64,000 nucleotides of DNA from an uncultured Candidatus Nitrosopumilus sp. GTDB lineage: Archaea; Thermoproteota; Nitrososphaeria; Nitrososphaerales; Nitrosopumilaceae. A program made the position numbers and the translations under genes. The stretch covers positions 372,001 through 436,000 of the forward strand of contig OX638319.1 of the NCBI GenBank assembly GCA_951812655.1, written 5' to 3'. Shown here in pieces: positions 1-64,000 of the stretch. Below the pieces are notes generated by a model that was given only the letters and a program-made list of their open reading frames with translations, searched no databases and had not been told where the DNA came from. Numbering within the stretch: the first letter of the stretch is position 1; every line of letters starts with the position of its first letter.

Positions 1-363
1 TATTGGTTTTATCTTTCGCGCTTTTTCCAGTTTGGACAGAACCTTTTCTATCTTTTTCATTTCTTTGACGTTGTTTACCTTAGGAATGACAATTCCATCA
101 ACTCCTCTTTGGACGATTTCTTTTAGATCCATTGGTATTTTTCCGGAAGTAGGGGAATTGGTACGGACAAAAACTGAAGATGCGTAAGATTTTTTGGATT
201 TTAGAGCCTGCTTGATTTGCTTTCGCGCATTAGCCTTTTGATCATCAGGAACAGAATCCTCTAGATCAAAACAGACTATGTCGGCATTTAGAGTCTTAGC
301 TTTTTCAAGAAACCTCGGATTGTTGCCCGGAACAAAAATGAGGCTTCTGAAAAGCTGTGTCAT
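1..363 (-). CDS. CoA-ester lyase (HpcH/HpaI, CitE-like), 3' end outside window
   Basis: The reading frame opens at ATG 363 and runs off the left edge, giving 121 codons. The start reads MTQLFRSLIFVPGNN and is followed by IVCFDLEDSVPDD, the N-terminal strand and acidic metal/CoA-binding motif of the CitE/malyl-CoA lyase branch of the HpcH/HpaI aldolase family. These enzymes cleave or form C-C bonds in CoA thioesters such as malyl-CoA or citramalyl-CoA. The C-terminal two thirds are not visible, so the substrate cannot be assigned. It lies 7 bp downstream of the MDR reductase and is probably co-transcribed with it, which hints at acyl-CoA metabolism. Confidence 0.85.
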   Translation of the reverse strand, partial: MTQLFRSLIFVPGNNPRFLEKAKTLNADIVCFDLEDSVPDDQKANARKQIKQALKSKKSYASSVFVRTNSPTSGKIPMDLKEIVQRGVDGIVIPKVNNVKEMKKIEKVLSKLEKARKIKPI

Positions 364-370
364 AAAATGA

Positions 371-1450
371 CTAAGCACCCTCTGGCTTCATTAAGATCTT
401 GCCAAAGAGACCCTTTCCGGTCACCATCTTTGTGTGAGCATCTGCAGCTTGTTCAAACGTATAGGTTGAATCAATTGCGGCTTTAATTTTGCCTTGACCC
501 ATCCAATACAGTCCTTGATCTAATTCAGCTTTTGTTCCTTGAGTTGAACCCAAGACGTTAATTCCTTTGAAGAATATGTGTCTAAGATCTATTTTTGCGT
601 CATAACCCGTTGTAGCACCACATGAGACAAGAGATGCACCGTATTTGAGTAACGTTAGTTGCTTGTTGAAGTGAGTCTCACCTATATGATCAAATGTCAG
701 ATCGATTCCAGGTGCTTCTCCCTTTGTTTTAGCAATTTCTTTTGAAATTTTGAATACGTCTTTTTGCCAATCATCTTTTCTGTGATCAACGGCATAATCT
801 GCACCCAACTCAAGACATTTGTCTAATTTATCAGGACTGGCAGTTGCAATTACATTACAATTGTACAGTTTTGCTATTTGAATTCCAAAGCTTCCAACTC
901 CTGAACCACCACCCATAATTAAGACAGTTTGTCCGGGGGTAATCTTTGCACGACCTACCAACATATGCCACGAGGTAAGTAATGTCATTGATGCAGCTGC
1001 TGCTTGATCATATGACAGATTGTCTGGAATTTTTGAAACATTGACTTCGGGTAAGTGTATTTCTTCAGAATAAGCTCCCCAAAGGGGCCCAGTTTGAAAT
1101 CCCCATACCTGTCTCTTTACACAATCAAATTCTCTTCCGTCTGTGCATGCTTTACAGACTCTGCAAGCTAGGTTAGAATGAGATACAACTCTATCACCTA
1201 CTTTGATATTTTGTACATCCTCACCTACCGCAATTACATCACCTGCAACATCGGAACCGGATACGTGTGGAAGCGGAACCGCTACAGGTACTCCTCTCAT
1301 TCCCCAAATATCATTGTAATTTAGGGCGGATGCCTTATTGGTAAAAATTACCTCATCGGACTTTGGTTCTGGACTATCTATATCCTGGACTTTGAGGATC
1401 TTAGCATAATTATCATCTGGTGCGTATTCATTGTATACAACGGCTTTCAT
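371..1450 (-). CDS. Zinc-type MDR oxidoreductase, likely acyl-CoA (acryloyl-CoA-type) reductase
   Basis: A 359-aa medium-chain dehydrogenase/reductase. It has the GroES-like N-terminal half and a Rossmann dinucleotide site MGGGSGVGSFGIQIAK near residues 179-194. The structural zinc cluster CRVCKACTDGREFDC (about residues 97-111) is intact. The catalytic-zinc cysteine expected near residue 45 is absent: the sequence there is SALNYNDIW, as in quinone reductases and crotonyl/acryloyl-CoA reductases. That argues against a true alcohol dehydrogenase. The neighbouring CoA-ester lyase suggests work on CoA thioesters, possibly acryloyl-CoA to propionyl-CoA in the 3HP/4HB carbon-fixation cycle. The family call is secure; the substrate is inference. 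Confidence 0.85.
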   Translation of the reverse strand: MKAVVYNEYAPDDNYAKILKVQDIDSPEPKSDEVIFTNKASALNYNDIWGMRGVPVAVPLPHVSGSDVAGDVIAVGEDVQNIKVGDRVVSHSNLACRVCKACTDGREFDCVKRQVWGFQTGPLWGAYSEEIHLPEVNVSKIPDNLSYDQAAAASMTLLTSWHMLVGRAKITPGQTVLIMGGGSGVGSFGIQIAKLYNCNVIATASPDKLDKCLELGADYAVDHRKDDWQKDVFKISKEIAKTKGEAPGIDLTFDHIGETHFNKQLTLLKYGASLVSCGATTGYDAKIDLRHIFFKGINVLGSTQGTKAELDQGLYWMGQGKIKAAIDSTYTFEQAADAHTKMVTGKGLFGKILMKPEGA

Positions 1451-1491
1451 GAATAAACAAAATTTGTACCCATAATTATATTTTTTCTAGC

Positions 1492-1785
1492 CTATATTCT
1501 ATTGATCTTAAAATCACGTTTAGGTTGCTGCGTGGAGAGTAGTATTTGCTTCAGCTGTTCATCGTTTATTCGACCTGGAATTTTTCCTTGCGTTGCCATC
1601 CCAATCAGATATTGCTCGACCATATCAGAAAGTTCAGGTTTTACCATTTTGATGTTATTTAGTCTCATTCGGGCAGCAGGTTCAAGTACCTGTTTGAGTA
1701 TTTGCTCCTTTTGTGCAGCCATCTCATGATTTGCACGCTCAGTATTATTGTCATGTGGTGGATCGTTGGATTCTGGAAAGCTCAT
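1492..1785 (-). CDS. PDCD5/TFAR19-family nucleic-acid-binding protein
   Basis: A 97-aa basic protein matching the PDCD5 family: a helical core with LEPAARMRLNNIKMVKPELS (residues 34-53), then VEQYLIGMATQGKIPG and a basic C-terminal tail. Archaeal members are small DNA- or RNA-binding proteins of unclear role. It starts 7 bp after the S19e stop, an arrangement common in archaea that supports co-transcription and a link to translation. The start is ATG 1785; its length is normal for the family. Confidence 0.92.
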   Translation of the reverse strand: MSFPESNDPPHDNNTERANHEMAAQKEQILKQVLEPAARMRLNNIKMVKPELSDMVEQYLIGMATQGKIPGRINDEQLKQILLSTQQPKRDFKINRI

Positions 1786-1792
1786 TTTATAC

Positions 1793-2245
1793 CTAAGAAT
1801 AAATTTTCAATACAGGGTTTTCGACAATCATTTCCTTAAGAATTTCTGTCGATAACCTATCAAGCTTTTGCATTCCTTGTTTAGAGATAACACGTCCCTT
1901 CTTCTCAACCTTCTCAACATATCCAAGCCTTTCCAATCCCTGAATTGCATTACGAATAATTGCACCACCGGCATCTCTGTGATGAGCAGCGCCATATCCG
2001 GATGGTTTTCCGCCGCCATAATCATTTCTTAAAGCATTAACTCCGATAGGACCATTAAGGTAAATTTTTCTCATAATAGAAGCACATCTTGTTTGCCACC
2101 ATTCCCTGTCTTGCGGAGGCTTGTCTGCATGAGCACCGGTCTTGACAAATGGAATCCACAATGGTGCAGGAATGTCTTCGGTTCTCAATACGTCTGCTAG
2201 TCTCTTTATCAATACATCTGCCGGTACATCGTATACCTTTGCCAT
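1793..2245 (-). CDS. rps19e: 30S ribosomal protein S19e
   Basis: A 150-aa protein with the full S19e signature: VYDVPADVLIKRLADVL at the N-terminus, WWQTRCASIMRKIYLNGP in the centre (residues 49-66) and GAAHHRDAGGAIIRNAIQGL. It is an archaeal/eukaryotic small-subunit protein with no bacterial counterpart and contacts 16S rRNA late in 30S assembly. It sits between the RNase P subunit gene and PDCD5 in the same direction and forms a translation-related run with them. Confidence 0.97.
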   Translation of the reverse strand: MAKVYDVPADVLIKRLADVLRTEDIPAPLWIPFVKTGAHADKPPQDREWWQTRCASIMRKIYLNGPIGVNALRNDYGGGKPSGYGAAHHRDAGGAIIRNAIQGLERLGYVEKVEKKGRVISKQGMQKLDRLSTEILKEMIVENPVLKIYS

Positions 2246-2276
2246 AAAATCAAAAAATTGATAATCGTCTTATAAA

Positions 2277-2579
2277 TCATTGAGGTATAATTTTGCGATA
2301 AGTATTCTCGCACAGATTGCATGAAATTCTGATCGACTTTACGGACGTCCTGCCCAGACGAATCCTGGAGTTTATTCCTGGGACAATAAAGGACTTGCAT
2401 TTTTTGCAAAAGACCATTCTAAGATGATATGGCATTCGAATTTTGTGTCTGGTACTTATTCTTCTTGCAAGGAAAGCTTGTCGTTGAGAAAGTTTGGGAT
2501 TTGTCCTTGCATTTCTGATCGCATTTGCCACAAGAATTTCCATCCTTTCCATTGCGATTTGTCTCACCTTGGGCTTCAC
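2277..2579 (-). CDS. rnp4: Ribonuclease P protein component 4 (Rpp21/Rpr2 family)
   Basis: A 100-aa basic protein with a helical N-terminal half and a zinc ribbon made by FCKKCKSF (residues 57-64) and ISCNLCENTYR (residues 84-94). The R-rich segment between them, ending SRIRLGRTSVKSIRISC, is typical of Rpp21/Rpr2. It is a protein subunit of RNase P, which trims 5' leaders from pre-tRNA. It lies just downstream of a tRNA gene and upstream of S19e. The start is ATG 2579. Confidence 0.9.
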   Translation of the reverse strand: MKPKVRQIAMERMEILVANAIRNARTNPKLSQRQAFLARRISTRHKIRMPYHLRMVFCKKCKSFIVPGINSRIRLGRTSVKSIRISCNLCENTYRKIIPQ

Positions 2580-2630
2580 AATGATCTCTAATCATACACC
2601 TAAAAATTGATTCTGATAATGATTTGATAT

Positions 2631-2703
2631 GCAGTCAGCGGGATTCGAACCCGCGTCACAGGGTTGGAAACCCCGAATACTAACCAGGCTATACTATGAC
2701 TGC
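2631..2703 (-). tRNA. tRNA-Gly (anticodon UCC)
   Basis: A 73-nt cloverleaf read on the minus strand. The acceptor stem is GCAGTCA/TGACTGC (7 bp), the D stem GTAT/GTAT with G-U pairs, the anticodon stem CGGGG/CCCTG with loop TTTCCAA (anticodon TCC), and the T stem GCGGG/CCCGC around TTCGAAT. There is no intron and the 3' CCA is not encoded. It lies between nep1 and the RNase P subunit gene. Confidence 0.95.
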
Positions 2704-2725
2704 GATAGAATGCAGACTTTGTTTC

Positions 2726-3397
2726 CTACATAAAAATGGTTTTTTCATACTCGTAAAGCATTCTTGCAATTACTACATGTCCCTCAAAAGATTCGTCACC
2801 TACTGAATAAAGATCAGTGATTTTGCCTTGTATTATATCAGAGAAATGACCCTTTTGAAATCCTCCAAATACGACGCATGCATTATCAGAAATCTCTGCT
2901 GCGATTTCTTCGTAGGTATTCTTTTTTCCGTTTGTAGAAAACCCAAACGTCTTTGACGGATTGATGTCATCAAGAAGTTCTGAAAATGTTTTATCCTCAA
3001 TTGTCAACAACATGTCACCGTTGCCAGATGTGATTTTTTTCTCTCTGTACAGCTTTTCGATGACACCTGCGAATCTGTGATATGATTTGGGAATGTGGAC
3101 ATTTTCTCCAAATGATATCACCTTGTCATCAACAGTATGGACGTAAAGTCTCATCTTGTTTTGCAAGTATAACGGAATAGTAGTGGCTTCAAGAATTGAA
3201 AAATGCACCAGATCAGGCCTTCCTCTTTTCATTTCGTTATTGATTCCCCTCATGGCTGCAAAATGCCATGAGTTATCCAGTAGAATTTCAAACGGGTTTT
3301 TTCCAAGACGTCTTGCATGCGAAACTACTGAGGGATGATTCTCCAGTTCATACGGGACAAGTTCCAATGCGGATTCGGACAGGACTAAAGAGAACAT
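2726..3397 (-). CDS. nep1: 16S rRNA pseudouridine N1-methyltransferase Nep1 (Emg1)
   Basis: A 223-aa SPOUT-class methyltransferase. Family marks include the N-terminal LVLSESALELVP, the basic segment RGRPDLVHFSILEAT (about residues 58-72) and a C-terminal knot region with CVVFGGFQKGHFSDII (residues 173-188) that binds SAM. Nep1 methylates N1 of a pseudouridine in helix 35 of small-subunit rRNA and assists 30S assembly. The start ATG lies 1 bp after the stop of the glycosidase-like gene, so the two are probably translated from one message although their functions look unrelated. Confidence 0.93.
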   Translation of the reverse strand: MFSLVLSESALELVPYELENHPSVVSHARRLGKNPFEILLDNSWHFAAMRGINNEMKRGRPDLVHFSILEATTIPLYLQNKMRLYVHTVDDKVISFGENVHIPKSYHRFAGVIEKLYREKKITSGNGDMLLTIEDKTFSELLDDINPSKTFGFSTNGKKNTYEEIAAEISDNACVVFGGFQKGHFSDIIQGKITDLYSVGDESFEGHVVIARMLYEYEKTIFM

Positions 3398-3398
3398 T

Positions 3399-4526
3399 TT
3401 AGTTTGTCATGTCTATTTGTCTTTCAAATTCATTCCAGCTAGACTTGTGGGTACCATCACTGTTTATCAGACCAGCATTACAAACATAGTTGCTCAGTCG
3501 CTCAATTACGTGCTCACTGGAACCAAAGCCGGAACCTCCCACAGTAAGAGTGTCATCACCAATGGTCTGATCTTCTATTATACATGTGCCTTCTATCCTG
3601 TCATACTGCCTATACCAAGTAAGAAACTCCAATTCTGATTCGTTTTCAGCGTAAAATTCAAATGATTTTTCCAGAAATTCTGTTTGCCTGGAATCACTTC
3701 CCCCTACAAAGTCAGACGTACTCCATCCAATCTCAAAGATTCCGATTTTTTTGTCACCTGCCAGTTCAAACATTTGCTGCAGGTCTTCTTTGGCCTCCTG
3801 CGGAGTTTTCACAATGTCATTTAGACTGTCAACTGGAGAGTATGAGAATGCAACAAAATCACCAATGGTCAGTTGCGTGACTACGGATTGCAGGTCTTTG
3901 TTCAAAACCTGATGCAGTGCGAATGCGTTCCCTATCTTTATGTCAGGATGCTTCTCTTTGGTCTTTTCATATACTCCTGAGAACAATTCCTTGTAGACTG
4001 GAATGTTTTGCTCACTGTACCTGAACTGTGATTCTGTCTCTCCTGCAAGAATCACAGTGTCTATAATGTCGTATCGTGACAATACGGCATCTAGGACGCT
4101 GACTACCCTGTCTTCGCCTATAGACTTCAAAGAAGGCTTTCCAATCCAACTTGGAAAAGGTCCGAGAGTTTCGCCGTTGATTATAGAAAAGTACAGTGTT
4201 ACTTTGAGATCATTCTTTTTGTTAAGGCTCATCAGTGCGTCAGACTGTCTCCAGTCAAATTCCCCGCGAACCGGTTCGATCAGATTCCAAAAGAGATAGA
4301 CGTTACTTCTTCCAATTCCTGCACCCGATGCTTCAGAATAGATTTGATCCAGTTCTAGCAGAGTAGTGGACTGATTTGGAGAATTGATGACTAGACCAAT
4401 TTTTTCATTTGATTTTTTAGAAATTGTCGGAGGAGCAATATCAGAATTTGGTAAGAACAATACTGCAGACAATATTGCAATAATTATGACCACAGCAGTA
4501 ATAATTCCTATAACTTTCTTGTCCAC
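3399..4526 (-). CDS. Membrane-anchored glycosidase-like TIM-barrel protein
   Basis: A 375-aa protein with an N-terminal membrane segment (residues 5-26) and an extracellular domain. The pattern fits a clan-A glycoside hydrolase barrel: NVYLFWNLIEPVRGEFDW, a strand ending VILAGETESQF that could carry the acid/base Glu, and KKIGIFEIGWSTSD that could carry the nucleophile Glu. Two C-terminal Cys (CIIED and YVCNAG) may pair. No exact family was recognised, so the substrate is unknown. An AT-rich TATA-like stretch near 4550 lies about 26 nt upstream of the ATG, which implies its own nearly leaderless promoter. Confidence 0.65.
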   Translation of the reverse strand: MDKKVIGIITAVVIIIAILSAVLFLPNSDIAPPTISKKSNEKIGLVINSPNQSTTLLELDQIYSEASGAGIGRSNVYLFWNLIEPVRGEFDWRQSDALMSLNKKNDLKVTLYFSIINGETLGPFPSWIGKPSLKSIGEDRVVSVLDAVLSRYDIIDTVILAGETESQFRYSEQNIPVYKELFSGVYEKTKEKHPDIKIGNAFALHQVLNKDLQSVVTQLTIGDFVAFSYSPVDSLNDIVKTPQEAKEDLQQMFELAGDKKIGIFEIGWSTSDFVGGSDSRQTEFLEKSFEFYAENESELEFLTWYRQYDRIEGTCIIEDQTIGDDTLTVGGSGFGSSEHVIERLSNYVCNAGLINSDGTHKSSWNEFERQIDMTN

Positions 4527-4650
4527 TTTGAATCAAGAACAAAATACAGGTAAAAAAGTTGTTATGAATTTGTCAGATTTTTCAATAAAATAGAGTTATG
4601 GATCTCTTGAACATTTAATTAGTATCGAAATAAAAATTTCGTAATTATAT

Positions 4651-4798
4651 CGTGATAGCATACGTCCTCCCAGGAAGCATTACACCTGATGGTTTTCAGG
4701 CTTTTGCTTTTTTTCATATACTATCACGCTTAACCAATTGCCAACCGACAACTACTGGACGATAGGCAGTTATTGCCTCCCTGCAATGCAGGTCCCAG
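4651..4798 (-). ncRNA. Candidate structured RNA downstream of nrdJ (unknown class)
   Basis: This intergenic stretch folds strongly on the minus strand. Arms 4651-4664 and 4715-4728 form a 14-bp stem that is perfect only if two G-U pairs are allowed on the minus strand; on the plus strand they become A-C mismatches. Inside it a GCCTGA/TCAGGT hairpin is embraced by AAGCA/TGCTT, followed by a short CCT/AGG hairpin, giving a three-way junction. A second compact three-way junction is built from 4755-4760 with 4792-4798, stem 4764-4768/4774-4778 and hairpin 4780-4792. No known riboswitch was recognised. No clear TATA box precedes it, so it may be part of the nrdJ 3' UTR. Confidence 0.45.
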
Positions 4799-4825
4799 AT
4801 AATGCGGATTTAATGAAATGGGAAA

Positions 4826-7477
4826 CTATCCCGACGTGCAACCGCTGTATCCACATTCGATGCACATACTGCAACCCTCAACGAATACAAGGTTATTTTT
4901 GCACGTTGGACACAGACGATCCTCTGAAACCTCATCTATCTTCGGGGTCTCAAGCTTAATTTCCTCATCATGAGCCTTCAATGCCAACGAAGCGGTGACC
5001 TGCGACTTGATGTACTGGTTTGTGATGTTCGCAGTGATAAAGTCAGTCATGTACTGGCTCGGAGTAACCTCAAACGTCTTTGTGGCAGTTTCACTTGTCA
5101 TGTGCAGGACCTGCTTGTGTCTGGAACCGTCACGATAGACGGTCATTCCCTTCAGACCTATTTCGTGCGCAAGTAGATATGCCGATTTTACATCCTCCAC
5201 TGTGACATCGTAGGGCATGTTGATTGTCTTTGCTATTGCGTTTCCAATCCAGTCCTGCCATACTCCCTGAGCCATCAGATGATCAGCCCAGTGAATGTCC
5301 ATTGCAGTGACAAATACATCCTGCATCCATTGCGGAATCTCGTCTAATCCCTTCAGTGATCCATAGTTGTCTGCAATCTTTGCAAGAATTTCATCGTTGT
5401 AGAGTCCTTCTGCTCTGAGTGCCTCCTCAAGAATCTTGTTGGTGTAGAAGAATCTTCCAACTGTTACTCTCTTCTCAAACACCAGTGCAAATGCGGGTTC
5501 CATTCCGTTTGAACAGTCAGCAATCATGGACAAAGTGCCTGTCGGTGCGACAGTCGTGGTAAGCACGTTTCTGATTCCAGATTTTTGGATCTTTGCAATC
5601 AGCGGATCCCACTCATACGAATGAGAATCCTTGGGCTTCTCATAGTATCCGGATATCGGAATCTTTCCTTCCGGATACTCTGTATTTGAGCATAGTGGGA
5701 ACTCTCCACGAGAATTGGCAAGTGCCACACTCTCCTCCATGGAGTAGTAGGTCAGGGCTTCGGAAAGCTTTGACTGTAACTCGTAACCCTCCTTGGAATT
5801 ATACGGAATCTTTAGCCTGTACAAGAGATCTGCCACTCCCATTACTCCCAGTCCTATTCTGCGTGACTCTTTTGATGCGACGTTGATTTCATCGACAGGG
5901 TAGTTGTTTACGTCAATGATGTTATCCAGGAATCGCGTGGTCTTTCGAATGGTTTCCTCATATCCCTGCCAATCAAACTCGTATGAACCGTCTGCTTGTC
6001 TCTTTGCAAGATTTACCAAGTTGATTGATCCGAGGTTGCAAGACTCGTAAGGATAGAGGCTTTGCTCTCCGCACGGATTCGTTGCTCTCAAGGGAGCTTG
6101 TCTTGCCTTGGCAAATACGTTGTACTTGTTGATTTGATCAAAGAAGATCAATCCAGGTTCGGCGCTCTTCCACGCAGATAGTGCAATCAGGTCAATGAGA
6201 TGATGTGCGTTGATTTCCTTTACGGGTTTTTTATCGCGAGGACTGCGCAGCACATAGTTGCCGTCCGTTGTATTTACAAGTGAATGCCAAAAGTCTTCCC
6301 AGATGCCGACGCTTATGTTGAAGTTTTCCAAAACGCCGGGCTCTGTTTTGTTTGTGATGAATTTTTCAACATCAGGATGCCATGCCTCGATGATTCCCAT
6401 GTTTGCACCGCGTCTCTTGCCGCCTTGCTTGACGACTTCAGTTACGGTGTTGATGATGTTCATAAACGATACCGGACCCGATGCAACACCTGACGTGGAT
6501 GCAACGATGTCGCCTTCCTCACGTAGATCAGAGTAGTTGATTCCCACTCCCCCGCCGGACTTGAAGATTAATGCGGCATCAGAAGTCGACTTCATGATTT
6601 CTTCCATTCCATCATTCATTCCAAGTACAAAGCATGCGGAAAGCTGACCCAGTCTTCCGCCTGCATTCATCATTGTTGGTGAATTTGGCAGAAAGTCCTG
6701 GCTTGTCATCATTTCAAAGTACTCGGTAATTTTATCTGAATAGCCTTCGAGTTTTTTCGCTGCCAGTAATGTCAAAAGATCTTTGAAGCTTATCTTCATC
6801 TGACCCTTGTTTGCAAGTGTCACATAGTGATGAATCAGCGATCTAAAGTGCCATTTGTTAAAGAAATAGATTCCAACTTTGAACTTGTAGTCAAACGCAT
6901 CAAGCTTTTCAAGGTATGATTTTGCCTCATCAACATCTTGCTTACTGCTTCCTGATTTGTCAAATACCTGCGAATCGTAAAGCATGTCGCCTATACCGAC
7001 CAGAATTGCCACCCTCTCGAACATCTGAGTAGGAGACTCTACGATCTCGCTTTTTCCGTTCCTGAACAGATATCTTGAGGCCAGTACGCGAAGACAGTTC
7101 AGATCAAACTTCTTGGAGACGGGATCAAGTGCCTTAAGATTGAGCACTCTCATCTTTTCGTCTCGTAGTTTTCTTCTTTCGTGTCTGTAAACGATGTATG
7201 CCTTTGCGATGTTACTGTTTCCGCTGTCAATCAGCGTTGACTCTACGATATCCTGGATGTCCTCTACTGTAGGTACACGAGAGCTCGTGAATCCCTGTTC
7301 GACTAATTTGTTGACTACATCTTCTGCTAGTTTGTCGGCTATACCACGGTCGGCTTTAGAGGTGGCAGCCAGTGCCTGATAAATGGCATTTGAAATTTTG
7401 TCTTTATTGAAAGCCGTTACTGCGCCACTGCGCTTGCGGATCTCATTGATCGTATTTTCTATCTGTGAATTGTCCAC
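4826..7477 (-). CDS. nrdJ: Adenosylcobalamin-dependent (class II) ribonucleotide reductase
   Basis: Reduces ribonucleotides to deoxyribonucleotides using a B12-derived radical. An N-terminal ATP-cone (about residues 10-110) is followed by the alpha/beta barrel with LSACFVLGMNDG near residue 277, the active-site NPCGEQ near residue 467 (Asn, radical Cys, Glu) and TTTVAPTGTLSMI near residue 640. The C-terminal tail is Cys-rich (CPTCKNN, CSMCIECGYSGC) and acts in redox shuttling or zinc binding. I place the start at GTG 7477, preceded by GGGGAG 7 bases upstream; a longer in-frame ORF to 7552 adds sequence unlike the family. That gives 883 aa. Confidence 0.95.
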   Translation of the reverse strand: MDNSQIENTINEIRKRSGAVTAFNKDKISNAIYQALAATSKADRGIADKLAEDVVNKLVEQGFTSSRVPTVEDIQDIVESTLIDSGNSNIAKAYIVYRHERRKLRDEKMRVLNLKALDPVSKKFDLNCLRVLASRYLFRNGKSEIVESPTQMFERVAILVGIGDMLYDSQVFDKSGSSKQDVDEAKSYLEKLDAFDYKFKVGIYFFNKWHFRSLIHHYVTLANKGQMKISFKDLLTLLAAKKLEGYSDKITEYFEMMTSQDFLPNSPTMMNAGGRLGQLSACFVLGMNDGMEEIMKSTSDAALIFKSGGGVGINYSDLREEGDIVASTSGVASGPVSFMNIINTVTEVVKQGGKRRGANMGIIEAWHPDVEKFITNKTEPGVLENFNISVGIWEDFWHSLVNTTDGNYVLRSPRDKKPVKEINAHHLIDLIALSAWKSAEPGLIFFDQINKYNVFAKARQAPLRATNPCGEQSLYPYESCNLGSINLVNLAKRQADGSYEFDWQGYEETIRKTTRFLDNIIDVNNYPVDEINVASKESRRIGLGVMGVADLLYRLKIPYNSKEGYELQSKLSEALTYYSMEESVALANSRGEFPLCSNTEYPEGKIPISGYYEKPKDSHSYEWDPLIAKIQKSGIRNVLTTTVAPTGTLSMIADCSNGMEPAFALVFEKRVTVGRFFYTNKILEEALRAEGLYNDEILAKIADNYGSLKGLDEIPQWMQDVFVTAMDIHWADHLMAQGVWQDWIGNAIAKTINMPYDVTVEDVKSAYLLAHEIGLKGMTVYRDGSRHKQVLHMTSETATKTFEVTPSQYMTDFITANITNQYIKSQVTASLALKAHDEEIKLETPKIDEVSEDRLCPTCKNNLVFVEGCSMCIECGYSGCTSG

Positions 7478-7897
7478 TATAATCTCCCCGACAAGGATAT
7501 GATCAATATGGCTATAAACTGTTTGTCGGTTTTTCCTGAAACATCTGTCCAATTAAATTGACTACGCTACGATGTGCATCAGAGTGGTGTCAAATACGAT
7601 ATTCTTTGAACATTCACATGATGATCGCATGAAATTTCTTTGATTTTGAAAGGAACAGGAAAATATGCTATACCTAACGAGCACATCATTATTTGTTGAC
7701 TGTGAATACCACATGAAAGTTTCAAAAAGACGGTCCTAAAGAAAATTTCATGCTGATAACAAATTTGCATAATCTGCATAGTCGTTACAAATTAGAGTCA
7801 TGAAAGTGTTGAAAATAAAAAACGATGATCGCAGAATCCGCATCCGAATGAAAAATCAAAAGAGGTTGCCACCCAGGAGGCTTTTAATCTGTAGATC
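7478..7897. other. Intergenic region between nrdJ and the NrdD-like gene
   Basis: About 420 bp without a convincing gene. A minus-strand reading frame at 7579-7779 has no start context or recognisable product. A 36-codon basic frame on the plus strand near 7800-7907 overlaps the neighbouring gene end. GC-rich sequence around 7865-7882, followed on the minus strand by a T-rich run, is a plausible end of transcription for the NrdD-like gene. The nrdJ promoter should lie just upstream of 7490. Confidence 0.5.
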
Positions 7898-10135
7898 CTA
7901 TACGACGTAAGGGGACTTGCATTTTGGACACTTGTCCTCAAAGGGTTGATCCTTGAAACCGCATTCCCCACAAATTGCCACGTGTTTTACAGGTTTGAAG
8001 GAAGGAACAAGCTCGGATGCCTTTTCAATGGATTTCTTGATTTCCTCAACTTTTGCATATTTGTCAATATCCAACGTAACAAGCAGTCCACCATTGAGCA
8101 ATTTCGAAAGTTTATTGCATTCGGAGATGACCTCGCTTTTGGGAGTATAGTCAGAGATATCTGATGCTTTGATTGTCATTCCCTGCGAATAGAAATCAGC
8201 ATCCATCATGTTCAAGGAGGAATTCTTTCCATATTTCTCGCCATCAAGGGTCGCAAAACGAGTGGATCCTTCAGTCTCAGTCATGGAAATTGCCACAACA
8301 TCTCCCAATTCTTTGCCTTTTTTCGTACCTACGTCAACTGCAGTCTCAATGACTTTGTGAAGAATTTCCCGGCCTGCCTTGTTGTCTTGGAATCCAAGAA
8401 TGTTGAAGACCGCCTCTCTTAGTCCGACCAAATTTACGACAAGAGACACGGAGCTTCTTTGCATGTACTGAGTATTCTTGGCAAGGATTGGATTGAGTCC
8501 TCTCCTGGTGAGATCCGAGATTTCTTTCTTTCTTTGTGTCATTGAAGCTAAAGCGGGTTTTAGAAGCAACGCAAGTCTTGCTCTGAAATAGGTTTCATCT
8601 TTGTTTGATTCAAATGCCAATCTTGGAAGGTTAATTGAAACGGATTGTAGTGCAATGGAAAGCGGACTAGAAACCTTGGTGGATCCATTTGTGATTCCAT
8701 AGCTTGATGTCTGTCCTTTTGCAAACATTACTTTTCCGCCGATTAAAATTATTTCTGACAAAGCCTGAGACACGTCAGATAGTTTTCCTTTGTCAGCATC
8801 AATTACCAAACCAATTTTTGGAATTGGTGTAATTTCTGCATAACTTTTGTATGCGTTAATTATAGAGCTGATTATTTTTGCATCTGACCCCAGTTGCAAA
8901 CGAATGGATACGCCTGTACTGGTTTTGTTGTATTTGGAAGTTGTTGACGCAGTTGCAAATGCATTGGTTAGTTTCTGTTCAAGTTCTGGTAAGGATTTTG
9001 AATGTTTTGCAAACAGTGAAACCAATCCATCAAGTACAATTTCTTGTGAGGCTTCTTTTGAGAGAAGTGCAATGACGACAGATAACGAACTTGTAATATC
9101 TTCAAGCTGTTTTGATGCAGGAATTCTTGAGACATCAAGATATTTTCCGCCAAGATCAACTCCGTCTTCTATCAGCTCCTTGACATTTACAAATATTGTA
9201 TCGGGAATCATTGACCAGATTCCAGGATTTGTGATGTGCAGATCTCCAGAAAGATGCGAGTCTGCGACATCCTTTGGCAATACGTTTGTAAGAAGATGTT
9301 CTGCAAATACTCTCTGGCCAGTATTGAACAGCAATCCGTCTGCACCGTTATCCACTTTATCCAAATTAGATATCATCTCTTTGACATCATGTACGGGCAA
9401 GCCCAGGCGTGCGAGTTTGTTTCGATATTCCTCATGACCGTGTTCTAAAAGGACGGAATTCACCATTTCTCGTATTAATGAGCCTGTAAGGTACGTAGTC
9501 TGATATTTGTAGATCCTATTTTCGACTTCTTCGGTAATCTTTTGTGCTAGTTCCAATGGAAGGCTTCCTTCGCTTACCAAAGACTGAATGATTTTGTGGG
9601 AATTAAACTCCTCGATGGACTCAGAAGTGGTCCTGACATACATTTTGCCACTCTCTATAATAGATCGCTCTTCAATCTGTCGGGCCAAGCTTAAAACAAG
9701 TTTTCCAAGATTTGTGATTGTATAACGTCTTTCAGATTTGTTAAGTGCAACAAGTGATTGTCTAAGTAGTTTTCTCAAATGATATGCGAATTTGCCACTC
9801 TCTTTTTTTGATTTGAATCCGGCAAGAGATTTTAATTCGGAATAAGTCAAAGGGCCTTTGGAATTCAATATTCTAAGAATGTCAATTCTATTTGGGCTTG
9901 CCATGACAGAAAAGATCATCCTGACACGTTTTGAAGTAGAACGCATTATGCCGCCTCTTTCAGATTCGGAGTCGATGTCCAAATCAGAATCCAAGTCAGA
10001 GTCGATGTCCAAATCAGAATCCAAGTCAGAGTCGATGTCCAAATCAGAATCCATAGACAATTCCTCTTTGCTTGATTTCATTGTTGTTTGTGCATCTGGG
10101 GAGTAAATAAGACTTGTGACTAGATCTTTTTTCAC
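7898..10135 (-). CDS. Winged-helix / ATP-cone / degenerate NrdD-like regulator
   Basis: Up to 745 aa. In order: an acidic Ser/Asp/Leu repeat (about 27-58), a winged-helix domain (about 68-150, MASPNRIDILRIL then RYTITNLGKLVL), an ATP-cone (about 165-248), a region of class III ribonucleotide reductase (NrdD) type (about 250-715) and a zinc ribbon CGECG...CPKC at the end. The protein stops right after the ribbon, so the glycyl-radical loop is missing. The only Cys outside the ribbon is in SECNKL, so no thiyl-radical Cys is evident. I infer a nucleotide-sensing transcription regulator, perhaps of nrdJ. The start is uncertain: GTG 10135, or ATG 10054 or 9946, each ATG with GAGG upstream. Confidence 0.8.
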   Translation of the reverse strand: MKKDLVTSLIYSPDAQTTMKSSKEELSMDSDLDIDSDLDSDLDIDSDLDSDLDIDSESERGGIMRSTSKRVRMIFSVMASPNRIDILRILNSKGPLTYSELKSLAGFKSKKESGKFAYHLRKLLRQSLVALNKSERRYTITNLGKLVLSLARQIEERSIIESGKMYVRTTSESIEEFNSHKIIQSLVSEGSLPLELAQKITEEVENRIYKYQTTYLTGSLIREMVNSVLLEHGHEEYRNKLARLGLPVHDVKEMISNLDKVDNGADGLLFNTGQRVFAEHLLTNVLPKDVADSHLSGDLHITNPGIWSMIPDTIFVNVKELIEDGVDLGGKYLDVSRIPASKQLEDITSSLSVVIALLSKEASQEIVLDGLVSLFAKHSKSLPELEQKLTNAFATASTTSKYNKTSTGVSIRLQLGSDAKIISSIINAYKSYAEITPIPKIGLVIDADKGKLSDVSQALSEIILIGGKVMFAKGQTSSYGITNGSTKVSSPLSIALQSVSINLPRLAFESNKDETYFRARLALLLKPALASMTQRKKEISDLTRRGLNPILAKNTQYMQRSSVSLVVNLVGLREAVFNILGFQDNKAGREILHKVIETAVDVGTKKGKELGDVVAISMTETEGSTRFATLDGEKYGKNSSLNMMDADFYSQGMTIKASDISDYTPKSEVISECNKLSKLLNGGLLVTLDIDKYAKVEEIKKSIEKASELVPSFKPVKHVAICGECGFKDQPFEDKCPKCKSPYVV
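9969..10053. repeat. 30-bp in-frame tandem repeat, about 2.8 copies
   Basis: Copies begin at 9969, 9999 and 10029 with no mismatches visible. Read on the minus strand they encode the decapeptide SDLDIDSDLD repeatedly, giving an acidic N-terminal extension on the NrdD-like protein. It lies upstream of an alternative start at 9946, so it may be translated only from the longer starts. Confidence 0.9.
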
Positions 10136-10140
10136 CGATT

Positions 10141-10298
10141 ATGATCAGTTTCGTTGCAAACGCGAAAACGATCTCGCGTGAAGATCTTCATGATCAGTTT
10201 CGTTGCAAACGCGAAAACGATCTCGCGTGAAGATCTTCATGATCAGTTTCGTTGCAAACGCGAAAACGATCTCGCGTGAAGATCTTCATGATCAGTTT
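10141..10298. repeat. 49-bp tandem iterons, three perfect copies plus an 11-bp partial
   Basis: Full copies start at 10141, 10190 and 10239; a fourth diverges after 11 bp at 10288. Each unit holds three GATC sites, the 10-bp palindrome GAAGATCTTC and an ACGCGA/TCGCGT inverted repeat with an 8-nt spacer. The array fills the gap between the tiny zinc protein's stop and the longest start of the NrdD-like gene. There are no spacers between units, so it is not a CRISPR. An operator array or a mini-satellite are the main readings. Confidence 0.92.
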
Positions 10299-10453
10299 TC
10301 TTGTACATCAAGTGAAAATTCGGATGTTGAAAGTTTCTGTCCACATGACGGACACTTGCCATTAGATGACTTGAGTACGTCTTTTAGAGATTTTAGCATC
10401 TTCATGTTAGTAATCTTCTCCCCACATTTACCACAAGTAATTTCTACAGACAT
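10292..10453 (-). CDS. 53-aa zinc-ribbon protein
   Basis: ATG 10453 to TGA 10292, 53 residues. The CGKCG at residues 7-11 and CPSCG at residues 34-38 form a classic two-knuckle zinc site separated by a lysine-rich helix (NMKMLKSLKDVLKSS). The spacing and small size suggest a zinc-binding or nucleic-acid-binding adaptor; no named family was recognised. Its stop codon lies inside the last partial iteron. It is the first gene upstream of the NrdD-like regulator, in the same direction, so both may share a transcript through the iterons. The sequence upstream of the ATG is very AT-rich and could hold a TATA box near 10480. Confidence 0.75.
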   Translation of the reverse strand: MSVEITCGKCGEKITNMKMLKSLKDVLKSSNGKCPSCGQKLSTSEFSLDVQEN

Positions 10454-10523
10454 GATGACGATATAATATACAAAATAATTAAGAAATAGTTTGGATTTTT
10501 TTTAATAATTCAAGCAAATTATT

Positions 10524-10889
10524 TTACTGTTTTTCTATAAGGATTCCACGTTCATCAAATCCGGTGATTTTGGCTCTCGTTCCAACAGGCAGATCTGCAG
10601 GTGTAGCGATTCCAGCCATAAATCCAGAGATCCTCAAATCAGAATTGTCAACGCTTAACACTACAAATGCATACGGAGTATACTTTTCAAAGCCAGCAGG
10701 TGCCACAGTGATTATGGTGTACGTGGCAACAGCGCCTACCCCATCCAAAACTACATCTTCAAATCCCTTACTTCCACACTTGAGGCAATAATACGCCGTA
10801 GACAAGTGAAGATGACCACAGCTCGTACATTTATGGGTAAGGAGCTTGCCTTGTTTAGCATATTCAATTAGTTGTTCTTCAACAGACAT
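10524..10889 (-). CDS. DUF35 zinc-ribbon/OB-fold protein, thiolase partner
   Basis: A 121-aa protein beginning MSVEEQLIEYAKQGK. It has an N-terminal rubredoxin-like zinc ribbon (CTSCGHLH and CLKCGSKG) and an OB-fold ending PVGTRAKITGFDERG. DUF35 proteins associate with archaeal thiolases and HMG-CoA synthase and help channel acyl-CoA intermediates. The start is ATG 10889, one base after the thiolase stop; an upstream in-frame extension to 10967 would overlap the thiolase. The thiolase-DUF35 pair is a typical archaeal operon. Confidence 0.9.
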   Translation of the reverse strand: MSVEEQLIEYAKQGKLLTHKCTSCGHLHLSTAYYCLKCGSKGFEDVVLDGVGAVATYTIITVAPAGFEKYTPYAFVVLSVDNSDLRISGFMAGIATPADLPVGTRAKITGFDERGILIEKQ

Positions 10890-10890
10890 T

Positions 10891-12054
10891 TTACACACTC
10901 TGGAACACGTGAACAGCACAACTTGCACCAGTTGCACCAAAGTTATGAGTAAGACCGATTTTTGCATCTTTTACAGTTCTTGCACCAGCATTGCCAGTTA
11001 GTTGATCAAACACTTCAACTACTTGTCCTACACCGGTAGCACCTATTGGATGTCCTTTTGATTTGAGACCTCCTGATGGATTAATAGATATATCAGAATT
11101 TAGCTTTGTTCTGCCTTCACGAACAGCTTGAATGCCTTTGCCCTTTTCAAAGAATCCCAAGTCTTCAGTATCAACAACCTCTGCAATTGTAAAGCAGTCA
11201 TGCACTTCTGCAAAGTCCACATCTTTGGCAGTAATGCCGGCCATTTTGTATGCATCTGCTGCCGCAATCTTTGTACTTGGAATTGTTGTCAAATGTTCAC
11301 GTCCCTGCAGTGCTGCGGGTGAACCACCCCTGCCAGATCCAGTGACCTCAACATAATTACCGCCATGCTCTTTTGCAAACTTTTCAGAACAAAGAATAAC
11401 AGAACTTGCACCGTCAGAGAAAGGACAGCAATCATAAAGCTTCAAAGGACTAGCAACCACTGGAGACTTCATCACATCATCGACTGTGATCTTTTTCTGC
11501 ATGTGAGCCTTTGGATTAAGTACGCCGTTTTCGTGATTCTTTACTGCAACGTTTGCAAAGTCTTCCTCGGTAGCATCAAATTCAGTTAGATAGGCCCTTG
11601 CCATGGATGCAAATAATCCAGGAAATGATGCGCCAGCTTGACCCTCATAGAAAAAGTCCGAACAATATGCAAAATAAGTCGTCGTCCACTCGGTTCCAGT
11701 GTGGGTTACCTTTTCGGTACCAGTCACAAGTAGACAATCATAGAAGCCCGCCGCAACGTTTGCATATGCTTCTCTAAAAGATACAGAGCCACTTCCACAA
11801 GCTGACTCTATTGTTAAAGATGGTTTATCAGGAATTCCCAATCTGCTCATTAATACAGGTCCAAGGTGTACTTGTTTGTCAGCAACCCCAAATACGTTTG
11901 AAATGTAGGATGCTTTGACCTCTTTCGGATCAATTCCCGCGCTTTCTATGGCTGAAACCGACGCCTGGGTCGTAATATCGGCAATACTGTCAGGTAATTT
12001 TCCATATTTTGTGCTGCCGGCACCAAGAACGCAAACCTTTTCCACAAAACTCAC
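10891..12054 (-). CDS. Acetoacetyl-CoA thiolase (SCP2-type thiolase)
   Basis: A 387-aa archaeal thiolase. The nucleophile Cys86 lies in TIESACGSGSV, with HDCFTIAEV near residue 288 and the catalytic His in KGHPIGATGVGQ near residue 345. The C-terminal GATGASCAVHVF supplies the second Cys region. It would catalyse acetoacetyl-CoA + CoA = 2 acetyl-CoA. In Thaumarchaeota this is the last step of the 3HP/4HB cycle, but the same fold serves mevalonate synthesis, so the direction is inference. It is transcribed with the DUF35 partner. Confidence 0.9.
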   Translation of the reverse strand: MSFVEKVCVLGAGSTKYGKLPDSIADITTQASVSAIESAGIDPKEVKASYISNVFGVADKQVHLGPVLMSRLGIPDKPSLTIESACGSGSVSFREAYANVAAGFYDCLLVTGTEKVTHTGTEWTTTYFAYCSDFFYEGQAGASFPGLFASMARAYLTEFDATEEDFANVAVKNHENGVLNPKAHMQKKITVDDVMKSPVVASPLKLYDCCPFSDGASSVILCSEKFAKEHGGNYVEVTGSGRGGSPAALQGREHLTTIPSTKIAAADAYKMAGITAKDVDFAEVHDCFTIAEVVDTEDLGFFEKGKGIQAVREGRTKLNSDISINPSGGLKSKGHPIGATGVGQVVEVFDQLTGNAGARTVKDAKIGLTHNFGATGASCAVHVFQSV

Positions 12055-12102
12055 TGACCCATTTCCCTATAAAAATCAATTATCAATGATTTGTCATACA
12101 AT

Positions 12103-12570
12103 ATGCGTTCAAGAAAAACTAAATCTAAAACAGTTCAGATTAAAAAACCGATAATTAGGCACATAGTCAAAACCACGAAATCAGTAACGGCAGTTTTCAA
12201 AAAAGAAATCATCCAATATCTGGATAGCGGCGGGTATCTGTCCTGGTCCTCAAAAGAAAAAAAATACATCATTCTCGGAACAAATTCTCCAAAAAATGGA
12301 TTGATGTCGTGTCCCGAATGCAAGATCGGAGAACTGATGGTAATCAGATCCAGAACCACCAGAAAACGATTCATGGGATGCTCGAATTTTTACGGAGGAT
12401 GCAAAGCATCCTCACCCTTATTACAGAAGGCAAAGTTACGAGCTACCAAAACACCATGCAACACATGCAAGTGGCCAATAATAATTTTTCGCTATTCACG
12501 AAACCAGAAATGGACAAAACAGTGTGGGAACTTTAATTGTGAAAGTAGAAAAGTCAAACCTGCAAATTAG
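12103..12570 (+). CDS. Stand-alone topoisomerase-type C4 zinc-finger protein
   Basis: A 155-aa basic protein. Residues near 74-110 read CPECKIGELMVIRSR then GCSNFYGGCKASSPL, the C4 zinc finger found at the C-terminus of type IA topoisomerases. A second cluster CNTCKWP/CGNFNCESRK follows. There is no topoisomerase catalytic domain, so it is a free DNA-binding module. TATAAAAA at 12068-12075 is about 31 nt upstream of ATG 12103, which fits a leaderless start better than the in-frame TTG at 12091. Its last 17 nt overlap the end of the convergent nitrilase gene. Confidence 0.75.
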   Translation: MRSRKTKSKTVQIKKPIIRHIVKTTKSVTAVFKKEIIQYLDSGGYLSWSSKEKKYIILGTNSPKNGLMSCPECKIGELMVIRSRTTRKRFMGCSNFYGGCKASSPLLQKAKLRATKTPCNTCKWPIIIFRYSRNQKWTKQCGNFNCESRKVKPAN

Positions 12571-13360
12571 AATAAACATCCGTTCTTCTGTTTTTGAGCA
12601 GGGGCAAAATTTTACGAATTTGTTTTACTTTTTCTAAATCAATGTTTACAAAACCAATTCCCTGTTTCTTTTTCATATCAAGAAGAATTTTGCCGTATGG
12701 ATCAACAACCAGACTTCTTCCACAATAGATGTTGCCAACATGATCTGGCGAGATAACATAGCAGCCATTTTCAATGGCCCTAGCTTTGTTGAGTGTAATC
12801 CAATGCTCTTCTTTCATGCTACCTTTAACCCAAGCAGAGGGTGCCACTAGAATTTCAGAACCTGCAACCGTAAGGGATCTGGACATCTCTGGAAATCTCA
12901 AATCGTAGCAAATCATCATTCCAATTTTTCCAATAGACGTTTTGATGGGTTTGGCAATATTATTACCAGAAATCATCTTATCAGATTCTCTAAATCCAAG
13001 GGCATCATAGAGATGGATTTTTCTATATGTAGAGACCACCTTGCCTGACCTGTCAATTACAAAAGAAGTGTCATATACACGATCCTTTTTGTGGCTTTTT
13101 TCATAAAATGATCCTACAACCTGAATACGATTTTCTTTTGCTGATTTTGCTATAGTGCTGACAAAATTTCCACTTATCGTTTCAGCCAGAGCTGCCAACT
13201 GTGTAGAAGTTTGAGATGAGTTTGTATAAAACATCATGAATTCTGGAAATGCACATAATGTTGCATTCTTTAAAGCGGCCTTTGAGATGAAAGAGACAAT
13301 TGTTTTAAGATTGACTTGCTTGTCAGTTGACGCTTTGAACTGAACAATTGCAGCTTTCAT
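12554..13360 (-). CDS. Carbon-nitrogen hydrolase (nitrilase/omega-amidase, Nit2-like)
   Basis: A 268-aa enzyme with the Glu-Lys-Cys catalytic triad of the nitrilase superfamily: Glu in CAFPEFMMF, Lys in YRKIHLYDALGF and Cys in MMICYDLRFPEM. The branch resembles Nit1/Nit2, which deaminate omega-amides or repair deaminated glutathione. The start is set at MKAAIVQFKA (ATG 13360) because that strand begins the fold; an in-frame ATG at 13378 adds six residues. It converges on, and overlaps by 17 bp, the zinc-finger gene. Confidence 0.88.
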   Translation of the reverse strand: MKAAIVQFKASTDKQVNLKTIVSFISKAALKNATLCAFPEFMMFYTNSSQTSTQLAALAETISGNFVSTIAKSAKENRIQVVGSFYEKSHKKDRVYDTSFVIDRSGKVVSTYRKIHLYDALGFRESDKMISGNNIAKPIKTSIGKIGMMICYDLRFPEMSRSLTVAGSEILVAPSAWVKGSMKEEHWITLNKARAIENGCYVISPDHVGNIYCGRSLVVDPYGKILLDMKKKQGIGFVNIDLEKVKQIRKILPLLKNRRTDVYSNLQV

Positions 13361-13484
13361 GGGATTGATAAGCTGCATGATAATAAAAGCATAAACTTGT
13401 GGTACAACTTACAAATGTACCATTTTCTTATTATGCAAATTTGTTTAAAGAAATACAAACCGACCATAGTGTGTATGTCAATAC

Positions 13485-13510
13485 TTGTCTGGAAAATATT
13501 TTCCAGACAA
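13485..13510. repeat. 26-bp perfect palindrome
   Basis: The half-site TTGTCTGGAAAAT is followed directly by its exact reverse complement. A second perfect AT-only inverted repeat (13509-13529) abuts it and covers the tautomerase stop codon. The position, downstream of the tautomerase and upstream of nitrilase on the minus strand, fits either a terminator or a dimeric regulator's operator. Confidence 0.8.
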
Positions 13511-13527
13511 TTATTTTTAAAAAATAA

Positions 13528-13704
13528 TTAAAGTTGGTTTCCCGCTAAAAACCAATTTTCTTTAGGATTGTCTTCAAAAACAACAATTACGTGACTTTCT
13601 TTTGTTTTTAGAATTTCAACTGCTGATTTTGTGATTGCTTTTGCATATTCGTCTTTTTGCTCCTGTGTTCTGCCAGGATACATTGACACAGTTATCAAAG
13701 GCAT
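13528..13704 (-). CDS. 4-oxalocrotonate tautomerase-family protein
   Basis: A 58-aa protein starting MPLITVSMYPGRTQEQK, with the catalytic Pro exposed after Met removal, then a helix and VIVVFEDNPKENWFLAG. This matches the 4-OT monomer (about 60 aa), which forms hexamers of beta-alpha-beta units and tautomerises enol/keto acids through Pro1. The substrate is unknown. Start ATG 13704, stop TAA 13528 within an AT palindrome. Confidence 0.88.
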   Translation of the reverse strand: MPLITVSMYPGRTQEQKDEYAKAITKSAVEILKTKESHVIVVFEDNPKENWFLAGNQL

Positions 13705-13737
13705 GATGGTTACAAATAGAATCAGAGATTTATTCGT

Positions 13738-14514
13738 TCAATAATCTGGTCTGTACCCATACCTTGTACCATAGGTAAAGTCTGAGCTGTGTGTTTTTTT
13801 GTATACATATCCTGTTGCCAGACCGACGGCAAATCCACCGATGTGGGCAAGATAAGCTACCCCGCCGCCTGCAACACCGAATCCAAGTCCCTGAGTGAAG
13901 AAGGGAAGAAGATTTTGAAAGATTAACCAGAAAGGCAAGAACCATCTTGCCTGAATGTGCATCATCCTCCAGAAGAAACCAAGCATCATGAAAGTCTGAA
14001 TTCTGGCCTTTGGAAAAATTACAAGATACGCTCCCAGTATTCCAGAAATCGCACCTGATGCTCCAACTGCAGGCACTGCACTTGCAGCATCCCCAAATAT
14101 GTGGATTAGGCCAGCAGCAACTCCCCATGCAATGTATATTCCGAGATATTTGATCTTGCCAAACTTTTGTTCGATGTTGTCTCCAAATATCCACAAAAAC
14201 AGCAGATTGCCCCCAAGGTGAATCAGACCTCCATGCATGAAAGTCGATGTCAGCAAAGTGACTTCTGAAAATGCAGGACAGTTCATTATGCCATTACCCG
14301 TATCCACTCCACTGAATTCACCTGTTACGCAGCCAGGTACAGCACCCCAGTTGTAAAACATTACAAATGCATTTGAATTTGTGAAATCAAGAAACTGTCC
14401 TGTGTATGCAACCTCCATAAAGAACACGATGACATTAATTGCGATTAGAGCATAAGTTACTTTAGGCCTGAATCCCGGAGGATGTGGATTCTCATCTCTC
14501 AATGGAAATAGCAT
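13738..14514 (-). CDS. Rhomboid intramembrane serine protease
   Basis: A 258-aa protein with about six membrane helices. The catalytic Ser is in VGASGAISGILGAYL and the partner His in HIGGFAVGLATGY near the C-terminus. The L1-loop/TM2 region HGGLIHLGGNLLFLWIFGDN is typical of rhomboids. It cleaves membrane proteins within or near their transmembrane segments. It ends 34 bp upstream of the tautomerase start on the same strand. Substrates are unknown, but many membrane-anchored proteins are encoded just upstream. Confidence 0.93.
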   Translation of the reverse strand: MLFPLRDENPHPPGFRPKVTYALIAINVIVFFMEVAYTGQFLDFTNSNAFVMFYNWGAVPGCVTGEFSGVDTGNGIMNCPAFSEVTLLTSTFMHGGLIHLGGNLLFLWIFGDNIEQKFGKIKYLGIYIAWGVAAGLIHIFGDAASAVPAVGASGAISGILGAYLVIFPKARIQTFMMLGFFWRMMHIQARWFLPFWLIFQNLLPFFTQGLGFGVAGGGVAYLAHIGGFAVGLATGYVYKKTHSSDFTYGTRYGYRPDY

Positions 14515-14575
14515 TAGACGTTTAGATTCTATGAAAATTGTATAATAAGATTATTCAATTTGATAGAAAAAAATA

Positions 14576-14617
14576 AGATGAGAAACACCTACAAAAATGA
14601 CTTAGGATTTCTCATCT
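14576..14617 (-). terminator. Candidate terminator stem-loop
   Basis: The 10-bp inverted repeat AGATGAGAAA/TTTCTCATCT has a 22-nt loop. It lies downstream of the exported WW-repeat protein gene (14690) and upstream of rhomboid on the minus strand. There is no strong poly-T tail, so the function is uncertain. Confidence 0.35.
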
Positions 14618-14689
14618 AACTATGGCGTGCATCATTTAGTTAATTGATTTTAAATAAAACAGAGTTGGGATATTCGTCGAATGTACCAA

Positions 14690-15982
14690 TTAAACAACAA
14701 TGATTTTTCGTTTGATTAGATTCTCTAGAATGTGTATGAATTCGTCATCGGAGATTTTACCATCCTGCCACCAGCCAACAGAAGTTTTTAACCATGAGGG
14801 AACGTGTCGCTGGTATTCCTCAGCCATTTCTCGCTCAGATACTACAAGGATCTGTTTTTCAAGCATGTAGTCTATCCCGTCTAGAAATTCTGAATCCGAA
14901 ATTTCATCATCCTGCCACCAATAAGCATCATTACGTATCCAATCAGGAATCAATGTAGTTTCAATTTGCACGCCATGTGGATCAAAACCGGAAATTGTGA
15001 GAACCCCTTCAGACTGAGGCTCCATTTGGAATCCGACATGCCAATTTCCCATGTCATCTATACTTTGAATTGAATTAATCAGATCATCATTTAGAAAGAC
15101 TTGGAAAGATTCATCCTCAGAATGTTTTGGAAATTCCAAATTGATGTGATTGTCAAACGACCATCCTTGAATTAAATTAAATGACAAAGAGGTACCTTGT
15201 TGATTAAATTCAGGATAGGATAATAGGATGCTTGAATCGTATCTTATTTTGAATTGTTCGTCATTTCTTGGAACATTCAGGACAATTATGCTATCTTGAC
15301 CAACAGCGAAGCAGCTATAGTACCAGACTTGTGAAGTGAACTTTGGATCAGGATACATTGTGAATTCTCTGATCTCTCCGGGTTCCATATTTGAAATTGG
15401 CAAAACATTCTCGCCTATGTCCAATGTTTCATCGTCAAATCCATGAATAACTGCAAATATCTTGAAATTGGAGATCGTCTCATTGCCATTGTTAATTACT
15501 CTGCCAGTCAGATGGCCATCCTCATGAACCACCAAAGTTTTATCATAAATTACATCCAATGCGATGACGTTTGCAATAGTTTTTTCAAAAGATATTTCTG
15601 CAGGCATCAAGGATGGCGAATTTCCTAAGACTTCAGGGAATTTGATCTTGAAGGGAATCTCATTTCCAGAAGCTAAAGACACGTGTTGAATAGTTTTTGA
15701 AAATTCTTTCTCGCCATCTATAACTGAAACAGATATGATAGGAACTATTCCATAACCAATTTCATTTTTGACATTGCCAACAACGGTGTAAATTCCATTT
15801 GAATCAAAATATCCAACATATTCATGGGTCGGAACAAAAACATCTGCAAAGGAAACTGGTGTTACACAAACCAGCGATAACGAGATTGCAAATAGTAGTA
15901 AAAATGAGTTCTTAGAAAGAATTGATAATGTCCTCAAATCCAGATGCAGGTTTCTCAAATAGGCTTGGTCGATAATCCTCAA
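14690..15982 (-). CDS. Exported protein with two C-terminal WW repeats
   Basis: Up to 430 aa. A hydrophobic signal segment (LLLFAISLSLVCVTPVSFA) is followed by beta-rich, CARDB-like extracellular sequence. At the C-terminus are two repeats of about 38 aa, starting IPDWIRNDAYWWQ and VPSWLKTSVGWWQ and continuing with D.F..GI.Y/ENLI. The same module ends two other proteins nearby. The start is ambiguous: TTG 15982 lies deep inside the upstream regulator gene, and a TTG about 45 bases downstream gives a tighter signal peptide. Either way it overlaps the regulator gene, implying coupled translation. The function is unknown. Confidence 0.75.
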   Translation of the reverse strand: MRIIDQAYLRNLHLDLRTLSILSKNSFLLLFAISLSLVCVTPVSFADVFVPTHEYVGYFDSNGIYTVVGNVKNEIGYGIVPIISVSVIDGEKEFSKTIQHVSLASGNEIPFKIKFPEVLGNSPSLMPAEISFEKTIANVIALDVIYDKTLVVHEDGHLTGRVINNGNETISNFKIFAVIHGFDDETLDIGENVLPISNMEPGEIREFTMYPDPKFTSQVWYYSCFAVGQDSIIVLNVPRNDEQFKIRYDSSILLSYPEFNQQGTSLSFNLIQGWSFDNHINLEFPKHSEDESFQVFLNDDLINSIQSIDDMGNWHVGFQMEPQSEGVLTISGFDPHGVQIETTLIPDWIRNDAYWWQDDEISDSEFLDGIDYMLEKQILVVSEREMAEEYQRHVPSWLKTSVGWWQDGKISDDEFIHILENLIKRKIIVV

Positions 15983-16412
15983 TTAATCTATCTATAACAT
16001 CCCTCGCTTTAATATGATATCTTTTTTTGAGTTCAACCAGTTGGATTTCAACCAATCCGTCGTCTACTAATTGTGACAAATATAGCGAAACAGTTGATGG
16101 TGATTTTTTGACTTCTTGTACAAGCTGAGAAAACTCCAATCCGTCGTCTTTGATCAGGGCTAATAACAGATCTCGCGGAGTTTGTTTTCGTAAAGCAGTG
16201 ATTACAACCGATTCATCTTTGGTAATTTGAAGGGGGTAAAACCGGGCTTGACGTGGTCCACGTATGGCCTTGACAGTACCAGTTTTCTCTAGCTTGCCAA
16301 GATAATGACTCAGCACCCCGTTTTTTAGACCCGATGAACGCATTATTTCACGAAATTGTATTCCGGGGTTTTGTTCAATTATCTGTTGAATTTGCAGGTT
16401 TCTGTCAGTCAT
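15912..16412 (-). CDS. Double winged-helix transcription regulator
   Basis: A 166-aa protein with two winged-helix units: residues 5-60 (IQFREIMRSSGLKNGVLSHY) and 75-150 (RDLLLALIKDDGLEFSQLVQ, then SPSTVSLYLSQLVDDGLVEI). This is the ArsR/MarR-like tandem arrangement common in archaea. It overlaps the upstream membrane protein gene by 8 bp and the downstream exported protein gene at its 3' end. A regulator of this envelope operon, or of the adjacent exported proteins, is likely. No ligand motif is visible. Confidence 0.85.
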   Translation of the reverse strand: MTDRNLQIQQIIEQNPGIQFREIMRSSGLKNGVLSHYLGKLEKTGTVKAIRGPRQARFYPLQITKDESVVITALRKQTPRDLLLALIKDDGLEFSQLVQEVKKSPSTVSLYLSQLVDDGLVEIQLVELKKRYHIKARDVIDRLIEDYRPSLFEKPASGFEDIINSF

Positions 16413-16797
16413 TTCTAAACACTCCTAATGCCAATAACCCAAGTGTGATAAATGTCAATAAATGTCCTATCTCAGATAGCGGCATCTCGCCAAAATCATA
16501 GATCGAAGGCCATGTTGCATCAACCAGAAGCACGACTTCAGCCGCGATGAAATTGGCAAATGCAACCGCACTAAGAAAGAGTCTTTTTGTTCTTAGTCGA
16601 AGATATGCTATTCCTGCAAGTGTCGAAATGAATACTGCCAGAGAAATTCCTCCGACGTGTAAAAAGATATGAGCCAAATGGTATCCGTGTAAAAGATGAG
16701 GGACAATTATCGGCAAGGCCAGGATGGCTATGACTCCAGTCACCACGATGGAAAACAGCGTTGATTTTTTTTCAACTATACTTTCAGGCCTAAACAA
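16405..16797 (-). CDS. Four-helix membrane protein with His-rich first loop
   Basis: A 130-aa protein with about four membrane segments. Residues about 33-48 contain five His in a short run (PHLLHGYHLAHIFLHVGG) at the end of helix 1 and the beginning of helix 2, suggesting metal or haem binding. No family was recognised. It is the first gene of a three-gene unit with the double winged-helix regulator and a WW-repeat exported protein; the overlap of 8 bp with the regulator implies coupled translation. The start is TTG 16797; an AT-rich TATA-like stretch lies near 16823. Confidence 0.7.
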   Translation of the reverse strand: MFRPESIVEKKSTLFSIVVTGVIAILALPIIVPHLLHGYHLAHIFLHVGGISLAVFISTLAGIAYLRLRTKRLFLSAVAFANFIAAEVVLLVDATWPSIYDFGEMPLSEIGHLLTFITLGLLALGVFRND

Positions 16798-16856
16798 AGT
16801 AATGGAATTAGTTTTTTTACAAATTTAAAGAGACTGGTTCATCAATCGAACCAAAT

Positions 16857-18419
16857 TCACCCAGTACGTATAATCCCTTTCTGTATTAGATATTCCAAGC
16901 CTTGAATGAACGTCTCATCATCGATCTGTCCGGCAGCCCACCAAGAGGCATTGTTTCTAATCCAAGACGGAATCTCTTCAGAATCTGTAGATTCTTTTGA
17001 GATCTGAGAAATCACAATTACTTGATTTGCAATCAAGTATTCTATTCCCTGTATGAACGTCTCATCATCGATCTGTCCGGCAGCCCACCAAGAGGCATTG
17101 TTTCTAATCCATTCGGGTATTGGAACTTGATCTCCTTGAGTTGTTATTCTGTCAATGACTACAGGGATACTGGTTTTTGCAAGATTGTTATTGTCTAGAT
17201 TTTCAAAGTTCAGATTTACAATTCCTGAAACATCTTTTGGAATTCTAAATTCAGCTACATTGTGTTCATTTTCAATATCAGTGCTAATCCCATTTTGTTC
17301 AAAAATTACCCTTTCATTCTGAGTCATTGAGAATTCATAGCTGGTAGAAACCAGTCGATTTTTTAAGAAAATATCAGTTACATCAAAAATTATTCTTGCA
17401 TTAGAATCGGATTTGAGATTTTCCGGTTCCCACGTTGTAAGAATTCTGAATTGGCCATTCTCAGTAACAGAACTCAGATGAACGTAGTCAAGATTTGGTT
17501 TGATGGTAAAACTCATCCCGTTTAGGTCAGAGCTGTTTTCAAAAATATTTGTCAACTCTCTTTGATAAATTATAAAATGAACGATTCTCTCATCTGAGAT
17601 AAAGTCATCTATGTTTACAACGTCTTCAGACAGCTGTATTCCGTTGACGTTCATTGTAAAACCAGATACCAACAAGTCACCGAATGTTTTCGGGATTGCA
17701 AGCTCTTCATGTACGACTGAAGTTTGGTTGATGTTTGATTCGCTCCATTCAAACGGCATAAAAAATGAAATCTCTTTCGAATCTGCATCGTATTTAAAAT
17801 CTGAAATTTCATCATAGTAAGTTACAACGTGGATATTTTGTTCTCCGAAGTTTGGATCAACAAGATTATGTACGGAAGTCTGAGCAATTGAAATGCCTGC
17901 ATTGAAAACTGGAGGTGTTTCTATTTTTTGGGAGTAGTTATCCATCGTTAACACACTAACGTCCAGTTTGTATAAACCGCCATCGCTAAGATTGGGCCCT
18001 TTGACATGTACCATTCTACTTTCAAATCCCAACAAAGTTCCAAAAATGCTGTTGTCATCAGCCTCCTCCACTAAAATTGAGTCAGTTTCTTCTGAAACAA
18101 AATTAAACACAATAAATCCGTTATCAGCCTTGAATTCTTGCTCAAAAAGAAATTGCTCTCCACGTTCTGCTTTGACTAGAAATGTGACATCTCGTAAAGT
18201 GATATTAGAATCAAAATCAATTAATGAAATAGATATCTGTTGATCATCACTTGTGTCAGGTTCACTTTGAGAAGATGACACCTCGAGAGTGACTAGCTTT
18301 CCGTCAAGTTCTACGGGCGGAAAAGTTTCACTTCCTATTCCATGGCCATATACGTTATCAAAGCCAACTAAGAATACGCTAAATGCAATCAAGAATACAA
18401 CTAATGAGAAATTTTTCAA
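16857..18419 (-). CDS. Exported His-conserved family protein with WW repeats (paralogue 1)
   Basis: About 520 aa. The signal peptide ends VYG, so the predicted mature protein begins HGIGSETF. A beta-rich ectodomain contains FMPFEWSESNINQTSVVHEE and RIVHFIIYQ, both with His conserved in the 18667 and 25974 paralogues. Two WW repeats ([19 protein letters not shown]) close the protein and share 59 identical bases (16906-16964 and 17053-17111). I choose TTG 18419, one base after the stop of the 68-aa gene, because MKNFSLVVFL is a clean signal start; ATG 18464 is the longer option. A copper-related role is inferred from context. Confidence 0.75.
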   Translation of the reverse strand: MKNFSLVVFLIAFSVFLVGFDNVYGHGIGSETFPPVELDGKLVTLEVSSSQSEPDTSDDQQISISLIDFDSNITLRDVTFLVKAERGEQFLFEQEFKADNGFIVFNFVSEETDSILVEEADDNSIFGTLLGFESRMVHVKGPNLSDGGLYKLDVSVLTMDNYSQKIETPPVFNAGISIAQTSVHNLVDPNFGEQNIHVVTYYDEISDFKYDADSKEISFFMPFEWSESNINQTSVVHEELAIPKTFGDLLVSGFTMNVNGIQLSEDVVNIDDFISDERIVHFIIYQRELTNIFENSSDLNGMSFTIKPNLDYVHLSSVTENGQFRILTTWEPENLKSDSNARIIFDVTDIFLKNRLVSTSYEFSMTQNERVIFEQNGISTDIENEHNVAEFRIPKDVSGIVNLNFENLDNNNLAKTSIPVVIDRITTQGDQVPIPEWIRNNASWWAAGQIDDETFIQGIEYLIANQVIVISQISKESTDSEEIPSWIRNNASWWAAGQIDDETFIQGLEYLIQKGIIRTG

Positions 18420-18420
18420 T

Positions 18421-18627
18421 CTATGTCCACTTGTCTGGATTCTTCTTTCGAATTTCCTTTCCATCTACTGTGACTTGATCCTGTTCCTCAAAAACAGTAT
18501 GCCATCTACCATTATTTGGAAAAATTTTATTCATTTCTTCAACTTTTTCACTGGTAGGAGCCTTGTTCATTAAAGCCCCCCAACGCATGTTTGGCACTTT
18601 AGGCATGATGTCATTGATGTCCTTCAT
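18421..18627 (-). CDS. 68-aa conserved-looking small protein
   Basis: MKDINDIMPKVPNMRWGAL leads a soluble charged protein ending KKNPDKWT. It has no signal peptide, Cys or recognised domain. It is the first gene of a transcript: TTTAAATAAA lies about 20-25 nt upstream of ATG 18627, and the next gene (paralogue 1) starts one base after its stop, suggesting coupled translation. Three Trp and balanced charges make a random frame unlikely. The function is unknown. Confidence 0.6.
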   Translation of the reverse strand: MKDINDIMPKVPNMRWGALMNKAPTSEKVEEMNKIFPNNGRWHTVFEEQDQVTVDGKEIRKKNPDKWT

Positions 18628-18666
18628 TTCATTATCACTTAGCAGAATTTATTTAAAAACCTATGA

Positions 18667-20382
18667 TCAGACTTTCATGATTCCCTTTTCAATCAGGTAC
18701 TGAATGCCTTGAACAAACGACTCATCATCTATCTGTCCAGCAGCCCACCATTCAGCATTGTTCTTTATCCAATCAGGAATTCGATCTGAGCCAGAATCGG
18801 AGCCTTGTACTGTTGGAGGAATCTTCAGGACATTTTCTTTAATCAGGTACTGGATGCCTTGAACAAACGACTCATCATCTATCTGTCCAGCAGCCCACCA
18901 TTCAGCATTGTTCTTTATCCAATCAGGAATTGCCACTTTTTCATCTTTTAGTGACGGTGTTGAGGGTGAAGGATCTGGGGAACCAGGACCTATTTCAATA
19001 ATTGCAGAGCCTATTCCTGCATATTTTGGATCATAATCGAATCCAGTTCCATAAACCAAGATATCAAATCTAATCTGTCCTTCAGAAGGAATGTATATTT
19101 TTTGGATGTCAATTCCTTCCACAGAAACAATACCAGGATTGCCTAGATCATCTCCATCATATCGAGATATTTCTTGATCAAACTCATCAAGGACTACATA
19201 CGCATACCTAAGATCTTTTATCAGGTCTCTATTTTCATCAAAGAATGTAAATTCAAATGGAATGTCCTGATTTGCACCATACTTTCCATCCCATGAAATA
19301 TTCACAGTAGTTGGTACCTGCTCATAATTTGTCGTATCTACGAGATAAAACTCAGTTGAACTTTTTGAGGCCTCATCTAACGGGACCAATTTCAAGTCCA
19401 TCTGCAAACTATCATAGTTATCTGGACCCAGTGTTTCATTGATTTTTAACAATTCACTATTTGTGATGAGGAAATGAACAATGTTGGTATCATCATACGA
19501 GTAAGGATCATTCAGCAATGCCCTTTGATCAATTTCCACGCCATTGACGTATCCCTTGAATTGCTTTCCCTCTGCATAAGGTGCAAATGTTTTAGGCACT
19601 CTAACTTCTTCATGCACCACTTGTACCTGATCTACATAATCAGGACTCCAATCAAATGGCATATCAAAGGAAATAGAATTGTCAGACTTGTCAAATTTAA
19701 AATTATCAACATCGTCATAGTATGTTTTTATAATAACTGGAATTTCTTCAGCGTTTGCAGTTTGAATTAGAAAGTTTTGTTCTTGTGCAACACTTACAAA
19801 AGTTTCATAGCTCAACGGACTGGCCAATACAGTTCTAGGACTGGTTGCAGCTTCTATATCGACTCGAATGTTATACAAACCACCTTTTACAAATATTGGA
19901 CCGGTCATAGAAGGTCTTGCACATATATCCAAATTCTCATCAGAACAAGATGCCCCTTGAACAAAAAGTGCTCCGGGAGCACTTACATGTTCAGAACCTC
20001 CATAAACCGTGCATGTTTCTATAGGATCTTCATCACATCCGAGTTTTGGCTTAATTTTAACATCCAATCTGCCATCACCGTCATAAAACAAATTTCTAGC
20101 TAAGAGCTCACCGCTTTGCCAGACTTCAACCCTGTATGTTACCTTGTCAAGATTTGTATCAGTCAGGGTATCAAAGAAACGAACTTGCATGTTTGCAGAA
20201 TCAAGATCACCTACGGTGATATCAGAAGGATTAAGCTGTGTGCGTACGGTCACTTCCATGTCACCGAAAGTAAGAGGTTCAGCTTGATCTCCTCCAAGTC
20301 CATGAGCAAAAGCATCAGGAACAAGAACAGGAATTGTGAAAATGCCAACAACTATCGCCAATAGTGCAAACTTGTCATACAA
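18667..20382 (-). CDS. Exported His-conserved family protein with WW repeats (paralogue 2)
   Basis: A 571-aa protein. The signal peptide ends AFA, so the predicted mature start is [10 protein letters not shown]. The ectodomain includes a four-Cys region ([26 protein letters not shown]) absent from the other paralogues, then [21 protein letters not shown] with PKTF, and [11 protein letters not shown]. Two WW repeats end it ([19 protein letters not shown], twice); their DNA (18691-18781 and 18841-18931) differs at 1 of 91 bases. The start ATG fits a standard signal sequence. It faces the CFI-box gene divergently. Surface location is well supported; the function is unknown, with copper binding suggested by context. 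Confidence 0.8.
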
Positions 20383-20495
20383 TACTGAAATTGTGTTAAT
20401 TCCTTATTTAAAGATGGCATATGATTTCAAGTACAAAAATTCTCAAAGAAGCAAATAGAGTACAACTTTTATTCGAGATTTTCAAGTCCAGAGAT

Positions 20496-21329
20496 ATGAA
20501 ATTTTTTTTGATGTTACTGCTTGTTCCAGTATTGATTATTCCAGCTTTTGCAGAATCTCAGACGATGCCAACAGACAAGGGAACTCTGGATGTCAAATTA
20601 ACACATGATGCCGTTGAGCCAAATATTCAAACGAAAATAAACATAGATTTTATCAATCCACATACACAAAAAATTCAAGAACATGTTGATTACACAATAA
20701 CTGTTTTAAAAGATGAACAAGTTGTTTTTGGTCCCATACCACTTACACATACATCAGTGGGAACAGTCAAAATTCCAATAGAGTTTAATCTTGGAGAGGG
20801 AAAATATACGATGGATTTCATAATCAAAGGAATCCTGTTCCAGCCAATTCCAGATGAGACAGTGTCATTTGACATCATTGTGGGAGAGGCATATGCTGAA
20901 CCTGCAATGCAAGACAAAAATGATGAAACCAATGAAGAGGGAGGAGGATGTCTTATTGCAACTGCAGCATATGGTTCTGAAATGGCACCTCAAATACAGC
21001 AACTTAGAGAGATTAGAGACAATACAGTCCTAAAAACAAATTCTGGTAGCGCATTTATGAAATCCTTTAACCAAATGTATTATTCATTTTCACCAATGGT
21101 TGCAGACTTGGAAAGAGAACAACCAATGTTCAAAGAGGGAATGAAGATGATGTTGGCCCCTATGCTATCATCGTTAGCATTGTTGAATTATGTAGAAATA
21201 GACTCTGAACATGAGATGATCGGATACGGAATCTCAATTATTGCCCTCAATGTTGCAATGTATGTCGGAATTCCAATGTTCGGAATTTTAAAATTGCAAC
21301 AATTCAAAAAAAACAGACTTCGCTTCTGA
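20496..21329 (+). CDS. Exported CFI-box C-terminal domain protein
   Basis: A 277-aa protein. The signal peptide MKFFLMLLLVPVLIIPAFA is followed by a beta-sandwich region (to about residue 125) and then EEGGGCLIATAAYGSEMAP, the CFI-box motif with its invariant Cys. The segment after it (QLREIRDNTVLKTNSGSAF) is also characteristic. A C-terminal membrane helix (MIGYGISIIALNVAMYVGIP) anchors it. The CFI-box module is found in archaeal and bacterial surface proteins; its role is unclear. I use ATG 20496 rather than the upstream in-frame ATG 20421, since the signal begins there. Confidence 0.82.
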   Translation: MKFFLMLLLVPVLIIPAFAESQTMPTDKGTLDVKLTHDAVEPNIQTKINIDFINPHTQKIQEHVDYTITVLKDEQVVFGPIPLTHTSVGTVKIPIEFNLGEGKYTMDFIIKGILFQPIPDETVSFDIIVGEAYAEPAMQDKNDETNEEGGGCLIATAAYGSEMAPQIQQLREIRDNTVLKTNSGSAFMKSFNQMYYSFSPMVADLEREQPMFKEGMKMMLAPMLSSLALLNYVEIDSEHEMIGYGISIIALNVAMYVGIPMFGILKLQQFKKNRLRF

Positions 21330-21374
21330 AAATTCTAGAGAAGTTTTTATGTATCCCGGCGAGTAAATTGTTCA

Positions 21375-22271
21375 ATGAAGACAAAAGCAATTAGCTCTTT
21401 CTTCGTACTATTTGCCATTGCAGCAGGAGTCGTATCAATGACACCGGCTGCTTTTGCAGATCATTCAGAAGTCACAATCGATGCGGCAGCAGGTTCTGGT
21501 GCCCCAGGTTGTGAGGAGACAGCAGACGGATGCTACATTCCAAGCACTGCCACGGTGGACGTGGGCGGAGTCGTGATAATGACCAATACGGACAGCGCGG
21601 CCCACACGTACACATCCGGAACGCCTGAAGGCGGGCCAGACGGCGTGTTTGACACGAGCCTCTTGATGGTCAACAATTCCTTTGAGTGGAATCCGACGAC
21701 CGTAGGCGAGTATCCGTATTTCTGCATGGTTCATCCTTGGATGCAGGGAGTGATCATAGTACAGGAAGTAGGAGCTGAAAAGATGATGGAAGATACACAT
21801 GGTGACGGTATGGACGATCATGGTGACGACAAAGGTGAAATGATGCACGCTGACGGTGATGCAACTGCAACCGGAATGTTATCTGATGGTACAATTGTTT
21901 CGATATGGACTTCTGTGCCAACTGCAGGCGAAATGATGGAAATCTCCGTTGAGTTCGAAGATGCAGAGCATGTCAATCACGACATGATGGTTACGCAAAA
22001 CGGAGAAGAAGTTTTGCATGACGAAGGTGCGCATCATCACGATGGTAAAGGTGTACATACAACAGCAGCACTTAGTTCTTCTGACCCAGTAGACATCACT
22101 ATTACCTTCCAAGGTTATGGTGTTGATGAAATTACAGGTCCAGTAGGCGAAGAAGTAGTATTCACAAATGTTGTGCCAGAGTTTGGTACAATTGCAATGA
22201 TGATACTTGCTGTAGCAATCATAAGCATCGTAGCAGTTACTGCAAAATCTAGAGTCGTTCCAAGATTTTAG
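21375..22271 (+). CDS. Cupredoxin (blue-copper) protein with PEFG C-terminal anchor
   Basis: A 298-aa exported protein. The signal peptide ends AAFA. A plastocyanin-like domain (about residues 30-135) has His in SAAHTYTSG and the Cys/His/Met set in YFCMVHPWMQG, a complete type 1 copper site. An acidic, His- and Met-rich linker (DTHGDGMDDHGDDKGEMMH) follows, then a second beta domain with EGAHHHDGKGVH. It ends VPEFGTIAMMILAV plus basic residues, the thaumarchaeal PEFG sorting signal. A role in electron transfer or copper storage is likely, consistent with the copper-based respiration of ammonia-oxidising archaea. TTTTTATGT near 21345-21353 is a suitable TATA box. Confidence 0.9.
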   Translation: MKTKAISSFFVLFAIAAGVVSMTPAAFADHSEVTIDAAAGSGAPGCEETADGCYIPSTATVDVGGVVIMTNTDSAAHTYTSGTPEGGPDGVFDTSLLMVNNSFEWNPTTVGEYPYFCMVHPWMQGVIIVQEVGAEKMMEDTHGDGMDDHGDDKGEMMHADGDATATGMLSDGTIVSIWTSVPTAGEMMEISVEFEDAEHVNHDMMVTQNGEEVLHDEGAHHHDGKGVHTTAALSSSDPVDITITFQGYGVDEITGPVGEEVVFTNVVPEFGTIAMMILAVAIISIVAVTAKSRVVPRF

Positions 22272-22284
22272 GAATCCTCTTTTT

Positions 22285-22914
22285 CTATTTTCTTTTTATC
22301 AATGCAATTATTGAGAGGATGATCGCGGCAGCCGCAATAGACAATCCAAATATTGCAAAGTCATAAGAAGATCCACCATCAGATTGAACTGAAGTTTCAC
22401 CCGATTCTAGCTTTGACACATCTTGTTGCAGAGACGAGATAGCGTTTTTCAAGGCAGAAATATCTGCAGTTCCTTCACTGCTCGTAGGAGGAAAATCCAA
22501 GATAGCTGTTGGCTCAACGTCTTCTACCGGGATTTTGATATCGATAGGAGTTTCGTGAATTTCTCCTTTTAACTCCACAATGTAACTACCGGTCTTTGTA
22601 GGAATGATTGATGAGAAATAATATCCAGGTCGTGGATCGGAATTAATTTCAATTTTTTTGGCAGCTCCACCAAACATAACAGTGGCATCTGTACTTTTGA
22701 AAACGCTGGATACGCCTTTGTGTGTACCTTCCGTTTCTCCGGGCTCAGTTATTTTGAAGACAAGATCATTTCGAATTCCAACGATTGGAGGTTCAATTCC
22801 CCACCCAGCTTCAATTTCATATTGTTCAACATGAACGGTTGTATGTGCAAAAGAAGGCGCAAGCATTCCAACAGAAAAGAGTAAGCCAATAATTCCAAAA
22901 ATCATCATCTTCAT
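22285..22914 (-). CDS. Exported membrane-anchored protein with N-terminal His, YcnI-like in context
   Basis: About 209 aa from ATG 22914. The signal peptide ends SFA, so the mature protein would start HTTVHVEQYEIEAGWG. A beta domain follows (GIRNDLVFKITEPG, PRPGYYFSSIIPTKTGSY), then a coiled-coil stretch (ALKNAISSLQQDVSKLESG) and a C-terminal membrane helix. It is divergent from the CopC-CopD fusion, as YcnI-type copper proteins with N-terminal His accompany CopCD (YcnJ) in bacteria. Homology to YcnI is not proven from the sequence; the analogy rests on position and the His start. Confidence 0.65.
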   Translation of the reverse strand: MKMMIFGIIGLLFSVGMLAPSFAHTTVHVEQYEIEAGWGIEPPIVGIRNDLVFKITEPGETEGTHKGVSSVFKSTDATVMFGGAAKKIEINSDPRPGYYFSSIIPTKTGSYIVELKGEIHETPIDIKIPVEDVEPTAILDFPPTSSEGTADISALKNAISSLQQDVSKLESGETSVQSDGGSSYDFAIFGLSIAAAAIILSIIALIKRK

Positions 22915-23016
22915 TACGAACAATCGTTAATGACAAGTTATTATCTTTACGTGAGTTGGTACAAAGATCGAATCAATGAAAACTGTTTAAATTATCAACA
23001 TTGATCTGAAGAGTAA

Positions 23017-25797
23017 ATGAAAAAATTTCTGGCAGTTTTATTATTCATATCATTCATGTCCATTCCGTTTGCATCTGCACATCCATTTACAGAGCAGACC
23101 ATACCAAGTGCATCAACCAATGCACCAGCTGGCACCACGGAAGTAATAGTGTTTTTTTCTGAACCAGTTGATATTGACTTCAGCGAAATCAAGGTTTTCG
23201 ATAGTAACGGTGACCAGATTGACAGCAAGGATACCAAATACTACGAAGATGAACTATCTCTCATTGTTTCAACACCCCCTTTAGATGATGGCATATACAC
23301 GACATCTGTTAAAGTGCTATCAAAGATTGACGGTCATTTGGTACCAAGTGCATTTTTGTTTGGAGTTGGAGATGTAGTAATCAAAGATAAGAATGCGGTG
23401 TCTGTAGAATCAGAAATCATATTTTACCCAGAAGCTGGTGCCAGATTTTTAGGCATTGCAGGTCAAACGATTGTTTTAGGATCGGTGATTGCATCACTGG
23501 TCATATGGGGAACTCAGAATAAACTACTCATCAAGAATGAATTAGAAGGGATAGAAGTTTTCCATCATGGAAAGTTTATGTCTATAACTGGGATTGGTTT
23601 GGTCTTAGTTTTTGTGTCAGACATACTCATGATTGCAATCCAAACCATCAGACTAGAAACATCTCCGTTGGATGTAATCCAGACTTACTTTGGAACAATT
23701 TGGCTTGCAAGGATGATCATCACAGTGATTTTGATAGGAATTTGGTTCGGCATGGACAAAAGAAAGACACTATCAAAGAATAGTCAGATTCCCATGCTTG
23801 TGGCGTCTTTGGTATTAATCTCAACAACAAGTCTGATAGGACATGGAGCGGCCAGTGGAGAAATGGGCGCATTGGCATTGGACTATATTCACAATCTAGT
23901 TGCGGCAATTTGGATTGGAGGAATAATCTATTTTGTATTCATTTTGCTTCCATCATTTTCCCAATTAAAAGAAATAAACAGAGAAAGGATGAGTCTTGTC
24001 CTCATTCCAAGATTTTCAATAGCATTCATAATTTCAATTGGCGTCGTAATCATTACAGGTCCAATTCTAATGTGGTTCATAGAGAGCGACGTCGGATTAA
24101 TTTCAGAATCAGTTTACGGTCAATTAATTATTCTCAAAATCATCATTGCATCAGTCATGATCGGGTTTGGAGGATTTGTTCAATTTAGAATTCAGAAAAA
24201 AGCAGAAAGAAATATCTCATCAGGAAAAATTTCAGTTCACAGAGATCTAAAAAGATCCCTAAAAGTTGATGCTGTTCTCGGAATAATCATTCTGGGAGTA
24301 GTTGCGCTGCTAACAAATGGAACGTTGCCAGCTGGAGAGATTCAGGACGTTAGTGCACAAGAAACCATATACGGATTTAAAACAATCGAGTTTACAGAAA
24401 ATAGCAAGGTAAGCATAGACATATCACCATTTTCTAGTGGTACGAATACAATCTTAGTAAAGGTGAGTGATTTTAACGGTGATCCTCTATACGATTCAAA
24501 TCAGATAAAAGTAAAAATGTCAAATCCATCAAAAAATATCTCCCCTATTGAAATTCCGATGAAACTTGTAAAACAAGAAGAAGACAAGCCAAAAGAATTT
24601 CAAGGAGAATTGACTTTTGGTTTCTCAGGAAAGTGGTTAGTAGAAATTGAATCACAGAGATCTGAAAATGCTAATGAATCGAAGATTTTGAACTTATTCG
24701 TAAAGCCACGATTGGCAGATATCCAAGCGCAAGTGATCGAATACGAACTGCCAGAGAGTTCCAAGCCATTATTCCCAATTTATGATGGAAAGAATTCCAT
24801 ATGGATTAGTGATGCATCATCCCCTAGGTTATGGGAATTTTCACTTGAAACGCAAGAATTCTCCTCGTACGTGTTTGATGGGCTTACAACAACATTTCTG
24901 ACAAAAGATAGCAAAGGAAACATTTGGTTTACAGATACGCCAAGAAATCAGATTGGATTTATCGATATAGAAAGTAAGGAGATAGTAACAAAGACCCTTC
25001 CTAAATTGGATCCAGTTATTTCAGACAACACCCCACTTTTTATCAAAGCGGATTTTGATGACAACATTTGGATTACAATTGTCAACAAGGGAATAATTCT
25101 CAAATACATGCCACAATATGATACATTCGAAGAAATACAATTGCCTGAAAGAGATGCTTTGCCCTTTGCCTTGACGGCTGATGAAGATGGCAAAATTTGG
25201 TATACAGCATCAGGAACCGGAAAGATTGGATACATAGATCCTCAAAATAACCAAGTAAACCAAATTTCGACAGAAACAGTACTGCAAGGTCCAGAGGCAC
25301 TTATTTTTGATGACGATGGGAACTTATGGATTGCTGAACATACAGGACTAGCAATTACTAAATTTAATCCAATTTTGGAAACATTTGACAGAGTTTCAGT
25401 GTATGATGATGAGGCGTTGCCTTTTGGTATGACATTTGACAGATATGAAAATATTTGGTTTGCACAACATACGGTAGATAGCATAGGAGTTTATGATCCT
25501 GACAATAAGGACTTGATCGAGGTACCGATTCCAACAGAAACATCATTTACACAATTTATGACATCTGATGGAAACAACAATGTATGGTTTGTTCAACAAC
25601 AAGCAAATAAAATTGGAACTGTAAAAATAACAGAAGTTCCAATAAACGTAGAACAAAATCAAGAATCAAATGATTACAAATTAAAGTACACTGAAATTGC
25701 ATCTCCGCTAATCGCGTTAGGGATAATTGCGGTCTCTCTGTTTTATGTTAAAAGTATACATGACAAAAGAAGAATAAATTCTCTGATTAGTTCTTAG
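23017..25797 (+). CDS. CopC-CopD-beta-propeller fusion protein
   Basis: A 926-aa protein. The signal peptide ends ASA, then CopC: the mature N-terminus HPFTEQTIP supplies the copper His, and DGHLVPSAFLFGVG is the second CopC motif. A CopD-type membrane region with about eight helices follows (about residues 145-435; includes GHGAASGEMGALALDYIHNL and GPILMWF). An extracellular beta-sandwich and a six-bladed Vgb/NHL propeller come next, with repeated IWFTD/IWYTA/LWIAEH blades (about 590-870), then a terminal helix. CopC/CopD take up or export copper; the propeller's job is unknown. The fusion is unusual. Confidence 0.88.
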   Translation: MKKFLAVLLFISFMSIPFASAHPFTEQTIPSASTNAPAGTTEVIVFFSEPVDIDFSEIKVFDSNGDQIDSKDTKYYEDELSLIVSTPPLDDGIYTTSVKVLSKIDGHLVPSAFLFGVGDVVIKDKNAVSVESEIIFYPEAGARFLGIAGQTIVLGSVIASLVIWGTQNKLLIKNELEGIEVFHHGKFMSITGIGLVLVFVSDILMIAIQTIRLETSPLDVIQTYFGTIWLARMIITVILIGIWFGMDKRKTLSKNSQIPMLVASLVLISTTSLIGHGAASGEMGALALDYIHNLVAAIWIGGIIYFVFILLPSFSQLKEINRERMSLVLIPRFSIAFIISIGVVIITGPILMWFIESDVGLISESVYGQLIILKIIIASVMIGFGGFVQFRIQKKAERNISSGKISVHRDLKRSLKVDAVLGIIILGVVALLTNGTLPAGEIQDVSAQETIYGFKTIEFTENSKVSIDISPFSSGTNTILVKVSDFNGDPLYDSNQIKVKMSNPSKNISPIEIPMKLVKQEEDKPKEFQGELTFGFSGKWLVEIESQRSENANESKILNLFVKPRLADIQAQVIEYELPESSKPLFPIYDGKNSIWISDASSPRLWEFSLETQEFSSYVFDGLTTTFLTKDSKGNIWFTDTPRNQIGFIDIESKEIVTKTLPKLDPVISDNTPLFIKADFDDNIWITIVNKGIILKYMPQYDTFEEIQLPERDALPFALTADEDGKIWYTASGTGKIGYIDPQNNQVNQISTETVLQGPEALIFDDDGNLWIAEHTGLAITKFNPILETFDRVSVYDDEALPFGMTFDRYENIWFAQHTVDSIGVYDPDNKDLIEVPIPTETSFTQFMTSDGNNNVWFVQQQANKIGTVKITEVPINVEQNQESNDYKLKYTEIASPLIALGIIAVSLFYVKSIHDKRRINSLISS

Positions 25798-25824
25798 ACA
25801 ACAACCAGGCAGACTTTATTCCCA

Positions 25825-25852
25825 TTGTTCTTGCAGACGGTCATTAGAACAA
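25825..25852. terminator. Inverted repeat in convergent intergenic region
   Basis: TTGTTCT and AGAACAA pair over a 14-nt loop between the convergent CopCD-fusion and PEFG-anchored genes. The placement fits a transcription end, but the stem is short. Nothing else was recognised in 25798-25973. Confidence 0.3.
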
Positions 25853-25973
25853 GAATTAGGACGTTTGACAGTTAAGAAGAATAAAAACCAGATATATCAG
25901 GAAATATTCAGGACATTTTTTGGTTATACGTAATGAACAATTCGATCACTAGTACAGTAAAGATAGTTACACT

Positions 25974-27332
25974 TTAGAAACTTAGGGAGTTTCTTTTAGT
26001 TACGAAAATAACACTCAGAATTGAAACTGAGAGTACAAGTAGTGTAATAGTACCAAATTCAGGTACAACGACAAGACTGAATTCAGTTTCTTGTCCAGTA
26101 TTTCGAATGTTTTCAAATTTAACAATTGTAGGACCTGTTTGATCCTCAGTGAACGTGTATTTTTCGAATTCTCCTCCAACTTGTGCTATACCAGACGTCC
26201 GGTGAATTTCCTCTCCATTTTGGATAAGCACGAAGGTGTAATCAGAACTTCTCATAGGATCATTGGTTCGCCCATCTCTAATGGTAAAGACAAAATTTGT
26301 GTCAACCCCGGGCTCTATTTCCATAGGATCCCACGACAGATTTACTTTAAAGTCCTCACTTTTTGTATACGCCTCTAGAGGGAAGGTGTTCTCAGTACTG
26401 GTAGACAGTTTGAATTTCATGTTGTCGGGAAGGGGCTCATCAGATTTTTTCATTTCATTTTTCAAATATCTCAAATGGTCTTGCAGCATGACTAGATGCA
26501 CCACCCTTTCATCATCTTCAGAATAATCATCAATTGAAACAGATGAGTTAAACAGCTCAATTCCATTCACATATGCTGAATAACTAGGAGTCAAGAATTC
26601 CGAAAAGTCCTTAGGGAAATGGGTCTCTACGTGGACCACAGACACGTGAGACATTTGCTTTTCACTCCAATCAAATGGCATTTCAAATGTCACCTGTTTT
26701 GCATTGGGGTCATAGTTGAAATTAGAAACAGAGTCAAAATATGACTTTGAGCGAAATTCCACATCATTGTTCTCAGCATCTTTTTGAACGAAGGAAACTG
26801 TCTCAATCAGACTAAGGTCTGCGTTGTAGACGGCAGAGTTTTCTATGATATTTGTCGGTTCATCAATAGTTCTTATCTCAATTTCAAAGTTATACAAGCC
26901 TCCTGACTCAAACAAAGGTCCCGTAATTTCTACAGGGGAAGATTCGGTCCCATGCCAGGCTCCAAGTAAGGAATCCTGCTCACCATGAATTACTATTTCA
27001 TCATCCTGCGTAGGATTCACTATAATCGGCAAAACTCCATCTTCGGCAAAGAAATAATTCCTAAATATCATTTCATCTTTGTAAAACAAGCCTACAAGAA
27101 AAGTTACATTTTTTGCATTTTCATCGGATTTATCCTCAGTTGCCGTTATGGTGATTTGGTCCTGATCATTTTCAAAATACATTGGCATCTCAACTGAAAT
27201 GGTCAATCTTTTTCCCTGAACGTCCACAGAGGAGATCGTGTCGATTCCAAATCCGTGCCCGTATACACTGCTAGCTGGAAATAGGACGATGACTGCCAAT
27301 GCCAAAATTCCAAGTTGTTTTTGCAATATCAT
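25974..27332 (-). CDS. Exported His-conserved family protein with PEFG anchor (paralogue 3)
   Basis: A 452-aa protein. The signal peptide ends VYG, giving a predicted mature start of HGFGIDTIS. It shares with the 16857 and 18667 proteins FEMPFDWSEKQMSHVSVVHVE followed by PKDF, a YVNGIEL segment and ERVVHLVML. Instead of WW repeats it ends VPEFGTITLLVLSVSIL plus basic residues, the PEFG-CTERM signal. The same ectodomain with a different C-terminus suggests both endings fix proteins to the cell surface. Its neighbour is the CopC-CopD fusion. The function is unknown; copper binding is a hypothesis. Confidence 0.82.
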   Translation of the reverse strand: MILQKQLGILALAVIVLFPASSVYGHGFGIDTISSVDVQGKRLTISVEMPMYFENDQDQITITATEDKSDENAKNVTFLVGLFYKDEMIFRNYFFAEDGVLPIIVNPTQDDEIVIHGEQDSLLGAWHGTESSPVEITGPLFESGGLYNFEIEIRTIDEPTNIIENSAVYNADLSLIETVSFVQKDAENNDVEFRSKSYFDSVSNFNYDPNAKQVTFEMPFDWSEKQMSHVSVVHVETHFPKDFSEFLTPSYSAYVNGIELFNSSVSIDDYSEDDERVVHLVMLQDHLRYLKNEMKKSDEPLPDNMKFKLSTSTENTFPLEAYTKSEDFKVNLSWDPMEIEPGVDTNFVFTIRDGRTNDPMRSSDYTFVLIQNGEEIHRTSGIAQVGGEFEKYTFTEDQTGPTIVKFENIRNTGQETEFSLVVVPEFGTITLLVLSVSILSVIFVTKRNSLSF

Positions 27333-27351
27333 CTTTTTAATTCCATTAGGT

Positions 27352-28062
27352 CTATTTCACTGTAAGTAGTTCTTCAACGTTTTTAATCAGATCATCCATA
27401 GTTGTAGCTTCCAATATCGGTTGAAGCTCATTTGGATCCTTTGCACCTATTGCAGATAGCGAATAGATGTAGTCAATTGTTGGTGTCTCAGTATTCAGAT
27501 AGTATTGTTCTAGAACGTGATCTAAAGAATGCGGGTCAACTACTTGAGGTAATGCCTGTTGCATGATTTTCTTTTTCCAAAGCTCAACCAGCTTTTGCCA
27601 TCTCTCAAACGATATATTTTCATCAATTTCAGGAATCATCTCCACCTCAGCTTGAATGTACATTTTTTCTTCGGTTCCAATCTTTTCATGTATGTCAGAG
27701 ATTTCCTGATGTCCTTCCATGGAAAGCGGATCGTAGTTGGTTGGTTGTGGAATTGACGACGGAATGATTTTCTTAATTTTAAACGAATTTCTTCCAAGGG
27801 TTTCAATGTTTAACTGCAATCCATTTAGATCAGCATCTTCACACTTAGAAATTTTGGCAATTGTTCCCACCATCTTGGGAGAATTCCAGCCGTTCACGGA
27901 ATTGTTTTCGTCAATCAAACAAACACCGAACTGACCGTCTCCAAGCATACAATCATCAACCAATTGTTTGTAACGAGGTTCGAAAACACGAAGAGGTAGT
28001 TCCTGTCTAGGAAACAATACCAGATCCAATGGAAAAATAGGTATAATTTTTGTCTCTGTCAA
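27352..28062 (-). CDS. LON substrate-binding domain protein
   Basis: A 236-aa protein beginning KIIPIFPLDLVLFPRQELPL and continuing with LRVFEPRYKQLVDDCM and FGVCLIDE, the N-terminal substrate-binding domain of Lon protease. A helical tail follows with SLSAIGAKDPNELQPILEA near the end. There is no ATPase or protease domain. Stand-alone LON-domain proteins are widespread; a role in protein recognition is presumed. It ends 19 bp before the start of the PEFG-anchored gene on the same strand. Confidence 0.88.
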   Translation of the reverse strand: MTETKIIPIFPLDLVLFPRQELPLRVFEPRYKQLVDDCMLGDGQFGVCLIDENNSVNGWNSPKMVGTIAKISKCEDADLNGLQLNIETLGRNSFKIKKIIPSSIPQPTNYDPLSMEGHQEISDIHEKIGTEEKMYIQAEVEMIPEIDENISFERWQKLVELWKKKIMQQALPQVVDPHSLDHVLEQYYLNTETPTIDYIYSLSAIGAKDPNELQPILEATTMDDLIKNVEELLTVK

Positions 28063-28114
28063 TCAATTTTGCTGAAACGTCTCTAGATATATGGAATACG
28101 GATTTTGATGAAAT

Positions 28115-29044
28115 TCAAAAGGCATTCTCATTGAGAGTCATGCCTAGTAATGCCGCACGTACATGTTTTCCATATTCAGCCTGTTCAAAGTATCGGGCAT
28201 TTTCTGTTTTATCCACGTCAGATGAAATTTCGTCTATTCTTGGAAGCGGATGTAAAATTATTGAATCTTCCTTCATTCGCTTTAACATGCCCAAACCTAC
28301 AACGTAACTCCCTTTGACTTTGAGATATTCTTCCTCATCAGGAAATCTTTCCTTTTGAATTCTTGTCACATAAAGTACGTCAAGCTCATCCAGACAGTCT
28401 TCAATGTCAGTTGTTTCAGAATAATCTAAATTCTTCTTTATCTCATACGTTGAATCAGATCTTATTCGTAAGGATTCGGGGGAAATCAGATGAACGTCGA
28501 CGTCATAATTTCCAAGTCCAGACAACAGCGAATAGACAGTTCTCCCATACTTTAGATCTCCCACAATTCCAATCTTCAGACCGTCAATCCTTTTCTTTTC
28601 TTTTTTCATGGTATACAAATCCTGTATTGCTTGAGTGGGATGTTCTTCTGTTCCGCTGCCCGCGTTGATTACTGGTTTTTTAGAAACCTCTGATGCAAAT
28701 CTACTAGAACCATCCAAAGTATGACGTAAAACGAGAACGTCAGAGTATATTGACATCATACGAACAGTGTCAGAAAGACTTTCTCCTTTTTGAGTGGATG
28801 ATGATGATACATCAGAAATTCCTAGCGATGTTCCTCCTACAGAGGCCATTGCAGAATCAAAGCTCAGACGAGTTCTAGTACTTGGCTCATAGAACAAATA
28901 TCCCAAAATTTTTCCTTTGCAAATTTCCCTTCTTTCAGAAGGATCCAACTGCATGATTTTGTCAGTGGAGGTAAAGATTTTCTCCAATTGTTCTTTGCTA
29001 AAATCTTTGATTGAAATAATATCTTTATTGAAGAACTCGTTCAT
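28115..29044 (-). CDS. pyrB: Aspartate carbamoyltransferase catalytic subunit
   Basis: A 309-aa enzyme of pyrimidine synthesis: carbamoyl phosphate + aspartate to carbamoyl-aspartate. The carbamoyl-phosphate loop STRTRLSF lies near residue 55, GTEEHPTQAIQDLYT near 130 and the aspartate-binding ILHPLPRIDEI near 265. Its length is normal. It is divergent from pyrI, its regulatory partner. TTTGTATAG (minus strand, about 29067-29075) is a good TATA box about 28 nt upstream of ATG 29044, so the message is probably leaderless. Confidence 0.97.
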   Translation of the reverse strand: MNEFFNKDIISIKDFSKEQLEKIFTSTDKIMQLDPSERREICKGKILGYLFYEPSTRTRLSFDSAMASVGGTSLGISDVSSSSTQKGESLSDTVRMMSIYSDVLVLRHTLDGSSRFASEVSKKPVINAGSGTEEHPTQAIQDLYTMKKEKKRIDGLKIGIVGDLKYGRTVYSLLSGLGNYDVDVHLISPESLRIRSDSTYEIKKNLDYSETTDIEDCLDELDVLYVTRIQKERFPDEEEYLKVKGSYVVGLGMLKRMKEDSIILHPLPRIDEISSDVDKTENARYFEQAEYGKHVRAALLGMTLNENAF

Positions 29045-29054
29045 TCTTTCAATA

Positions 29055-29074
29055 ATATATACTGGTGACTATAC
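29055..29074. promoter_or_regulatory. Interleaved divergent pyrB/pyrI promoters
   Basis: Only 41 bp separate the two start codons. ATATATAC at 29055-29062 is about 27 nt upstream of pyrI ATG 29086. TTTGTATAG on the minus strand near 29067-29075 is about 28 nt upstream of pyrB ATG 29044. Each TATA box therefore lies within the other gene's core promoter. Confidence 0.55.
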
Positions 29075-29085
29075 AAAGTATTCTG

Positions 29086-29547
29086 ATGGAACAGTCCGAC
29101 CTCATGGTTCGACGAATTAAAGAAGGGACTGTAATTGACCACATAGATGAGGGCAAAGGCCTCCAAGTACTAAATGCGTTACAAATTGACGGCAAAGACG
29201 GAAGTCTAATAACCATAGCACTGAATGTGCCAAGTGGCAAATTCAAGAAAAAAGACATCATAAAGGTTGAAAACAAGTTCCTAAAAGATGACGATACCAA
29301 CAAGCTAGCTGTTATGGCGCCAAAGGCTACAATCAACATGATAAAAGAATACAAGCTTGTTGAGAAGAGAAGAGTATCATTACCCAATGAGATAGATAGG
29401 ATTTTCAGATGCGCCAATCCGGACTGCATTACAAACAGCACTGAACACATTGAATCAGTGATGGACGTGATCAACAAGGAAGGAATGGTTCTAAAGTGCA
29501 GATACTGTGCAAGAGTTTTGGATGTAACCGAGCTAAAATATAATTAA
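29086..29547 (+). CDS. pyrI: Aspartate carbamoyltransferase regulatory subunit
   Basis: A 153-aa protein. The allosteric domain begins MVRRIKEGTVIDHI and carries the nucleotide-binding core; the zinc domain holds CANPDC near residue 112 and CRYCARVLD near 140, which bind the zinc contacting PyrB. It confers CTP/ATP control. I place the start at ATG 29086, which fits the TATA spacing; an in-frame ATG at 29104 would also start the domain. It is encoded divergently from pyrB rather than as the usual pyrBI pair. Confidence 0.95.
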   Translation: MEQSDLMVRRIKEGTVIDHIDEGKGLQVLNALQIDGKDGSLITIALNVPSGKFKKKDIIKVENKFLKDDDTNKLAVMAPKATINMIKEYKLVEKRRVSLPNEIDRIFRCANPDCITNSTEHIESVMDVINKEGMVLKCRYCARVLDVTELKYN

Positions 29548-29585
29548 ATAAAAAATTTAAAAATTTGAAAAATTCGTTGTTCGGA

Positions 29586-29888
29586 CTATTGTCCTAAGAT
29601 AATAAACATCATAACTATACCGTAGATTGCGATTGACTCGACCATACCTACGAAGATGAATACCTTTGATTGTAAAGCTGGGTTCTCACTAATGACTGCA
29701 AGACCGGCTGCACCTACTTGACCAAGACCTATTCCTGCTCCACCGGCTGCAATACCAAATGCTAAACCGGCACCTAAGAGTTTCATAGAGTCGCCACTAG
29801 ATGCACCATCTTCTGCATATGCAATTCCAGTTGATCCTAGAATCGAAATTGCTGATGCTGCCAAGAGTAACATGACGATAGTTTTCAT
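29586..29888 (-). CDS. atpK: A-type ATP synthase proteolipid subunit K (rotor ring)
   Basis: A 100-aa protein. A signal-peptide-like N-terminus (MLLLAASAISILGSTGIAYA) precedes two ring-forming helices: GAGLAFGIAAGGAGIGLG and VFIFVGMVESIAIYGIVM, with the ion-carrying Glu in GMVESIAIYG. The mature protein is a single hairpin. TTTAAATATG about 26 nt upstream of ATG 29888 suggests that this gene, the last in the cluster, also has its own leaderless promoter. That fits the high copy number required for the ring. Confidence 0.95.
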   Translation of the reverse strand: MKTIVMLLLAASAISILGSTGIAYAEDGASSGDSMKLLGAGLAFGIAAGGAGIGLGQVGAAGLAVISENPALQSKVFIFVGMVESIAIYGIVMMFIILGQ

Positions 29889-29943
29889 TTACGAACTGGC
29901 TCCATGACTTCCATATTTAAATCATGTCGGGATAAAAGGACGA

Positions 29944-30075
29944 CTAAATCTGATCTAATGTTTTCTTTTTGAAAGAAGTTAGATCATCTTTTATGGATTC
30001 AACAAAATTTTCATAGTCTACATCCAAATCCTTCTTCGAGCTTTCAAGTAATTTTTTAATTTCTTCTTTTGCCAT
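29944..30075 (-). CDS. 43-aa charged helical protein inside the ATP synthase operon
   Basis: ATG 30075 to TAG 29944. It reads MAKEEIKKLLESSKKDLDVD, then a helix-friendly FVESIKDDLTSFKKKTLDQI. It starts two bases after the atpD stop and precedes atpK, all in the same direction. It has no membrane segment or Cys. The amphipathic, Lys/Asp/Glu-rich makeup suggests a single helix. It could be an accessory or assembly peptide of the ATP synthase, or a remnant of a stalk subunit. No homologous family was recognised. Confidence 0.6.
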   Translation of the reverse strand: MAKEEIKKLLESSKKDLDVDYENFVESIKDDLTSFKKKTLDQI

Positions 30076-30077
30076 TA

Positions 30078-30707
30078 TTATCTACTTTCCATCTTTGCCT
30101 TCACTTTTTTTAACTTTGCGAATTCCTCTCTTTCTCTCTCTTCAAGGGTTGAGAGAATAAACCGAATATTGTCTTTGTATTGCGGAATAATGACATTTTC
30201 TAGCGCGTTTAGCAACTTTTGCGTCTTTTCTAATGCTTTTGCAAGACTAAAAATTGAATTTTCATATTCTGCAGCTTTACAAATTTTTGGCATCAATTCC
30301 TTGATTTGTTTTGATGCCCTGTCAATTGAAGAGTTTGTATCCGCAAAACCATAAGGCATCGATTTTGTATCTTTTTCAGTCACTGTAAGTGCCGGAATTT
30401 TAACATCTACAACTCTTCTGACATGAACATCCACTTCCATTACAGGTGGCGTAGATTCTGCAACAGAGTCAACAGTATTGGTACCTAGTGCCAAATATGC
30501 CTCATTAACAGATTTGTAAATATCTTGCAAGGGATCCCAAATTCCACCTCTTGCTTTCGATGCTTCTTGAATCATCTCTTCAATATTTTTTAGGAGAACT
30601 TTACGCTTATCATCTAAAATTTGCTGAACCATAACAGCTATTTGTGTAGATTTTTTATATTTGAAAAGTTCAATTTTTGTTGCTGCAACATTTTGTCCAA
30701 ATGACAT
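30078..30707 (-). CDS. atpD: A-type ATP synthase subunit D (central shaft)
   Basis: A 209-aa coiled-coil protein forming the rotor shaft inside the A3B3 head. It shows the family N-terminus with ATKIELFKYKKSTQIAVMV and the C-terminal helix ALEKTQKLLNALENVIIPQY followed by EEREREEFAKLKKVKAKM. It lies 6 bp after atpB. Confidence 0.93.
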   Translation of the reverse strand: MSFGQNVAATKIELFKYKKSTQIAVMVQQILDDKRKVLLKNIEEMIQEASKARGGIWDPLQDIYKSVNEAYLALGTNTVDSVAESTPPVMEVDVHVRRVVDVKIPALTVTEKDTKSMPYGFADTNSSIDRASKQIKELMPKICKAAEYENSIFSLAKALEKTQKLLNALENVIIPQYKDNIRFILSTLEEREREEFAKLKKVKAKMESR

Positions 30708-30713
30708 ATTCTG

Positions 30714-32099
30714 TTACTCTTCCTTGTAATATTTTTCTACGTGCTTGTCTTTGATTTTAGTAATCTCATTCTTTGGTAATTTTGATACAATCTTCCACAT
30801 GAGAGCCAGCGTTTCTTCAATAGTTCTGTTCTCATCAGTAGCTTGCGTAAGGAATTCTTTTTCAAAAGTATCACCTAGCTCCAGGTATTTGAGATCAATT
30901 TCAGTTAATCCTGCTTTACCCACAATACCTGCTAGGGCTCTTACTTCTTGTGATCTAGAATATGCATCATAAACCTGGTTAGAAACTTCGCTGTGATCAT
31001 CCCTAGTACTTCCTTCACCAATTCCGTCTTTCATCAATCTACTAAGACTTGACAAAATATTGATTGGCGGATAAACTCCTTGTCTGAACAAATCTCTACC
31101 AACCACGATTTGCCCCTCAGTAATGTAACCAGTAAGATCAGGGATCGGATGTGTGATATCATCAGAGGGCATTGACAGAATTGGAACTTGTGTAACACTG
31201 CCTTTTCTCCCATTAAGTTTTCCTGCTCTTTCATAAAGTGTCGAAAGGTCAGTGTAAAGATAGCCAGGATATCCCTTTCTTCCGGGAACTTCTTCTCTTG
31301 CTGCACTAATCTCTCTTAATGCCTCTGCATAGTTTGTCATATCAGTAATTACAACTAGAACGTGCATTCCCAAATCGAATGCCAAATGTTCTGCAACGGT
31401 TAATGCCACACGAGGAGTAATGATTCTTTCAATTGCAGGATCATCTGCGGTGTTTAGGAATAGAACACTTCTTTTCAGTGCGCCAGATTCTTCAAGACTA
31501 CGTCTGAAATATTCTGCTTCACTGTATTGCACGCCGATTGCTGCAAAGACTACGGCAAAATCATCATCTGTACCAACAACACTTGCTTGTCTTGCAATTT
31601 GTGCTGCCAGAAGATTGTGAGACATACCAGAACCTGAAAAGATTGGAAGTTTTTGTCCCCTAACCAGAGTCATCAGCCCATCAATTACAGATACGCCTGT
31701 TTGGATGAAATCTTTTGGATATTCGCGTTGTTCAGGATTCATTGGTTCTCCGTTTATGTCTACAAATTTATCCGCAATTGGATCTGGAAGTCCGTCTTTT
31801 GGTCTTCCAAGCCCGTCAAACACTCTACCAAGTACCTCTTTAGATACAGGCATTTCCATAACTTTACCTACAAATTTTGCGTTGGTCCCAGAGATGGATA
31901 ATCCAGTCGTTCCCTCAAATACCTGGACAATTGCCTTTCCATTTCCTACTTCAAGAACCTTACCTAATCTTCTTTCGCCTTCAGTAGTTTCAACTTCAAC
32001 TAGCTCATCAAATGCTGCATTTTCTACATCATCTACAACAACTAGAGGACCTTTGATTTCTGCAATCTTACTGTATTGAACTCCGCCTTCTGCTGTCAA
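30714..32099 (-). CDS. atpB: A-type ATP synthase subunit B (non-catalytic)
   Basis: A 461-aa subunit of the A3B3 head. It has an N-terminal beta barrel ([19 protein letters not shown]), a degenerate nucleotide loop [20 protein letters not shown] in place of a Walker A motif, and the conserved [19 protein letters not shown] and [17 protein letters not shown]. It binds nucleotide without hydrolysing it. The ATG overlaps the end of atpA by 4 bp. Confidence 0.96.
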
Positions 32100-33874
32100 T
32101 TTGATACCTTCACTCCCGAAATTGATTTGAATTGTTCTTGCATATCTTTATCTAACTGTTCTAGTTTTGGCATCTCATCATCTTTGATATCCATTCTTGC
32201 TTTAAGTAAACTGCTTACCACACCAAGTTCACGTATGTCAGACAATGCTGTACCTTCTTTGAGTGCTTGTTGACCTTTTTGGTAAAAGTCAACTAATAGT
32301 TTCATCAATTTGAATTGTTTTTCCGGACTACAATAGGTATCGACATCATCAAATGAATTTTGTTGTAACAGTCCAATCTTTACCATTCTTGCAACCTCAA
32401 GAATCAATTTTTCCTCATCAGGTAATGCTTCAGGACCCAAGAGTCTAACAATTTCTTTTAAAGTATCCTCTCTTTGCAAGATACCATAAGTTTCACTTCT
32501 AATGTTAAACCAATCTTCACTGATGTTTGCACTCCACCATTTTGCAATGTCCGCTAGATAGCCAGAATAGCTGTTCATCCAGTTAATAGATGGATAGTGT
32601 CTAGAATACGCAAGTTTTGCATCCAACGCCCAGAAAGTTTTGATAAATCTCATGGTGTGAGTTGTAACTGGTTCCGTAAAGTCACCGCCAGATGGAGAAA
32701 CTGCACCAATTAGAGTAACTGAACCGTTACGGTCTGGACTACCAGCTGCCTGAACACGACCTGCTCGTTCATAAAATTCTGCCAATCTAGATGCTAAATA
32801 CGACGGATACCCCTCTTCTGCAGGCATCTCTTCTAACCTACCACTCATTTCTCGTAGTGATTCAGCCCATCTACTTGTAGAATCCGCAACAAGTACAACA
32901 TCTTTACCCATATCTCTATAATATTCTGCAATTGTAACACCAGTGTAGATACTTGCCTCTCTTGCGGCTACCGGCATGTTACTAGTATTTGCTACAAGAA
33001 CGGTTCTATCCATGAGTGGTTTTCCACTACGTGGATCTTTAAGATGTGGAAATTCAACCAACACTTCAGTCATCTCATTTCCTCTTTCACCACAACCAAT
33101 GTAAACAACAACTTGAGAATCAGCCCATTTTGCAATCTGGTGCAATGTCACAGTCTTTCCTGTTCCAAATGCTCCAGGAATTGAACCAGTTCCTCCCTTT
33201 GCAATTGGGAAAAACGTGTCAATTACACGTTGTCCAGTTAAGAGTGGAACTGTTGGATCGTGTCTCTTGTTGTAAGGACGTGGTTTTCGTACAGGCCACT
33301 TGTGGTACATTTTGATGTCAACAGATTGTCCGTCTTTATCAATAGTTGCCAATACAGTTTCCAAATCATAATCCCCTTCTGAAACAAGGTTTGAGAGTTT
33401 ACCACCCTTATGGTCTGGTGGTAGCATAATAGAGTGTTCAATAAGATCAGTTTCTTTAACGGTTCCAATAATATTTCCTGCTGCAACTTCATCACCATTA
33501 CTTGCAGTTGGAACAAAGTGATATTTTTTTGACATGTCCACTGCAGATGTTGTAATACCCCTTCCAATGAAAGAACCAGATGCTTTAGATAACTCTCTAA
33601 GAGGTCTTTGAATTCCATCATAAAGCTGTCCTATAATTCCCGGGCCAAGCAAAACACTTAATGGATTTCCAGTTCCGACTACAGGCTCACCAGGTTTTAA
33701 TCCACTTGTTGATTCGTATACTTGAATAAACGCCACATCACCAGTCAATCTAATCACTTCACCAACTAATTTTGAATCTCCTACTGTCACAGTTTCATAC
33801 ATTTTGGCATCTGCCATTCCGTCTGCCCTTACAGCCGGTCCACTTACCCATACAATTCTACCTTGTGCTGTCAT
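32096..33874 (-). CDS. atpA: A-type ATP synthase catalytic subunit A
   Basis: The 592-aa catalytic subunit. It has an N-terminal barrel ([16 protein letters not shown]), the archaeal bulge domain, Walker [18 protein letters not shown] near residue 232, [15 protein letters not shown], and Walker B-region [17 protein letters not shown] near 330. It synthesises ATP at the alternating A/B interfaces driven by the ion gradient. It starts 3 bp after atpE and overlaps atpB by 4 bp. Confidence 0.97.
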
Positions 33875-33877
33875 GTC

Positions 33878-34477
33878 CTAAATTCCCACTCCGAATTTTG
33901 CTGCAATTTCTTTCCTTATTAAAGGCTTCAAACGATCAATTCTTGCATCCAAGGTATTATCAAATGTCATTGTACCATCTTTAGACTTTACTCTAATTCC
34001 TCCCAGACAATCAAAAGTGTCTGATGTCAACTCGGCTCCTGAAAACTGAGACAATACAGATTGGACAACATCTTTGTCTTTTGCATTTGTAGAAATCAAA
34101 ATGTCCGAAGTACCCAAAATCTGAGTTGCCTCCTCAATAAGCGTCTTAATGAGATTTGAATAATCTCCACTACGATCTGAATTGGTGATTTGATCTAATG
34201 CTTGGGAAAATACCTTGTTAACGCCATCTTCTAAGGCCATAAGCTGCTTATTTCTTGCTTCAATGTCAGAGCTTCCCGTAATCTGCTTTGCAATCTTATC
34301 AGCCTCCTTCTCACCATCTGAGATGATTTTATCATACTCGCTCTCCAGTTTTGGGATGGCATTGTCAAGATTTTGCTGAGAATCATCTAGCCCAGACCTT
34401 ATGTTTTCCAAAATGCTTTGTTCAGTATTACTTAGAATTTTATCAATCGTACTTTCTAATGCAGAATGAGAAGCCAA
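33878..34477 (-). CDS. atpE: A-type ATP synthase subunit E (peripheral stalk)
   Basis: About 199 aa from TTG 34477. A long charged helical N-terminal half (LESTIDKILSNTEQSILENI, then ISDGEKEADKIAKQI) precedes a globular C-terminal domain with TSDTFDCLGGIRVKSKDG, the family signature. It forms the stator stalk that holds the A3B3 head. An in-frame start at 34543 would add 22 residues unlike the family, and its TATA box would lie within atpI, so I prefer the shorter form. First gene of the E-A-B-D-orf-K unit. Confidence 0.88.
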   Translation of the reverse strand: MASHSALESTIDKILSNTEQSILENIRSGLDDSQQNLDNAIPKLESEYDKIISDGEKEADKIAKQITGSSDIEARNKQLMALEDGVNKVFSQALDQITNSDRSGDYSNLIKTLIEEATQILGTSDILISTNAKDKDVVQSVLSQFSGAELTSDTFDCLGGIRVKSKDGTMTFDNTLDARIDRLKPLIRKEIAAKFGVGI

Positions 34478-34564
34478 TGGATGCAGTCGACCTATAATAG
34501 ATTTTAATGTTTGGGAAGAAAATCGGAAAGATATTAAACTCAATAAAAGTACCCAAAATTTGTC

Positions 34565-36664
34565 TTGGGAATAGCTGACATTAAACTGGGAACCGTAATT
34601 TTACCTAGAAGTGAGTCTCCAAAAGCTATTTCAAGGTTGACCGAATTTGAATGGTATCATAAAATTGACTCCAATAATGATTTAGTCACTCCTGAAATTG
34701 ATGATCTTCTCCTAAAAGCTCAGCAAACATATCAATCGATTGACGATGTCGTCAAGGGAATGGGAATTCCTCTGACAGTGGGAATTATGGAGATATTGTT
34801 CAAAGGAACCATTATCAAGAAAAAAGACTATGAGATTGACGAAATTGAGGACATGGTAGCACAGATTAGCAAAGAGACCCCATCAATCATTGACAAACCT
34901 GCACAATTACTTGAGGATGCAGCAAATGCAAGGGTTTCAGTTGAGGAATACAAGGCACTCAAGGATACCTTGGAAGTAATCAAGAATATGAAGATGGACC
35001 TATCAGGATTTGGTTTGATGAAGTACTTTTTTACAAATTTGTTTGTGATAAACTCAGCAGATTATGAAGAAATTAGCCGTTCACTTGAAGGCGTTACTAT
35101 TTACAAATACGATTTAGAGAATAAAGAAAAATCAGCGATATTGGTTATTTCAGACACTGAAGATTCTGAAAAGGTACTAAAGGTACTGAGAAGTTTTAAC
35201 TCAAACACATTTAAAATTCCAGAAGGTTTTCCTCAAATTCCCAGTGAGGCTTACGCACTAGCTGAATCAAAGATTAAGGAACTTACCGAAAAGCAAGCAT
35301 CAATCAAAAAAGAATTAGCCGGACTGACAAAGAAGATCAGAAGAGACATTTTATCACTACACGAAAGATCACTTGTTGCAAAAGATGTTCTTGAAACGTT
35401 AAGAAAACCTGGAGGTACCAAAAACTTTGCAGTAATTCAGGGATTCATTCCAAAGAACATGGAAACAAAATTCACCAACTCCACAAAACAATGGATGTCA
35501 GTAGTGGAGGACGTCACTGATCCTAAGATGAAAGAAGAGATTCCAACACTGTTTAACAACGGAAGGTTTGTCAGAACTTTCGAGGTAATTACAAAGAGTC
35601 AGGGCATTCCAAAAGCGGGAGAACCAGATCCAACTCCTATGATTGCTCTTATGTGGCCAATTTTCTACGGATTAATGTTCGCAGATATGGGACACGGACT
35701 GTTACTTATGGCATTAGGCTTATTGTTCAAATTCAAGGGACAAGGAGAATTATCCAGATGGGGAATGCTCATAGCAATTTCCGGTGCATCAGCTGCGATT
35801 GCGGGTGTAGCGGCGGGAGAAGCGTTTGGATTCCATCTAGATCACATGGGACCGTTCGAAGGACTGTTGCAAGAAGGCGGTGCGCTGCATTCGGTAAGCT
35901 GGATAGTAGGAATTCTCAGCGTCGCCGAATTGACATTTGAACAAGTAATCAACATTCTCAAAGTTTCATTGTTCATCGGAATCGTACATTTGGTTTGGGC
36001 AATGGTACTACGTGTAATTAGATTATTAAAAGAAGGCCAAAAGATGGTAGTCTTTACCGAAGCAATTCCAAACATTACACTCTACGGAGGAATTGTCGTA
36101 ATCATGATGTGTGCAATCGGTTCACAATATGATGTAATGAACATGTATTCCAAAGTTCATACTGAATCAGTTCCATGGGTGACGATGTTCCTTGGAGATT
36201 GGGCACAGGTGTGGATTATCACAAGAATTTCAGTCATTATCGTAATTGCATCAATGGTAATCATGATGGTTGGAGGCGTAATGCACGCCAAGAAACATCC
36301 TGAACACGGAGCAGACCCTGCAAGTGTCATCATGGAAGTCCTGCTAGGTAAAACTGTCGAGAGTCTAGCTCACACTATCAGCTATGCCAGACTGGGAATC
36401 ATGTTGCTTGTACATGCGGCATTGCTATTGACGGTAAATAATGCATTTACTTCACTAGGAGGTGTAGAATCAGGAGCAGCAATGGCCATGATCATAGGAG
36501 GAAACTTAGGAATCATGATGATTGAAGGATTAATCGTATACATACAGTCTCTCAGATTGCACTTGTACGAGTTCTTTACAAAATGGTATGTGGGCGGTGC
36601 TCAACCATTCAGACAGATCAGGCCAGAATTGATTTACAACCAGTTCATTTGGAAAAGAAAATAG
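34565..36664 (+). CDS. atpI: A-type ATP synthase subunit I (membrane stator, a-subunit)
   Basis: A 699-aa protein. The cytoplasmic half (about 1-340, with a coiled coil near 235-275: KIKELTEKQASIKKELAGL) is followed by seven or eight membrane helices beginning MIALMWPIFYGLMFADMGHG. Helix ETVESLAHTISYARLGIMLL-type sequence (KTVESLAHTISYARLGI) carries the essential Arg that faces the rotor ring. It forms the ion half-channels. It is divergent from atpE, separated by at most 87 bp. The start appears to be TTG 34565, as no ATG or GTG fits. Confidence 0.95.
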   Translation: MGIADIKLGTVILPRSESPKAISRLTEFEWYHKIDSNNDLVTPEIDDLLLKAQQTYQSIDDVVKGMGIPLTVGIMEILFKGTIIKKKDYEIDEIEDMVAQISKETPSIIDKPAQLLEDAANARVSVEEYKALKDTLEVIKNMKMDLSGFGLMKYFFTNLFVINSADYEEISRSLEGVTIYKYDLENKEKSAILVISDTEDSEKVLKVLRSFNSNTFKIPEGFPQIPSEAYALAESKIKELTEKQASIKKELAGLTKKIRRDILSLHERSLVAKDVLETLRKPGGTKNFAVIQGFIPKNMETKFTNSTKQWMSVVEDVTDPKMKEEIPTLFNNGRFVRTFEVITKSQGIPKAGEPDPTPMIALMWPIFYGLMFADMGHGLLLMALGLLFKFKGQGELSRWGMLIAISGASAAIAGVAAGEAFGFHLDHMGPFEGLLQEGGALHSVSWIVGILSVAELTFEQVINILKVSLFIGIVHLVWAMVLRVIRLLKEGQKMVVFTEAIPNITLYGGIVVIMMCAIGSQYDVMNMYSKVHTESVPWVTMFLGDWAQVWIITRISVIIVIASMVIMMVGGVMHAKKHPEHGADPASVIMEVLLGKTVESLAHTISYARLGIMLLVHAALLLTVNNAFTSLGGVESGAAMAMIIGGNLGIMMIEGLIVYIQSLRLHLYEFFTKWYVGGAQPFRQIRPELIYNQFIWKRK

Positions 36665-36677
36665 AATTTAGAAAAAA

Positions 36678-36842
36678 CTAATCGTTTTTAGCTTTATCAT
36701 GTCCTTTTTTTGCTGCATCCTTGACACCTTCATAGCCCTTAGTTCCTAGTTCAGCTCCTTTTTCGACACCTTGTTTTCCAAGATCAGTTCCTTTTTCGAC
36801 ACCTTTTTCTGCAGTGTCTTTAATTTTTTTCAGAAATCCCAT
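36678..36842 (-). CDS. LEA-like 11-mer repeat small protein
   Basis: A 54-aa protein: MGFLKKIKDTAEKGVEKG followed by repeats rich in Gly, Lys, Glu and Ala (GTDLGKQGVEKGAELGTKG). The composition resembles group 3 LEA or YtxH-like stress proteins, which are unfolded when hydrated and form amphipathic helices. I use ATG 36842, about 30 nt below a T-rich TATA-like stretch (TTTTTTTATCT on the minus strand), rather than an upstream in-frame codon at 36863. The role is presumed to be stress protection. Confidence 0.7.
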   Translation of the reverse strand: MGFLKKIKDTAEKGVEKGTDLGKQGVEKGAELGTKGYEGVKDAAKKGHDKAKND

Positions 36843-36905
36843 AAAGATGGTTGGTGAGAGCACAGATAAAAAAATTTGTTAAGAATTAGGAACTGAGCAA
36901 AGGCA

Positions 36906-37700
36906 TCAATTGTTTTCATAAAGATTTACTGTAACTTTTGTGGTCCAGGGTTTGAGATCATCTGGGAATACGACTAGCAATCCACTGTTTTTGCCCACAT
37001 CATCACATGTACCACTGTAGCTTTGTTTGTTTTTACCATGACAGCCCATACCAGAATAAAAATCAAAATCGGAATCCGAAAATTTTTCGCCCTGCAACGA
37101 TGAAGATACAAAGTAAACATCAAAACCCAAATCTTTGTTATCAGTTTTGACACTATAATCATACGATGTCATATCCTTGGATGTACAAATGGGGAAAAAT
37201 TGTGCAAAACCCTCTCTGATTTTTGATTGCTGTTCTAAATTATCATAGTTCTTGTTTTCAATGTCGGGATAGACTGAAACGTCAGGATCTGTGCTTAGCT
37301 GTTGACCTTGAATGTATTCTATCTCGTGTCGTACGGTGTCAACTGCCTTCCTATACAACATAGGCTGCCATTCTTCCTGACAATCACTAAACTCGTGTTT
37401 TAGTTCTACAAAGGATTTGCCATTTGTTTCATGAAGTTGGTTTGTATTGTATTCTTTAGATTCAGCATCGAATACATGGTTGACGTTTGCAATTCTATCT
37501 GATTTATGCCAAGAATTTGTCACATCAAAAATAATATTCTTCGAATCACTCTTCCACTCAGACAGCAAATGAATGTATACAGAATATTTGTTCAATACTT
37601 CCTGGGTCTCTGATACGAAAATTAGATGACCAAAGAAGGCATTTACAAATATTATTGAAAATGCAATGATTGGAATTATGACATAGAGTATTTTTTTCAT
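36906..37700 (-). CDS. Exported/membrane-anchored protein of unknown function
   Basis: A 264-aa protein with an uncleaved or signal-type N-terminal helix (ILYVIIPIIAFSIIFVNAFF) and an extracellular domain with five Cys (SDCQEEW, PICTSKD, GMGCHGKN, GTCDDVG), which probably form disulfides. No family was recognised. Its ATG overlaps the stop of the upstream 41-aa zinc-ribbon gene (ATGA), so the two are translationally coupled. The Asp/Ser-rich stretch KFSDSDFDFYSGMG could bind calcium, but this is a guess. Confidence 0.65.
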   Translation of the reverse strand: MKKILYVIIPIIAFSIIFVNAFFGHLIFVSETQEVLNKYSVYIHLLSEWKSDSKNIIFDVTNSWHKSDRIANVNHVFDAESKEYNTNQLHETNGKSFVELKHEFSDCQEEWQPMLYRKAVDTVRHEIEYIQGQQLSTDPDVSVYPDIENKNYDNLEQQSKIREGFAQFFPICTSKDMTSYDYSVKTDNKDLGFDVYFVSSSLQGEKFSDSDFDFYSGMGCHGKNKQSYSGTCDDVGKNSGLLVVFPDDLKPWTTKVTVNLYENN

Positions 37701-37822
37701 GCTTTTCCTCCAAAACAGCTAAAATATAATCCACAAAAGTCACATGAAAATTTATCATCTTCGCATTTGATTTTTTTGGAGCCACACTTTGGACACTCTT
37801 CACTCTTCATCAATTCAGTCAT
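37697..37822 (-). CDS. 41-aa zinc-ribbon protein
   Basis: ATG 37822 to TGA 37697. CPKCGSKKIKC at residues 10-20 and CDFCG at 27-31 form a two-knuckle zinc ribbon, followed by GLYFSCFGGKA. The TGA overlaps the ATG of the exported protein gene. ATCTATAAG region (minus strand CTTATAGAT, 37848-37856) is a TATA box about 30 nt upstream of the ATG, so this is the leaderless first gene of the pair. The role is unknown; such mini-ribbons often bind RNA or act as metal-dependent adaptors. Confidence 0.7.
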   Translation of the reverse strand: MTELMKSEECPKCGSKKIKCEDDKFSCDFCGLYFSCFGGKA

Positions 37823-37996
37823 GTTTCATCTCCAAACCATACATGATATCTATAAGAAAAATCGATAATATTGTCTATGGAAATTGATTTGACAAAAAAT
37901 TTCCCATTTGGAAGTTATTTTAGTGTCAATAAAGAGAAAATTTTGTTATTTTTCCGAATTGGAAATCAATAAAACCATGGTTGTTCAATTATCAAC

Positions 37997-38989
37997 ATGA
38001 GAGATGAGATTGACAAAATCATCCTATCAAATTTGGGCAAAAATGCCCGCGTATCATCTCAAGAAATTGCAACGCATCTTCAAAACCTTGGTTACACGAT
38101 AAGTGACAGGGCCATACGACAGAGACTCGTAAGATTGGAAAATAACAACACCGTTCTAGGATACTCCGCAATATTAAATCCAAACATCGTATCCGAAAAG
38201 ATCAACAGAACCATTCTGTTGAAGTTCAAATTTACAAAAAAATCAGAAGAGTTTGTCATGCTTTTTGAAAAATATGTCGAAGAGTCAAACTTTTGCATCT
38301 ATTCGAGTAAGCTGAGTGGAGATTTTGATTGGATATGCCATTTTGTATTTGATTCAGTCGATCAGTATGATTTGGAATCGCATAATTTCCTGAATCGATT
38401 TAGCGAATTGATAACGGATTTCCGTTCTTATGAATCAAAAATCATCAAATCATCACCGTACATGATTTACGGTGAAAACGAAGAAAGTGAAAAGAAATCC
38501 CAAGTCTATGAAATTCTAAAATCTCTGAAGAAATATGACAATGTAAATGACAGACTTCAAGCGATCACAGATAGCCTGGTAAAATATTTTGATGCGCACT
38601 TTGCACGCCTTTGGTTTGTAGACAAAGACCGAAAATATTTGACGCTCAAATTCAGCGCTGGAAAATATAAAAATATTGATGGGGAATTTTCTAAGGTTTC
38701 AATAGATTCACTAAAAATTGGATCTGTGATCAGAACAAAAAAAGCAGTTGTGACAAATGATGTTACAAATGATCCAAGAATAAAATACCAAGCATGGGCA
38801 AAAAAAGAGAAGGTTAAGTCATTTGCAGCATATCCACTAATCTATAAGAAAAAATCGATTGCAGTTTTGGCAATGTTCAGCAAAAAGAAGCTTACACATG
38901 TAGATTTTGAGATTTTAGGCATTTTTTGCGATCAATTATCAAAAGAATTAACGGGATTCTTTGAGGCAAAGGACTTCCTATCAAATTAA
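37997..38989 (+). CDS. Lrp/AsnC-type HTH protein fused to a GAF domain
   Basis: A 330-aa regulator. Residues 1-60 form an AsnC-type helix-turn-helix (IDKIILSNLGKNARVSSQEI, then ISDRAIRQRLVRLENN); residues 65-150 are an alpha/beta region in the place of the usual ligand-binding domain; residues 170-320 form a GAF domain (LQAITDSLVKYFDAHFARLW, KYLTLKFSAGKY, and AAYPLIYKKKSIAVLAMFS). GAF domains sense small molecules or redox state. The TATA-like CAATAAAACC is about 26 nt before the ATG. The target is unknown; sulfurtransferase and amt are encoded nearby. Confidence 0.85.
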   Translation: MRDEIDKIILSNLGKNARVSSQEIATHLQNLGYTISDRAIRQRLVRLENNNTVLGYSAILNPNIVSEKINRTILLKFKFTKKSEEFVMLFEKYVEESNFCIYSSKLSGDFDWICHFVFDSVDQYDLESHNFLNRFSELITDFRSYESKIIKSSPYMIYGENEESEKKSQVYEILKSLKKYDNVNDRLQAITDSLVKYFDAHFARLWFVDKDRKYLTLKFSAGKYKNIDGEFSKVSIDSLKIGSVIRTKKAVVTNDVTNDPRIKYQAWAKKEKVKSFAAYPLIYKKKSIAVLAMFSKKKLTHVDFEILGIFCDQLSKELTGFFEAKDFLSN

Positions 38990-39019
38990 AAAGGAAGAAA
39001 CATCAATTTTTGGTTGAAT

Positions 39020-39793
39020 CTATTTTTCCACAGGGAGTTCCCTGTTCCCCCATTCACCCCAAGATCCGAGATAGACTCTGACATTGTTAAAGCCTAATTT
39101 TTTTAAGACCAAAAATGAGTTGGCAGCCCTGTACGCTCCCTGACAATATGTTACAATTTCAGAATCTTTTGGAATGTCATAAATTTTGGATAGTTCTTCA
39201 TCACTTTTGAACGTGCCATCCTCTGAGATATTTTGATTCCAATCAATGTTGATTGCGTGTGGAATGTGTCCAGATTTTGCAGCCCTAACTACACTCCCAT
39301 CGTATTCTCCAGCAGATCGAGCATCAAGAATTTTGATATTTGTCAGATTATCTCGAATATGATCAAATCCCGAAATCAATTCAGTGTTTATTTTTCCCGC
39401 AAAATTTGATGGTTTGAATCCATTGGATTTTGTTTCGGCAGGAAGGTTTTCTTTTTTCCATTTTGTGATTCCTCCATCCAGCATTGAGACGTTTTGATGA
39501 GAAAAACACATCAGCATCCACACTCCCCTTGCTGCAAGCATTCCAGAAACCGTATCATAAAATACAACTTTTTTTTCAGGTGTTACACCAAGAAAGGAAA
39601 ACAGGTTTTTGCTTTGATTAGCAAATTGTTCAATTCCCTCTTTCGTGGTGTCAATCCAATGAAATGCAAACAGATCCAAATGTACGGCTCCAACAATATG
39701 GCCTTCTGAGTATTCCTTAAAGGACCTAGTGTCAGCGATTATGACATCAGGATCATCTAACATGCCGTCTAATTCGACAGTGGAAATTAACAT
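39020..39793 (-). CDS. sseA: Thiosulfate/3-mercaptopyruvate sulfurtransferase (tandem rhodanese)
   Basis: A 257-aa protein with two rhodanese domains. The first (ADTRSFKEYSEGHIVGAVHL) lacks the catalytic Cys; the second has the active-site loop CQGAYRAANSF near residue 215, preceded by LDARSAGEYDG and GHIPHAINIDW. It transfers sulfane sulfur from thiosulfate or 3-mercaptopyruvate to acceptors. The active loop differs from the bacterial CGSGVT of SseA, so the donor preference is uncertain. Confidence 0.9.
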   Translation of the reverse strand: MLISTVELDGMLDDPDVIIADTRSFKEYSEGHIVGAVHLDLFAFHWIDTTKEGIEQFANQSKNLFSFLGVTPEKKVVFYDTVSGMLAARGVWMLMCFSHQNVSMLDGGITKWKKENLPAETKSNGFKPSNFAGKINTELISGFDHIRDNLTNIKILDARSAGEYDGSVVRAAKSGHIPHAINIDWNQNISEDGTFKSDEELSKIYDIPKDSEIVTYCQGAYRAANSFLVLKKLGFNNVRVYLGSWGEWGNRELPVEK

Positions 39794-39862
39794 GATTTAG
39801 ATAAAAAGATCTGTACTAAATGGATTTGTACAAAAATAAAAAGAAGAAAAAAAGGTTTTTTT

Positions 39863-41425
39863 CTATTCGTTAACGTATGCTCTTTCGCCATGCTGTGCCA
39901 AATCAAGACCGATCTCCTCTTCTTTAGGAGTCACTCTGATTCCGCCAGGCCATACGGCATCCATCACTTTGAGGATTACAATTGTGACACCAAAGGCATA
40001 GCCTATAGATATCACAGCAGCGATGATACTGATTGCCTGCTGTTCCATTCCTTCTGCAGTACCAGTCCAAGCTCCGATACCGTCTCCAGTATCCCAAACG
40101 TGTGGACTAGCTAGTGTACCAGTCAAAATTGCACCTGTAAGACCACCCATTCCGTGTACTCCCCATACATCTAATGCGTCATCCCATTTGCGTGCGCTCT
40201 TGAATGCTATACATGCATAACAAACTGTACCAGCTGCAATGCCGATTATAATCGCAGCCATTGGACCTACCCAACCTGAGGCGGGTGTGATTGCTACCAA
40301 TCCTGCAACTACTCCTGATGCAGCCCCAACAATACTTGGTTTTCCTGTATGTGCCCAAGACATGAGCACCCAAGTAACTGCGGCCATACCAGCTGCTGTA
40401 TTTGTAACAGTCCATGCGCTGACACTGATGCCGTCTACCATTCCTTCACTTCCTGCATTGAAACCAAACCATCCAAACCAGAGTATTCCTGCTCCGAGGA
40501 CTACCATCGGGATGTTGTGTGGCTCCATTGGCACTTTGCCATATCCAAGTCGTCTGCCAAGGACTAGGGCTCCTGCCAATGCAGCGAATCCTGAAGTAAT
40601 GTGTACTACAGTACCACCTGCAAAGTCTAATGCGTGATATGGCGATAGATCCGGATCGAGGTCTAATGAGCCTCCTCCTATGTATCCGCCTCCCCATACC
40701 CAGTGTGCTACTGGGTCATAGACGAAGGTTCCCCATAAGAGTACGAATATGATTATTGCACTGAACTTGATTCTGTCAATCAAACCACCGATAATTAAGA
40801 CCGGTGTAATGATCGCGAAGGTTCCCTGGAACATTGCAAACATCTGGTGAGGTATTGTACCAGGCCAGCCTTGACTGCAATAGTCGCCGTCCTTCATTGC
40901 GTTCATCTGATAAGCATTAGACCATGTATCACCACATGAACCTACTTCACCGAGAGGTGCCCATGCTGAGACTTGATTAAAGCCAACATAATCTAGATTG
41001 CCCATGAACAAGTTTGCGTCAGAATCAACTGCGCCAAATGATAGTGAGTATCCCCATAGAACCCATTGTACTGACATTACACCCATTATGACAAGGGTCA
41101 TGCCAAGTACGTTGACGATGTTCTTTGATCTGGCTAATCCGCCATAAAAGAAACCGACTCCGGGAGACATGAAGAGTACTAATGATGTTGCAGTCAGCAT
41201 CCATGCCGTATCACCTGTGTCTATAAGACAAGGTAGCATGCCGCCGTCGCCATCATCATACCAACATTCGTTAGGGTTACCAGTGTAAATTCCACTGGTC
41301 CCTTTAACATATCCGTCCATACCATCTTCAACACTTTGTGCATATGCCTGAGACATAGCACCCGTTGCTGTGATAGATACTGCGGCTACAAGTAATAGAG
41401 CATACTTGTAGTTCCTAGAATTCAT
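39863..41425 (-). CDS. amt: Ammonium transporter (Amt/MEP/Rh family)
   Basis: A 520-aa protein. A signal peptide (ALLLVAAVSITATGAMSQAYA) and a 50-residue extracellular segment precede eleven membrane helices. The paired pore histidines are in VHITSGFAALAGAL and WGVHGMGGLTGAILTG; FMSPGVGFFYGGLARSKN is the classic Amt motif. It imports ammonium for oxidation and assimilation, consistent with an ammonia oxidiser. TTAAATAAT on the minus strand near 41449 lies about 25 nt upstream of the ATG, indicating a leaderless promoter. No PII gene is adjacent. Confidence 0.96.
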   Translation of the reverse strand: MNSRNYKYALLLVAAVSITATGAMSQAYAQSVEDGMDGYVKGTSGIYTGNPNECWYDDGDGGMLPCLIDTGDTAWMLTATSLVLFMSPGVGFFYGGLARSKNIVNVLGMTLVIMGVMSVQWVLWGYSLSFGAVDSDANLFMGNLDYVGFNQVSAWAPLGEVGSCGDTWSNAYQMNAMKDGDYCSQGWPGTIPHQMFAMFQGTFAIITPVLIIGGLIDRIKFSAIIIFVLLWGTFVYDPVAHWVWGGGYIGGGSLDLDPDLSPYHALDFAGGTVVHITSGFAALAGALVLGRRLGYGKVPMEPHNIPMVVLGAGILWFGWFGFNAGSEGMVDGISVSAWTVTNTAAGMAAVTWVLMSWAHTGKPSIVGAASGVVAGLVAITPASGWVGPMAAIIIGIAAGTVCYACIAFKSARKWDDALDVWGVHGMGGLTGAILTGTLASPHVWDTGDGIGAWTGTAEGMEQQAISIIAAVISIGYAFGVTIVILKVMDAVWPGGIRVTPKEEEIGLDLAQHGERAYVNE

Positions 41426-41555
41426 TAAACTTATCGAAATTAAAAATTATTTAAGCATTGGAGATTCCATAAGATGCAAAAAAGTAAGTTATTATATTTC
41501 ATCAAATTCTGATAATAACATAGAAAATGCAAATCATGTCAATTGAGAATGAATC

Positions 41556-42221
41556 ATGGTAAAATCTAAGACTAGATTAGCAATTTTTGACACATTCAAA
41601 ACAAAAGGCAATGATTTGACGGGGGAAGCTAATCGTCAAAGAGCAATCATTACAATCTTAGGCAGCAGAGCAAATCCAGCAGAAAAGACAAGAACTGGAA
41701 TTTCTCAGAAAATTGCCAAAAGACAAGGAATTGCCTGGAAAAACATCTATTCAGGAATATTCCGGGATCTTGACGAAATATTACTACCTATGCAGATTGC
41801 AGAAGAAGATGGCAGACTTCCCTTGAAAAGAGGTCCAAAAGCGCTTCAAGAAAAAGGAATCCCATATTATCATTTGACAAAAAAGGGAATACTGATTGCA
41901 TTGTCAATCAAAGATGTTAAAAATAGGGAAAGTCTGTTTGAAGAGTTCTTTTCAAAAGCTGAATCAAGAGAAAAAGAATTTCAGAAAACACTGACCAGTC
42001 TTTTAAAAACTAGTCCCATTTTCACGTATTCAATATTTCAAAAATATGTCAAGGCATTTTGTGATAATAAGATGGATGATCTGCTACCCTTTGATCTCTC
42101 AAAACTGCAGAATATTTCAGATGAATCCCTAATCATCCAAAAAGAGATTCTTTCAGCCTTTGTGAAACTGTCCGAGGAAGAAAAGGTAAATGCCGTTGCT
42201 TTTTTGGATAAAATAACGTAA
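41556..42221 (+). CDS. Hypothetical HTH-like protein
   Basis: A 221-aa soluble protein. Residues about 25-95 (TGISQKIAKRQGIAWKNIYS, then a basic loop and YYHLTKKGILIALSI) look like a winged helix with a wing ending in a Thr-Lys-Lys-Gly turn. The C-terminal half is helical and charged. No family was recognised. It is encoded divergently from amt with 130 bp between the starts, and precedes the ATP synthase subunit C gene. Regulation of amt is possible but is not shown by the sequence. Confidence 0.65.
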   Translation: MVKSKTRLAIFDTFKTKGNDLTGEANRQRAIITILGSRANPAEKTRTGISQKIAKRQGIAWKNIYSGIFRDLDEILLPMQIAEEDGRLPLKRGPKALQEKGIPYYHLTKKGILIALSIKDVKNRESLFEEFFSKAESREKEFQKTLTSLLKTSPIFTYSIFQKYVKAFCDNKMDDLLPFDLSKLQNISDESLIIQKEILSAFVKLSEEEKVNAVAFLDKIT

Positions 42222-42283
42222 AATTTGTTCCTAGGAAGAGATCGCCAAACATTAAAATCAGTTGCCTAAGGAGACTGATCTAA

Positions 42284-43321
42284 ATGGGCGGTTCTAAAAA
42301 TGTCTATGCGTCTGTAAAAGCATACAGCAAAAGAGGGAAATTGCTGACAAAGCCTGATTTTCAGACTCTCGCAGAGTCTAGAGATTTGGAAGAATTGATG
42401 ACTAGAATTAAGAATACGGTTTATGGAGACGCAGTATCTGAGATTCAAAAACCTTACACTTCACAAAGTATTGAATCAGCCCTCAGAAGTAGGTTGGCAG
42501 ATATACACTATTCAATTGCAAAAACATCAGGAAATTCCGGCGTTTTAGATGCATATTATATGAAATTCATTATTTCAAATCTAAAATTAATTTTAAAAGG
42601 AAAGATATTGGGAAAAGCCCAAGAAGAGATCGAATCACATGTGAATCTTCATGCAGAAGAATTAATCAAACAAAGAGATGTTGTGGTTAAAGCGCTAGTT
42701 GCCAAGGACTTTGAAGAGGCAGTTGCAAGCTTAAATTCAGTTCAATTTGCAGACGAGATTGCAAAAGCAGCCGCACTATACAACGAAAAAAAGAATCTTC
42801 AGATATTTGATACTTATTTTGATAAAATATTGTTACAACATTTAGCTGGTGCTATGAAGAATTATTCGGATAAGGAAGCTACAAAGATAGTTGCAATGGA
42901 CATTGACTTTTACAACATTCTAAGTGTGATCAGAGGGAAATTCTGGGGGTTGCAAGAAGAGCAAATTCAGGACCTAATCATTTCCACTAGTCCTCCTGCA
43001 AGAGAATTACTCGGTAGAATGATGGCAGCTACAACAGTTAGGGATGCGTTCAATGAGATATCAAGTACAAAATACAAGGACTTGGTTCCGCAGGTTGAAA
43101 ATGAATTGGACGCCATTGCTGAATTTGAGAGAGCATTTGAGATGTCGATATACAGCTCTTCATTAAGATCATTTACGAAGATGTTTAGCTTTGCAACTAT
43201 AGTGGGAATTACAAAGTTAACATCATTTGAAGTTAGAAATCTGGCAGCTATTGCTTTTGCGGTGGAACAAAAAATACCAACTGAGACAACAATGTCCAAG
43301 TTAATCCTAGAAGAAGAATAG
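42284..43321 (+). CDS. atpC: A-type ATP synthase subunit C
   Basis: A 345-aa all-helical protein matching V/A-ATPase subunit C/d: MGGSKNVYASVKAYSKRGKL at the start, the DIDFYNILSVIRGKFWGLQE motif near residue 205 and a C-terminal LTSFEVRNLAAIAFAVEQKI. It is the funnel linking the central shaft to the rotor ring. It stands 5.6 kb from the main ATP synthase genes, with its own strong Shine-Dalgarno AAGGAG at 42268-42273, 10 bases before the ATG. Confidence 0.92.
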   Translation: MGGSKNVYASVKAYSKRGKLLTKPDFQTLAESRDLEELMTRIKNTVYGDAVSEIQKPYTSQSIESALRSRLADIHYSIAKTSGNSGVLDAYYMKFIISNLKLILKGKILGKAQEEIESHVNLHAEELIKQRDVVVKALVAKDFEEAVASLNSVQFADEIAKAAALYNEKKNLQIFDTYFDKILLQHLAGAMKNYSDKEATKIVAMDIDFYNILSVIRGKFWGLQEEQIQDLIISTSPPARELLGRMMAATTVRDAFNEISSTKYKDLVPQVENELDAIAEFERAFEMSIYSSSLRSFTKMFSFATIVGITKLTSFEVRNLAAIAFAVEQKIPTETTMSKLILEEE

Positions 43322-43331
43322 GGTTTCAGAA

Positions 43332-43568
43332 ATGTTCAACTTTCCAAAGAAAAAAACTGAGATTTCTACCGAAGTGCTAGTCAGATTTATCTGGGTAAGT
43401 TCATTTTTGGCCATGATTTTTACGATTCCGCCATTATCAATATTTCTAGGAATTTATTTTCTAACGGGAGAACTCATAATAGGTGCAGTTATTGGTTTTG
43501 GAATCCATTTTGTCATTCTAGCCTTTTCGGGAAAGATTTCAAAAAGAATTACGAAATTGATGAGCTAA
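43332..43568 (+). CDS. Two-helix small membrane protein
   Basis: A 78-aa protein: basic N-terminus MFNFPKKKTEIS, two membrane helices (WVSSFLAMIFTIPPLSIFLG and IIGAVIGFGIHFVILAF) and a basic tail SKRITKLMS. It begins 10 bp after atpC and is probably co-transcribed with it. It may be an accessory subunit or assembly factor of the ATP synthase (an AtpI/Z-like role), but no homology was recognised. Confidence 0.65.
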   Translation: MFNFPKKKTEISTEVLVRFIWVSSFLAMIFTIPPLSIFLGIYFLTGELIIGAVIGFGIHFVILAFSGKISKRITKLMS

Positions 43569-43600
43569 GTATAAGAACACATACGTAGAACTGAAGTATC

Positions 43601-44248
43601 ATGATGGGGGATAGAGATTTCCGAAGCATTGTTGAAAATGCAATTAGTTCAATTGGAAAAGAGCTCAACATAGAGATTGATTCTGCAGACATTCAGACAA
43701 TTCATCTTCATGAGGTTGTGCAATGCCTTAGGCGTTCATACTATGACAGAATTGATCCTTTGGAAATTGAAAGAAGAGGATTCAGTGATCTGTTATCAGG
43801 ATTACTACGAAGATTGCAATACGGTAGCGAACCAAAGGAATTTGCCATTGAAGACATCAGACTAAAGGGCCAGGTAGACATGTTAGTAGATGATTCCATC
43901 ATGTTATTTAGAGGGACGGCTGGTGAGCTTGACAATCCTCTGGCAAATGATGTTTTGTATCTAAATGCATGTATGTGGATTTATGACAAGTCTGACGGAA
44001 TAATTGTGTACATTACGGGAGACAAAAAAGAGTCGACGTTTTCAATCTCGCGTAACAAAAAGATGTTTGAGGAGATAATACGAAGAGTCAGGGTTCTAAA
44101 CGATCTTCTTAAAGAACAAAAAATTCCCATCTTGGAGCCATCTACAGAGTGCTCAGAATGTCAATATTATGAAAGATGCTTTATGAAAAAGAAAAATGCC
44201 AAACATTTGGATCTGGCAGAAATGTTGGGATTTGGCAACAAAGAATAG
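43601..44248 (+). CDS. Cas4/RecB-like protein with Fe-S cysteines but degenerate nuclease motif
   Basis: A 215-aa protein. The N-terminal VVQCLRRSYYDRID resembles the Cas4 CPR-type segment (first cluster Cys), and the C-terminal CSECQYYERCFMKKK supplies three more Cys, a Cas4-like 4Fe-4S arrangement. GQVDMLVDD keeps the motif II Asp, but the following strand MLFRGTAGE lacks the Glu-x-Lys of active PD-(D/E)xK nucleases. VLYLNACMWIYD parallels the QxxxY helix. Nuclease activity is therefore doubtful. There are no CRISPR repeats or other cas genes in the window. Confidence 0.7.
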   Translation: MMGDRDFRSIVENAISSIGKELNIEIDSADIQTIHLHEVVQCLRRSYYDRIDPLEIERRGFSDLLSGLLRRLQYGSEPKEFAIEDIRLKGQVDMLVDDSIMLFRGTAGELDNPLANDVLYLNACMWIYDKSDGIIVYITGDKKESTFSISRNKKMFEEIIRRVRVLNDLLKEQKIPILEPSTECSECQYYERCFMKKKNAKHLDLAEMLGFGNKE

Positions 44249-44288
44249 AAAAGAAGTAGAAAAATGTTGTAAAGGAAAATTCCTTTGT

Positions 44289-44399
44289 TTAATCTAGTGG
44301 TTCCGGATGTCCTTTACCACGTAGAGCGAAACACACTACTGCTAGTGCAATTGCAACGCCCACTGCTGAGCCAAATGCGGCCATACCTGCTTCTGCCAT
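44289..44399 (-). CDS. 36-aa single-helix membrane peptide
   Basis: ATG 44399 to TAA 44289. MAEAGMAAFGSAVGVAIALA starts a small, Ala/Gly/Val-rich membrane helix ending VVCFALRGKGHPEPLD. A strong TATA box (TTATAAAAGC on the minus strand, 44422-44431) is centred 28 nt upstream of the ATG, which marks an expressed leaderless gene. The helix is rich in small residues with a short charged tail, like small subunits of membrane complexes. No family was recognised. Confidence 0.65.
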   Translation of the reverse strand: MAEAGMAAFGSAVGVAIALAVVCFALRGKGHPEPLD

Positions 44400-44421
44400 T
44401 TGATAAAAAACAATGAAACGG

Positions 44422-44431
44422 GCTTTTATAA
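44422..44431 (-). promoter_or_regulatory. TATA box for the 36-aa membrane peptide
   Basis: TTATAAAAGC on the minus strand, the best TATA match seen in the window, is centred 28 nt upstream of ATG 44399. It implies transcription starting at or next to the start codon. Confidence 0.65.
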
Positions 44432-44493
44432 CTTTGTCAATAATTTTACCCTAAAAACAAATTATCATAATTTTTTGATTTTATGATACTTGA

Positions 44494-45048
44494 TCATTTT
44501 GTAAATTCAAAGCTAAGAATATTTTCTTGACCGCTAGTCATTGAACTTAGATTGTAAAATACGTCGCCAGATACCCTCCAAGAAGCACTATCAGACTTTA
44601 AAATAGTCCATAATTCAGGAGTGTTTTCTGATCCTTTGAGCGTAATGGTATCTCTCAGAGTAATTGAATTCTCACCAAGAAGCGTATAGTAATTAGAACC
44701 AAACTCTACCATTCCAGTAGGTCTACTTCCTATTTCACCACCAGCGATTTGTTCTGAATCAGAATAATCAGTGGCAAACAACTGATAATCCATGGTCTGA
44801 ACTATTACAGAACGTGGATTCGGGTTTGAAATTACAAATGCAATTTCTATCACCGCAGATCTCTCAGAAATTTTTTCAACATAGATATCATCTAATTCAA
44901 TCTGAAGAGGCAGGGCTTCAGAAATATTCTGAGGTGCAGGAATGTTTTCCTGAGATGGGATTACCATCGTAGGCCCAGCCAACAAAATTCCACCTAAAAT
45001 AATCACAAGTGCTGCAACTGCAATTCCTACAAAAATTTTAGGATTCAT
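44494..45048 (-). CDS. Membrane-anchored LEA14/WHy-like protein
   Basis: A 184-aa protein. One N-terminal membrane helix (IFVGIAVAALVIILGGILLA) precedes an extracellular beta-sandwich with AFVISNPNPRSVIVQTMDYQ (about residues 71-90), the hallmark Asn-Pro-Asn of LEA14/WHy domains. Such domains occur in stress and envelope proteins of archaea; the binding partner is unknown. It is divergent from the 45100 gene. Confidence 0.75.
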   Translation of the reverse strand: MNPKIFVGIAVAALVIILGGILLAGPTMVIPSQENIPAPQNISEALPLQIELDDIYVEKISERSAVIEIAFVISNPNPRSVIVQTMDYQLFATDYSDSEQIAGGEIGSRPTGMVEFGSNYYTLLGENSITLRDTITLKGSENTPELWTILKSDSASWRVSGDVFYNLSSMTSGQENILSFEFTK

Positions 45049-45099
45049 ACCCTCACATTTCCTCTTGACATCTTAAATGTTGAGATAGTTATTATACCA

Positions 45100-45474
45100 T
45101 TGCAGACGAAAAAATCTGTGCAGTATTTTCAAGCAGTCCAAAAAGGAAAGATAAGAGCAAACAAGTCGCAGATGAAGATGTTCGATGTAGCTGGATTTGG
45201 CATGTTGACTCTGACAACCAAAAAAATTGATGGGAAATTTCATCCAGTTGGAGAAGAGGAATACACAGCCGTAATAAACTCCGAAGACGGACATGTGGCA
45301 ATAATTGTGGACGGAGACGGTTTTACAAAGGCCCAATCAAAAGCCGTAGGAAAAGAAGAGGCTATAACAATCTACAAAAAACTAAGGGATTCAGGAATGC
45401 AGGAATATCCTAAAAAAGAGGTCCAGATTTGGTCTCAAGCGAGACCTACAATTCAAAACGAAGATTCTCAATGA
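45100..45474 (+). CDS. Hypothetical soluble protein
   Basis: A 124-aa protein that starts at TTG 45100 as MQTKKSVQYFQAVQKGKIRA. A beta-rich core follows (FDVAGFGMLTLTTKKIDGKF, GHVAIIVDGDGFT) and a basic tail. No family was recognised. CTTAAATGT near 45072-45080 would place transcription close to the TTG start. It ends 11 bp before the convergent pyrH stop. Confidence 0.6.
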   Translation: MQTKKSVQYFQAVQKGKIRANKSQMKMFDVAGFGMLTLTTKKIDGKFHPVGEEEYTAVINSEDGHVAIIVDGDGFTKAQSKAVGKEEAITIYKKLRDSGMQEYPKKEVQIWSQARPTIQNEDSQ

Positions 45475-45485
45475 CTGTTTTGACG

Positions 45486-46160
45486 CTATAGCTTAATTTC
45501 GGTGCCAACATTGCCACCTTTAATTGCCTTTTCAATGATTTTCGGATCAGCCTTTAGGATTCTTGTTTTAATTCTAGATCGTTCAATAATTTTTAATGCG
45601 ACAATGTCCATCAAATCGTAACCACCAGCTACAGAATCTTCGTGCACTAGCATATTTTTCAAATTCTTCATTTCAATTCGTTTGAATTTTTTTGCCTGTT
45701 TGAATTTATTTGGATCCATGTCATATACACCATCTACATCAGTAGCATTGAGAAATTGCTCAGCTTTAACTTTTTCAGCTATTAGTGCAGCAGTGCCATT
45801 AGTACTCTGTCCAGGATGCAATCCTCCAGCGACAACAATTAATCCGTCATCTACCGCATGCTTTACCTCTTGCAAAGTGGTGGGCGGATGTGAATAGACC
45901 TTATTTTTCAATGCATAAATCAACAGTTTTGCGTTTAATCTAGAAATTTCAATTCCCAGTTCATCAAGCGTTGATTCATCTGCTCCAGAGGATCGTGCAT
46001 GAGAAATATAATGTCTCGCGATAATACCCCCTCCGGCAATCACAATGGGTTGACAAATCTTACTAATTTTTACCAAAAACTCAGCATAATCCTTTAAAAG
46101 TTTGACATTTTCAATGCTAAAAATTCTTCCCGATAACTTGATTACAATTCGTTTTTTCAT
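45486..46160 (-). CDS. pyrH: Uridylate kinase (UMP kinase)
   Basis: A 224-aa amino-acid-kinase-fold enzyme of the archaeal UMP kinase group. Features are [11 protein letters not shown] at the N-terminus, the [13 protein letters not shown] loop near residue 44, [20 protein letters not shown], and [20 protein letters not shown], which positions the nucleotide. It phosphorylates UMP to UDP. It overlaps the HD-domain gene by 4 bp, as the last gene of a three-gene nucleotide operon. Confidence 0.92.
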
Positions 46161-47392
46161 TTTAGATCACCAAGTATTGATTTTGCGGCAATTTCAACTT
46201 TCTTTCTGTTCTTTTGATTCGTATAGATTCTAAGTATGTTCATGAATCCAGAAATGGCAGAAACTACAGGGATTTCCGAAATGGGCATCTCTTTAGCAGA
46301 TGATTTTCCAACATTGTTTGTAATCAAGATTATCGACTTTGACTCATTTTTTGACGGAGCCAATGGGATAGAGGGGGTGACAGAGCTATCTACGAAGATT
46401 TCATTTTCGTCGATTTTAGATTTTCTGGAAAGATCTACTCTGAGTTCATCTGTTCGCATTTTTTTCAGATTTGTCTGACTGGTAAAAATTCTCTCAAATG
46501 CACATTTAAGCAATTTTCTGTTTTGATAGTCATTTGCAATTTGTCTTGAACGTTTTAGTTTGGGAGATTTTGAAGAGATGATCGAAGACAATACGAACTC
46601 ATCAGTCATATTAATGAACTCATTTAGATTAAAAGATGTGAAGCCAAACTCATCATCAGCCAACCTTAATGCTTGAATGAGCATTACTTCTGCAGCTCTT
46701 ACAGTTTTATGAAAATACACAGCCTTGAACATCTGGTATCTAGAATGCATCATGGATTCAAAAGAATACAATGCAGAACGCTCCAATGCAATTTTTTTCT
46801 TATGAACGCTAAGAGATTCCGTTATTCTCTTGTAGTCAACCTTTGCATGTTCAGCTCCAGTAAAATAACCGTCTCTGAGAAGATAATCCATCATATCTGC
46901 ACTCAGTGCGCCAGAAACAATTTCATTCAAATATTGGAATTTTGACTCTCCAAACGCAATTTTTGAAATTAGTTTTTTGTCAAATCCGGTTTTTGACAAT
47001 ATGTCGCCGATTTCAGAATTAAGGATTATTTTCTTGCCATAATCCTCATGTGAGATTTTTTTTTCTTGAATTATTTCTTCAAACATATGAGAAAATGGTC
47101 CATGACCAACATCATGCAGCAATCCTGCAATTCGTAACATTTGAATATCATCAGAATTTAGAAATCCCTTTTCGTTTAATGCAAATCCGGCTTGACTTGC
47201 AATATGCATCACTCCCAAGGAATGCTCAAATCTGCTATGTTGAGCTGCAGGATAAGTCAAATGTGCGCCAGAAAGCTGTCTAATTCTTCGTAATCTCTGA
47301 AAAATGGGACTATCTATTATGGGTAGTTCATAGTCGTATACACGAATAAAGTCATGAATTGGATCTACTATATCCAGATAATTTTTCTTCAT
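46157..47392 (-). CDS. HD-domain phosphohydrolase (SAMHD1/dGTPase-like)
   Basis: A 411-aa protein. The metal-binding set is visible: His in [14 protein letters not shown] (about residues 53-66), HD in [16 protein letters not shown] (about 93-108) and the later Asp in [19 protein letters not shown]. This is the family of SAMHD1-like dNTP triphosphohydrolases, which split dNTPs to deoxynucleosides. It is sandwiched with 4-bp overlaps between tmk and pyrH, supporting a role in nucleotide-pool control, but the exact substrate is inferred. Confidence 0.87.
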
Positions 47393-47991
47393 ATCTCAAG
47401 ATTCTTGGGAAGTGTCTTTAGAATTTCTTCGTGGATTTCCGCTTTAGATTTTGATGCGTCTATGATTTTCCAACGCTTTTTCTTTGCAGTTGTGTGATAG
47501 ATTTCAGATATTTTTCTTGAAAATTCTTCATTTTTCTCAAACTTGTCCCTTTTCATTACTTTGCCTTTTTCGTTTCGGGGGGATCTTGAAAAGGATTCTT
47601 TTTGTGTTACGTCAAGTAAAATTACAAGATCAGATTTTGGAAGACCAGCATCTAGGCTCTCAAGCCATTTGTGCTTCATGCCATTGGCAAGGCCATAAAT
47701 CAAATTTGAGTGGTAGTATCGATTCATGATCAGAACAGAATTTTTCTCTTTGGCTTTTAAAATCTCATCAAGCTTTTCCCATCGATTAGCAGACAAGAGA
47801 CAGTGTATTACTTGGGGAGGAAACTTTCGTTTTTCATCCAAATATTTTCTAATTTCTTTTCCTATAGGCGTATCGTAATCTGGAAAATGAAAGAGCTTTG
47901 TTTTGATCTTTCTTTTTTTTAGTGCTTTTTCCAACATGATAGACTGGGTAAGTTTACCTGCCTGATCTCCACCCTCAATCACAATAATCAT
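47389..47991 (-). CDS. tmk: Thymidylate kinase
   Basis: A 200-aa P-loop kinase. The P-loop is IVIEGGDQAGKLTQSIML, with the unusual Gln-Ala-Gly-Lys-Leu variant; the DR-type motif appears as MNRYYHSNLIYGLANG, and LILLDV-type sequence VILLDVTQKESFSRSP gives the Walker B strand and lid. It converts dTMP to dTDP. First gene of the tmk-HD-pyrH operon, with ATGA-type 4-bp overlaps between the genes. Confidence 0.9.
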   Translation of the reverse strand: MIIVIEGGDQAGKLTQSIMLEKALKKRKIKTKLFHFPDYDTPIGKEIRKYLDEKRKFPPQVIHCLLSANRWEKLDEILKAKEKNSVLIMNRYYHSNLIYGLANGMKHKWLESLDAGLPKSDLVILLDVTQKESFSRSPRNEKGKVMKRDKFEKNEEFSRKISEIYHTTAKKKRWKIIDASKSKAEIHEEILKTLPKNLEI

Positions 47992-48193
47992 AGGTTACCA
48001 AAGTAAAAAATTCATTGATTAAAAATCTATCAGAATAAGACTTTACTTCACAGTGTCAAAAAGTTCATTTGGAAATAAAAAATAGTTTGATTCTAAATAG
48101 CTTACTCAAGGGTTTTACGTTTAGTAGAATCATGTTACAGTATTAAACGGATGTATTAGCGGTGTTGTTTCTTTTGAATTAGATCTCAAACAT

Positions 48194-48649
48194 TCATTTA
48201 CATTCACTAGCCCACAACTCAAATGTAAATTCACTATTATCACAATGTCTAACATCCACCATTGCGTAATTATTGAATACCATCTCAGCATTCATACTCA
48301 TTCCATTACAATGTACCTGTGCTACAATTCCATCATCAGACCCTTGCAGCTGTCCATCATCCTCATCTACGGTTATCTTAGATCCAATAGGACAAATAGC
48401 CTCAAGGAATATTTTGGAATTTTCTCCTTCGTTCTCATCTAATTCAGGAGCCAAAACCAATGAGAAGTGAATTGAATTGTTATCAGAGTTTTTTATCGTG
48501 TCTCCATCAATAACTGTGAGTAGGGTTGATTCGTAACATGCTCCTTTATCATTTGAGCATTGTAATTGCGTTGGAGGAGAGATTGGAATCACCAGCATTA
48601 CAGCAACAGCAACTCCCAGAATTATCGGAGTAATCAATTTTTTATTCAA
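48194..48649 (-). CDS. Exported SNase-like protein lacking nuclease residues
   Basis: A 151-aa protein with an N-terminal membrane/signal helix (ITPIILGVAVAVMLVIPIS). VIDGDTIKN, near residue 46, is the opening motif of staphylococcal-nuclease folds, and the following strands (IHFSLVLAPEL, GSKITVDEDDG, GIVAQVHCNGMSMNAEMV) align with that fold. The catalytic Arg of the RLxxIDxPE strand is replaced by Ser, and no Arg follows the DDG turn, so activity is doubtful. Paired Cys suggest an extracellular location. Confidence 0.6.
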   Translation of the reverse strand: MNKKLITPIILGVAVAVMLVIPISPPTQLQCSNDKGACYESTLLTVIDGDTIKNSDNNSIHFSLVLAPELDENEGENSKIFLEAICPIGSKITVDEDDGQLQGSDDGIVAQVHCNGMSMNAEMVFNNYAMVDVRHCDNSEFTFELWASECK

Positions 48650-48759
48650 TTTTTTTGATTGCTTTGACGGTGATTTATCATATTCTGAATGCCACTGAGA
48701 TCGACATCTTTGTCAATATCGTCAAGATTTATAACCAAAAATCAGGTATACAACTCAAA

Positions 48760-49140
48760 ATGGGATTAATGAAAGAAGTAATCAAGGAGATCGGAAACAA
48801 GTCAAGGGAATTCTATGAGTTTGTTTTGCCTCCAATTGACATGTATCTTACTGAAGACAGTCTCAAGGTAATAATCGACATTCCAGGATTTACAAAAGAT
48901 GACATCAAGATGACATTGTGCCAAGATGTACTTTCAATCAAGGCTCAAAAAACACCAGACGAAAAAGAATCAGAGAGATTGATTTCAAACCAAAGACCGA
49001 ATGTGATTGACAAAAAAGTCAGACTTCCAGTAGACATTAACCAAGGAGAGGAGAAAATCGAGTCTGCAAAATATGAGAACGGAATACTTACGTTAATTAT
49101 CCCCGTTGCAAAGAAAGGCAAAGATATTTCGATAGAATAA
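48760..49140 (+). CDS. Small heat-shock protein (Hsp20/alpha-crystallin)
   Basis: About 126 aa from ATG 48760. The alpha-crystallin domain runs from PPIDMYLTEDSLKVIIDIPG to ENGILTLIIPVAKKG, with GFTKDDIKMTLCQDVLSIKA in the middle. The IPV near the C-terminus is the oligomerisation motif. It is an ATP-independent chaperone that binds unfolding proteins. TTTATAA at 48728-48734 lies 29 nt upstream of this ATG; the in-frame ATG at 48655 would place the TATA box inside the gene, so the shorter start is preferred. Confidence 0.9.
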   Translation: MGLMKEVIKEIGNKSREFYEFVLPPIDMYLTEDSLKVIIDIPGFTKDDIKMTLCQDVLSIKAQKTPDEKESERLISNQRPNVIDKKVRLPVDINQGEEKIESAKYENGILTLIIPVAKKGKDISIE

Positions 49141-49144
49141 TCAA

Positions 49145-50689
49145 TTAGAATTTTCTCAGCAATACAGAAATTCCCATCATGATGCCAGAAGCAGTGATTC
49201 CAGCCAGACCAATAGATTCATTGGTTTGATATAAGACTGCGGAACCTACAAAAACTGCGGATGCAAAAATGCTTCCTCCAATTAAAACCACAGGCTTTTT
49301 CTTTTTCATGTGAAACTTAAATTCCCCCATAAGCTGTTCCATTTCGGGTCCAATCCTTAAAGCTGTATCAATTGATTTTGAGAAACTGTCAAAAGAATTC
49401 TTTAGCTCTTTTACATAAGCTCCCATAATTAAATTTTCTTCCTGAAGAATATTTTTTAGGACTTTGACAAACTTGAAATCAACATCATGCGTTTTGTAAA
49501 TTCCTTCAATGATTGATGCCATTCTCATGTACAAGGCCAGGTTTTTTGGCAAAACAAACGGAAACTTGCTCATGGTTTGGTTAGCGAGCTCCATCAAGCT
49601 TTGCACTTCCATTTCATCAGGTTTGTCACCATGCATTGCACGAATGGAAAGCTCAATTCCCTTTTCAATCACAGATCTGTTATGTCCAGGAATCAACATC
49701 TGAAGATCATTCATGGCATTAACTACTCTAGGGGGGTTTTTCTCAACCAATGCAAGATACAACCTAATCAGTTTGAATCGAGTCTCATCATTTATCTTTC
49801 CAACCATTCCATAGTCATACAAAATGAGCTTCCCATCGTCAGTTACTGCAATATTTCCAGGGTGAGGATCCGCGTGAAAAATTGAGTGCTTTAAAAGCAT
49901 GGTAAAAAAGACATTATGAACGTCAATAACCAGCTGTTCTCGGTCAATGCCTTTCTCCTCAAGGGCCTGAACATCTGTAACTTTGATTCCAGGAAGATAT
50001 TCCATCGTTAGGACATTTTTTGAAGAGAGATCATCAAATACGGATGGTACAATCACCTGACTGCTTCCCTCCATGTCATTTTTTATACGTTTGAGATTTT
50101 CTGATTCAATGGTATAATCCATCTCTTCATAAACAGTTTCTATAAATTGAGAGAGCATGGCTTTTGCCGAATAACGTAGATTCGGATCAACGAATCTCAA
50201 CGCCAATGGAAGGATTTTTTTTAAGACTTTAAGATCTTGCTCCACTACTTTTTCAATACCGGGTCTTTTCACTTTAACAACGATTTGTTGACCAGAAACA
50301 GAACCCCGATAAACTTGTCCAATTGAGGCACCAGATATAGAGTTTGGATCTATTTCATCAAATGTTTCGTCTATTGGGCCAAGATCTTTTTCAATAATTG
50401 GCTTTACTTGTGTAAAAGGTGTGACAGGTACATTGTCCTGTAGTTTTGAAAGCTCTTCCAAATAAGGTTGAGGCAGGATATCAGCTCTTGAAGAGAGCCA
50501 TTGACCTAATTTTATGTAGACGGGTCCCAACGATATGAACGCATCGAGGGCCTTTTGCGCATTTTTTCTAAATTGTTCTAAATCAATTTCATTTTTCTTT
50601 TGGTTTATCCAAATTTTTCTATCTTTACGTAATGCTAAAACCGATGGGAATAATTTGATGAGTATTTGAATTGTTCTAAAAATCGACAT
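49145..50689 (-). CDS. ABC1/UbiB-family atypical kinase
   Basis: A 514-aa protein. The KxGQ motif (VYIKLGQWLSSRADILP) lies near residue 60, VVKVKRPGIEKVV holds the nucleotide Lys, IFHADPHPGNIAV and LILYDYGMV are the catalytic and metal loops, and two C-terminal membrane helices close the protein. UbiB proteins are ATPases tied to isoprenoid-quinone or lipid metabolism; here menaquinone or lipid handling is plausible. The start is 5 bp after the small membrane protein gene, so the two are co-transcribed. Confidence 0.92.
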   Translation of the reverse strand: MSIFRTIQILIKLFPSVLALRKDRKIWINQKKNEIDLEQFRKNAQKALDAFISLGPVYIKLGQWLSSRADILPQPYLEELSKLQDNVPVTPFTQVKPIIEKDLGPIDETFDEIDPNSISGASIGQVYRGSVSGQQIVVKVKRPGIEKVVEQDLKVLKKILPLALRFVDPNLRYSAKAMLSQFIETVYEEMDYTIESENLKRIKNDMEGSSQVIVPSVFDDLSSKNVLTMEYLPGIKVTDVQALEEKGIDREQLVIDVHNVFFTMLLKHSIFHADPHPGNIAVTDDGKLILYDYGMVGKINDETRFKLIRLYLALVEKNPPRVVNAMNDLQMLIPGHNRSVIEKGIELSIRAMHGDKPDEMEVQSLMELANQTMSKFPFVLPKNLALYMRMASIIEGIYKTHDVDFKFVKVLKNILQEENLIMGAYVKELKNSFDSFSKSIDTALRIGPEMEQLMGEFKFHMKKKKPVVLIGGSIFASAVFVGSAVLYQTNESIGLAGITASGIMMGISVLLRKF

Positions 50690-50694
50690 TAGAT

Positions 50695-51069
50695 CTACTC
50701 CAAATAGCTTTTAATTTTTTTTGTTCCAACATATCCCAGATAACCAGAAGCAATTGAAAGAATAGTTCCCAAGATTAAAGACGAATTTTTGTTACTATGT
50801 TTTTTTGTAATTTGTGAACCAGTAAAAACAGCACACGCCAAACCAATCAAAAATTCAGGTGCATCATTAACTAGATGTCCCAAAGGATCTTTTCTTGGAT
50901 CGATTTTGTCAGTATGAACTAAAAATTTATCAGCGTATTCTCTTATGTGTAAATTTCCATATCTATATTGTCTGTCTGCACCGTTATTTTGTCCCAAAAG
51001 AGTTTCTTGTGCCCCTTCCAACATAAATTCACGTAACTCTTTTGGAACTTCTATCTCATCACCTGGCAT
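50695..51069 (-). CDS. Small membrane protein upstream of UbiB
   Basis: A 124-aa protein: soluble N-terminal half (EVPKELREFMLEGAQETLLG, then HIREYADKFLVHTDKIDPRK) and two C-terminal membrane helices (APEFLIGLACAVFTGSQI and LILGTILSIASGYLGYVG). No family was recognised. The 5-bp gap to ubiB and the matching C-terminal hairpin suggest that the two proteins work together at the membrane. Confidence 0.65.
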   Translation of the reverse strand: MPGDEIEVPKELREFMLEGAQETLLGQNNGADRQYRYGNLHIREYADKFLVHTDKIDPRKDPLGHLVNDAPEFLIGLACAVFTGSQITKKHSNKNSSLILGTILSIASGYLGYVGTKKIKSYLE

Positions 51070-51300
51070 GATCGCAAGATCAAGTAATTGCTTATAATCT
51101 TACGGTCTAAAAAACTCGTACGCATAAGATGATAACATGTTTCTGAGGTTAATTTAGTCAAGTTTAGCACGAATAAATTCAAATTCTTCACGCATGATTT
51201 TTACATTAATAGTTTTGAAATTTGATTATTAGCAATCAAAAAAGTAGAAAAATTAATTTTTGGATAATAATTCAACGTTGAGAAAACAATGCCCAATACA

Positions 51301-51492
51301 TTACAGTCGATCTTTTGTAAATAAAATAAAGCTAATTGAAAAAAATGCCAACATTACAACCCCTGGAATATATGCATAGTTGAATCCCACACCGGGATGA
51401 TCTGTTTGATGATAATAGTTAACCAGAAACGTGATAGCTAGAAAAACAACTCCTACAAATGTTAATTTTTGATGGGTTTCCAATAAATCCAA
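51301..51492 (-). CDS. Two-helix small membrane protein
   Basis: A 63-aa protein: helices LTFVGVVFLAITFLVNYY and YIPGVVMLAFFSISFILF separated by a loop HQTDHPGVGFNYA, which has two His. It starts at TTG 51492, with CATATAGTAA (minus strand) about 22 nt upstream as a TATA candidate. No family was recognised. The flanking 51070-51300 and 51493-51670 stretches are AT-rich with nothing recognised. Confidence 0.55.
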   Translation of the reverse strand: MDLLETHQKLTFVGVVFLAITFLVNYYHQTDHPGVGFNYAYIPGVVMLAFFSISFILFTKDRL

Positions 51493-51670
51493 TTTAATTA
51501 ATTACTATATGAATTTAGAAAATATCAAATCGATTTTACAAAATGTGTATCATAGAATCTTTTTTGTCTACCGAAAAAGAACTATGTGCATGTTGTTTAC
51601 ATATCAAGAAAGTTTTTGTTGAACAAAATATGATTTCAAATGAATCTCCTAGAGACAAATGAAATTTTCA

Positions 51671-52012
51671 TCATGGATCGGATTCCAATTCTGACAACTT
51701 TATGATCACTTGTTCTAATTCTGTTTTATTTTCTTCAATTACTTGTTTAACTATTTTAATTTCTTCATAAATTTGATCTAAATTAACTTCATCAGAATTA
51801 CTGATTTGCATTTCTAAATCTTCCAACATTTGTTGATTAAGTTGATTAATTTTTTCTAGTTCATTTTTGTATATTTCTAATTTTTCATACTGATTGGAAA
51901 TTTCTGGGACATCAATATATTCTTGAGATGTTAAAAACCCCAAAGAAATTATCGTACCACCCACTAACAAAACTGAGATGAGAACAATTATGCTTAACTT
52001 CAATTTAGTCAT
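51671..52012 (-). CDS. Membrane-anchored coiled-coil protein
   Basis: A 113-aa protein. One N-terminal membrane helix (IIVLISVLLVGGTIISLGF) is followed by a nearly continuous extracellular coiled coil (KLEIYKNELEKINQLNQQML and EEIKIVKQVIEENKTELEQV). No enzymatic motif is present. It is 36 bp downstream of the exported 434-aa gene on the same strand and may be the last gene of the ABC-transporter unit. Confidence 0.65.
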   Translation of the reverse strand: MTKLKLSIIVLISVLLVGGTIISLGFLTSQEYIDVPEISNQYEKLEIYKNELEKINQLNQQMLEDLEMQISNSDEVNLDQIYEEIKIVKQVIEENKTELEQVIIKLSELESDP

Positions 52013-52047
52013 ACTTCATTATTCAATCAAGATTTAAAATTATACTG

Positions 52048-53352
52048 TCAGGTCGTCTTAATGATATTATTTCTACGCCTACGAATCATGTAAATCGCTA
52101 CCACCATAATCAAAATAGCTGGAACAATCATCAATGTTGAATCAGAATCATCGTCGTCACCGTTTGATAACTCATTTACAAAAATAGTTGTCTCATAAGG
52201 TAAAAAGATCTCTTCTCTAATACTATCCTTATATCTCACTGTGATAGTGACTTCATGATCTCCATATCTAGGCTCGCCATCAAATTCAATCGGAATGTTA
52301 AATGGGACAGGGGCATCAATTTCAATTTCATCTATAAATTGTGTATTTGATTTGATATTAGAATCTCCGCGAGATTCGACGGTAACAAATCCAAACAAGC
52401 CATCTTCGTTACCTTCATTGATTATTTCTCCTATTATCATTTGTGTATCAGATAATTCAATTGCATCTACATTGTATATAGACAAATCAATAAACCCCTT
52501 GACATAGAAATCGGCGATTCGTGAAATGGTATGCTGTTCACCATGCGCATCAAAATAAGTTATTTCGATGGGTGCACGTAATGTATCACCTTTCAAAGAT
52601 TCGGGCACATACACGTCAAGTTCAACAAGTTTTTTTGATTTCGGATCAATTTCACCAATCTCCCAATCAGTGTTTAAAATTACAACATTCTCAACATTGG
52701 TGATTGACTGAGTTGTTGATGCCCTTTCACTTTGTGTATTTTGCAGTGCCACATTTACACTTGAAATTGGAGCAGTTCCATCATTTGAAATTTCAATCGT
52801 TACGTGATTTTTCTGTAGGGAAGTAAGAAACGGATCTAGTGCACGCACATTTATGACACTTTCTCCAGTTATTTTAAAATCAAAATTCTCAAACGCCGTA
52901 CGAATTCCTGATTCTCGTAACCTTGAATAATCAACTTTTACGGTACCAGGGTATTGTTGGATTTGAACGCTATTGCCTATATCAACAAAAAATGTCAAGT
53001 AGAAATTCTCTCCAGCTAGGGAATTTGAATCAGCATCAGCATGAATTATAGAACTAGGTCCATCTGAGGCTGAAAAACCAAGAGGCAAAGATAGCTGTCC
53101 CCGTATTCCAGTAATATCCTGAGTTCCGACATTTGCCATTACAACGGTAAATGGAACGTTTTTGTCTCCTGCATCAATCTCAAATTTTTCATCAATTGTT
53201 CCAAAATAGGCATCCAAGAATTTTACATCTCCAAAGTCTCTTTCAAAAGGAGAATTACCGAATCCTCCAGAAGTGATTTGCGCATATGAATCATCAAAGA
53301 CAAACGTAGACATGCCCATTACAAATAACAACAACAATAATTTTACAATCAT
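52048..53352 (-). CDS. Exported CARDB-like protein of the ABC transporter operon
   Basis: A 434-aa protein. The signal peptide ends DDSYA, then come several beta-sandwich repeats of the CARDB/NPCBM-like type (VVMANVGTQDITGIRGQLSL, VTIEISNDGTAPISSVNVAL, IIGEINEGNED-like segment near 320), and a C-terminal membrane helix followed by basic residues (YMIRRRRNN). It overlaps the ABC ATPase gene by 4 bp, so it is a partner of a MacB-like exporter, perhaps the extracellular adaptor or cargo. The ligand is unknown. Confidence 0.78.
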   Translation of the reverse strand: MIVKLLLLLFVMGMSTFVFDDSYAQITSGGFGNSPFERDFGDVKFLDAYFGTIDEKFEIDAGDKNVPFTVVMANVGTQDITGIRGQLSLPLGFSASDGPSSIIHADADSNSLAGENFYLTFFVDIGNSVQIQQYPGTVKVDYSRLRESGIRTAFENFDFKITGESVINVRALDPFLTSLQKNHVTIEISNDGTAPISSVNVALQNTQSERASTTQSITNVENVVILNTDWEIGEIDPKSKKLVELDVYVPESLKGDTLRAPIEITYFDAHGEQHTISRIADFYVKGFIDLSIYNVDAIELSDTQMIIGEIINEGNEDGLFGFVTVESRGDSNIKSNTQFIDEIEIDAPVPFNIPIEFDGEPRYGDHEVTITVRYKDSIREEIFLPYETTIFVNELSNGDDDDSDSTLMIVPAILIMVVAIYMIRRRRNNIIKTT

Positions 53353-54056
53353 ACTAAGACCTCCATTTTTGAAGAGGGCTGATCACCTTCAAATGCCTTA
53401 CCATCCTTTATTGTTATCACCCTATCAACATCACCAAAATGCTGTCGGTCATGTGTTACTATGATGAATGTCTGATTGAGTTTTTTTGCCATAGATTTCA
53501 TGAGTTGGACAATTGTTTCGGAAGTTACCGAATCAAGATTGCCCGTAGGTTCATCAGCTAGAACAATAGAAGGTTTGTTGATCAAACCTCTTGCAATTGC
53601 TACTCTCTGAGCTTGGCCACCAGAAATCTTGTTTGCACGTTTATGTAATTGAGTTCGAAGTCCAACTGTATCTAGCAAGCCTATAGCATCCTTTTCAGCG
53701 GTCCCATCAGTTCCTCCGATCTGTCTTGGCAACAATACATTTTCCAAAACCGAGAGATCAGCAAGCAAATTGGAGAATTGAAAAATGAATCCTAATTTTG
53801 TGTTTCTAAACGAGGAGATTCTATCGTCACTTAGTGTGGTAGTATCAGTTCCATCAATGAAGATCTTCCCACCTGATGGATGATCTAGCAACCCAATCAT
53901 GTTGAGCAATGTTGATTTTCCAGAGCCTGAACTTCCTACAATCAAGACAAATTCTCCTCGTTCTATTGAAAATGATGCATTGTCTAGTGCCTTTACTTTA
54001 CTGTCACCATCTCCATAGATTTTGCTGACATTGATAAGTTCAAGTACTTTAGACAG
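53349..54056 (-). CDS. ABC transporter ATP-binding protein (MacB/LolD type)
   Basis: About 235 aa. The Walker A GSSGSGKSTLLN lies near residue 40, KISGGQAQRVAIARGL is the signature, and PSIVLADEPTGNLDS the Walker B with D-loop; the ending HDRQHFGDVDRVITIKDG is typical of LolD/MacB. The family normally begins about 37 residues before TTG 53945, and the frame upstream reads SKVLELINVSKIYGDGD. The only start-like codon there is CTG 54056, overlapping the permease stop by 8 bp. I annotate this start; coupled initiation at CTG is inferred. Confidence 0.88.
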   Translation of the reverse strand: MSKVLELINVSKIYGDGDSKVKALDNASFSIERGEFVLIVGSSGSGKSTLLNMIGLLDHPSGGKIFIDGTDTTTLSDDRISSFRNTKLGFIFQFSNLLADLSVLENVLLPRQIGGTDGTAEKDAIGLLDTVGLRTQLHKRANKISGGQAQRVAIARGLINKPSIVLADEPTGNLDSVTSETIVQLMKSMAKKLNQTFIIVTHDRQHFGDVDRVITIKDGKAFEGDQPSSKMEVLV

Positions 54057-55242
54057 ATCTCATAGCCTCCACGGGTAGTAGCTTTGTCGCCCTATACGAG
54101 GGATATAGGGATGCAATAATTGCCAAAATGAATGACATTAATGCAGTCTGAATTATTTTTTCCCAATTGTAATTTACTTCTAAAACAAGACTACCATTGA
54201 ATGACATTTTGCTCTCCTTAGCATATACAGTATAACCTAATCCTGCAGCAGTCCCTACACCTGCACCAATAGCTCCAATTATCATACCCTGAAAAATAAA
54301 AATTATTAAAATATCTTTTCGCTTAGCCCCTATGGATCGCATGACGCCAATTTCTCTAGTTTTTCCATTAACTAACATCATCTGAATTGTAACAATTGCA
54401 AATGCAGACGCCATCATTCCAAAATAACCAATAATGTTTATCATTGCAATTCCAGATCTGAAACCTTCAAGTTGTGCTTCAGATGCTTCTTCTGTAGTTT
54501 CAGCAATAAAATCTTCATTTGGAAATGAACGCAAAAAGAATTCTTTAACTTCTAATGCTTTAGAATCATCATACAACTTAACCATAAATGAACCTGTGTC
54601 TCCAGGTCTATTCATCATGTCACGTAATGTATCTATGTGAATAACTCCAGAATAATCAAATCCCGAACCCCCAGGTGAATCTGCAATTCCAGTAACAATA
54701 AATCTTCGAATTTGATCTTCTCCCTGTCTGTCTACTACAAGAACCTTAACATTATCACCCACTTGAGCGCCTCCAAGATCTCTTGCTACATTAGATCCTA
54801 GCACAATAGAATTTCTTGAAAAAACATAACTTCCATCTGAAACAGTTTCATGTGCAGTAGATGCTCTAACATCATTAAACGGATCAATACCAACTAAAGG
54901 AATTCTGCTTTCTTCAATCAGCTTTCCATTTTTTGTCATATTCATTTCTGCAGTTGAAGATAGCCGCGGCGTCGCGGCTTCTACAACTGGGATTCGTTCA
55001 AACCATCGGACAAGAGATTGATCTGATTTATCAATAAAATCAAATTCATCAGTAACAATTACGTCACCAGTACTGTATTCACTGATATCTCTAACAATAG
55101 CATCATACAATCCTTGAAAAATTACAAAATTTACATGGATTACCAAAATACCAATGGTCACTGCCAAAACAGCACCAATCATACTTCCTTTCTGATTGAA
55201 TAGCATTCTTTTTGCAAGTTTAATCCTATAATCCATAAACAT
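54049..55242 (-). CDS. ABC transporter permease (FtsX/MacB type)
   Basis: A 397-aa protein: an N-terminal helix (GAVLAVTIGILVIHVNFVIF), a large extracellular MacB-PCD domain (about residues 45-255) and three C-terminal helices (IINIIGYFGMMASAFAIVTI, then GKTREIGVMRSIGAKRKDIL, the FtsX coupling motif). It works with the ATPase and with the 434-aa exported protein. TTAAATATTA (minus strand near 55267) is a possible TATA box about 25 nt upstream. A divergent Lrp-type regulator lies 110 bp away. Confidence 0.9.
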   Translation of the reverse strand: MFMDYRIKLAKRMLFNQKGSMIGAVLAVTIGILVIHVNFVIFQGLYDAIVRDISEYSTGDVIVTDEFDFIDKSDQSLVRWFERIPVVEAATPRLSSTAEMNMTKNGKLIEESRIPLVGIDPFNDVRASTAHETVSDGSYVFSRNSIVLGSNVARDLGGAQVGDNVKVLVVDRQGEDQIRRFIVTGIADSPGGSGFDYSGVIHIDTLRDMMNRPGDTGSFMVKLYDDSKALEVKEFFLRSFPNEDFIAETTEEASEAQLEGFRSGIAMINIIGYFGMMASAFAIVTIQMMLVNGKTREIGVMRSIGAKRKDILIIFIFQGMIIGAIGAGVGTAAGLGYTVYAKESKMSFNGSLVLEVNYNWEKIIQTALMSFILAIIASLYPSYRATKLLPVEAMRSV

Positions 55243-55279
55243 AATAAAATAGTCTAATATTTAATGTATTTGATGTATA

Positions 55280-55292
55280 ATATTCGTAATAT
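55280..55292. promoter_or_regulatory. Possible operator between ABC operon and Lrp-type regulator
   Basis: ATATT-CGT-AATAT inverted repeat with a 3-bp spacer in the 110-bp divergent gap. AT-rich dyads are commonly bound by Lrp/AsnC proteins, but this sequence is low in complexity, so it is tentative. Confidence 0.25.
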
Positions 55293-55352
55293 AGACAATT
55301 TTATAATAGATTATGTATTTTCATGTAGTATAAGGAGTGTATAGATAAGATA

Positions 55353-56255
55353 ATGGACAAATTAGATATGAAGATTTTAAGTAGATTGTTGAACAATTGC
55401 AGAGAATCAGACAGGCAAATAGGAATAGAATTAGGAATGTCTGGAGGAGCAGTCCGTGCAAGAATACGAAAAATGCAAGAAAGAAAAATTATCGAGGAAT
55501 TTTTCATAAAAGTTGAGCCTCCTGTTTTAGGATATGGAATTTTGTACTTTGTTGTATCAGGTCAAAATATTAATGAAATTTTAGAACAAGCAAATCTTGT
55601 AGGTGAGCCATATTTTATCGTCCCATGTGTTGGAGGAATAACAGTTTGCGGTATTTCTATAAAGGAAAACTTAAATCAAAAAATTGAACTTGCAAAAAAA
55701 TTGATGAAAGATGTCAGAGTACTATCTATTTTTGAAGCAGAAAATCCAGGATTTAGCTCAAATCTTACAAAAACAGATTTAGAAATTTTAGAGGAATTGA
55801 TTAAAAATCCTAGACAAAAAATTGAACGAGTTGCAAAGGATACAAAAATGTCAACTAAGACAATAACAAGATGTATAGAAAAACTATACGAAAATGACGG
55901 AATACAATTTACTCTAGTTTATGACCCTAAAAAAATTGAGAATTTTATTCCTCATGCAATTCTTGCCTGGATAAAAGGAGATGTTAAAGAAACATTAGAA
56001 AATATGAACGATGTATTTTATGAATCATACTTACAAATTCCGTTTATAGCAAAAAATCAAATTGTCTTGTTCATGTACAGTGATAGTATTTTCAAGATGG
56101 ATGAGTTAACACAAAAAGTTAGAAACATCAAAAATGTGGAATCAGCTGACTTGTTCATTCCAAAAAAAATTTCATTTTATACAAAATGGATAGAAAAAGC
56201 ATTTAATGATTTTAAAAAATCCCCCAAACTACATTTGACATACGAAACAAATTAA
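55353..56255 (+). CDS. Tandem Lrp/AsnC-type transcription regulator
   Basis: A 300-aa protein with two AsnC-type helix-turn-helix units: residues 1-50 (MDKLDMKILSRLLNNCRESD, IGIELGMSGGAVRARIRKMQ) and about 145-200 (TKTDLEILEELIKNPRQKIE, MSTKTITRCIEKLYEND), each followed by an alpha/beta region. The doubled layout is frequent in Thaumarchaeota. The gene is divergent from the ABC operon, which it may control. GTATAAGG (55328-55335) is about 22 nt upstream of the ATG. Confidence 0.85.
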   Translation: MDKLDMKILSRLLNNCRESDRQIGIELGMSGGAVRARIRKMQERKIIEEFFIKVEPPVLGYGILYFVVSGQNINEILEQANLVGEPYFIVPCVGGITVCGISIKENLNQKIELAKKLMKDVRVLSIFEAENPGFSSNLTKTDLEILEELIKNPRQKIERVAKDTKMSTKTITRCIEKLYENDGIQFTLVYDPKKIENFIPHAILAWIKGDVKETLENMNDVFYESYLQIPFIAKNQIVLFMYSDSIFKMDELTQKVRNIKNVESADLFIPKKISFYTKWIEKAFNDFKKSPKLHLTYETN

Positions 56256-56279
56256 ATAATAACAATAATTCATGTAAAT

Positions 56280-56795
56280 ATGAAAAGGACAAAGATCTAT
56301 GAAGGTAAAATTTTAGGTCTTAGCATTTATGATGGAAAAATTGAAGGCAGAAAAGTCAGGAGAGAAGTAATCGAACACAGAGGTGCTGCAGCCATGCTTG
56401 CTTTTGATGAAGACAACAAAATAATACTAGTTAAGCAAAATAGGTTTCCCCATGGAGATGTGTTAGAAATTCCTGCTGGAACGCTGGAAAAAAGAGAAGA
56501 GCCTATAAAATGTGCATTCAGGGAGCTGGAAGAAGAAACAGGCTATACAGCAAAAAAGATGACCCCCCTCATCACATACTACCCGTCAATTGGATATAAT
56601 GCGGAGATAATTCATTGCTTTTTAGCCTCAGGATTGAAGAAAACCTCAGATTTGAAATTAGACGAGGATGAAATACTATCAGTAGTCAAGATGGATTTGA
56701 AAAAAATGATTTCAATGATTAAAACAGGAAAAATTCAAGATTCAAAAACTATCTGTGCAGTTTTAACATATGCCATAAAGAAAAAATTATACTGA
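56280..56795 (+). CDS. Nudix hydrolase (ADP-ribose pyrophosphatase-like)
   Basis: A 171-aa protein with the complete Nudix box GTLEKREEPIKCAFRELEEE plus TGY (GX5EX7REUXEEXGU), about residues 67-90. The surrounding EHRGAAAMLAFDEDNKIILV and SIGYNAEIIHCFLASGL match the ADP-ribose/NDP-sugar group. It hydrolyses nucleoside diphosphates linked to other groups. It lies 24 bp after the Lrp-type regulator, and its stop abuts the convergent PhoU-like gene. Confidence 0.9.
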   Translation: MKRTKIYEGKILGLSIYDGKIEGRKVRREVIEHRGAAAMLAFDEDNKIILVKQNRFPHGDVLEIPAGTLEKREEPIKCAFRELEEETGYTAKKMTPLITYYPSIGYNAEIIHCFLASGLKKTSDLKLDEDEILSVVKMDLKKMISMIKTGKIQDSKTICAVLTYAIKKKLY

Positions 56796-57776
56796 TTATT
56801 TGTTGTAGATGGGTTGGACAAGATCGGCAACATCTGCCCAAGACTGGGCAATTCTTTCAAACATGTATACAACATCAAGAAAATCTATTGGAATTTGCTT
56901 TTTTGTACCAAGTGTATTTCGTAGTAAACTTAGTTTTTCTTCATACTGCTTGTGCAATGAGATGGCTTCAATTGCCAACAATCTGTCAGGTTTGGTAAAT
57001 GCATCAATGGATTTTTCTGCAAGATTGTTAAAATCACTTACAACATCATAGATTTTTTTTGAATGCTCCTTTGACAATAAAGTGTTATAGATTGAATTTG
57101 AGAGTTCAACAATGGAATCGCCTGCATTTTCTAGAATATTTGCGGCGACCCGATAATCAAGTACATCTATGTTTTCCAGGTTAAATGCATTGGCCAATCT
57201 CTTGTCAACTAATGTACTACGGATTAAACGAACCAACAAAAAATACTGCCTATTTACCTCAACATCACGTTTTGACAGTGATTGTAGATTTGATTTGTCA
57301 TCAGAGATCAATCCATTTGACACATCGTCATACATACCAATTGCAATAGAGCTCATTCGTTTGAGAATCTTTTCAGGATTAAGTGTTGTCGCATCCAAAA
57401 GAAACTGCATGTTGATATGAGATGCATCCTCTTCTATAATCTCCATCCCGACAAGTCTTCTCATGGAATTACGAATTTTTTCTCTATCTTTACCGGGAAT
57501 GATTGATTTTGAATTGATCTCAATGACGTCAAATCCTAAAAGATAAGCTCCAGTGATGTCTGCAACAACATTTTCCTCTTTGGGAAGAGGATATGAGATC
57601 ACAAGATCTTTTGTTGGTCGCACCTCCTTGTTTGCAGATATTGATATGCTATCCTGACCAGTCTCAATTTCGACTTCACTGCTTTTATCCAAATTATTTG
57701 CCACAATCCATTCTTTTGGCAATGATACCAGAATGCTGCTACCGATTTTCTGCAGGCGTCGAATAAATTTAGTCAA
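56796..57776 (-). CDS. PhoU-domain protein with N-terminal AbrB/SpoVT domain
   Basis: A 326-aa protein. Residues 1-45 (RRLQKIGSSILVSLPKEWIV) form an AbrB/SpoVT DNA-binding fold; the rest is helical with two PhoU-type bundles (about 110-215 and 220-320), each carrying the acidic residues that bind metal clusters. This architecture is common in archaea and links phosphate status to transcription. There is no phosphate transporter in the window. The end touches the Nudix gene with no gap. Confidence 0.87.
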   Translation of the reverse strand: MTKFIRRLQKIGSSILVSLPKEWIVANNLDKSSEVEIETGQDSISISANKEVRPTKDLVISYPLPKEENVVADITGAYLLGFDVIEINSKSIIPGKDREKIRNSMRRLVGMEIIEEDASHINMQFLLDATTLNPEKILKRMSSIAIGMYDDVSNGLISDDKSNLQSLSKRDVEVNRQYFLLVRLIRSTLVDKRLANAFNLENIDVLDYRVAANILENAGDSIVELSNSIYNTLLSKEHSKKIYDVVSDFNNLAEKSIDAFTKPDRLLAIEAISLHKQYEEKLSLLRNTLGTKKQIPIDFLDVVYMFERIAQSWADVADLVQPIYNK

Positions 57777-57841
57777 TTTATACTAATTTAATTAATTTAA
57801 GCCATATTCTTATATTTTGTGTATAATTTAAACTAAAATCA

Positions 57842-58753
57842 ATGGAGGCAACCGCATTTTGTCCAGCACACATAACAGGCTTTTTCAAAGCTCATTTAGA
57901 TGATAATCAGAATAATCTACAAAGTATTGGATCAATGGGAGCAGGCTTCTCTATTAAACAAGGAGTAACCACAAGAGTAAAAATCGAGATAAAAGACAGA
58001 CAGGAGTCGTGCTTTGAGATCATATCTCACGGATATCAATCAGACAAAACAGATATCTCAGAATATGTCTTAAATGAATTTCTGAATCTTGGAAATTTCT
58101 CAACTAAGTTTTTTAGAATTGAACATGATATTTCAATTCCCGTAGGATACGGTCTTGGTTCCAGTAGTGCAGTTGCACTGTCCTTATCATTTGCATTGGA
58201 TCAAGCGCTTGGGACAAAACTAGACAAAACTACAATCGGACAAATTGCACACAATGCAGAAGTAAACTGCAAAACTGGACTTGGAGATGTCTTAGCATCA
58301 TACCACGGAGGTTTTGAAATTCGTGTCAAGGCGGGAGCCCCAGGAATTGGACATGTCGAAAAAATTTCCACAGAGAAAATTTCCATAATCATGATATGTT
58401 TTTCCCCAATATCCACAAACAAATTCATCAAAGAGCGTCTTTCCCAAATTAATGGCCTTGGAGGAAAAATGGTAAACAGACTGTTAGAATCAAGAAACTA
58501 TGAACACTTTCAAGACATGTCATTAGAATTTGCAAAGTATGTTGATGTGATGACCCCCAAAATGCAGAGGATCGTAGATGAGTTATCTGAAAATAATATT
58601 AAATGTGGAATAGCTCTTTTTGGAGAAACGATTTTTTCAATGATTCCACAGGAAGAAGAGTTTAGAGTACTAGAGATCTTGCAAAAATATCCTGATGGAA
58701 TAATTATTAAATCGGAATTGGATAACGACGGAGCACGAGTCCTAGACAACTAA
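57842..58753 (+). CDS. Pantoate kinase
   Basis: A 303-aa GHMP-family kinase. CPAHITGFFKAHLDD near the start is characteristic of archaeal pantoate kinase; IPVGYGLGSSSAVALSLSFA (about residues 100-119) is the ATP-binding GHMP loop, and KTGLGDVLASYHGGF the following motif. It phosphorylates pantoate to 4-phosphopantoate in archaeal CoA synthesis. It is followed by the phosphopantothenate synthetase gene 11 bp later, which completes the archaeal replacement of PanC/CoaA. Confidence 0.93.
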   Translation: MEATAFCPAHITGFFKAHLDDNQNNLQSIGSMGAGFSIKQGVTTRVKIEIKDRQESCFEIISHGYQSDKTDISEYVLNEFLNLGNFSTKFFRIEHDISIPVGYGLGSSSAVALSLSFALDQALGTKLDKTTIGQIAHNAEVNCKTGLGDVLASYHGGFEIRVKAGAPGIGHVEKISTEKISIIMICFSPISTNKFIKERLSQINGLGGKMVNRLLESRNYEHFQDMSLEFAKYVDVMTPKMQRIVDELSENNIKCGIALFGETIFSMIPQEEEFRVLEILQKYPDGIIIKSELDNDGARVLDN

Positions 58754-58764
58754 TATCGTAAATC

Positions 58765-59529
58765 ATGCCTTTAATTCCGAAATCCCACCCAAGAATCAAG
58801 TCACTACTAATTCGTGAAAAATTGGTTAAAGGTTTTGACAATGGGTTGGTTGCAAAAGAAGGCCTTCTGGCCCAAGGCAGGGGAGAAGCTTTTGACTATC
58901 TTCTGGGAGAAAAAACAGGAAGAGCTGCAATGAATGCCATCAAAGCTGCAGCCGCACAGCTGCTATTGGCAAAGACACCCGTAATCTCAGTCAACGGAAA
59001 CATTGCAGCATTGTGCCCAAGGCAGATAGTAAGATTGTCAAAACAGGTCAAGGCAAAGCTAGAGGTAAACCTGTTTTATGCAGATGAAAAAAGGAAAAGG
59101 GCAATCATCAGGATCCTCAAGAAAAATGGAGCCAACAAAATTCTAGGCTCCAGTGCCTCCTCGTCTAGAGAACTATCAGGTATTGATTCTGCAAGAAGAA
59201 TTGTTGACAAGGATGGAATTTTTGTAGCAGACGTGGTGGTTGTACCACTAGAGGATGGCGATAGGACCATGGCACTGAGAAATGCAGGGAAAACCGTCAT
59301 CACATTTGATCTAAACCCTCTTTCAAGGACATCACATACTGCAGACATCACAATTGTGGATAACGTTACAAGATCAATCGACCTGCTAATCAGTGATTGT
59401 GGAAAATTGTCAGAAAAAACCCAAAAGGATCTCCAAAAAATTGTGGATAATTTTGACAATAGGAAAAACCTAAGAGACAACGTCATGCAAATTAAAAACA
59501 ACCTTACAAGGAGAGCAAAGATTGCATAA
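58765..59529 (+). CDS. 4-phosphopantoate--beta-alanine ligase
   Basis: A 254-aa protein. The family start PLIPKSHPRIKSLLIREKLV, the strand VISVNGNIAALCPRQIVRLS and the loop GSSASSSRELSGIDSARR (about residues 128-145) match archaeal phosphopantothenate synthetase. It joins 4-phosphopantoate with beta-alanine to give 4'-phosphopantothenate. It lies between pantoate kinase and panB, overlapping panB by 8 bp. Confidence 0.93.
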   Translation: MPLIPKSHPRIKSLLIREKLVKGFDNGLVAKEGLLAQGRGEAFDYLLGEKTGRAAMNAIKAAAAQLLLAKTPVISVNGNIAALCPRQIVRLSKQVKAKLEVNLFYADEKRKRAIIRILKKNGANKILGSSASSSRELSGIDSARRIVDKDGIFVADVVVVPLEDGDRTMALRNAGKTVITFDLNPLSRTSHTADITIVDNVTRSIDLLISDCGKLSEKTQKDLQKIVDNFDNRKNLRDNVMQIKNNLTRRAKIA

Positions 59530-60361
59530 AACAGTTCAAGACATAATCAACATGAAAAAAGAAAAGAAGAAGATTTCCGTAATTACAAGTTATGATTACA
59601 CATTAGCTTCATTGTGCGACAAAGCTGGAATTGATATTCTGTTGGTTGGAGACAGTGCAGGAATGGTAATGCTTGGATATGAGAATACAATTTCTGTAAC
59701 GATGGATCAGATGTGCATATTTACAGAATCGGTAAACAGAGCAAGGAAAAATTCCTTAATAGTATCAGATCTTCCATTTATGTCATATCAGGTAAGTATA
59801 GAAGATGCCATCAACAATTCAGGTAAATTAATCAAAGCTGGTGCAGATGCCGTAAAGCTTGAGGGTGGGGCGGTGATGGCTGAAACAATCAATGAGATCG
59901 TGAACATAGGAATTCCAGTGATGGGTCACATAGGACTACAACCACAGACAACTGTCCTTTCACAGGGATACAAAGTACAGGGAAAAACAAAGGATACCGC
60001 AATGAGATTGATTGAGGATGCAAAGGAGCTTGAGGATGCAGGAGTGTTCAGCATCGCACTAGAAATGGTTAGCCATGAGGTCACTCAAATCATCTCTGAA
60101 ACTGTTAATGTTCCAATAATAGGAATCGGCTCAGGCGTGAAATGTGACGGACAGGTGCTAGTAGTTCAAGATTTGCTTGGAATGTATAACAAGATCAAAC
60201 CAAAATTTGCTAAAAGATACATGAATTTGGCCGAGGACATTGAAAAATCACTTGCAGACTACAAAAAAGACGTGGAATCATCGGTGTTTCCTGCAAAGGA
60301 ACACTGGTTTTCAATGAAAGAAGAGGAACTGGAGAAATTACGTGAAGAGATTGGCAGTTAA
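59522..60361 (+). CDS. panB: 3-methyl-2-oxobutanoate hydroxymethyltransferase
   Basis: A 279-aa TIM-barrel enzyme that makes ketopantoate from 2-ketoisovalerate and methylene-tetrahydrofolate or tetrahydromethanopterin. Motifs: TSYDYTLASLCDKAGIDILL, VGDSAGMVMLGYENT, DAVKLEGGAVMA and GHIGLQPQT. The start is TTG 59522, overlapping the upstream gene; the coupling suggests coordinate dosage. Its 3' end overlaps coaBC by 20 bp. Confidence 0.95.
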   Translation: MHKTVQDIINMKKEKKKISVITSYDYTLASLCDKAGIDILLVGDSAGMVMLGYENTISVTMDQMCIFTESVNRARKNSLIVSDLPFMSYQVSIEDAINNSGKLIKAGADAVKLEGGAVMAETINEIVNIGIPVMGHIGLQPQTTVLSQGYKVQGKTKDTAMRLIEDAKELEDAGVFSIALEMVSHEVTQIISETVNVPIIGIGSGVKCDGQVLVVQDLLGMYNKIKPKFAKRYMNLAEDIEKSLADYKKDVESSVFPAKEHWFSMKEEELEKLREEIGS

Positions 60362-61604
60362 AAAAAAGACATCTAAACGTGATCATCCATCTTTGGACAT
60401 TGTCAGTTCATATGGAACAGAACTTGCAGGGAAAAAAATTATTCTTTGCGTTGCAGGCAGCGTTGCAGCATACAAAGCAATAGAGCTTGCAAGACTGCTA
60501 ATGAGACACGGTGCGGATGTAAAGTGTGTTGCGAGCAATGCAGTCACTAAATTGATACAACCAGAATATTTCAAATGGGCCACAGGAAACGATGTAGTTA
60601 CAAAACTGACAGGAGAATTAGAGCACATCAAACTAGCTGATTATAATCAATCAGATTTACTGATAGTATATCCCGCAACTGCAAATACGTTAGGAAAACT
60701 GGCGAACGGAATTGATGACACCCCAATTTCAACGATACTTACAGTGGGATTTGGATCAAAAATACCAATTGTGATGTGTTTGGCAATGCATGCATCAATG
60801 TATGATAATTTAGCAGTAAAAAAAAATATAAAATTTTTAAAAAATAAAATTGAGTTTATTTCTCCAATAATGAACGAAGGCAAAGCAAAATCTCCTGAAC
60901 CAGAAGAAGTATTAGAAAACATACTAAAAAAATTTGGATTTTCGTCAAAAATGAAAAATAAGAGAATCTTGATTGCTGCAGGACCCACTATTGAGCAAAT
61001 AGACCCCATACGAGCAATCACAAACCAAAGTTCAGGAAAAACAGGGGTTAGTCTAGCATCTGAATTGATTTCTGCAGGAGCCAAAGTCACTTTTGTGTAC
61101 GGACAGGGAAGCGAAAAACCACCAAAAGGTGCAAAGATAATCAACGTCACATCTAGTAAAGAAATGCACATGGCAATCAAATCAGAACTAAAGAAGAAAA
61201 TGGATATCGTAATAATGGCAGCAGCGGTTGCAGATTATATTCCGATTAATCAAAGGAAAAATAAGATGAAAAGTTCAGAGTCAGTCATGAATATTAAGCT
61301 CAAAAAATCTCCAAAAATTATTGATCAGATTAAAAAATATCAAAAAGATGTATTTCTTGTGGGTTTCAAGGCAGAAACAAATTTGACGCAAAGTCAACTA
61401 ATCAGATCAGCTAAGAGAAAATTGAAAGAGTCATCTGCAGACATGATCATAGCAAATGACATAGGTTCGTTCAGATACAAAAAAAATCCACGAAACAATC
61501 AAGTGATAATTGTGGATTCCACAACAAATTTTGTGTCAAGCTGGACAAATAAAGAAAAAATTTCCAGAATCATAAGAAAACAAATTGAAGTAAAAATAAG
61601 ATGA
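60342..61604 (+). CDS. coaBC: Bifunctional phosphopantothenoylcysteine decarboxylase/synthetase
   Basis: A 420-aa protein. The flavin-dependent CoaC half has LCVAGSVAAYKAIELARLL and VYPATANTLGKLANGIDD, with the catalytic region MCLAMHASMYD; the CoaB half begins ILIAAGPTIEQIDPIRAITN and contains AAAVADYIP with FKAETN. CoaB adds cysteine to phosphopantothenate and CoaC decarboxylates the product. The start is GTG 60342, inside panB. Together with the three preceding genes it covers CoA synthesis from ketoisovalerate to phosphopantetheine, apart from ketopantoate reductase. Confidence 0.93.
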   Translation: MKRLAVKKKTSKRDHPSLDIVSSYGTELAGKKIILCVAGSVAAYKAIELARLLMRHGADVKCVASNAVTKLIQPEYFKWATGNDVVTKLTGELEHIKLADYNQSDLLIVYPATANTLGKLANGIDDTPISTILTVGFGSKIPIVMCLAMHASMYDNLAVKKNIKFLKNKIEFISPIMNEGKAKSPEPEEVLENILKKFGFSSKMKNKRILIAAGPTIEQIDPIRAITNQSSGKTGVSLASELISAGAKVTFVYGQGSEKPPKGAKIINVTSSKEMHMAIKSELKKKMDIVIMAAAVADYIPINQRKNKMKSSESVMNIKLKKSPKIIDQIKKYQKDVFLVGFKAETNLTQSQLIRSAKRKLKESSADMIIANDIGSFRYKKNPRNNQVIIVDSTTNFVSSWTNKEKISRIIRKQIEVKIR

Positions 61605-61790
61605 AAATACATATACATCAAACAATAATTGTAAAATACAAAGAAATAGAATCAAAGTTTTCAAAACAATAGATATGAAAATAATATCATATCAGAACAA
61701 TCAAAGTTAAAGAGCAATCATGAAACGTATAGAGGATGAAGATTGAAAGAGATTACATAAAATACTTCAATAGACAACAAAGCATGTAAG

Positions 61791-62633
61791 ATGAAATTCA
61801 TTCCATCAGAATACAAACAACGAAATATGAAAATTTGGAATGAAGTTGCACCTAGATATCACAAGAGATGGGCAAGTGTCAATAAAGGACCATTTCAAAG
61901 TACAAAAAAATTAGTGAATTCAGTGTGTATTAACAAAGGAGATTATGTGTTAGATGTTGCATGTGGTACTGGAGTAGTTACCAATGAAATCCAAAAGAAA
62001 ATTGGGAAATCAGGATATGTTGTAGGTGCAGATACTTCAACCACAGCTATCAAAATTGCAAAAAAATGGAATGGAAAAAAAGATAATGTGTTTTTTGTAA
62101 ATGCCGATGCAGAGAAATTCTCTTTTTCTAAAAAATTTGATGTCATAACGTGCCAATATGCTTTATTTTTCTTCCCAAATGCTCTAAAGGCATTAAAAAA
62201 TATGAAAAAAAGCCTCAAAAGTTCAGGAAATCTTGGAATTTCAACTCATGGCAGTAAAGAAAAAGTTCCATACTTTAGTAGCATTATAGATTCAGTTACA
62301 GAGTTTATCCCAGACTACATACCTCCAGGTTCACCAAATCTAGATAGATTCGGTACAAAGTCTGCCTTGAAAAAAGAAGTAAGCCGAGCTGGATTTTCAA
62401 GCATTAAAGTTACCGAATTTGTCTTTAATTACAGTCCAGGGAATTTTGAAGATTACTGGAAGACGTATCTAAAGTATATAGCAAAACCACTAAAAGAGAA
62501 ACTTAGCCAATTAGGTTATTCAGAAAGGAAGGAATTAAGGGAATTAGTCAAAGAAAAAACCTCAACATATACTAAGAAAAATGGGATAATTTTGTTTCCT
62601 TGGCAAGTTTTAATTCTAAGTGCAAAAAACTAA
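61791..62633 (+). CDS. Class I SAM-dependent methyltransferase
   Basis: A 280-aa protein. The SAM loop is VLDVACGTGVVTNEIQKK (about residues 53-70), with GADTSTTAIKIAKKW for the ribose-binding Asp and FDVITCQYALFFFPNALKAL for motif IV/V. This is a UbiE/menaquinone-like or small-molecule methyltransferase; the substrate is unknown. The 61605-61790 spacer is AT-rich; CATAAAATAC at 61755-61764 is a suitable TATA box about 31 nt before the ATG. Confidence 0.88.
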   Translation: MKFIPSEYKQRNMKIWNEVAPRYHKRWASVNKGPFQSTKKLVNSVCINKGDYVLDVACGTGVVTNEIQKKIGKSGYVVGADTSTTAIKIAKKWNGKKDNVFFVNADAEKFSFSKKFDVITCQYALFFFPNALKALKNMKKSLKSSGNLGISTHGSKEKVPYFSSIIDSVTEFIPDYIPPGSPNLDRFGTKSALKKEVSRAGFSSIKVTEFVFNYSPGNFEDYWKTYLKYIAKPLKEKLSQLGYSERKELRELVKEKTSTYTKKNGIILFPWQVLILSAKN

Positions 62634-62647
62634 ACGATTAGACAGAA

Positions 62648-63130
62648 ATGGGTAAAGATATCAAGAAAAAAGAAGATAAGCCAAAAAAGAATGATTTTAA
62701 ATCATTTCTCAAAAAGAGAGCTCCGATTTACCTAGCATTGATTGCCATGTTAGTAGTATTTGTAATTCCTGAAATGACAAAAGGCACGTTAGAAAAGAGC
62801 TTTCCAGAGTTCTCTGAAGAAGATCAGCAAGTCATAGATATTTTGATGAAATATGATGGTCCAAACGACGATGGACTAACTGTAATGGAGGCATTAGATA
62901 ATCATATTGGTGATGAGTATCCGGATGAGAAAATTTTCGATCATAAAAAAACGATTGTGGATTTAACGGTAACAAATGTCGGTTCAGAAGAATACCAGGT
63001 GAATTTTAATTTCTCATCTTACAAGGGTGAAATGAACTATGATTGGAATGTGAATATAGAGTCTGAAAAAATTATGCCAAATAATTCAGAAGGAAAATAC
63101 ATCATAGAGCTAGTCAACTATTACGATTAG
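62648..63130 (+). CDS. Single-pass membrane protein of unknown function
   Basis: A 160-aa protein: Lys-rich N-terminus (KDIKKKEDKPKKNDFKSFLK), one membrane helix (APIYLALIAMLVVFVIPEM) and an acidic extracellular domain (EFSEEDQQVIDILMKYDGPN, then beta strands). No family was recognised. It starts 14 bp after the methyltransferase and may be translated with it. Its stop precedes the convergent M24 peptidase by 1 bp. Confidence 0.65.
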   Translation: MGKDIKKKEDKPKKNDFKSFLKKRAPIYLALIAMLVVFVIPEMTKGTLEKSFPEFSEEDQQVIDILMKYDGPNDDGLTVMEALDNHIGDEYPDEKIFDHKKTIVDLTVTNVGSEEYQVNFNFSSYKGEMNYDWNVNIESEKIMPNNSEGKYIIELVNYYD

Positions 63131-63131
63131 C

Positions 63132-64000
63132 TCAAATCGTGACTAGATCTTTGGTGAATTTGTGCATGACGATTGGACGTTGTTTTACAATTAACGAGTC
63201 CTCAATTCGTATTCCAAACTTATTCTCAATGTATATTCCTGGTTCTACAGTGATTGCCATGTTTTCTTTGAGCCTTGTATCACTTCTGTAAGATACTGTT
63301 GGTAGTTCGTGAACTTCAAGACCAATTCCATGACCTGTCGAATGAATAAAGTATTGACCATAATTTTTTTCCTCAATGTATTTCCGGCATGCAGCATCTA
63401 CATCTTTACAATCAACGTTTAGATTGACAGACTTTAATCCAAGCTTTTGAGATTCTTTGACAATTTCATATGCTTCGTTAGCCTGAGATGAGATCTTTCC
63501 CATCGCAAATGTCCTTGTCGCATCAGAAACATATCCTTTGTATCTTAGTGTAAGATCAGTAACTACAAGATCACCTTTTTTGAATTTCCTATTTGTAACT
63601 TGAGCATGTGGGAGTGCACCGTTTGGACCTCCGGCAACTATTAATGGATTTAATGTGGATTTGTAACCGGTGTCAAACATTTCTTGCTCCAGGGCATATA
63701 TCATCAGAAGAGTTTGCAATTCAGATTCTTTTTGACCAATCTTCATCTTCTTTGAACAAATTTCAAACATCTCATCAATAATCTTTGATGCTTTTTTGAG
63801 AATTTTTATCTCCTTCTCATCTTTGATCATACGCGCATTGTAAAATGGTTCAGTTGAAGATTTTATTTTTGGGACAGATTTTTTCAAGGATGTCATTACA
63901 GAATAATTTTGGCAATCAGTACAAACAGAATTTTTCTTGATTTTTTTGATGACCGAAGTGATCAGACCTTCTCCACGTTCGGCAGTAATCACATCACAGT
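63132..64000 (-). CDS. M24 metallopeptidase (Xaa-Pro dipeptidase-like), 5' end outside window
   Basis: At least 289 codons; the frame continues upstream past 64000 (CDVITAERGEGL at the edge), so the N-terminal creatinase-like domain is cut off. The five metal ligands of M24 peptidases are all present: DLTLRYKGYVSDATRTF (two Asp), HSTGHGIGLEVHE (His), TVEPGIYIEN (Glu) and IRIEDSLIV (Glu). It removes N-terminal residues preceding proline from small peptides. The true start lies outside the window. Confidence 0.93.
   Translation of the reverse strand, partial: CDVITAERGEGLITSVIKKIKKNSVCTDCQNYSVMTSLKKSVPKIKSSTEPFYNARMIKDEKEIKILKKASKIIDEMFEICSKKMKIGQKESELQTLLMIYALEQEMFDTGYKSTLNPLIVAGGPNGALPHAQVTNRKFKKGDLVVTDLTLRYKGYVSDATRTFAMGKISSQANEAYEIVKESQKLGLKSVNLNVDCKDVDAACRKYIEEKNYGQYFIHSTGHGIGLEVHELPTVSYRSDTRLKENMAITVEPGIYIENKFGIRIEDSLIVKQRPIVMHKFTKDLVTI

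Follow-up and report, generated by a model that had tools for sequence, protein, structure and literature searches.

In bacteria, ribonucleotide reductase (RNR) genes are repressed by NrdR, a protein in which a zinc ribbon is joined to an ATP-cone and which is tied to the balance between ATP and dATP; archaea rarely have it (PMC9110341). Here we describe a protein encoded in a 64,000-nucleotide stretch of contig OX638319.1 (hereafter the window) from an uncultured Candidatus Nitrosopumilus sp., in whose whole genome the NrdR model TIGR00244 found no match. The protein resembles NrdR in that both join an ATP-cone to a presumed DNA-binding module and both are tied to RNR genes. It differs in that NrdR binds DNA by its zinc ribbon and has no reductase body, whereas this protein combines a winged helix with a complete dead NrdD and has its ribbon at the C-terminal rather than the N-terminal end. 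With the class III reductase NrdD (TIGR02487/PF13597) it shares a homologous fold, an ATP-cone and a C-terminal ribbon, but it lacks the catalytic cysteines, the glycyl-radical loop and any above-cut-off NrdG, and a winged helix has been added. The added domain, at the N-terminus, is matched by the DUF7347 and HTH_20 models and weakly by those of ArsR type. Unlike typical regulators of that last type, which are short and stand alone, the present protein has this domain in fusion with a cone and a reductase. Our search of open-licence papers found no description of the family. Enzymes serving as regulators are already known, as are ATP-cone regulators; what appears to be new is this architecture, its origin and its change of partner.

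We consider it likely that the protein is a pseudoenzyme transcription factor controlling the adjacent RNR gene, sensing nucleotides through its ATP-cone and possibly through its dead body too. With NrdR missing from the genome and rare in archaea, such a regulator would bear on how dNTP supply is controlled there. If the reading is true, a former enzyme has been taken over as the regulator of its own pathway; its origin would be traceable to duplication of an intact NrdD, and a change of RNR-class partner would be visible in living genomes.

Architecture and catalytic loss

The gene occupies positions 7898-10135 of the window on the (-) strand, as do all of its domains given below, and forms a single open reading frame of 745 aa without internal stops. 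Translation probably begins at the ATG of residue 19 (position 10081), because a TATA-like box just upstream is common to relatives, which would give a protein of about 727 aa. An acidic DSDLDI repeat lies in the N-terminus (9962-10060); it varies in length in Nitrosopumilus relatives and is missing in most other lineages. The winged helix spans residues 70-152 (9680-9928), where Pfam DUF7347 (40.9 bits) and HTH_20 (32.4 bits) both match at residues 74-148, and is rich in basic residues (18 K/R against 4 D/E). The ATP-cone follows at residues 163-250 (9386-9649; PF03477, 34 bits against a cut-off of 25.8, residues 165-237), and the class III reductase fold at 7985-9310. Here the Pfam NRDD match (88 bits, cut-off 26.2) aligns residues 493-741 with profile positions 276-529 of 562, with more NRDD similarity N-terminal of that segment. 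Against the NrdD equivalog TIGR02487 the protein reaches 85 bits, far from the cut-off of 326. The zinc ribbon (7910-7984), with its CxxC...CxxC at residues 722-739, forms the end of the chain. Pfam and fold comparison thus agree with the earlier note, which had read a winged helix, an ATP-cone, an NrdD-type region and a zinc ribbon in one chain.

The fold assignment draws on an AlphaFold model built with 45 relatives, in which most of the NrdD-like part is modelled with high confidence and the N-terminus with low confidence. The first 36 Foldseek matches to this model were all class III RNRs (best E 6e-14), and T4 NrdD aligned with a TM-score of 0.62 over the target, so that structure prediction and comparison with NrdD, as had been proposed, point to a class III fold over most of the chain. 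Searching solved structures with the single sequence gave insignificant matches and a profile search was needed; the profile of 36 orthologues finds NrdD structures by sequence with an E-value of about 6e-15. For the cone, the top Foldseek matches were NrdR cones, with weak E-values; the model of winged helix plus cone is of low confidence, and for that reason we do not rely on these matches. The low-confidence N-terminal models count against the regulatory reading.

The loss of catalytic residues is evident in alignments with intact NrdDs, which keep all three catalytic features wherever their sequence is complete. The first active-site Cys is missing in 47/47 family members, and the thiyl-Cys column holds a Cys only in the near-identical L230 and L241, where the context differs. 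The glycyl-radical loop (RVxGY after the zinc ribbon) is absent from all nine class members checked, in keeping with the earlier observation that the chain stops at the ribbon. Of the five cysteines in the protein, four lie in the ribbon and the fifth is Cys673 (SECNKL), as had been noted. Cys673 was considered as the catalytic residue and rejected, being kept in only 8/36 orthologues, in keeping with the earlier judgement that no thiyl-radical site is evident. In four outgroup members (L237, L251, L252 and L256) a vestigial glycyl-loop tail carries a Gly without the catalytic Cys; these tails are possibly relics of decay.

It had been proposed that the regulatory reading would fall if a glycyl-radical loop were encoded nearby, if a paired NrdG were present or if homologues lacked the winged helix. 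No separately encoded loop was found nearby, and the protein itself is the sole NRDD protein in the genome. Searches of the genome with the NrdG and NrdG2 models (TIGR02491, TIGR02495) returned radical SAM proteins far below cut-off and none above it; the best of these is QueE-like, an assignment we take from its signature. The winged helix is conserved in homologues, as described below.

The consequence for annotation is a practical one. Pfam labels this protein as an anaerobic RNR, and a homologue from the outgroup falls just short of the NrdD cut-off (325.6 against 326.35 bits), so that annotators could attribute to aerobic ammonia oxidisers an anaerobic reductase which these organisms lack.

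Distribution and origin of the family

Orthologues occur in 277/300 genomes of the class, Nitrosopumilus and Nitrosarchaeum among them. A profile search across the phylum matched 238/300 genomes, many of them in other classes with full-length proteins of 740-780 aa, although canonical NrdD will account for part of the weaker matches. Judged by this spread of sequences, the family is old. No homologue was found in the viral contigs searched. All 36 orthologues in the alignment have the winged helix, as do outgroup members, and Pfam detects the ATP-cone in 34 of the 36. Mean column conservation across 45 Nitrosopumilaceae-level sequences reaches 0.999 in the winged helix, against 0.973 in the cone and 0.81-0.92 in the NrdD body, making the winged helix the best-conserved part of the protein; it is almost identical in Nitrososphaeraceae.

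In a quick tree of 52 proteins, made without bootstraps and with an assumed root, the candidate regulators form one clade (SH-aLRT 100), whose sister is a single catalytically intact NrdD subfamily, joined with support of 100. In four loci of the outgroup (L232, L238, L241 and L255) the gene directly downstream of the candidate regulator belongs to that sister subfamily, an arrangement that fits tandem duplication. We infer that an ancestral archaeal nrdD was duplicated. In one of the two copies a winged helix would then have been added at the N-terminus, and both active-site cysteines (the first Cys and the thiyl Cys) would have disappeared together with the glycyl-radical loop, while ATP-cone, zinc ribbon and reductase fold were retained.

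The cone itself gives a mixed picture. Its KRDG phosphate-binding motif has become VRTT or VRTS, which we counted against the regulatory reading; part of this variation also occurs in active NrdDs of the sister subfamily that are encoded next to the candidate regulator. The Glu, Asn and Lys that follow the KRDG position are kept, as are the Thr and Arg of the second motif, residues whose roles we presume from E. coli NrdA. That the dead body has been retained suggests that it does something.

Linkage to RNR genes

The next gene downstream is nrdJ (4826-7552, (-) strand, with a likely start near 7480), which encodes an adenosylcobalamin-dependent class II RNR (TIGR02504, 707.9 bits against a cut-off of 399.95) with its own ATP-cone, the only other cone in the genome. 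The earlier note had asked whether this neighbourhood is conserved, and it is, strongly: nrdJ is the next gene downstream in 102 of the 111 loci whose downstream sequence reaches far enough (same strand in 99, convergent in 3; median gap about 200 bp), many of these loci being closely related to one another. A selection made for diversity has nrdJ in this position in 27/37 class loci, with NrdJ proteins about 75%, 43% and 30% identical to that of the window. In some other lineages an nrdD takes the same place: among 38 loci from other classes, the downstream gene is an intact nrdD in 5 and nrdJ in 1. The candidate regulators of L230 and L241 are near-identical and are followed by nrdD genes of different NrdD subfamilies. 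At the level of sequence, the partner RNR class changes and the adjacency persists. Against the regulatory reading, an adjacent RNR gene is lacking in 10/37 of the diverse class loci and in most loci of the outgroup, and the deep-branching class members L091-L100 are among those without one. Since the gene nearly always sits beside a working RNR gene in these archaea, it is most likely a switch for making the building blocks of DNA. The earlier proposal of an enzyme recycled as an RNR regulator thus gains support from adjacency and from the lost catalytic sites, with DNA binding and nucleotide sensing as its inferred parts.

A second association is seen outside the class, where pyrB, often with pyrI, lies no more than three genes away on one side in 18/38 outgroup loci (L219-L256), which hints at an ancestral nucleotide-biosynthesis cluster; this, too, was set against the regulatory reading.

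Promoter elements and proposed control

In 79-80 relatives the nrdJ promoter contains GCGATCATCG, TATGAAsTTCATAGTAGCG and GTGTCAA-N5-TTGAAC, all upstream of the TATA box, which lies at 7510-7519 in the window (GTTTATAGCC). The candidate operator, traced by footprinting, lies at 7546-7583 on the (-) strand; in relatives it reads TATGAAsTTCATAGTAGCGGTGTCAA-N5-TTGAAC, and the window copy is degenerate (GATGCACATCGTAGCGTAGTCAATTTAATTGGACA). A further conserved element, GCGATCATC(G), lies at 7615-7631, on the same strand as the TATA box and the candidate operator. The best-conserved 20-nt window of the nrdJ promoter is the dyad, whereas the corresponding window falls on the TATA region in two truly intergenic promoters used for comparison; this contrast, and the near-restriction of the composite element to the nrdJ promoter in relatives, speak for the regulatory reading. 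In Nitrososphaeraceae-type nrdJ promoters the dyad scored no better than shuffles, although the winged helix there is almost identical; this, like the degenerate window copy, was counted against that reading. Given this and the degenerate window copy, we treat the conserved dyad as a candidate operator, a lead rather than a result.

One must consider what else such a protein might do. It could act on protein rather than DNA, the dead body contacting NrdJ or NrdD as an allosteric partner or inhibitor and the winged helix serving protein contacts or anchoring to DNA, with no role in transcription. Retention of the whole reductase body, when a cone would suffice for sensing, and the tight linkage with RNR genes would both be explained, but we think this improbable: the winged helix is conserved far above the body, NrdJ already has a cone of its own, and a switch between NrdJ and NrdD would be hard for a specific protein interface to withstand. 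Alternatively, the protein may regulate nucleotide metabolism more broadly, for example pyrimidine synthesis via pyrBI together with RNR, with nrdJ as one target among several. A DNA-binding protein with a nucleotide-binding domain could indeed serve both pathways, and the proximity of pyrB described above would then be meaningful. However, pyrB is on the opposite strand, and its position may be old synteny around a lost nrdD, given that L230, L232 and L241 keep both. Moreover, when 13 genomes were scanned for the composite promoter element, allowing up to 3 mismatches, 8 had it at the nrdJ promoter and only two occurrences lay elsewhere, and we regard this broader role, too, as unlikely.

Least credible of all, and in our estimation very improbable, is a class III reductase or glycyl-radical-like enzyme that is still active with unusual residues. 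The full NrdD fold and the Gly in the vestigial loop of the four outgroup members speak for it; against it, both catalytic cysteines are missing in nearly all members, the Gly-bearing ones included, the genome has no NrdG above cut-off, and the host, which we take to be an aerobic ammonia oxidiser, has nrdJ.

Our results are consistent with a pseudoenzyme that represses or activates the neighbouring RNR gene. In the mechanism we propose, ATP or dATP would be bound at the cone, and perhaps nucleotides also at the old allosteric or substrate sites; binding would shift the oligomeric state of the regulator, after which its winged helix would engage the promoter of the RNR gene next to it, here nrdJ. 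The simplest version is one in which the RNR gene is repressed at high dATP. By analogy with NrdR, dATP at the cone may favour the DNA-binding form (PMC9110341), and on the same analogy the protein would be expected to report the ATP/dATP balance. A wider generalisation seems to us about evenly poised between right and wrong: that tandem-duplicated dead NrdDs are RNR regulators throughout this archaeal phylum, reading the nucleotide pool at cone, effector and perhaps substrate sites and setting, through the winged helix, transcription of whichever RNR class is used, following the partner as it changes between nrdD and nrdJ.

Upstream of the gene, three exact 49-bp tandem repeats (10141-10297) lie between its promoter and a small zinc-ribbon gene. 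The suggestion that these iterons are targets of the protein found no support, and they were rejected as operators: three copies occur only in this genome and are not conserved among relatives. As the closest relative has one diverged copy, the repeats are a recent local, strain-specific triplication. The small gene itself, a 53-aa open reading frame (MSVEITCGKCGEKI...) at 10292-10453 on the (-) strand, lies just upstream of the candidate regulator and is conserved in the relatives L006, L107 and L108.
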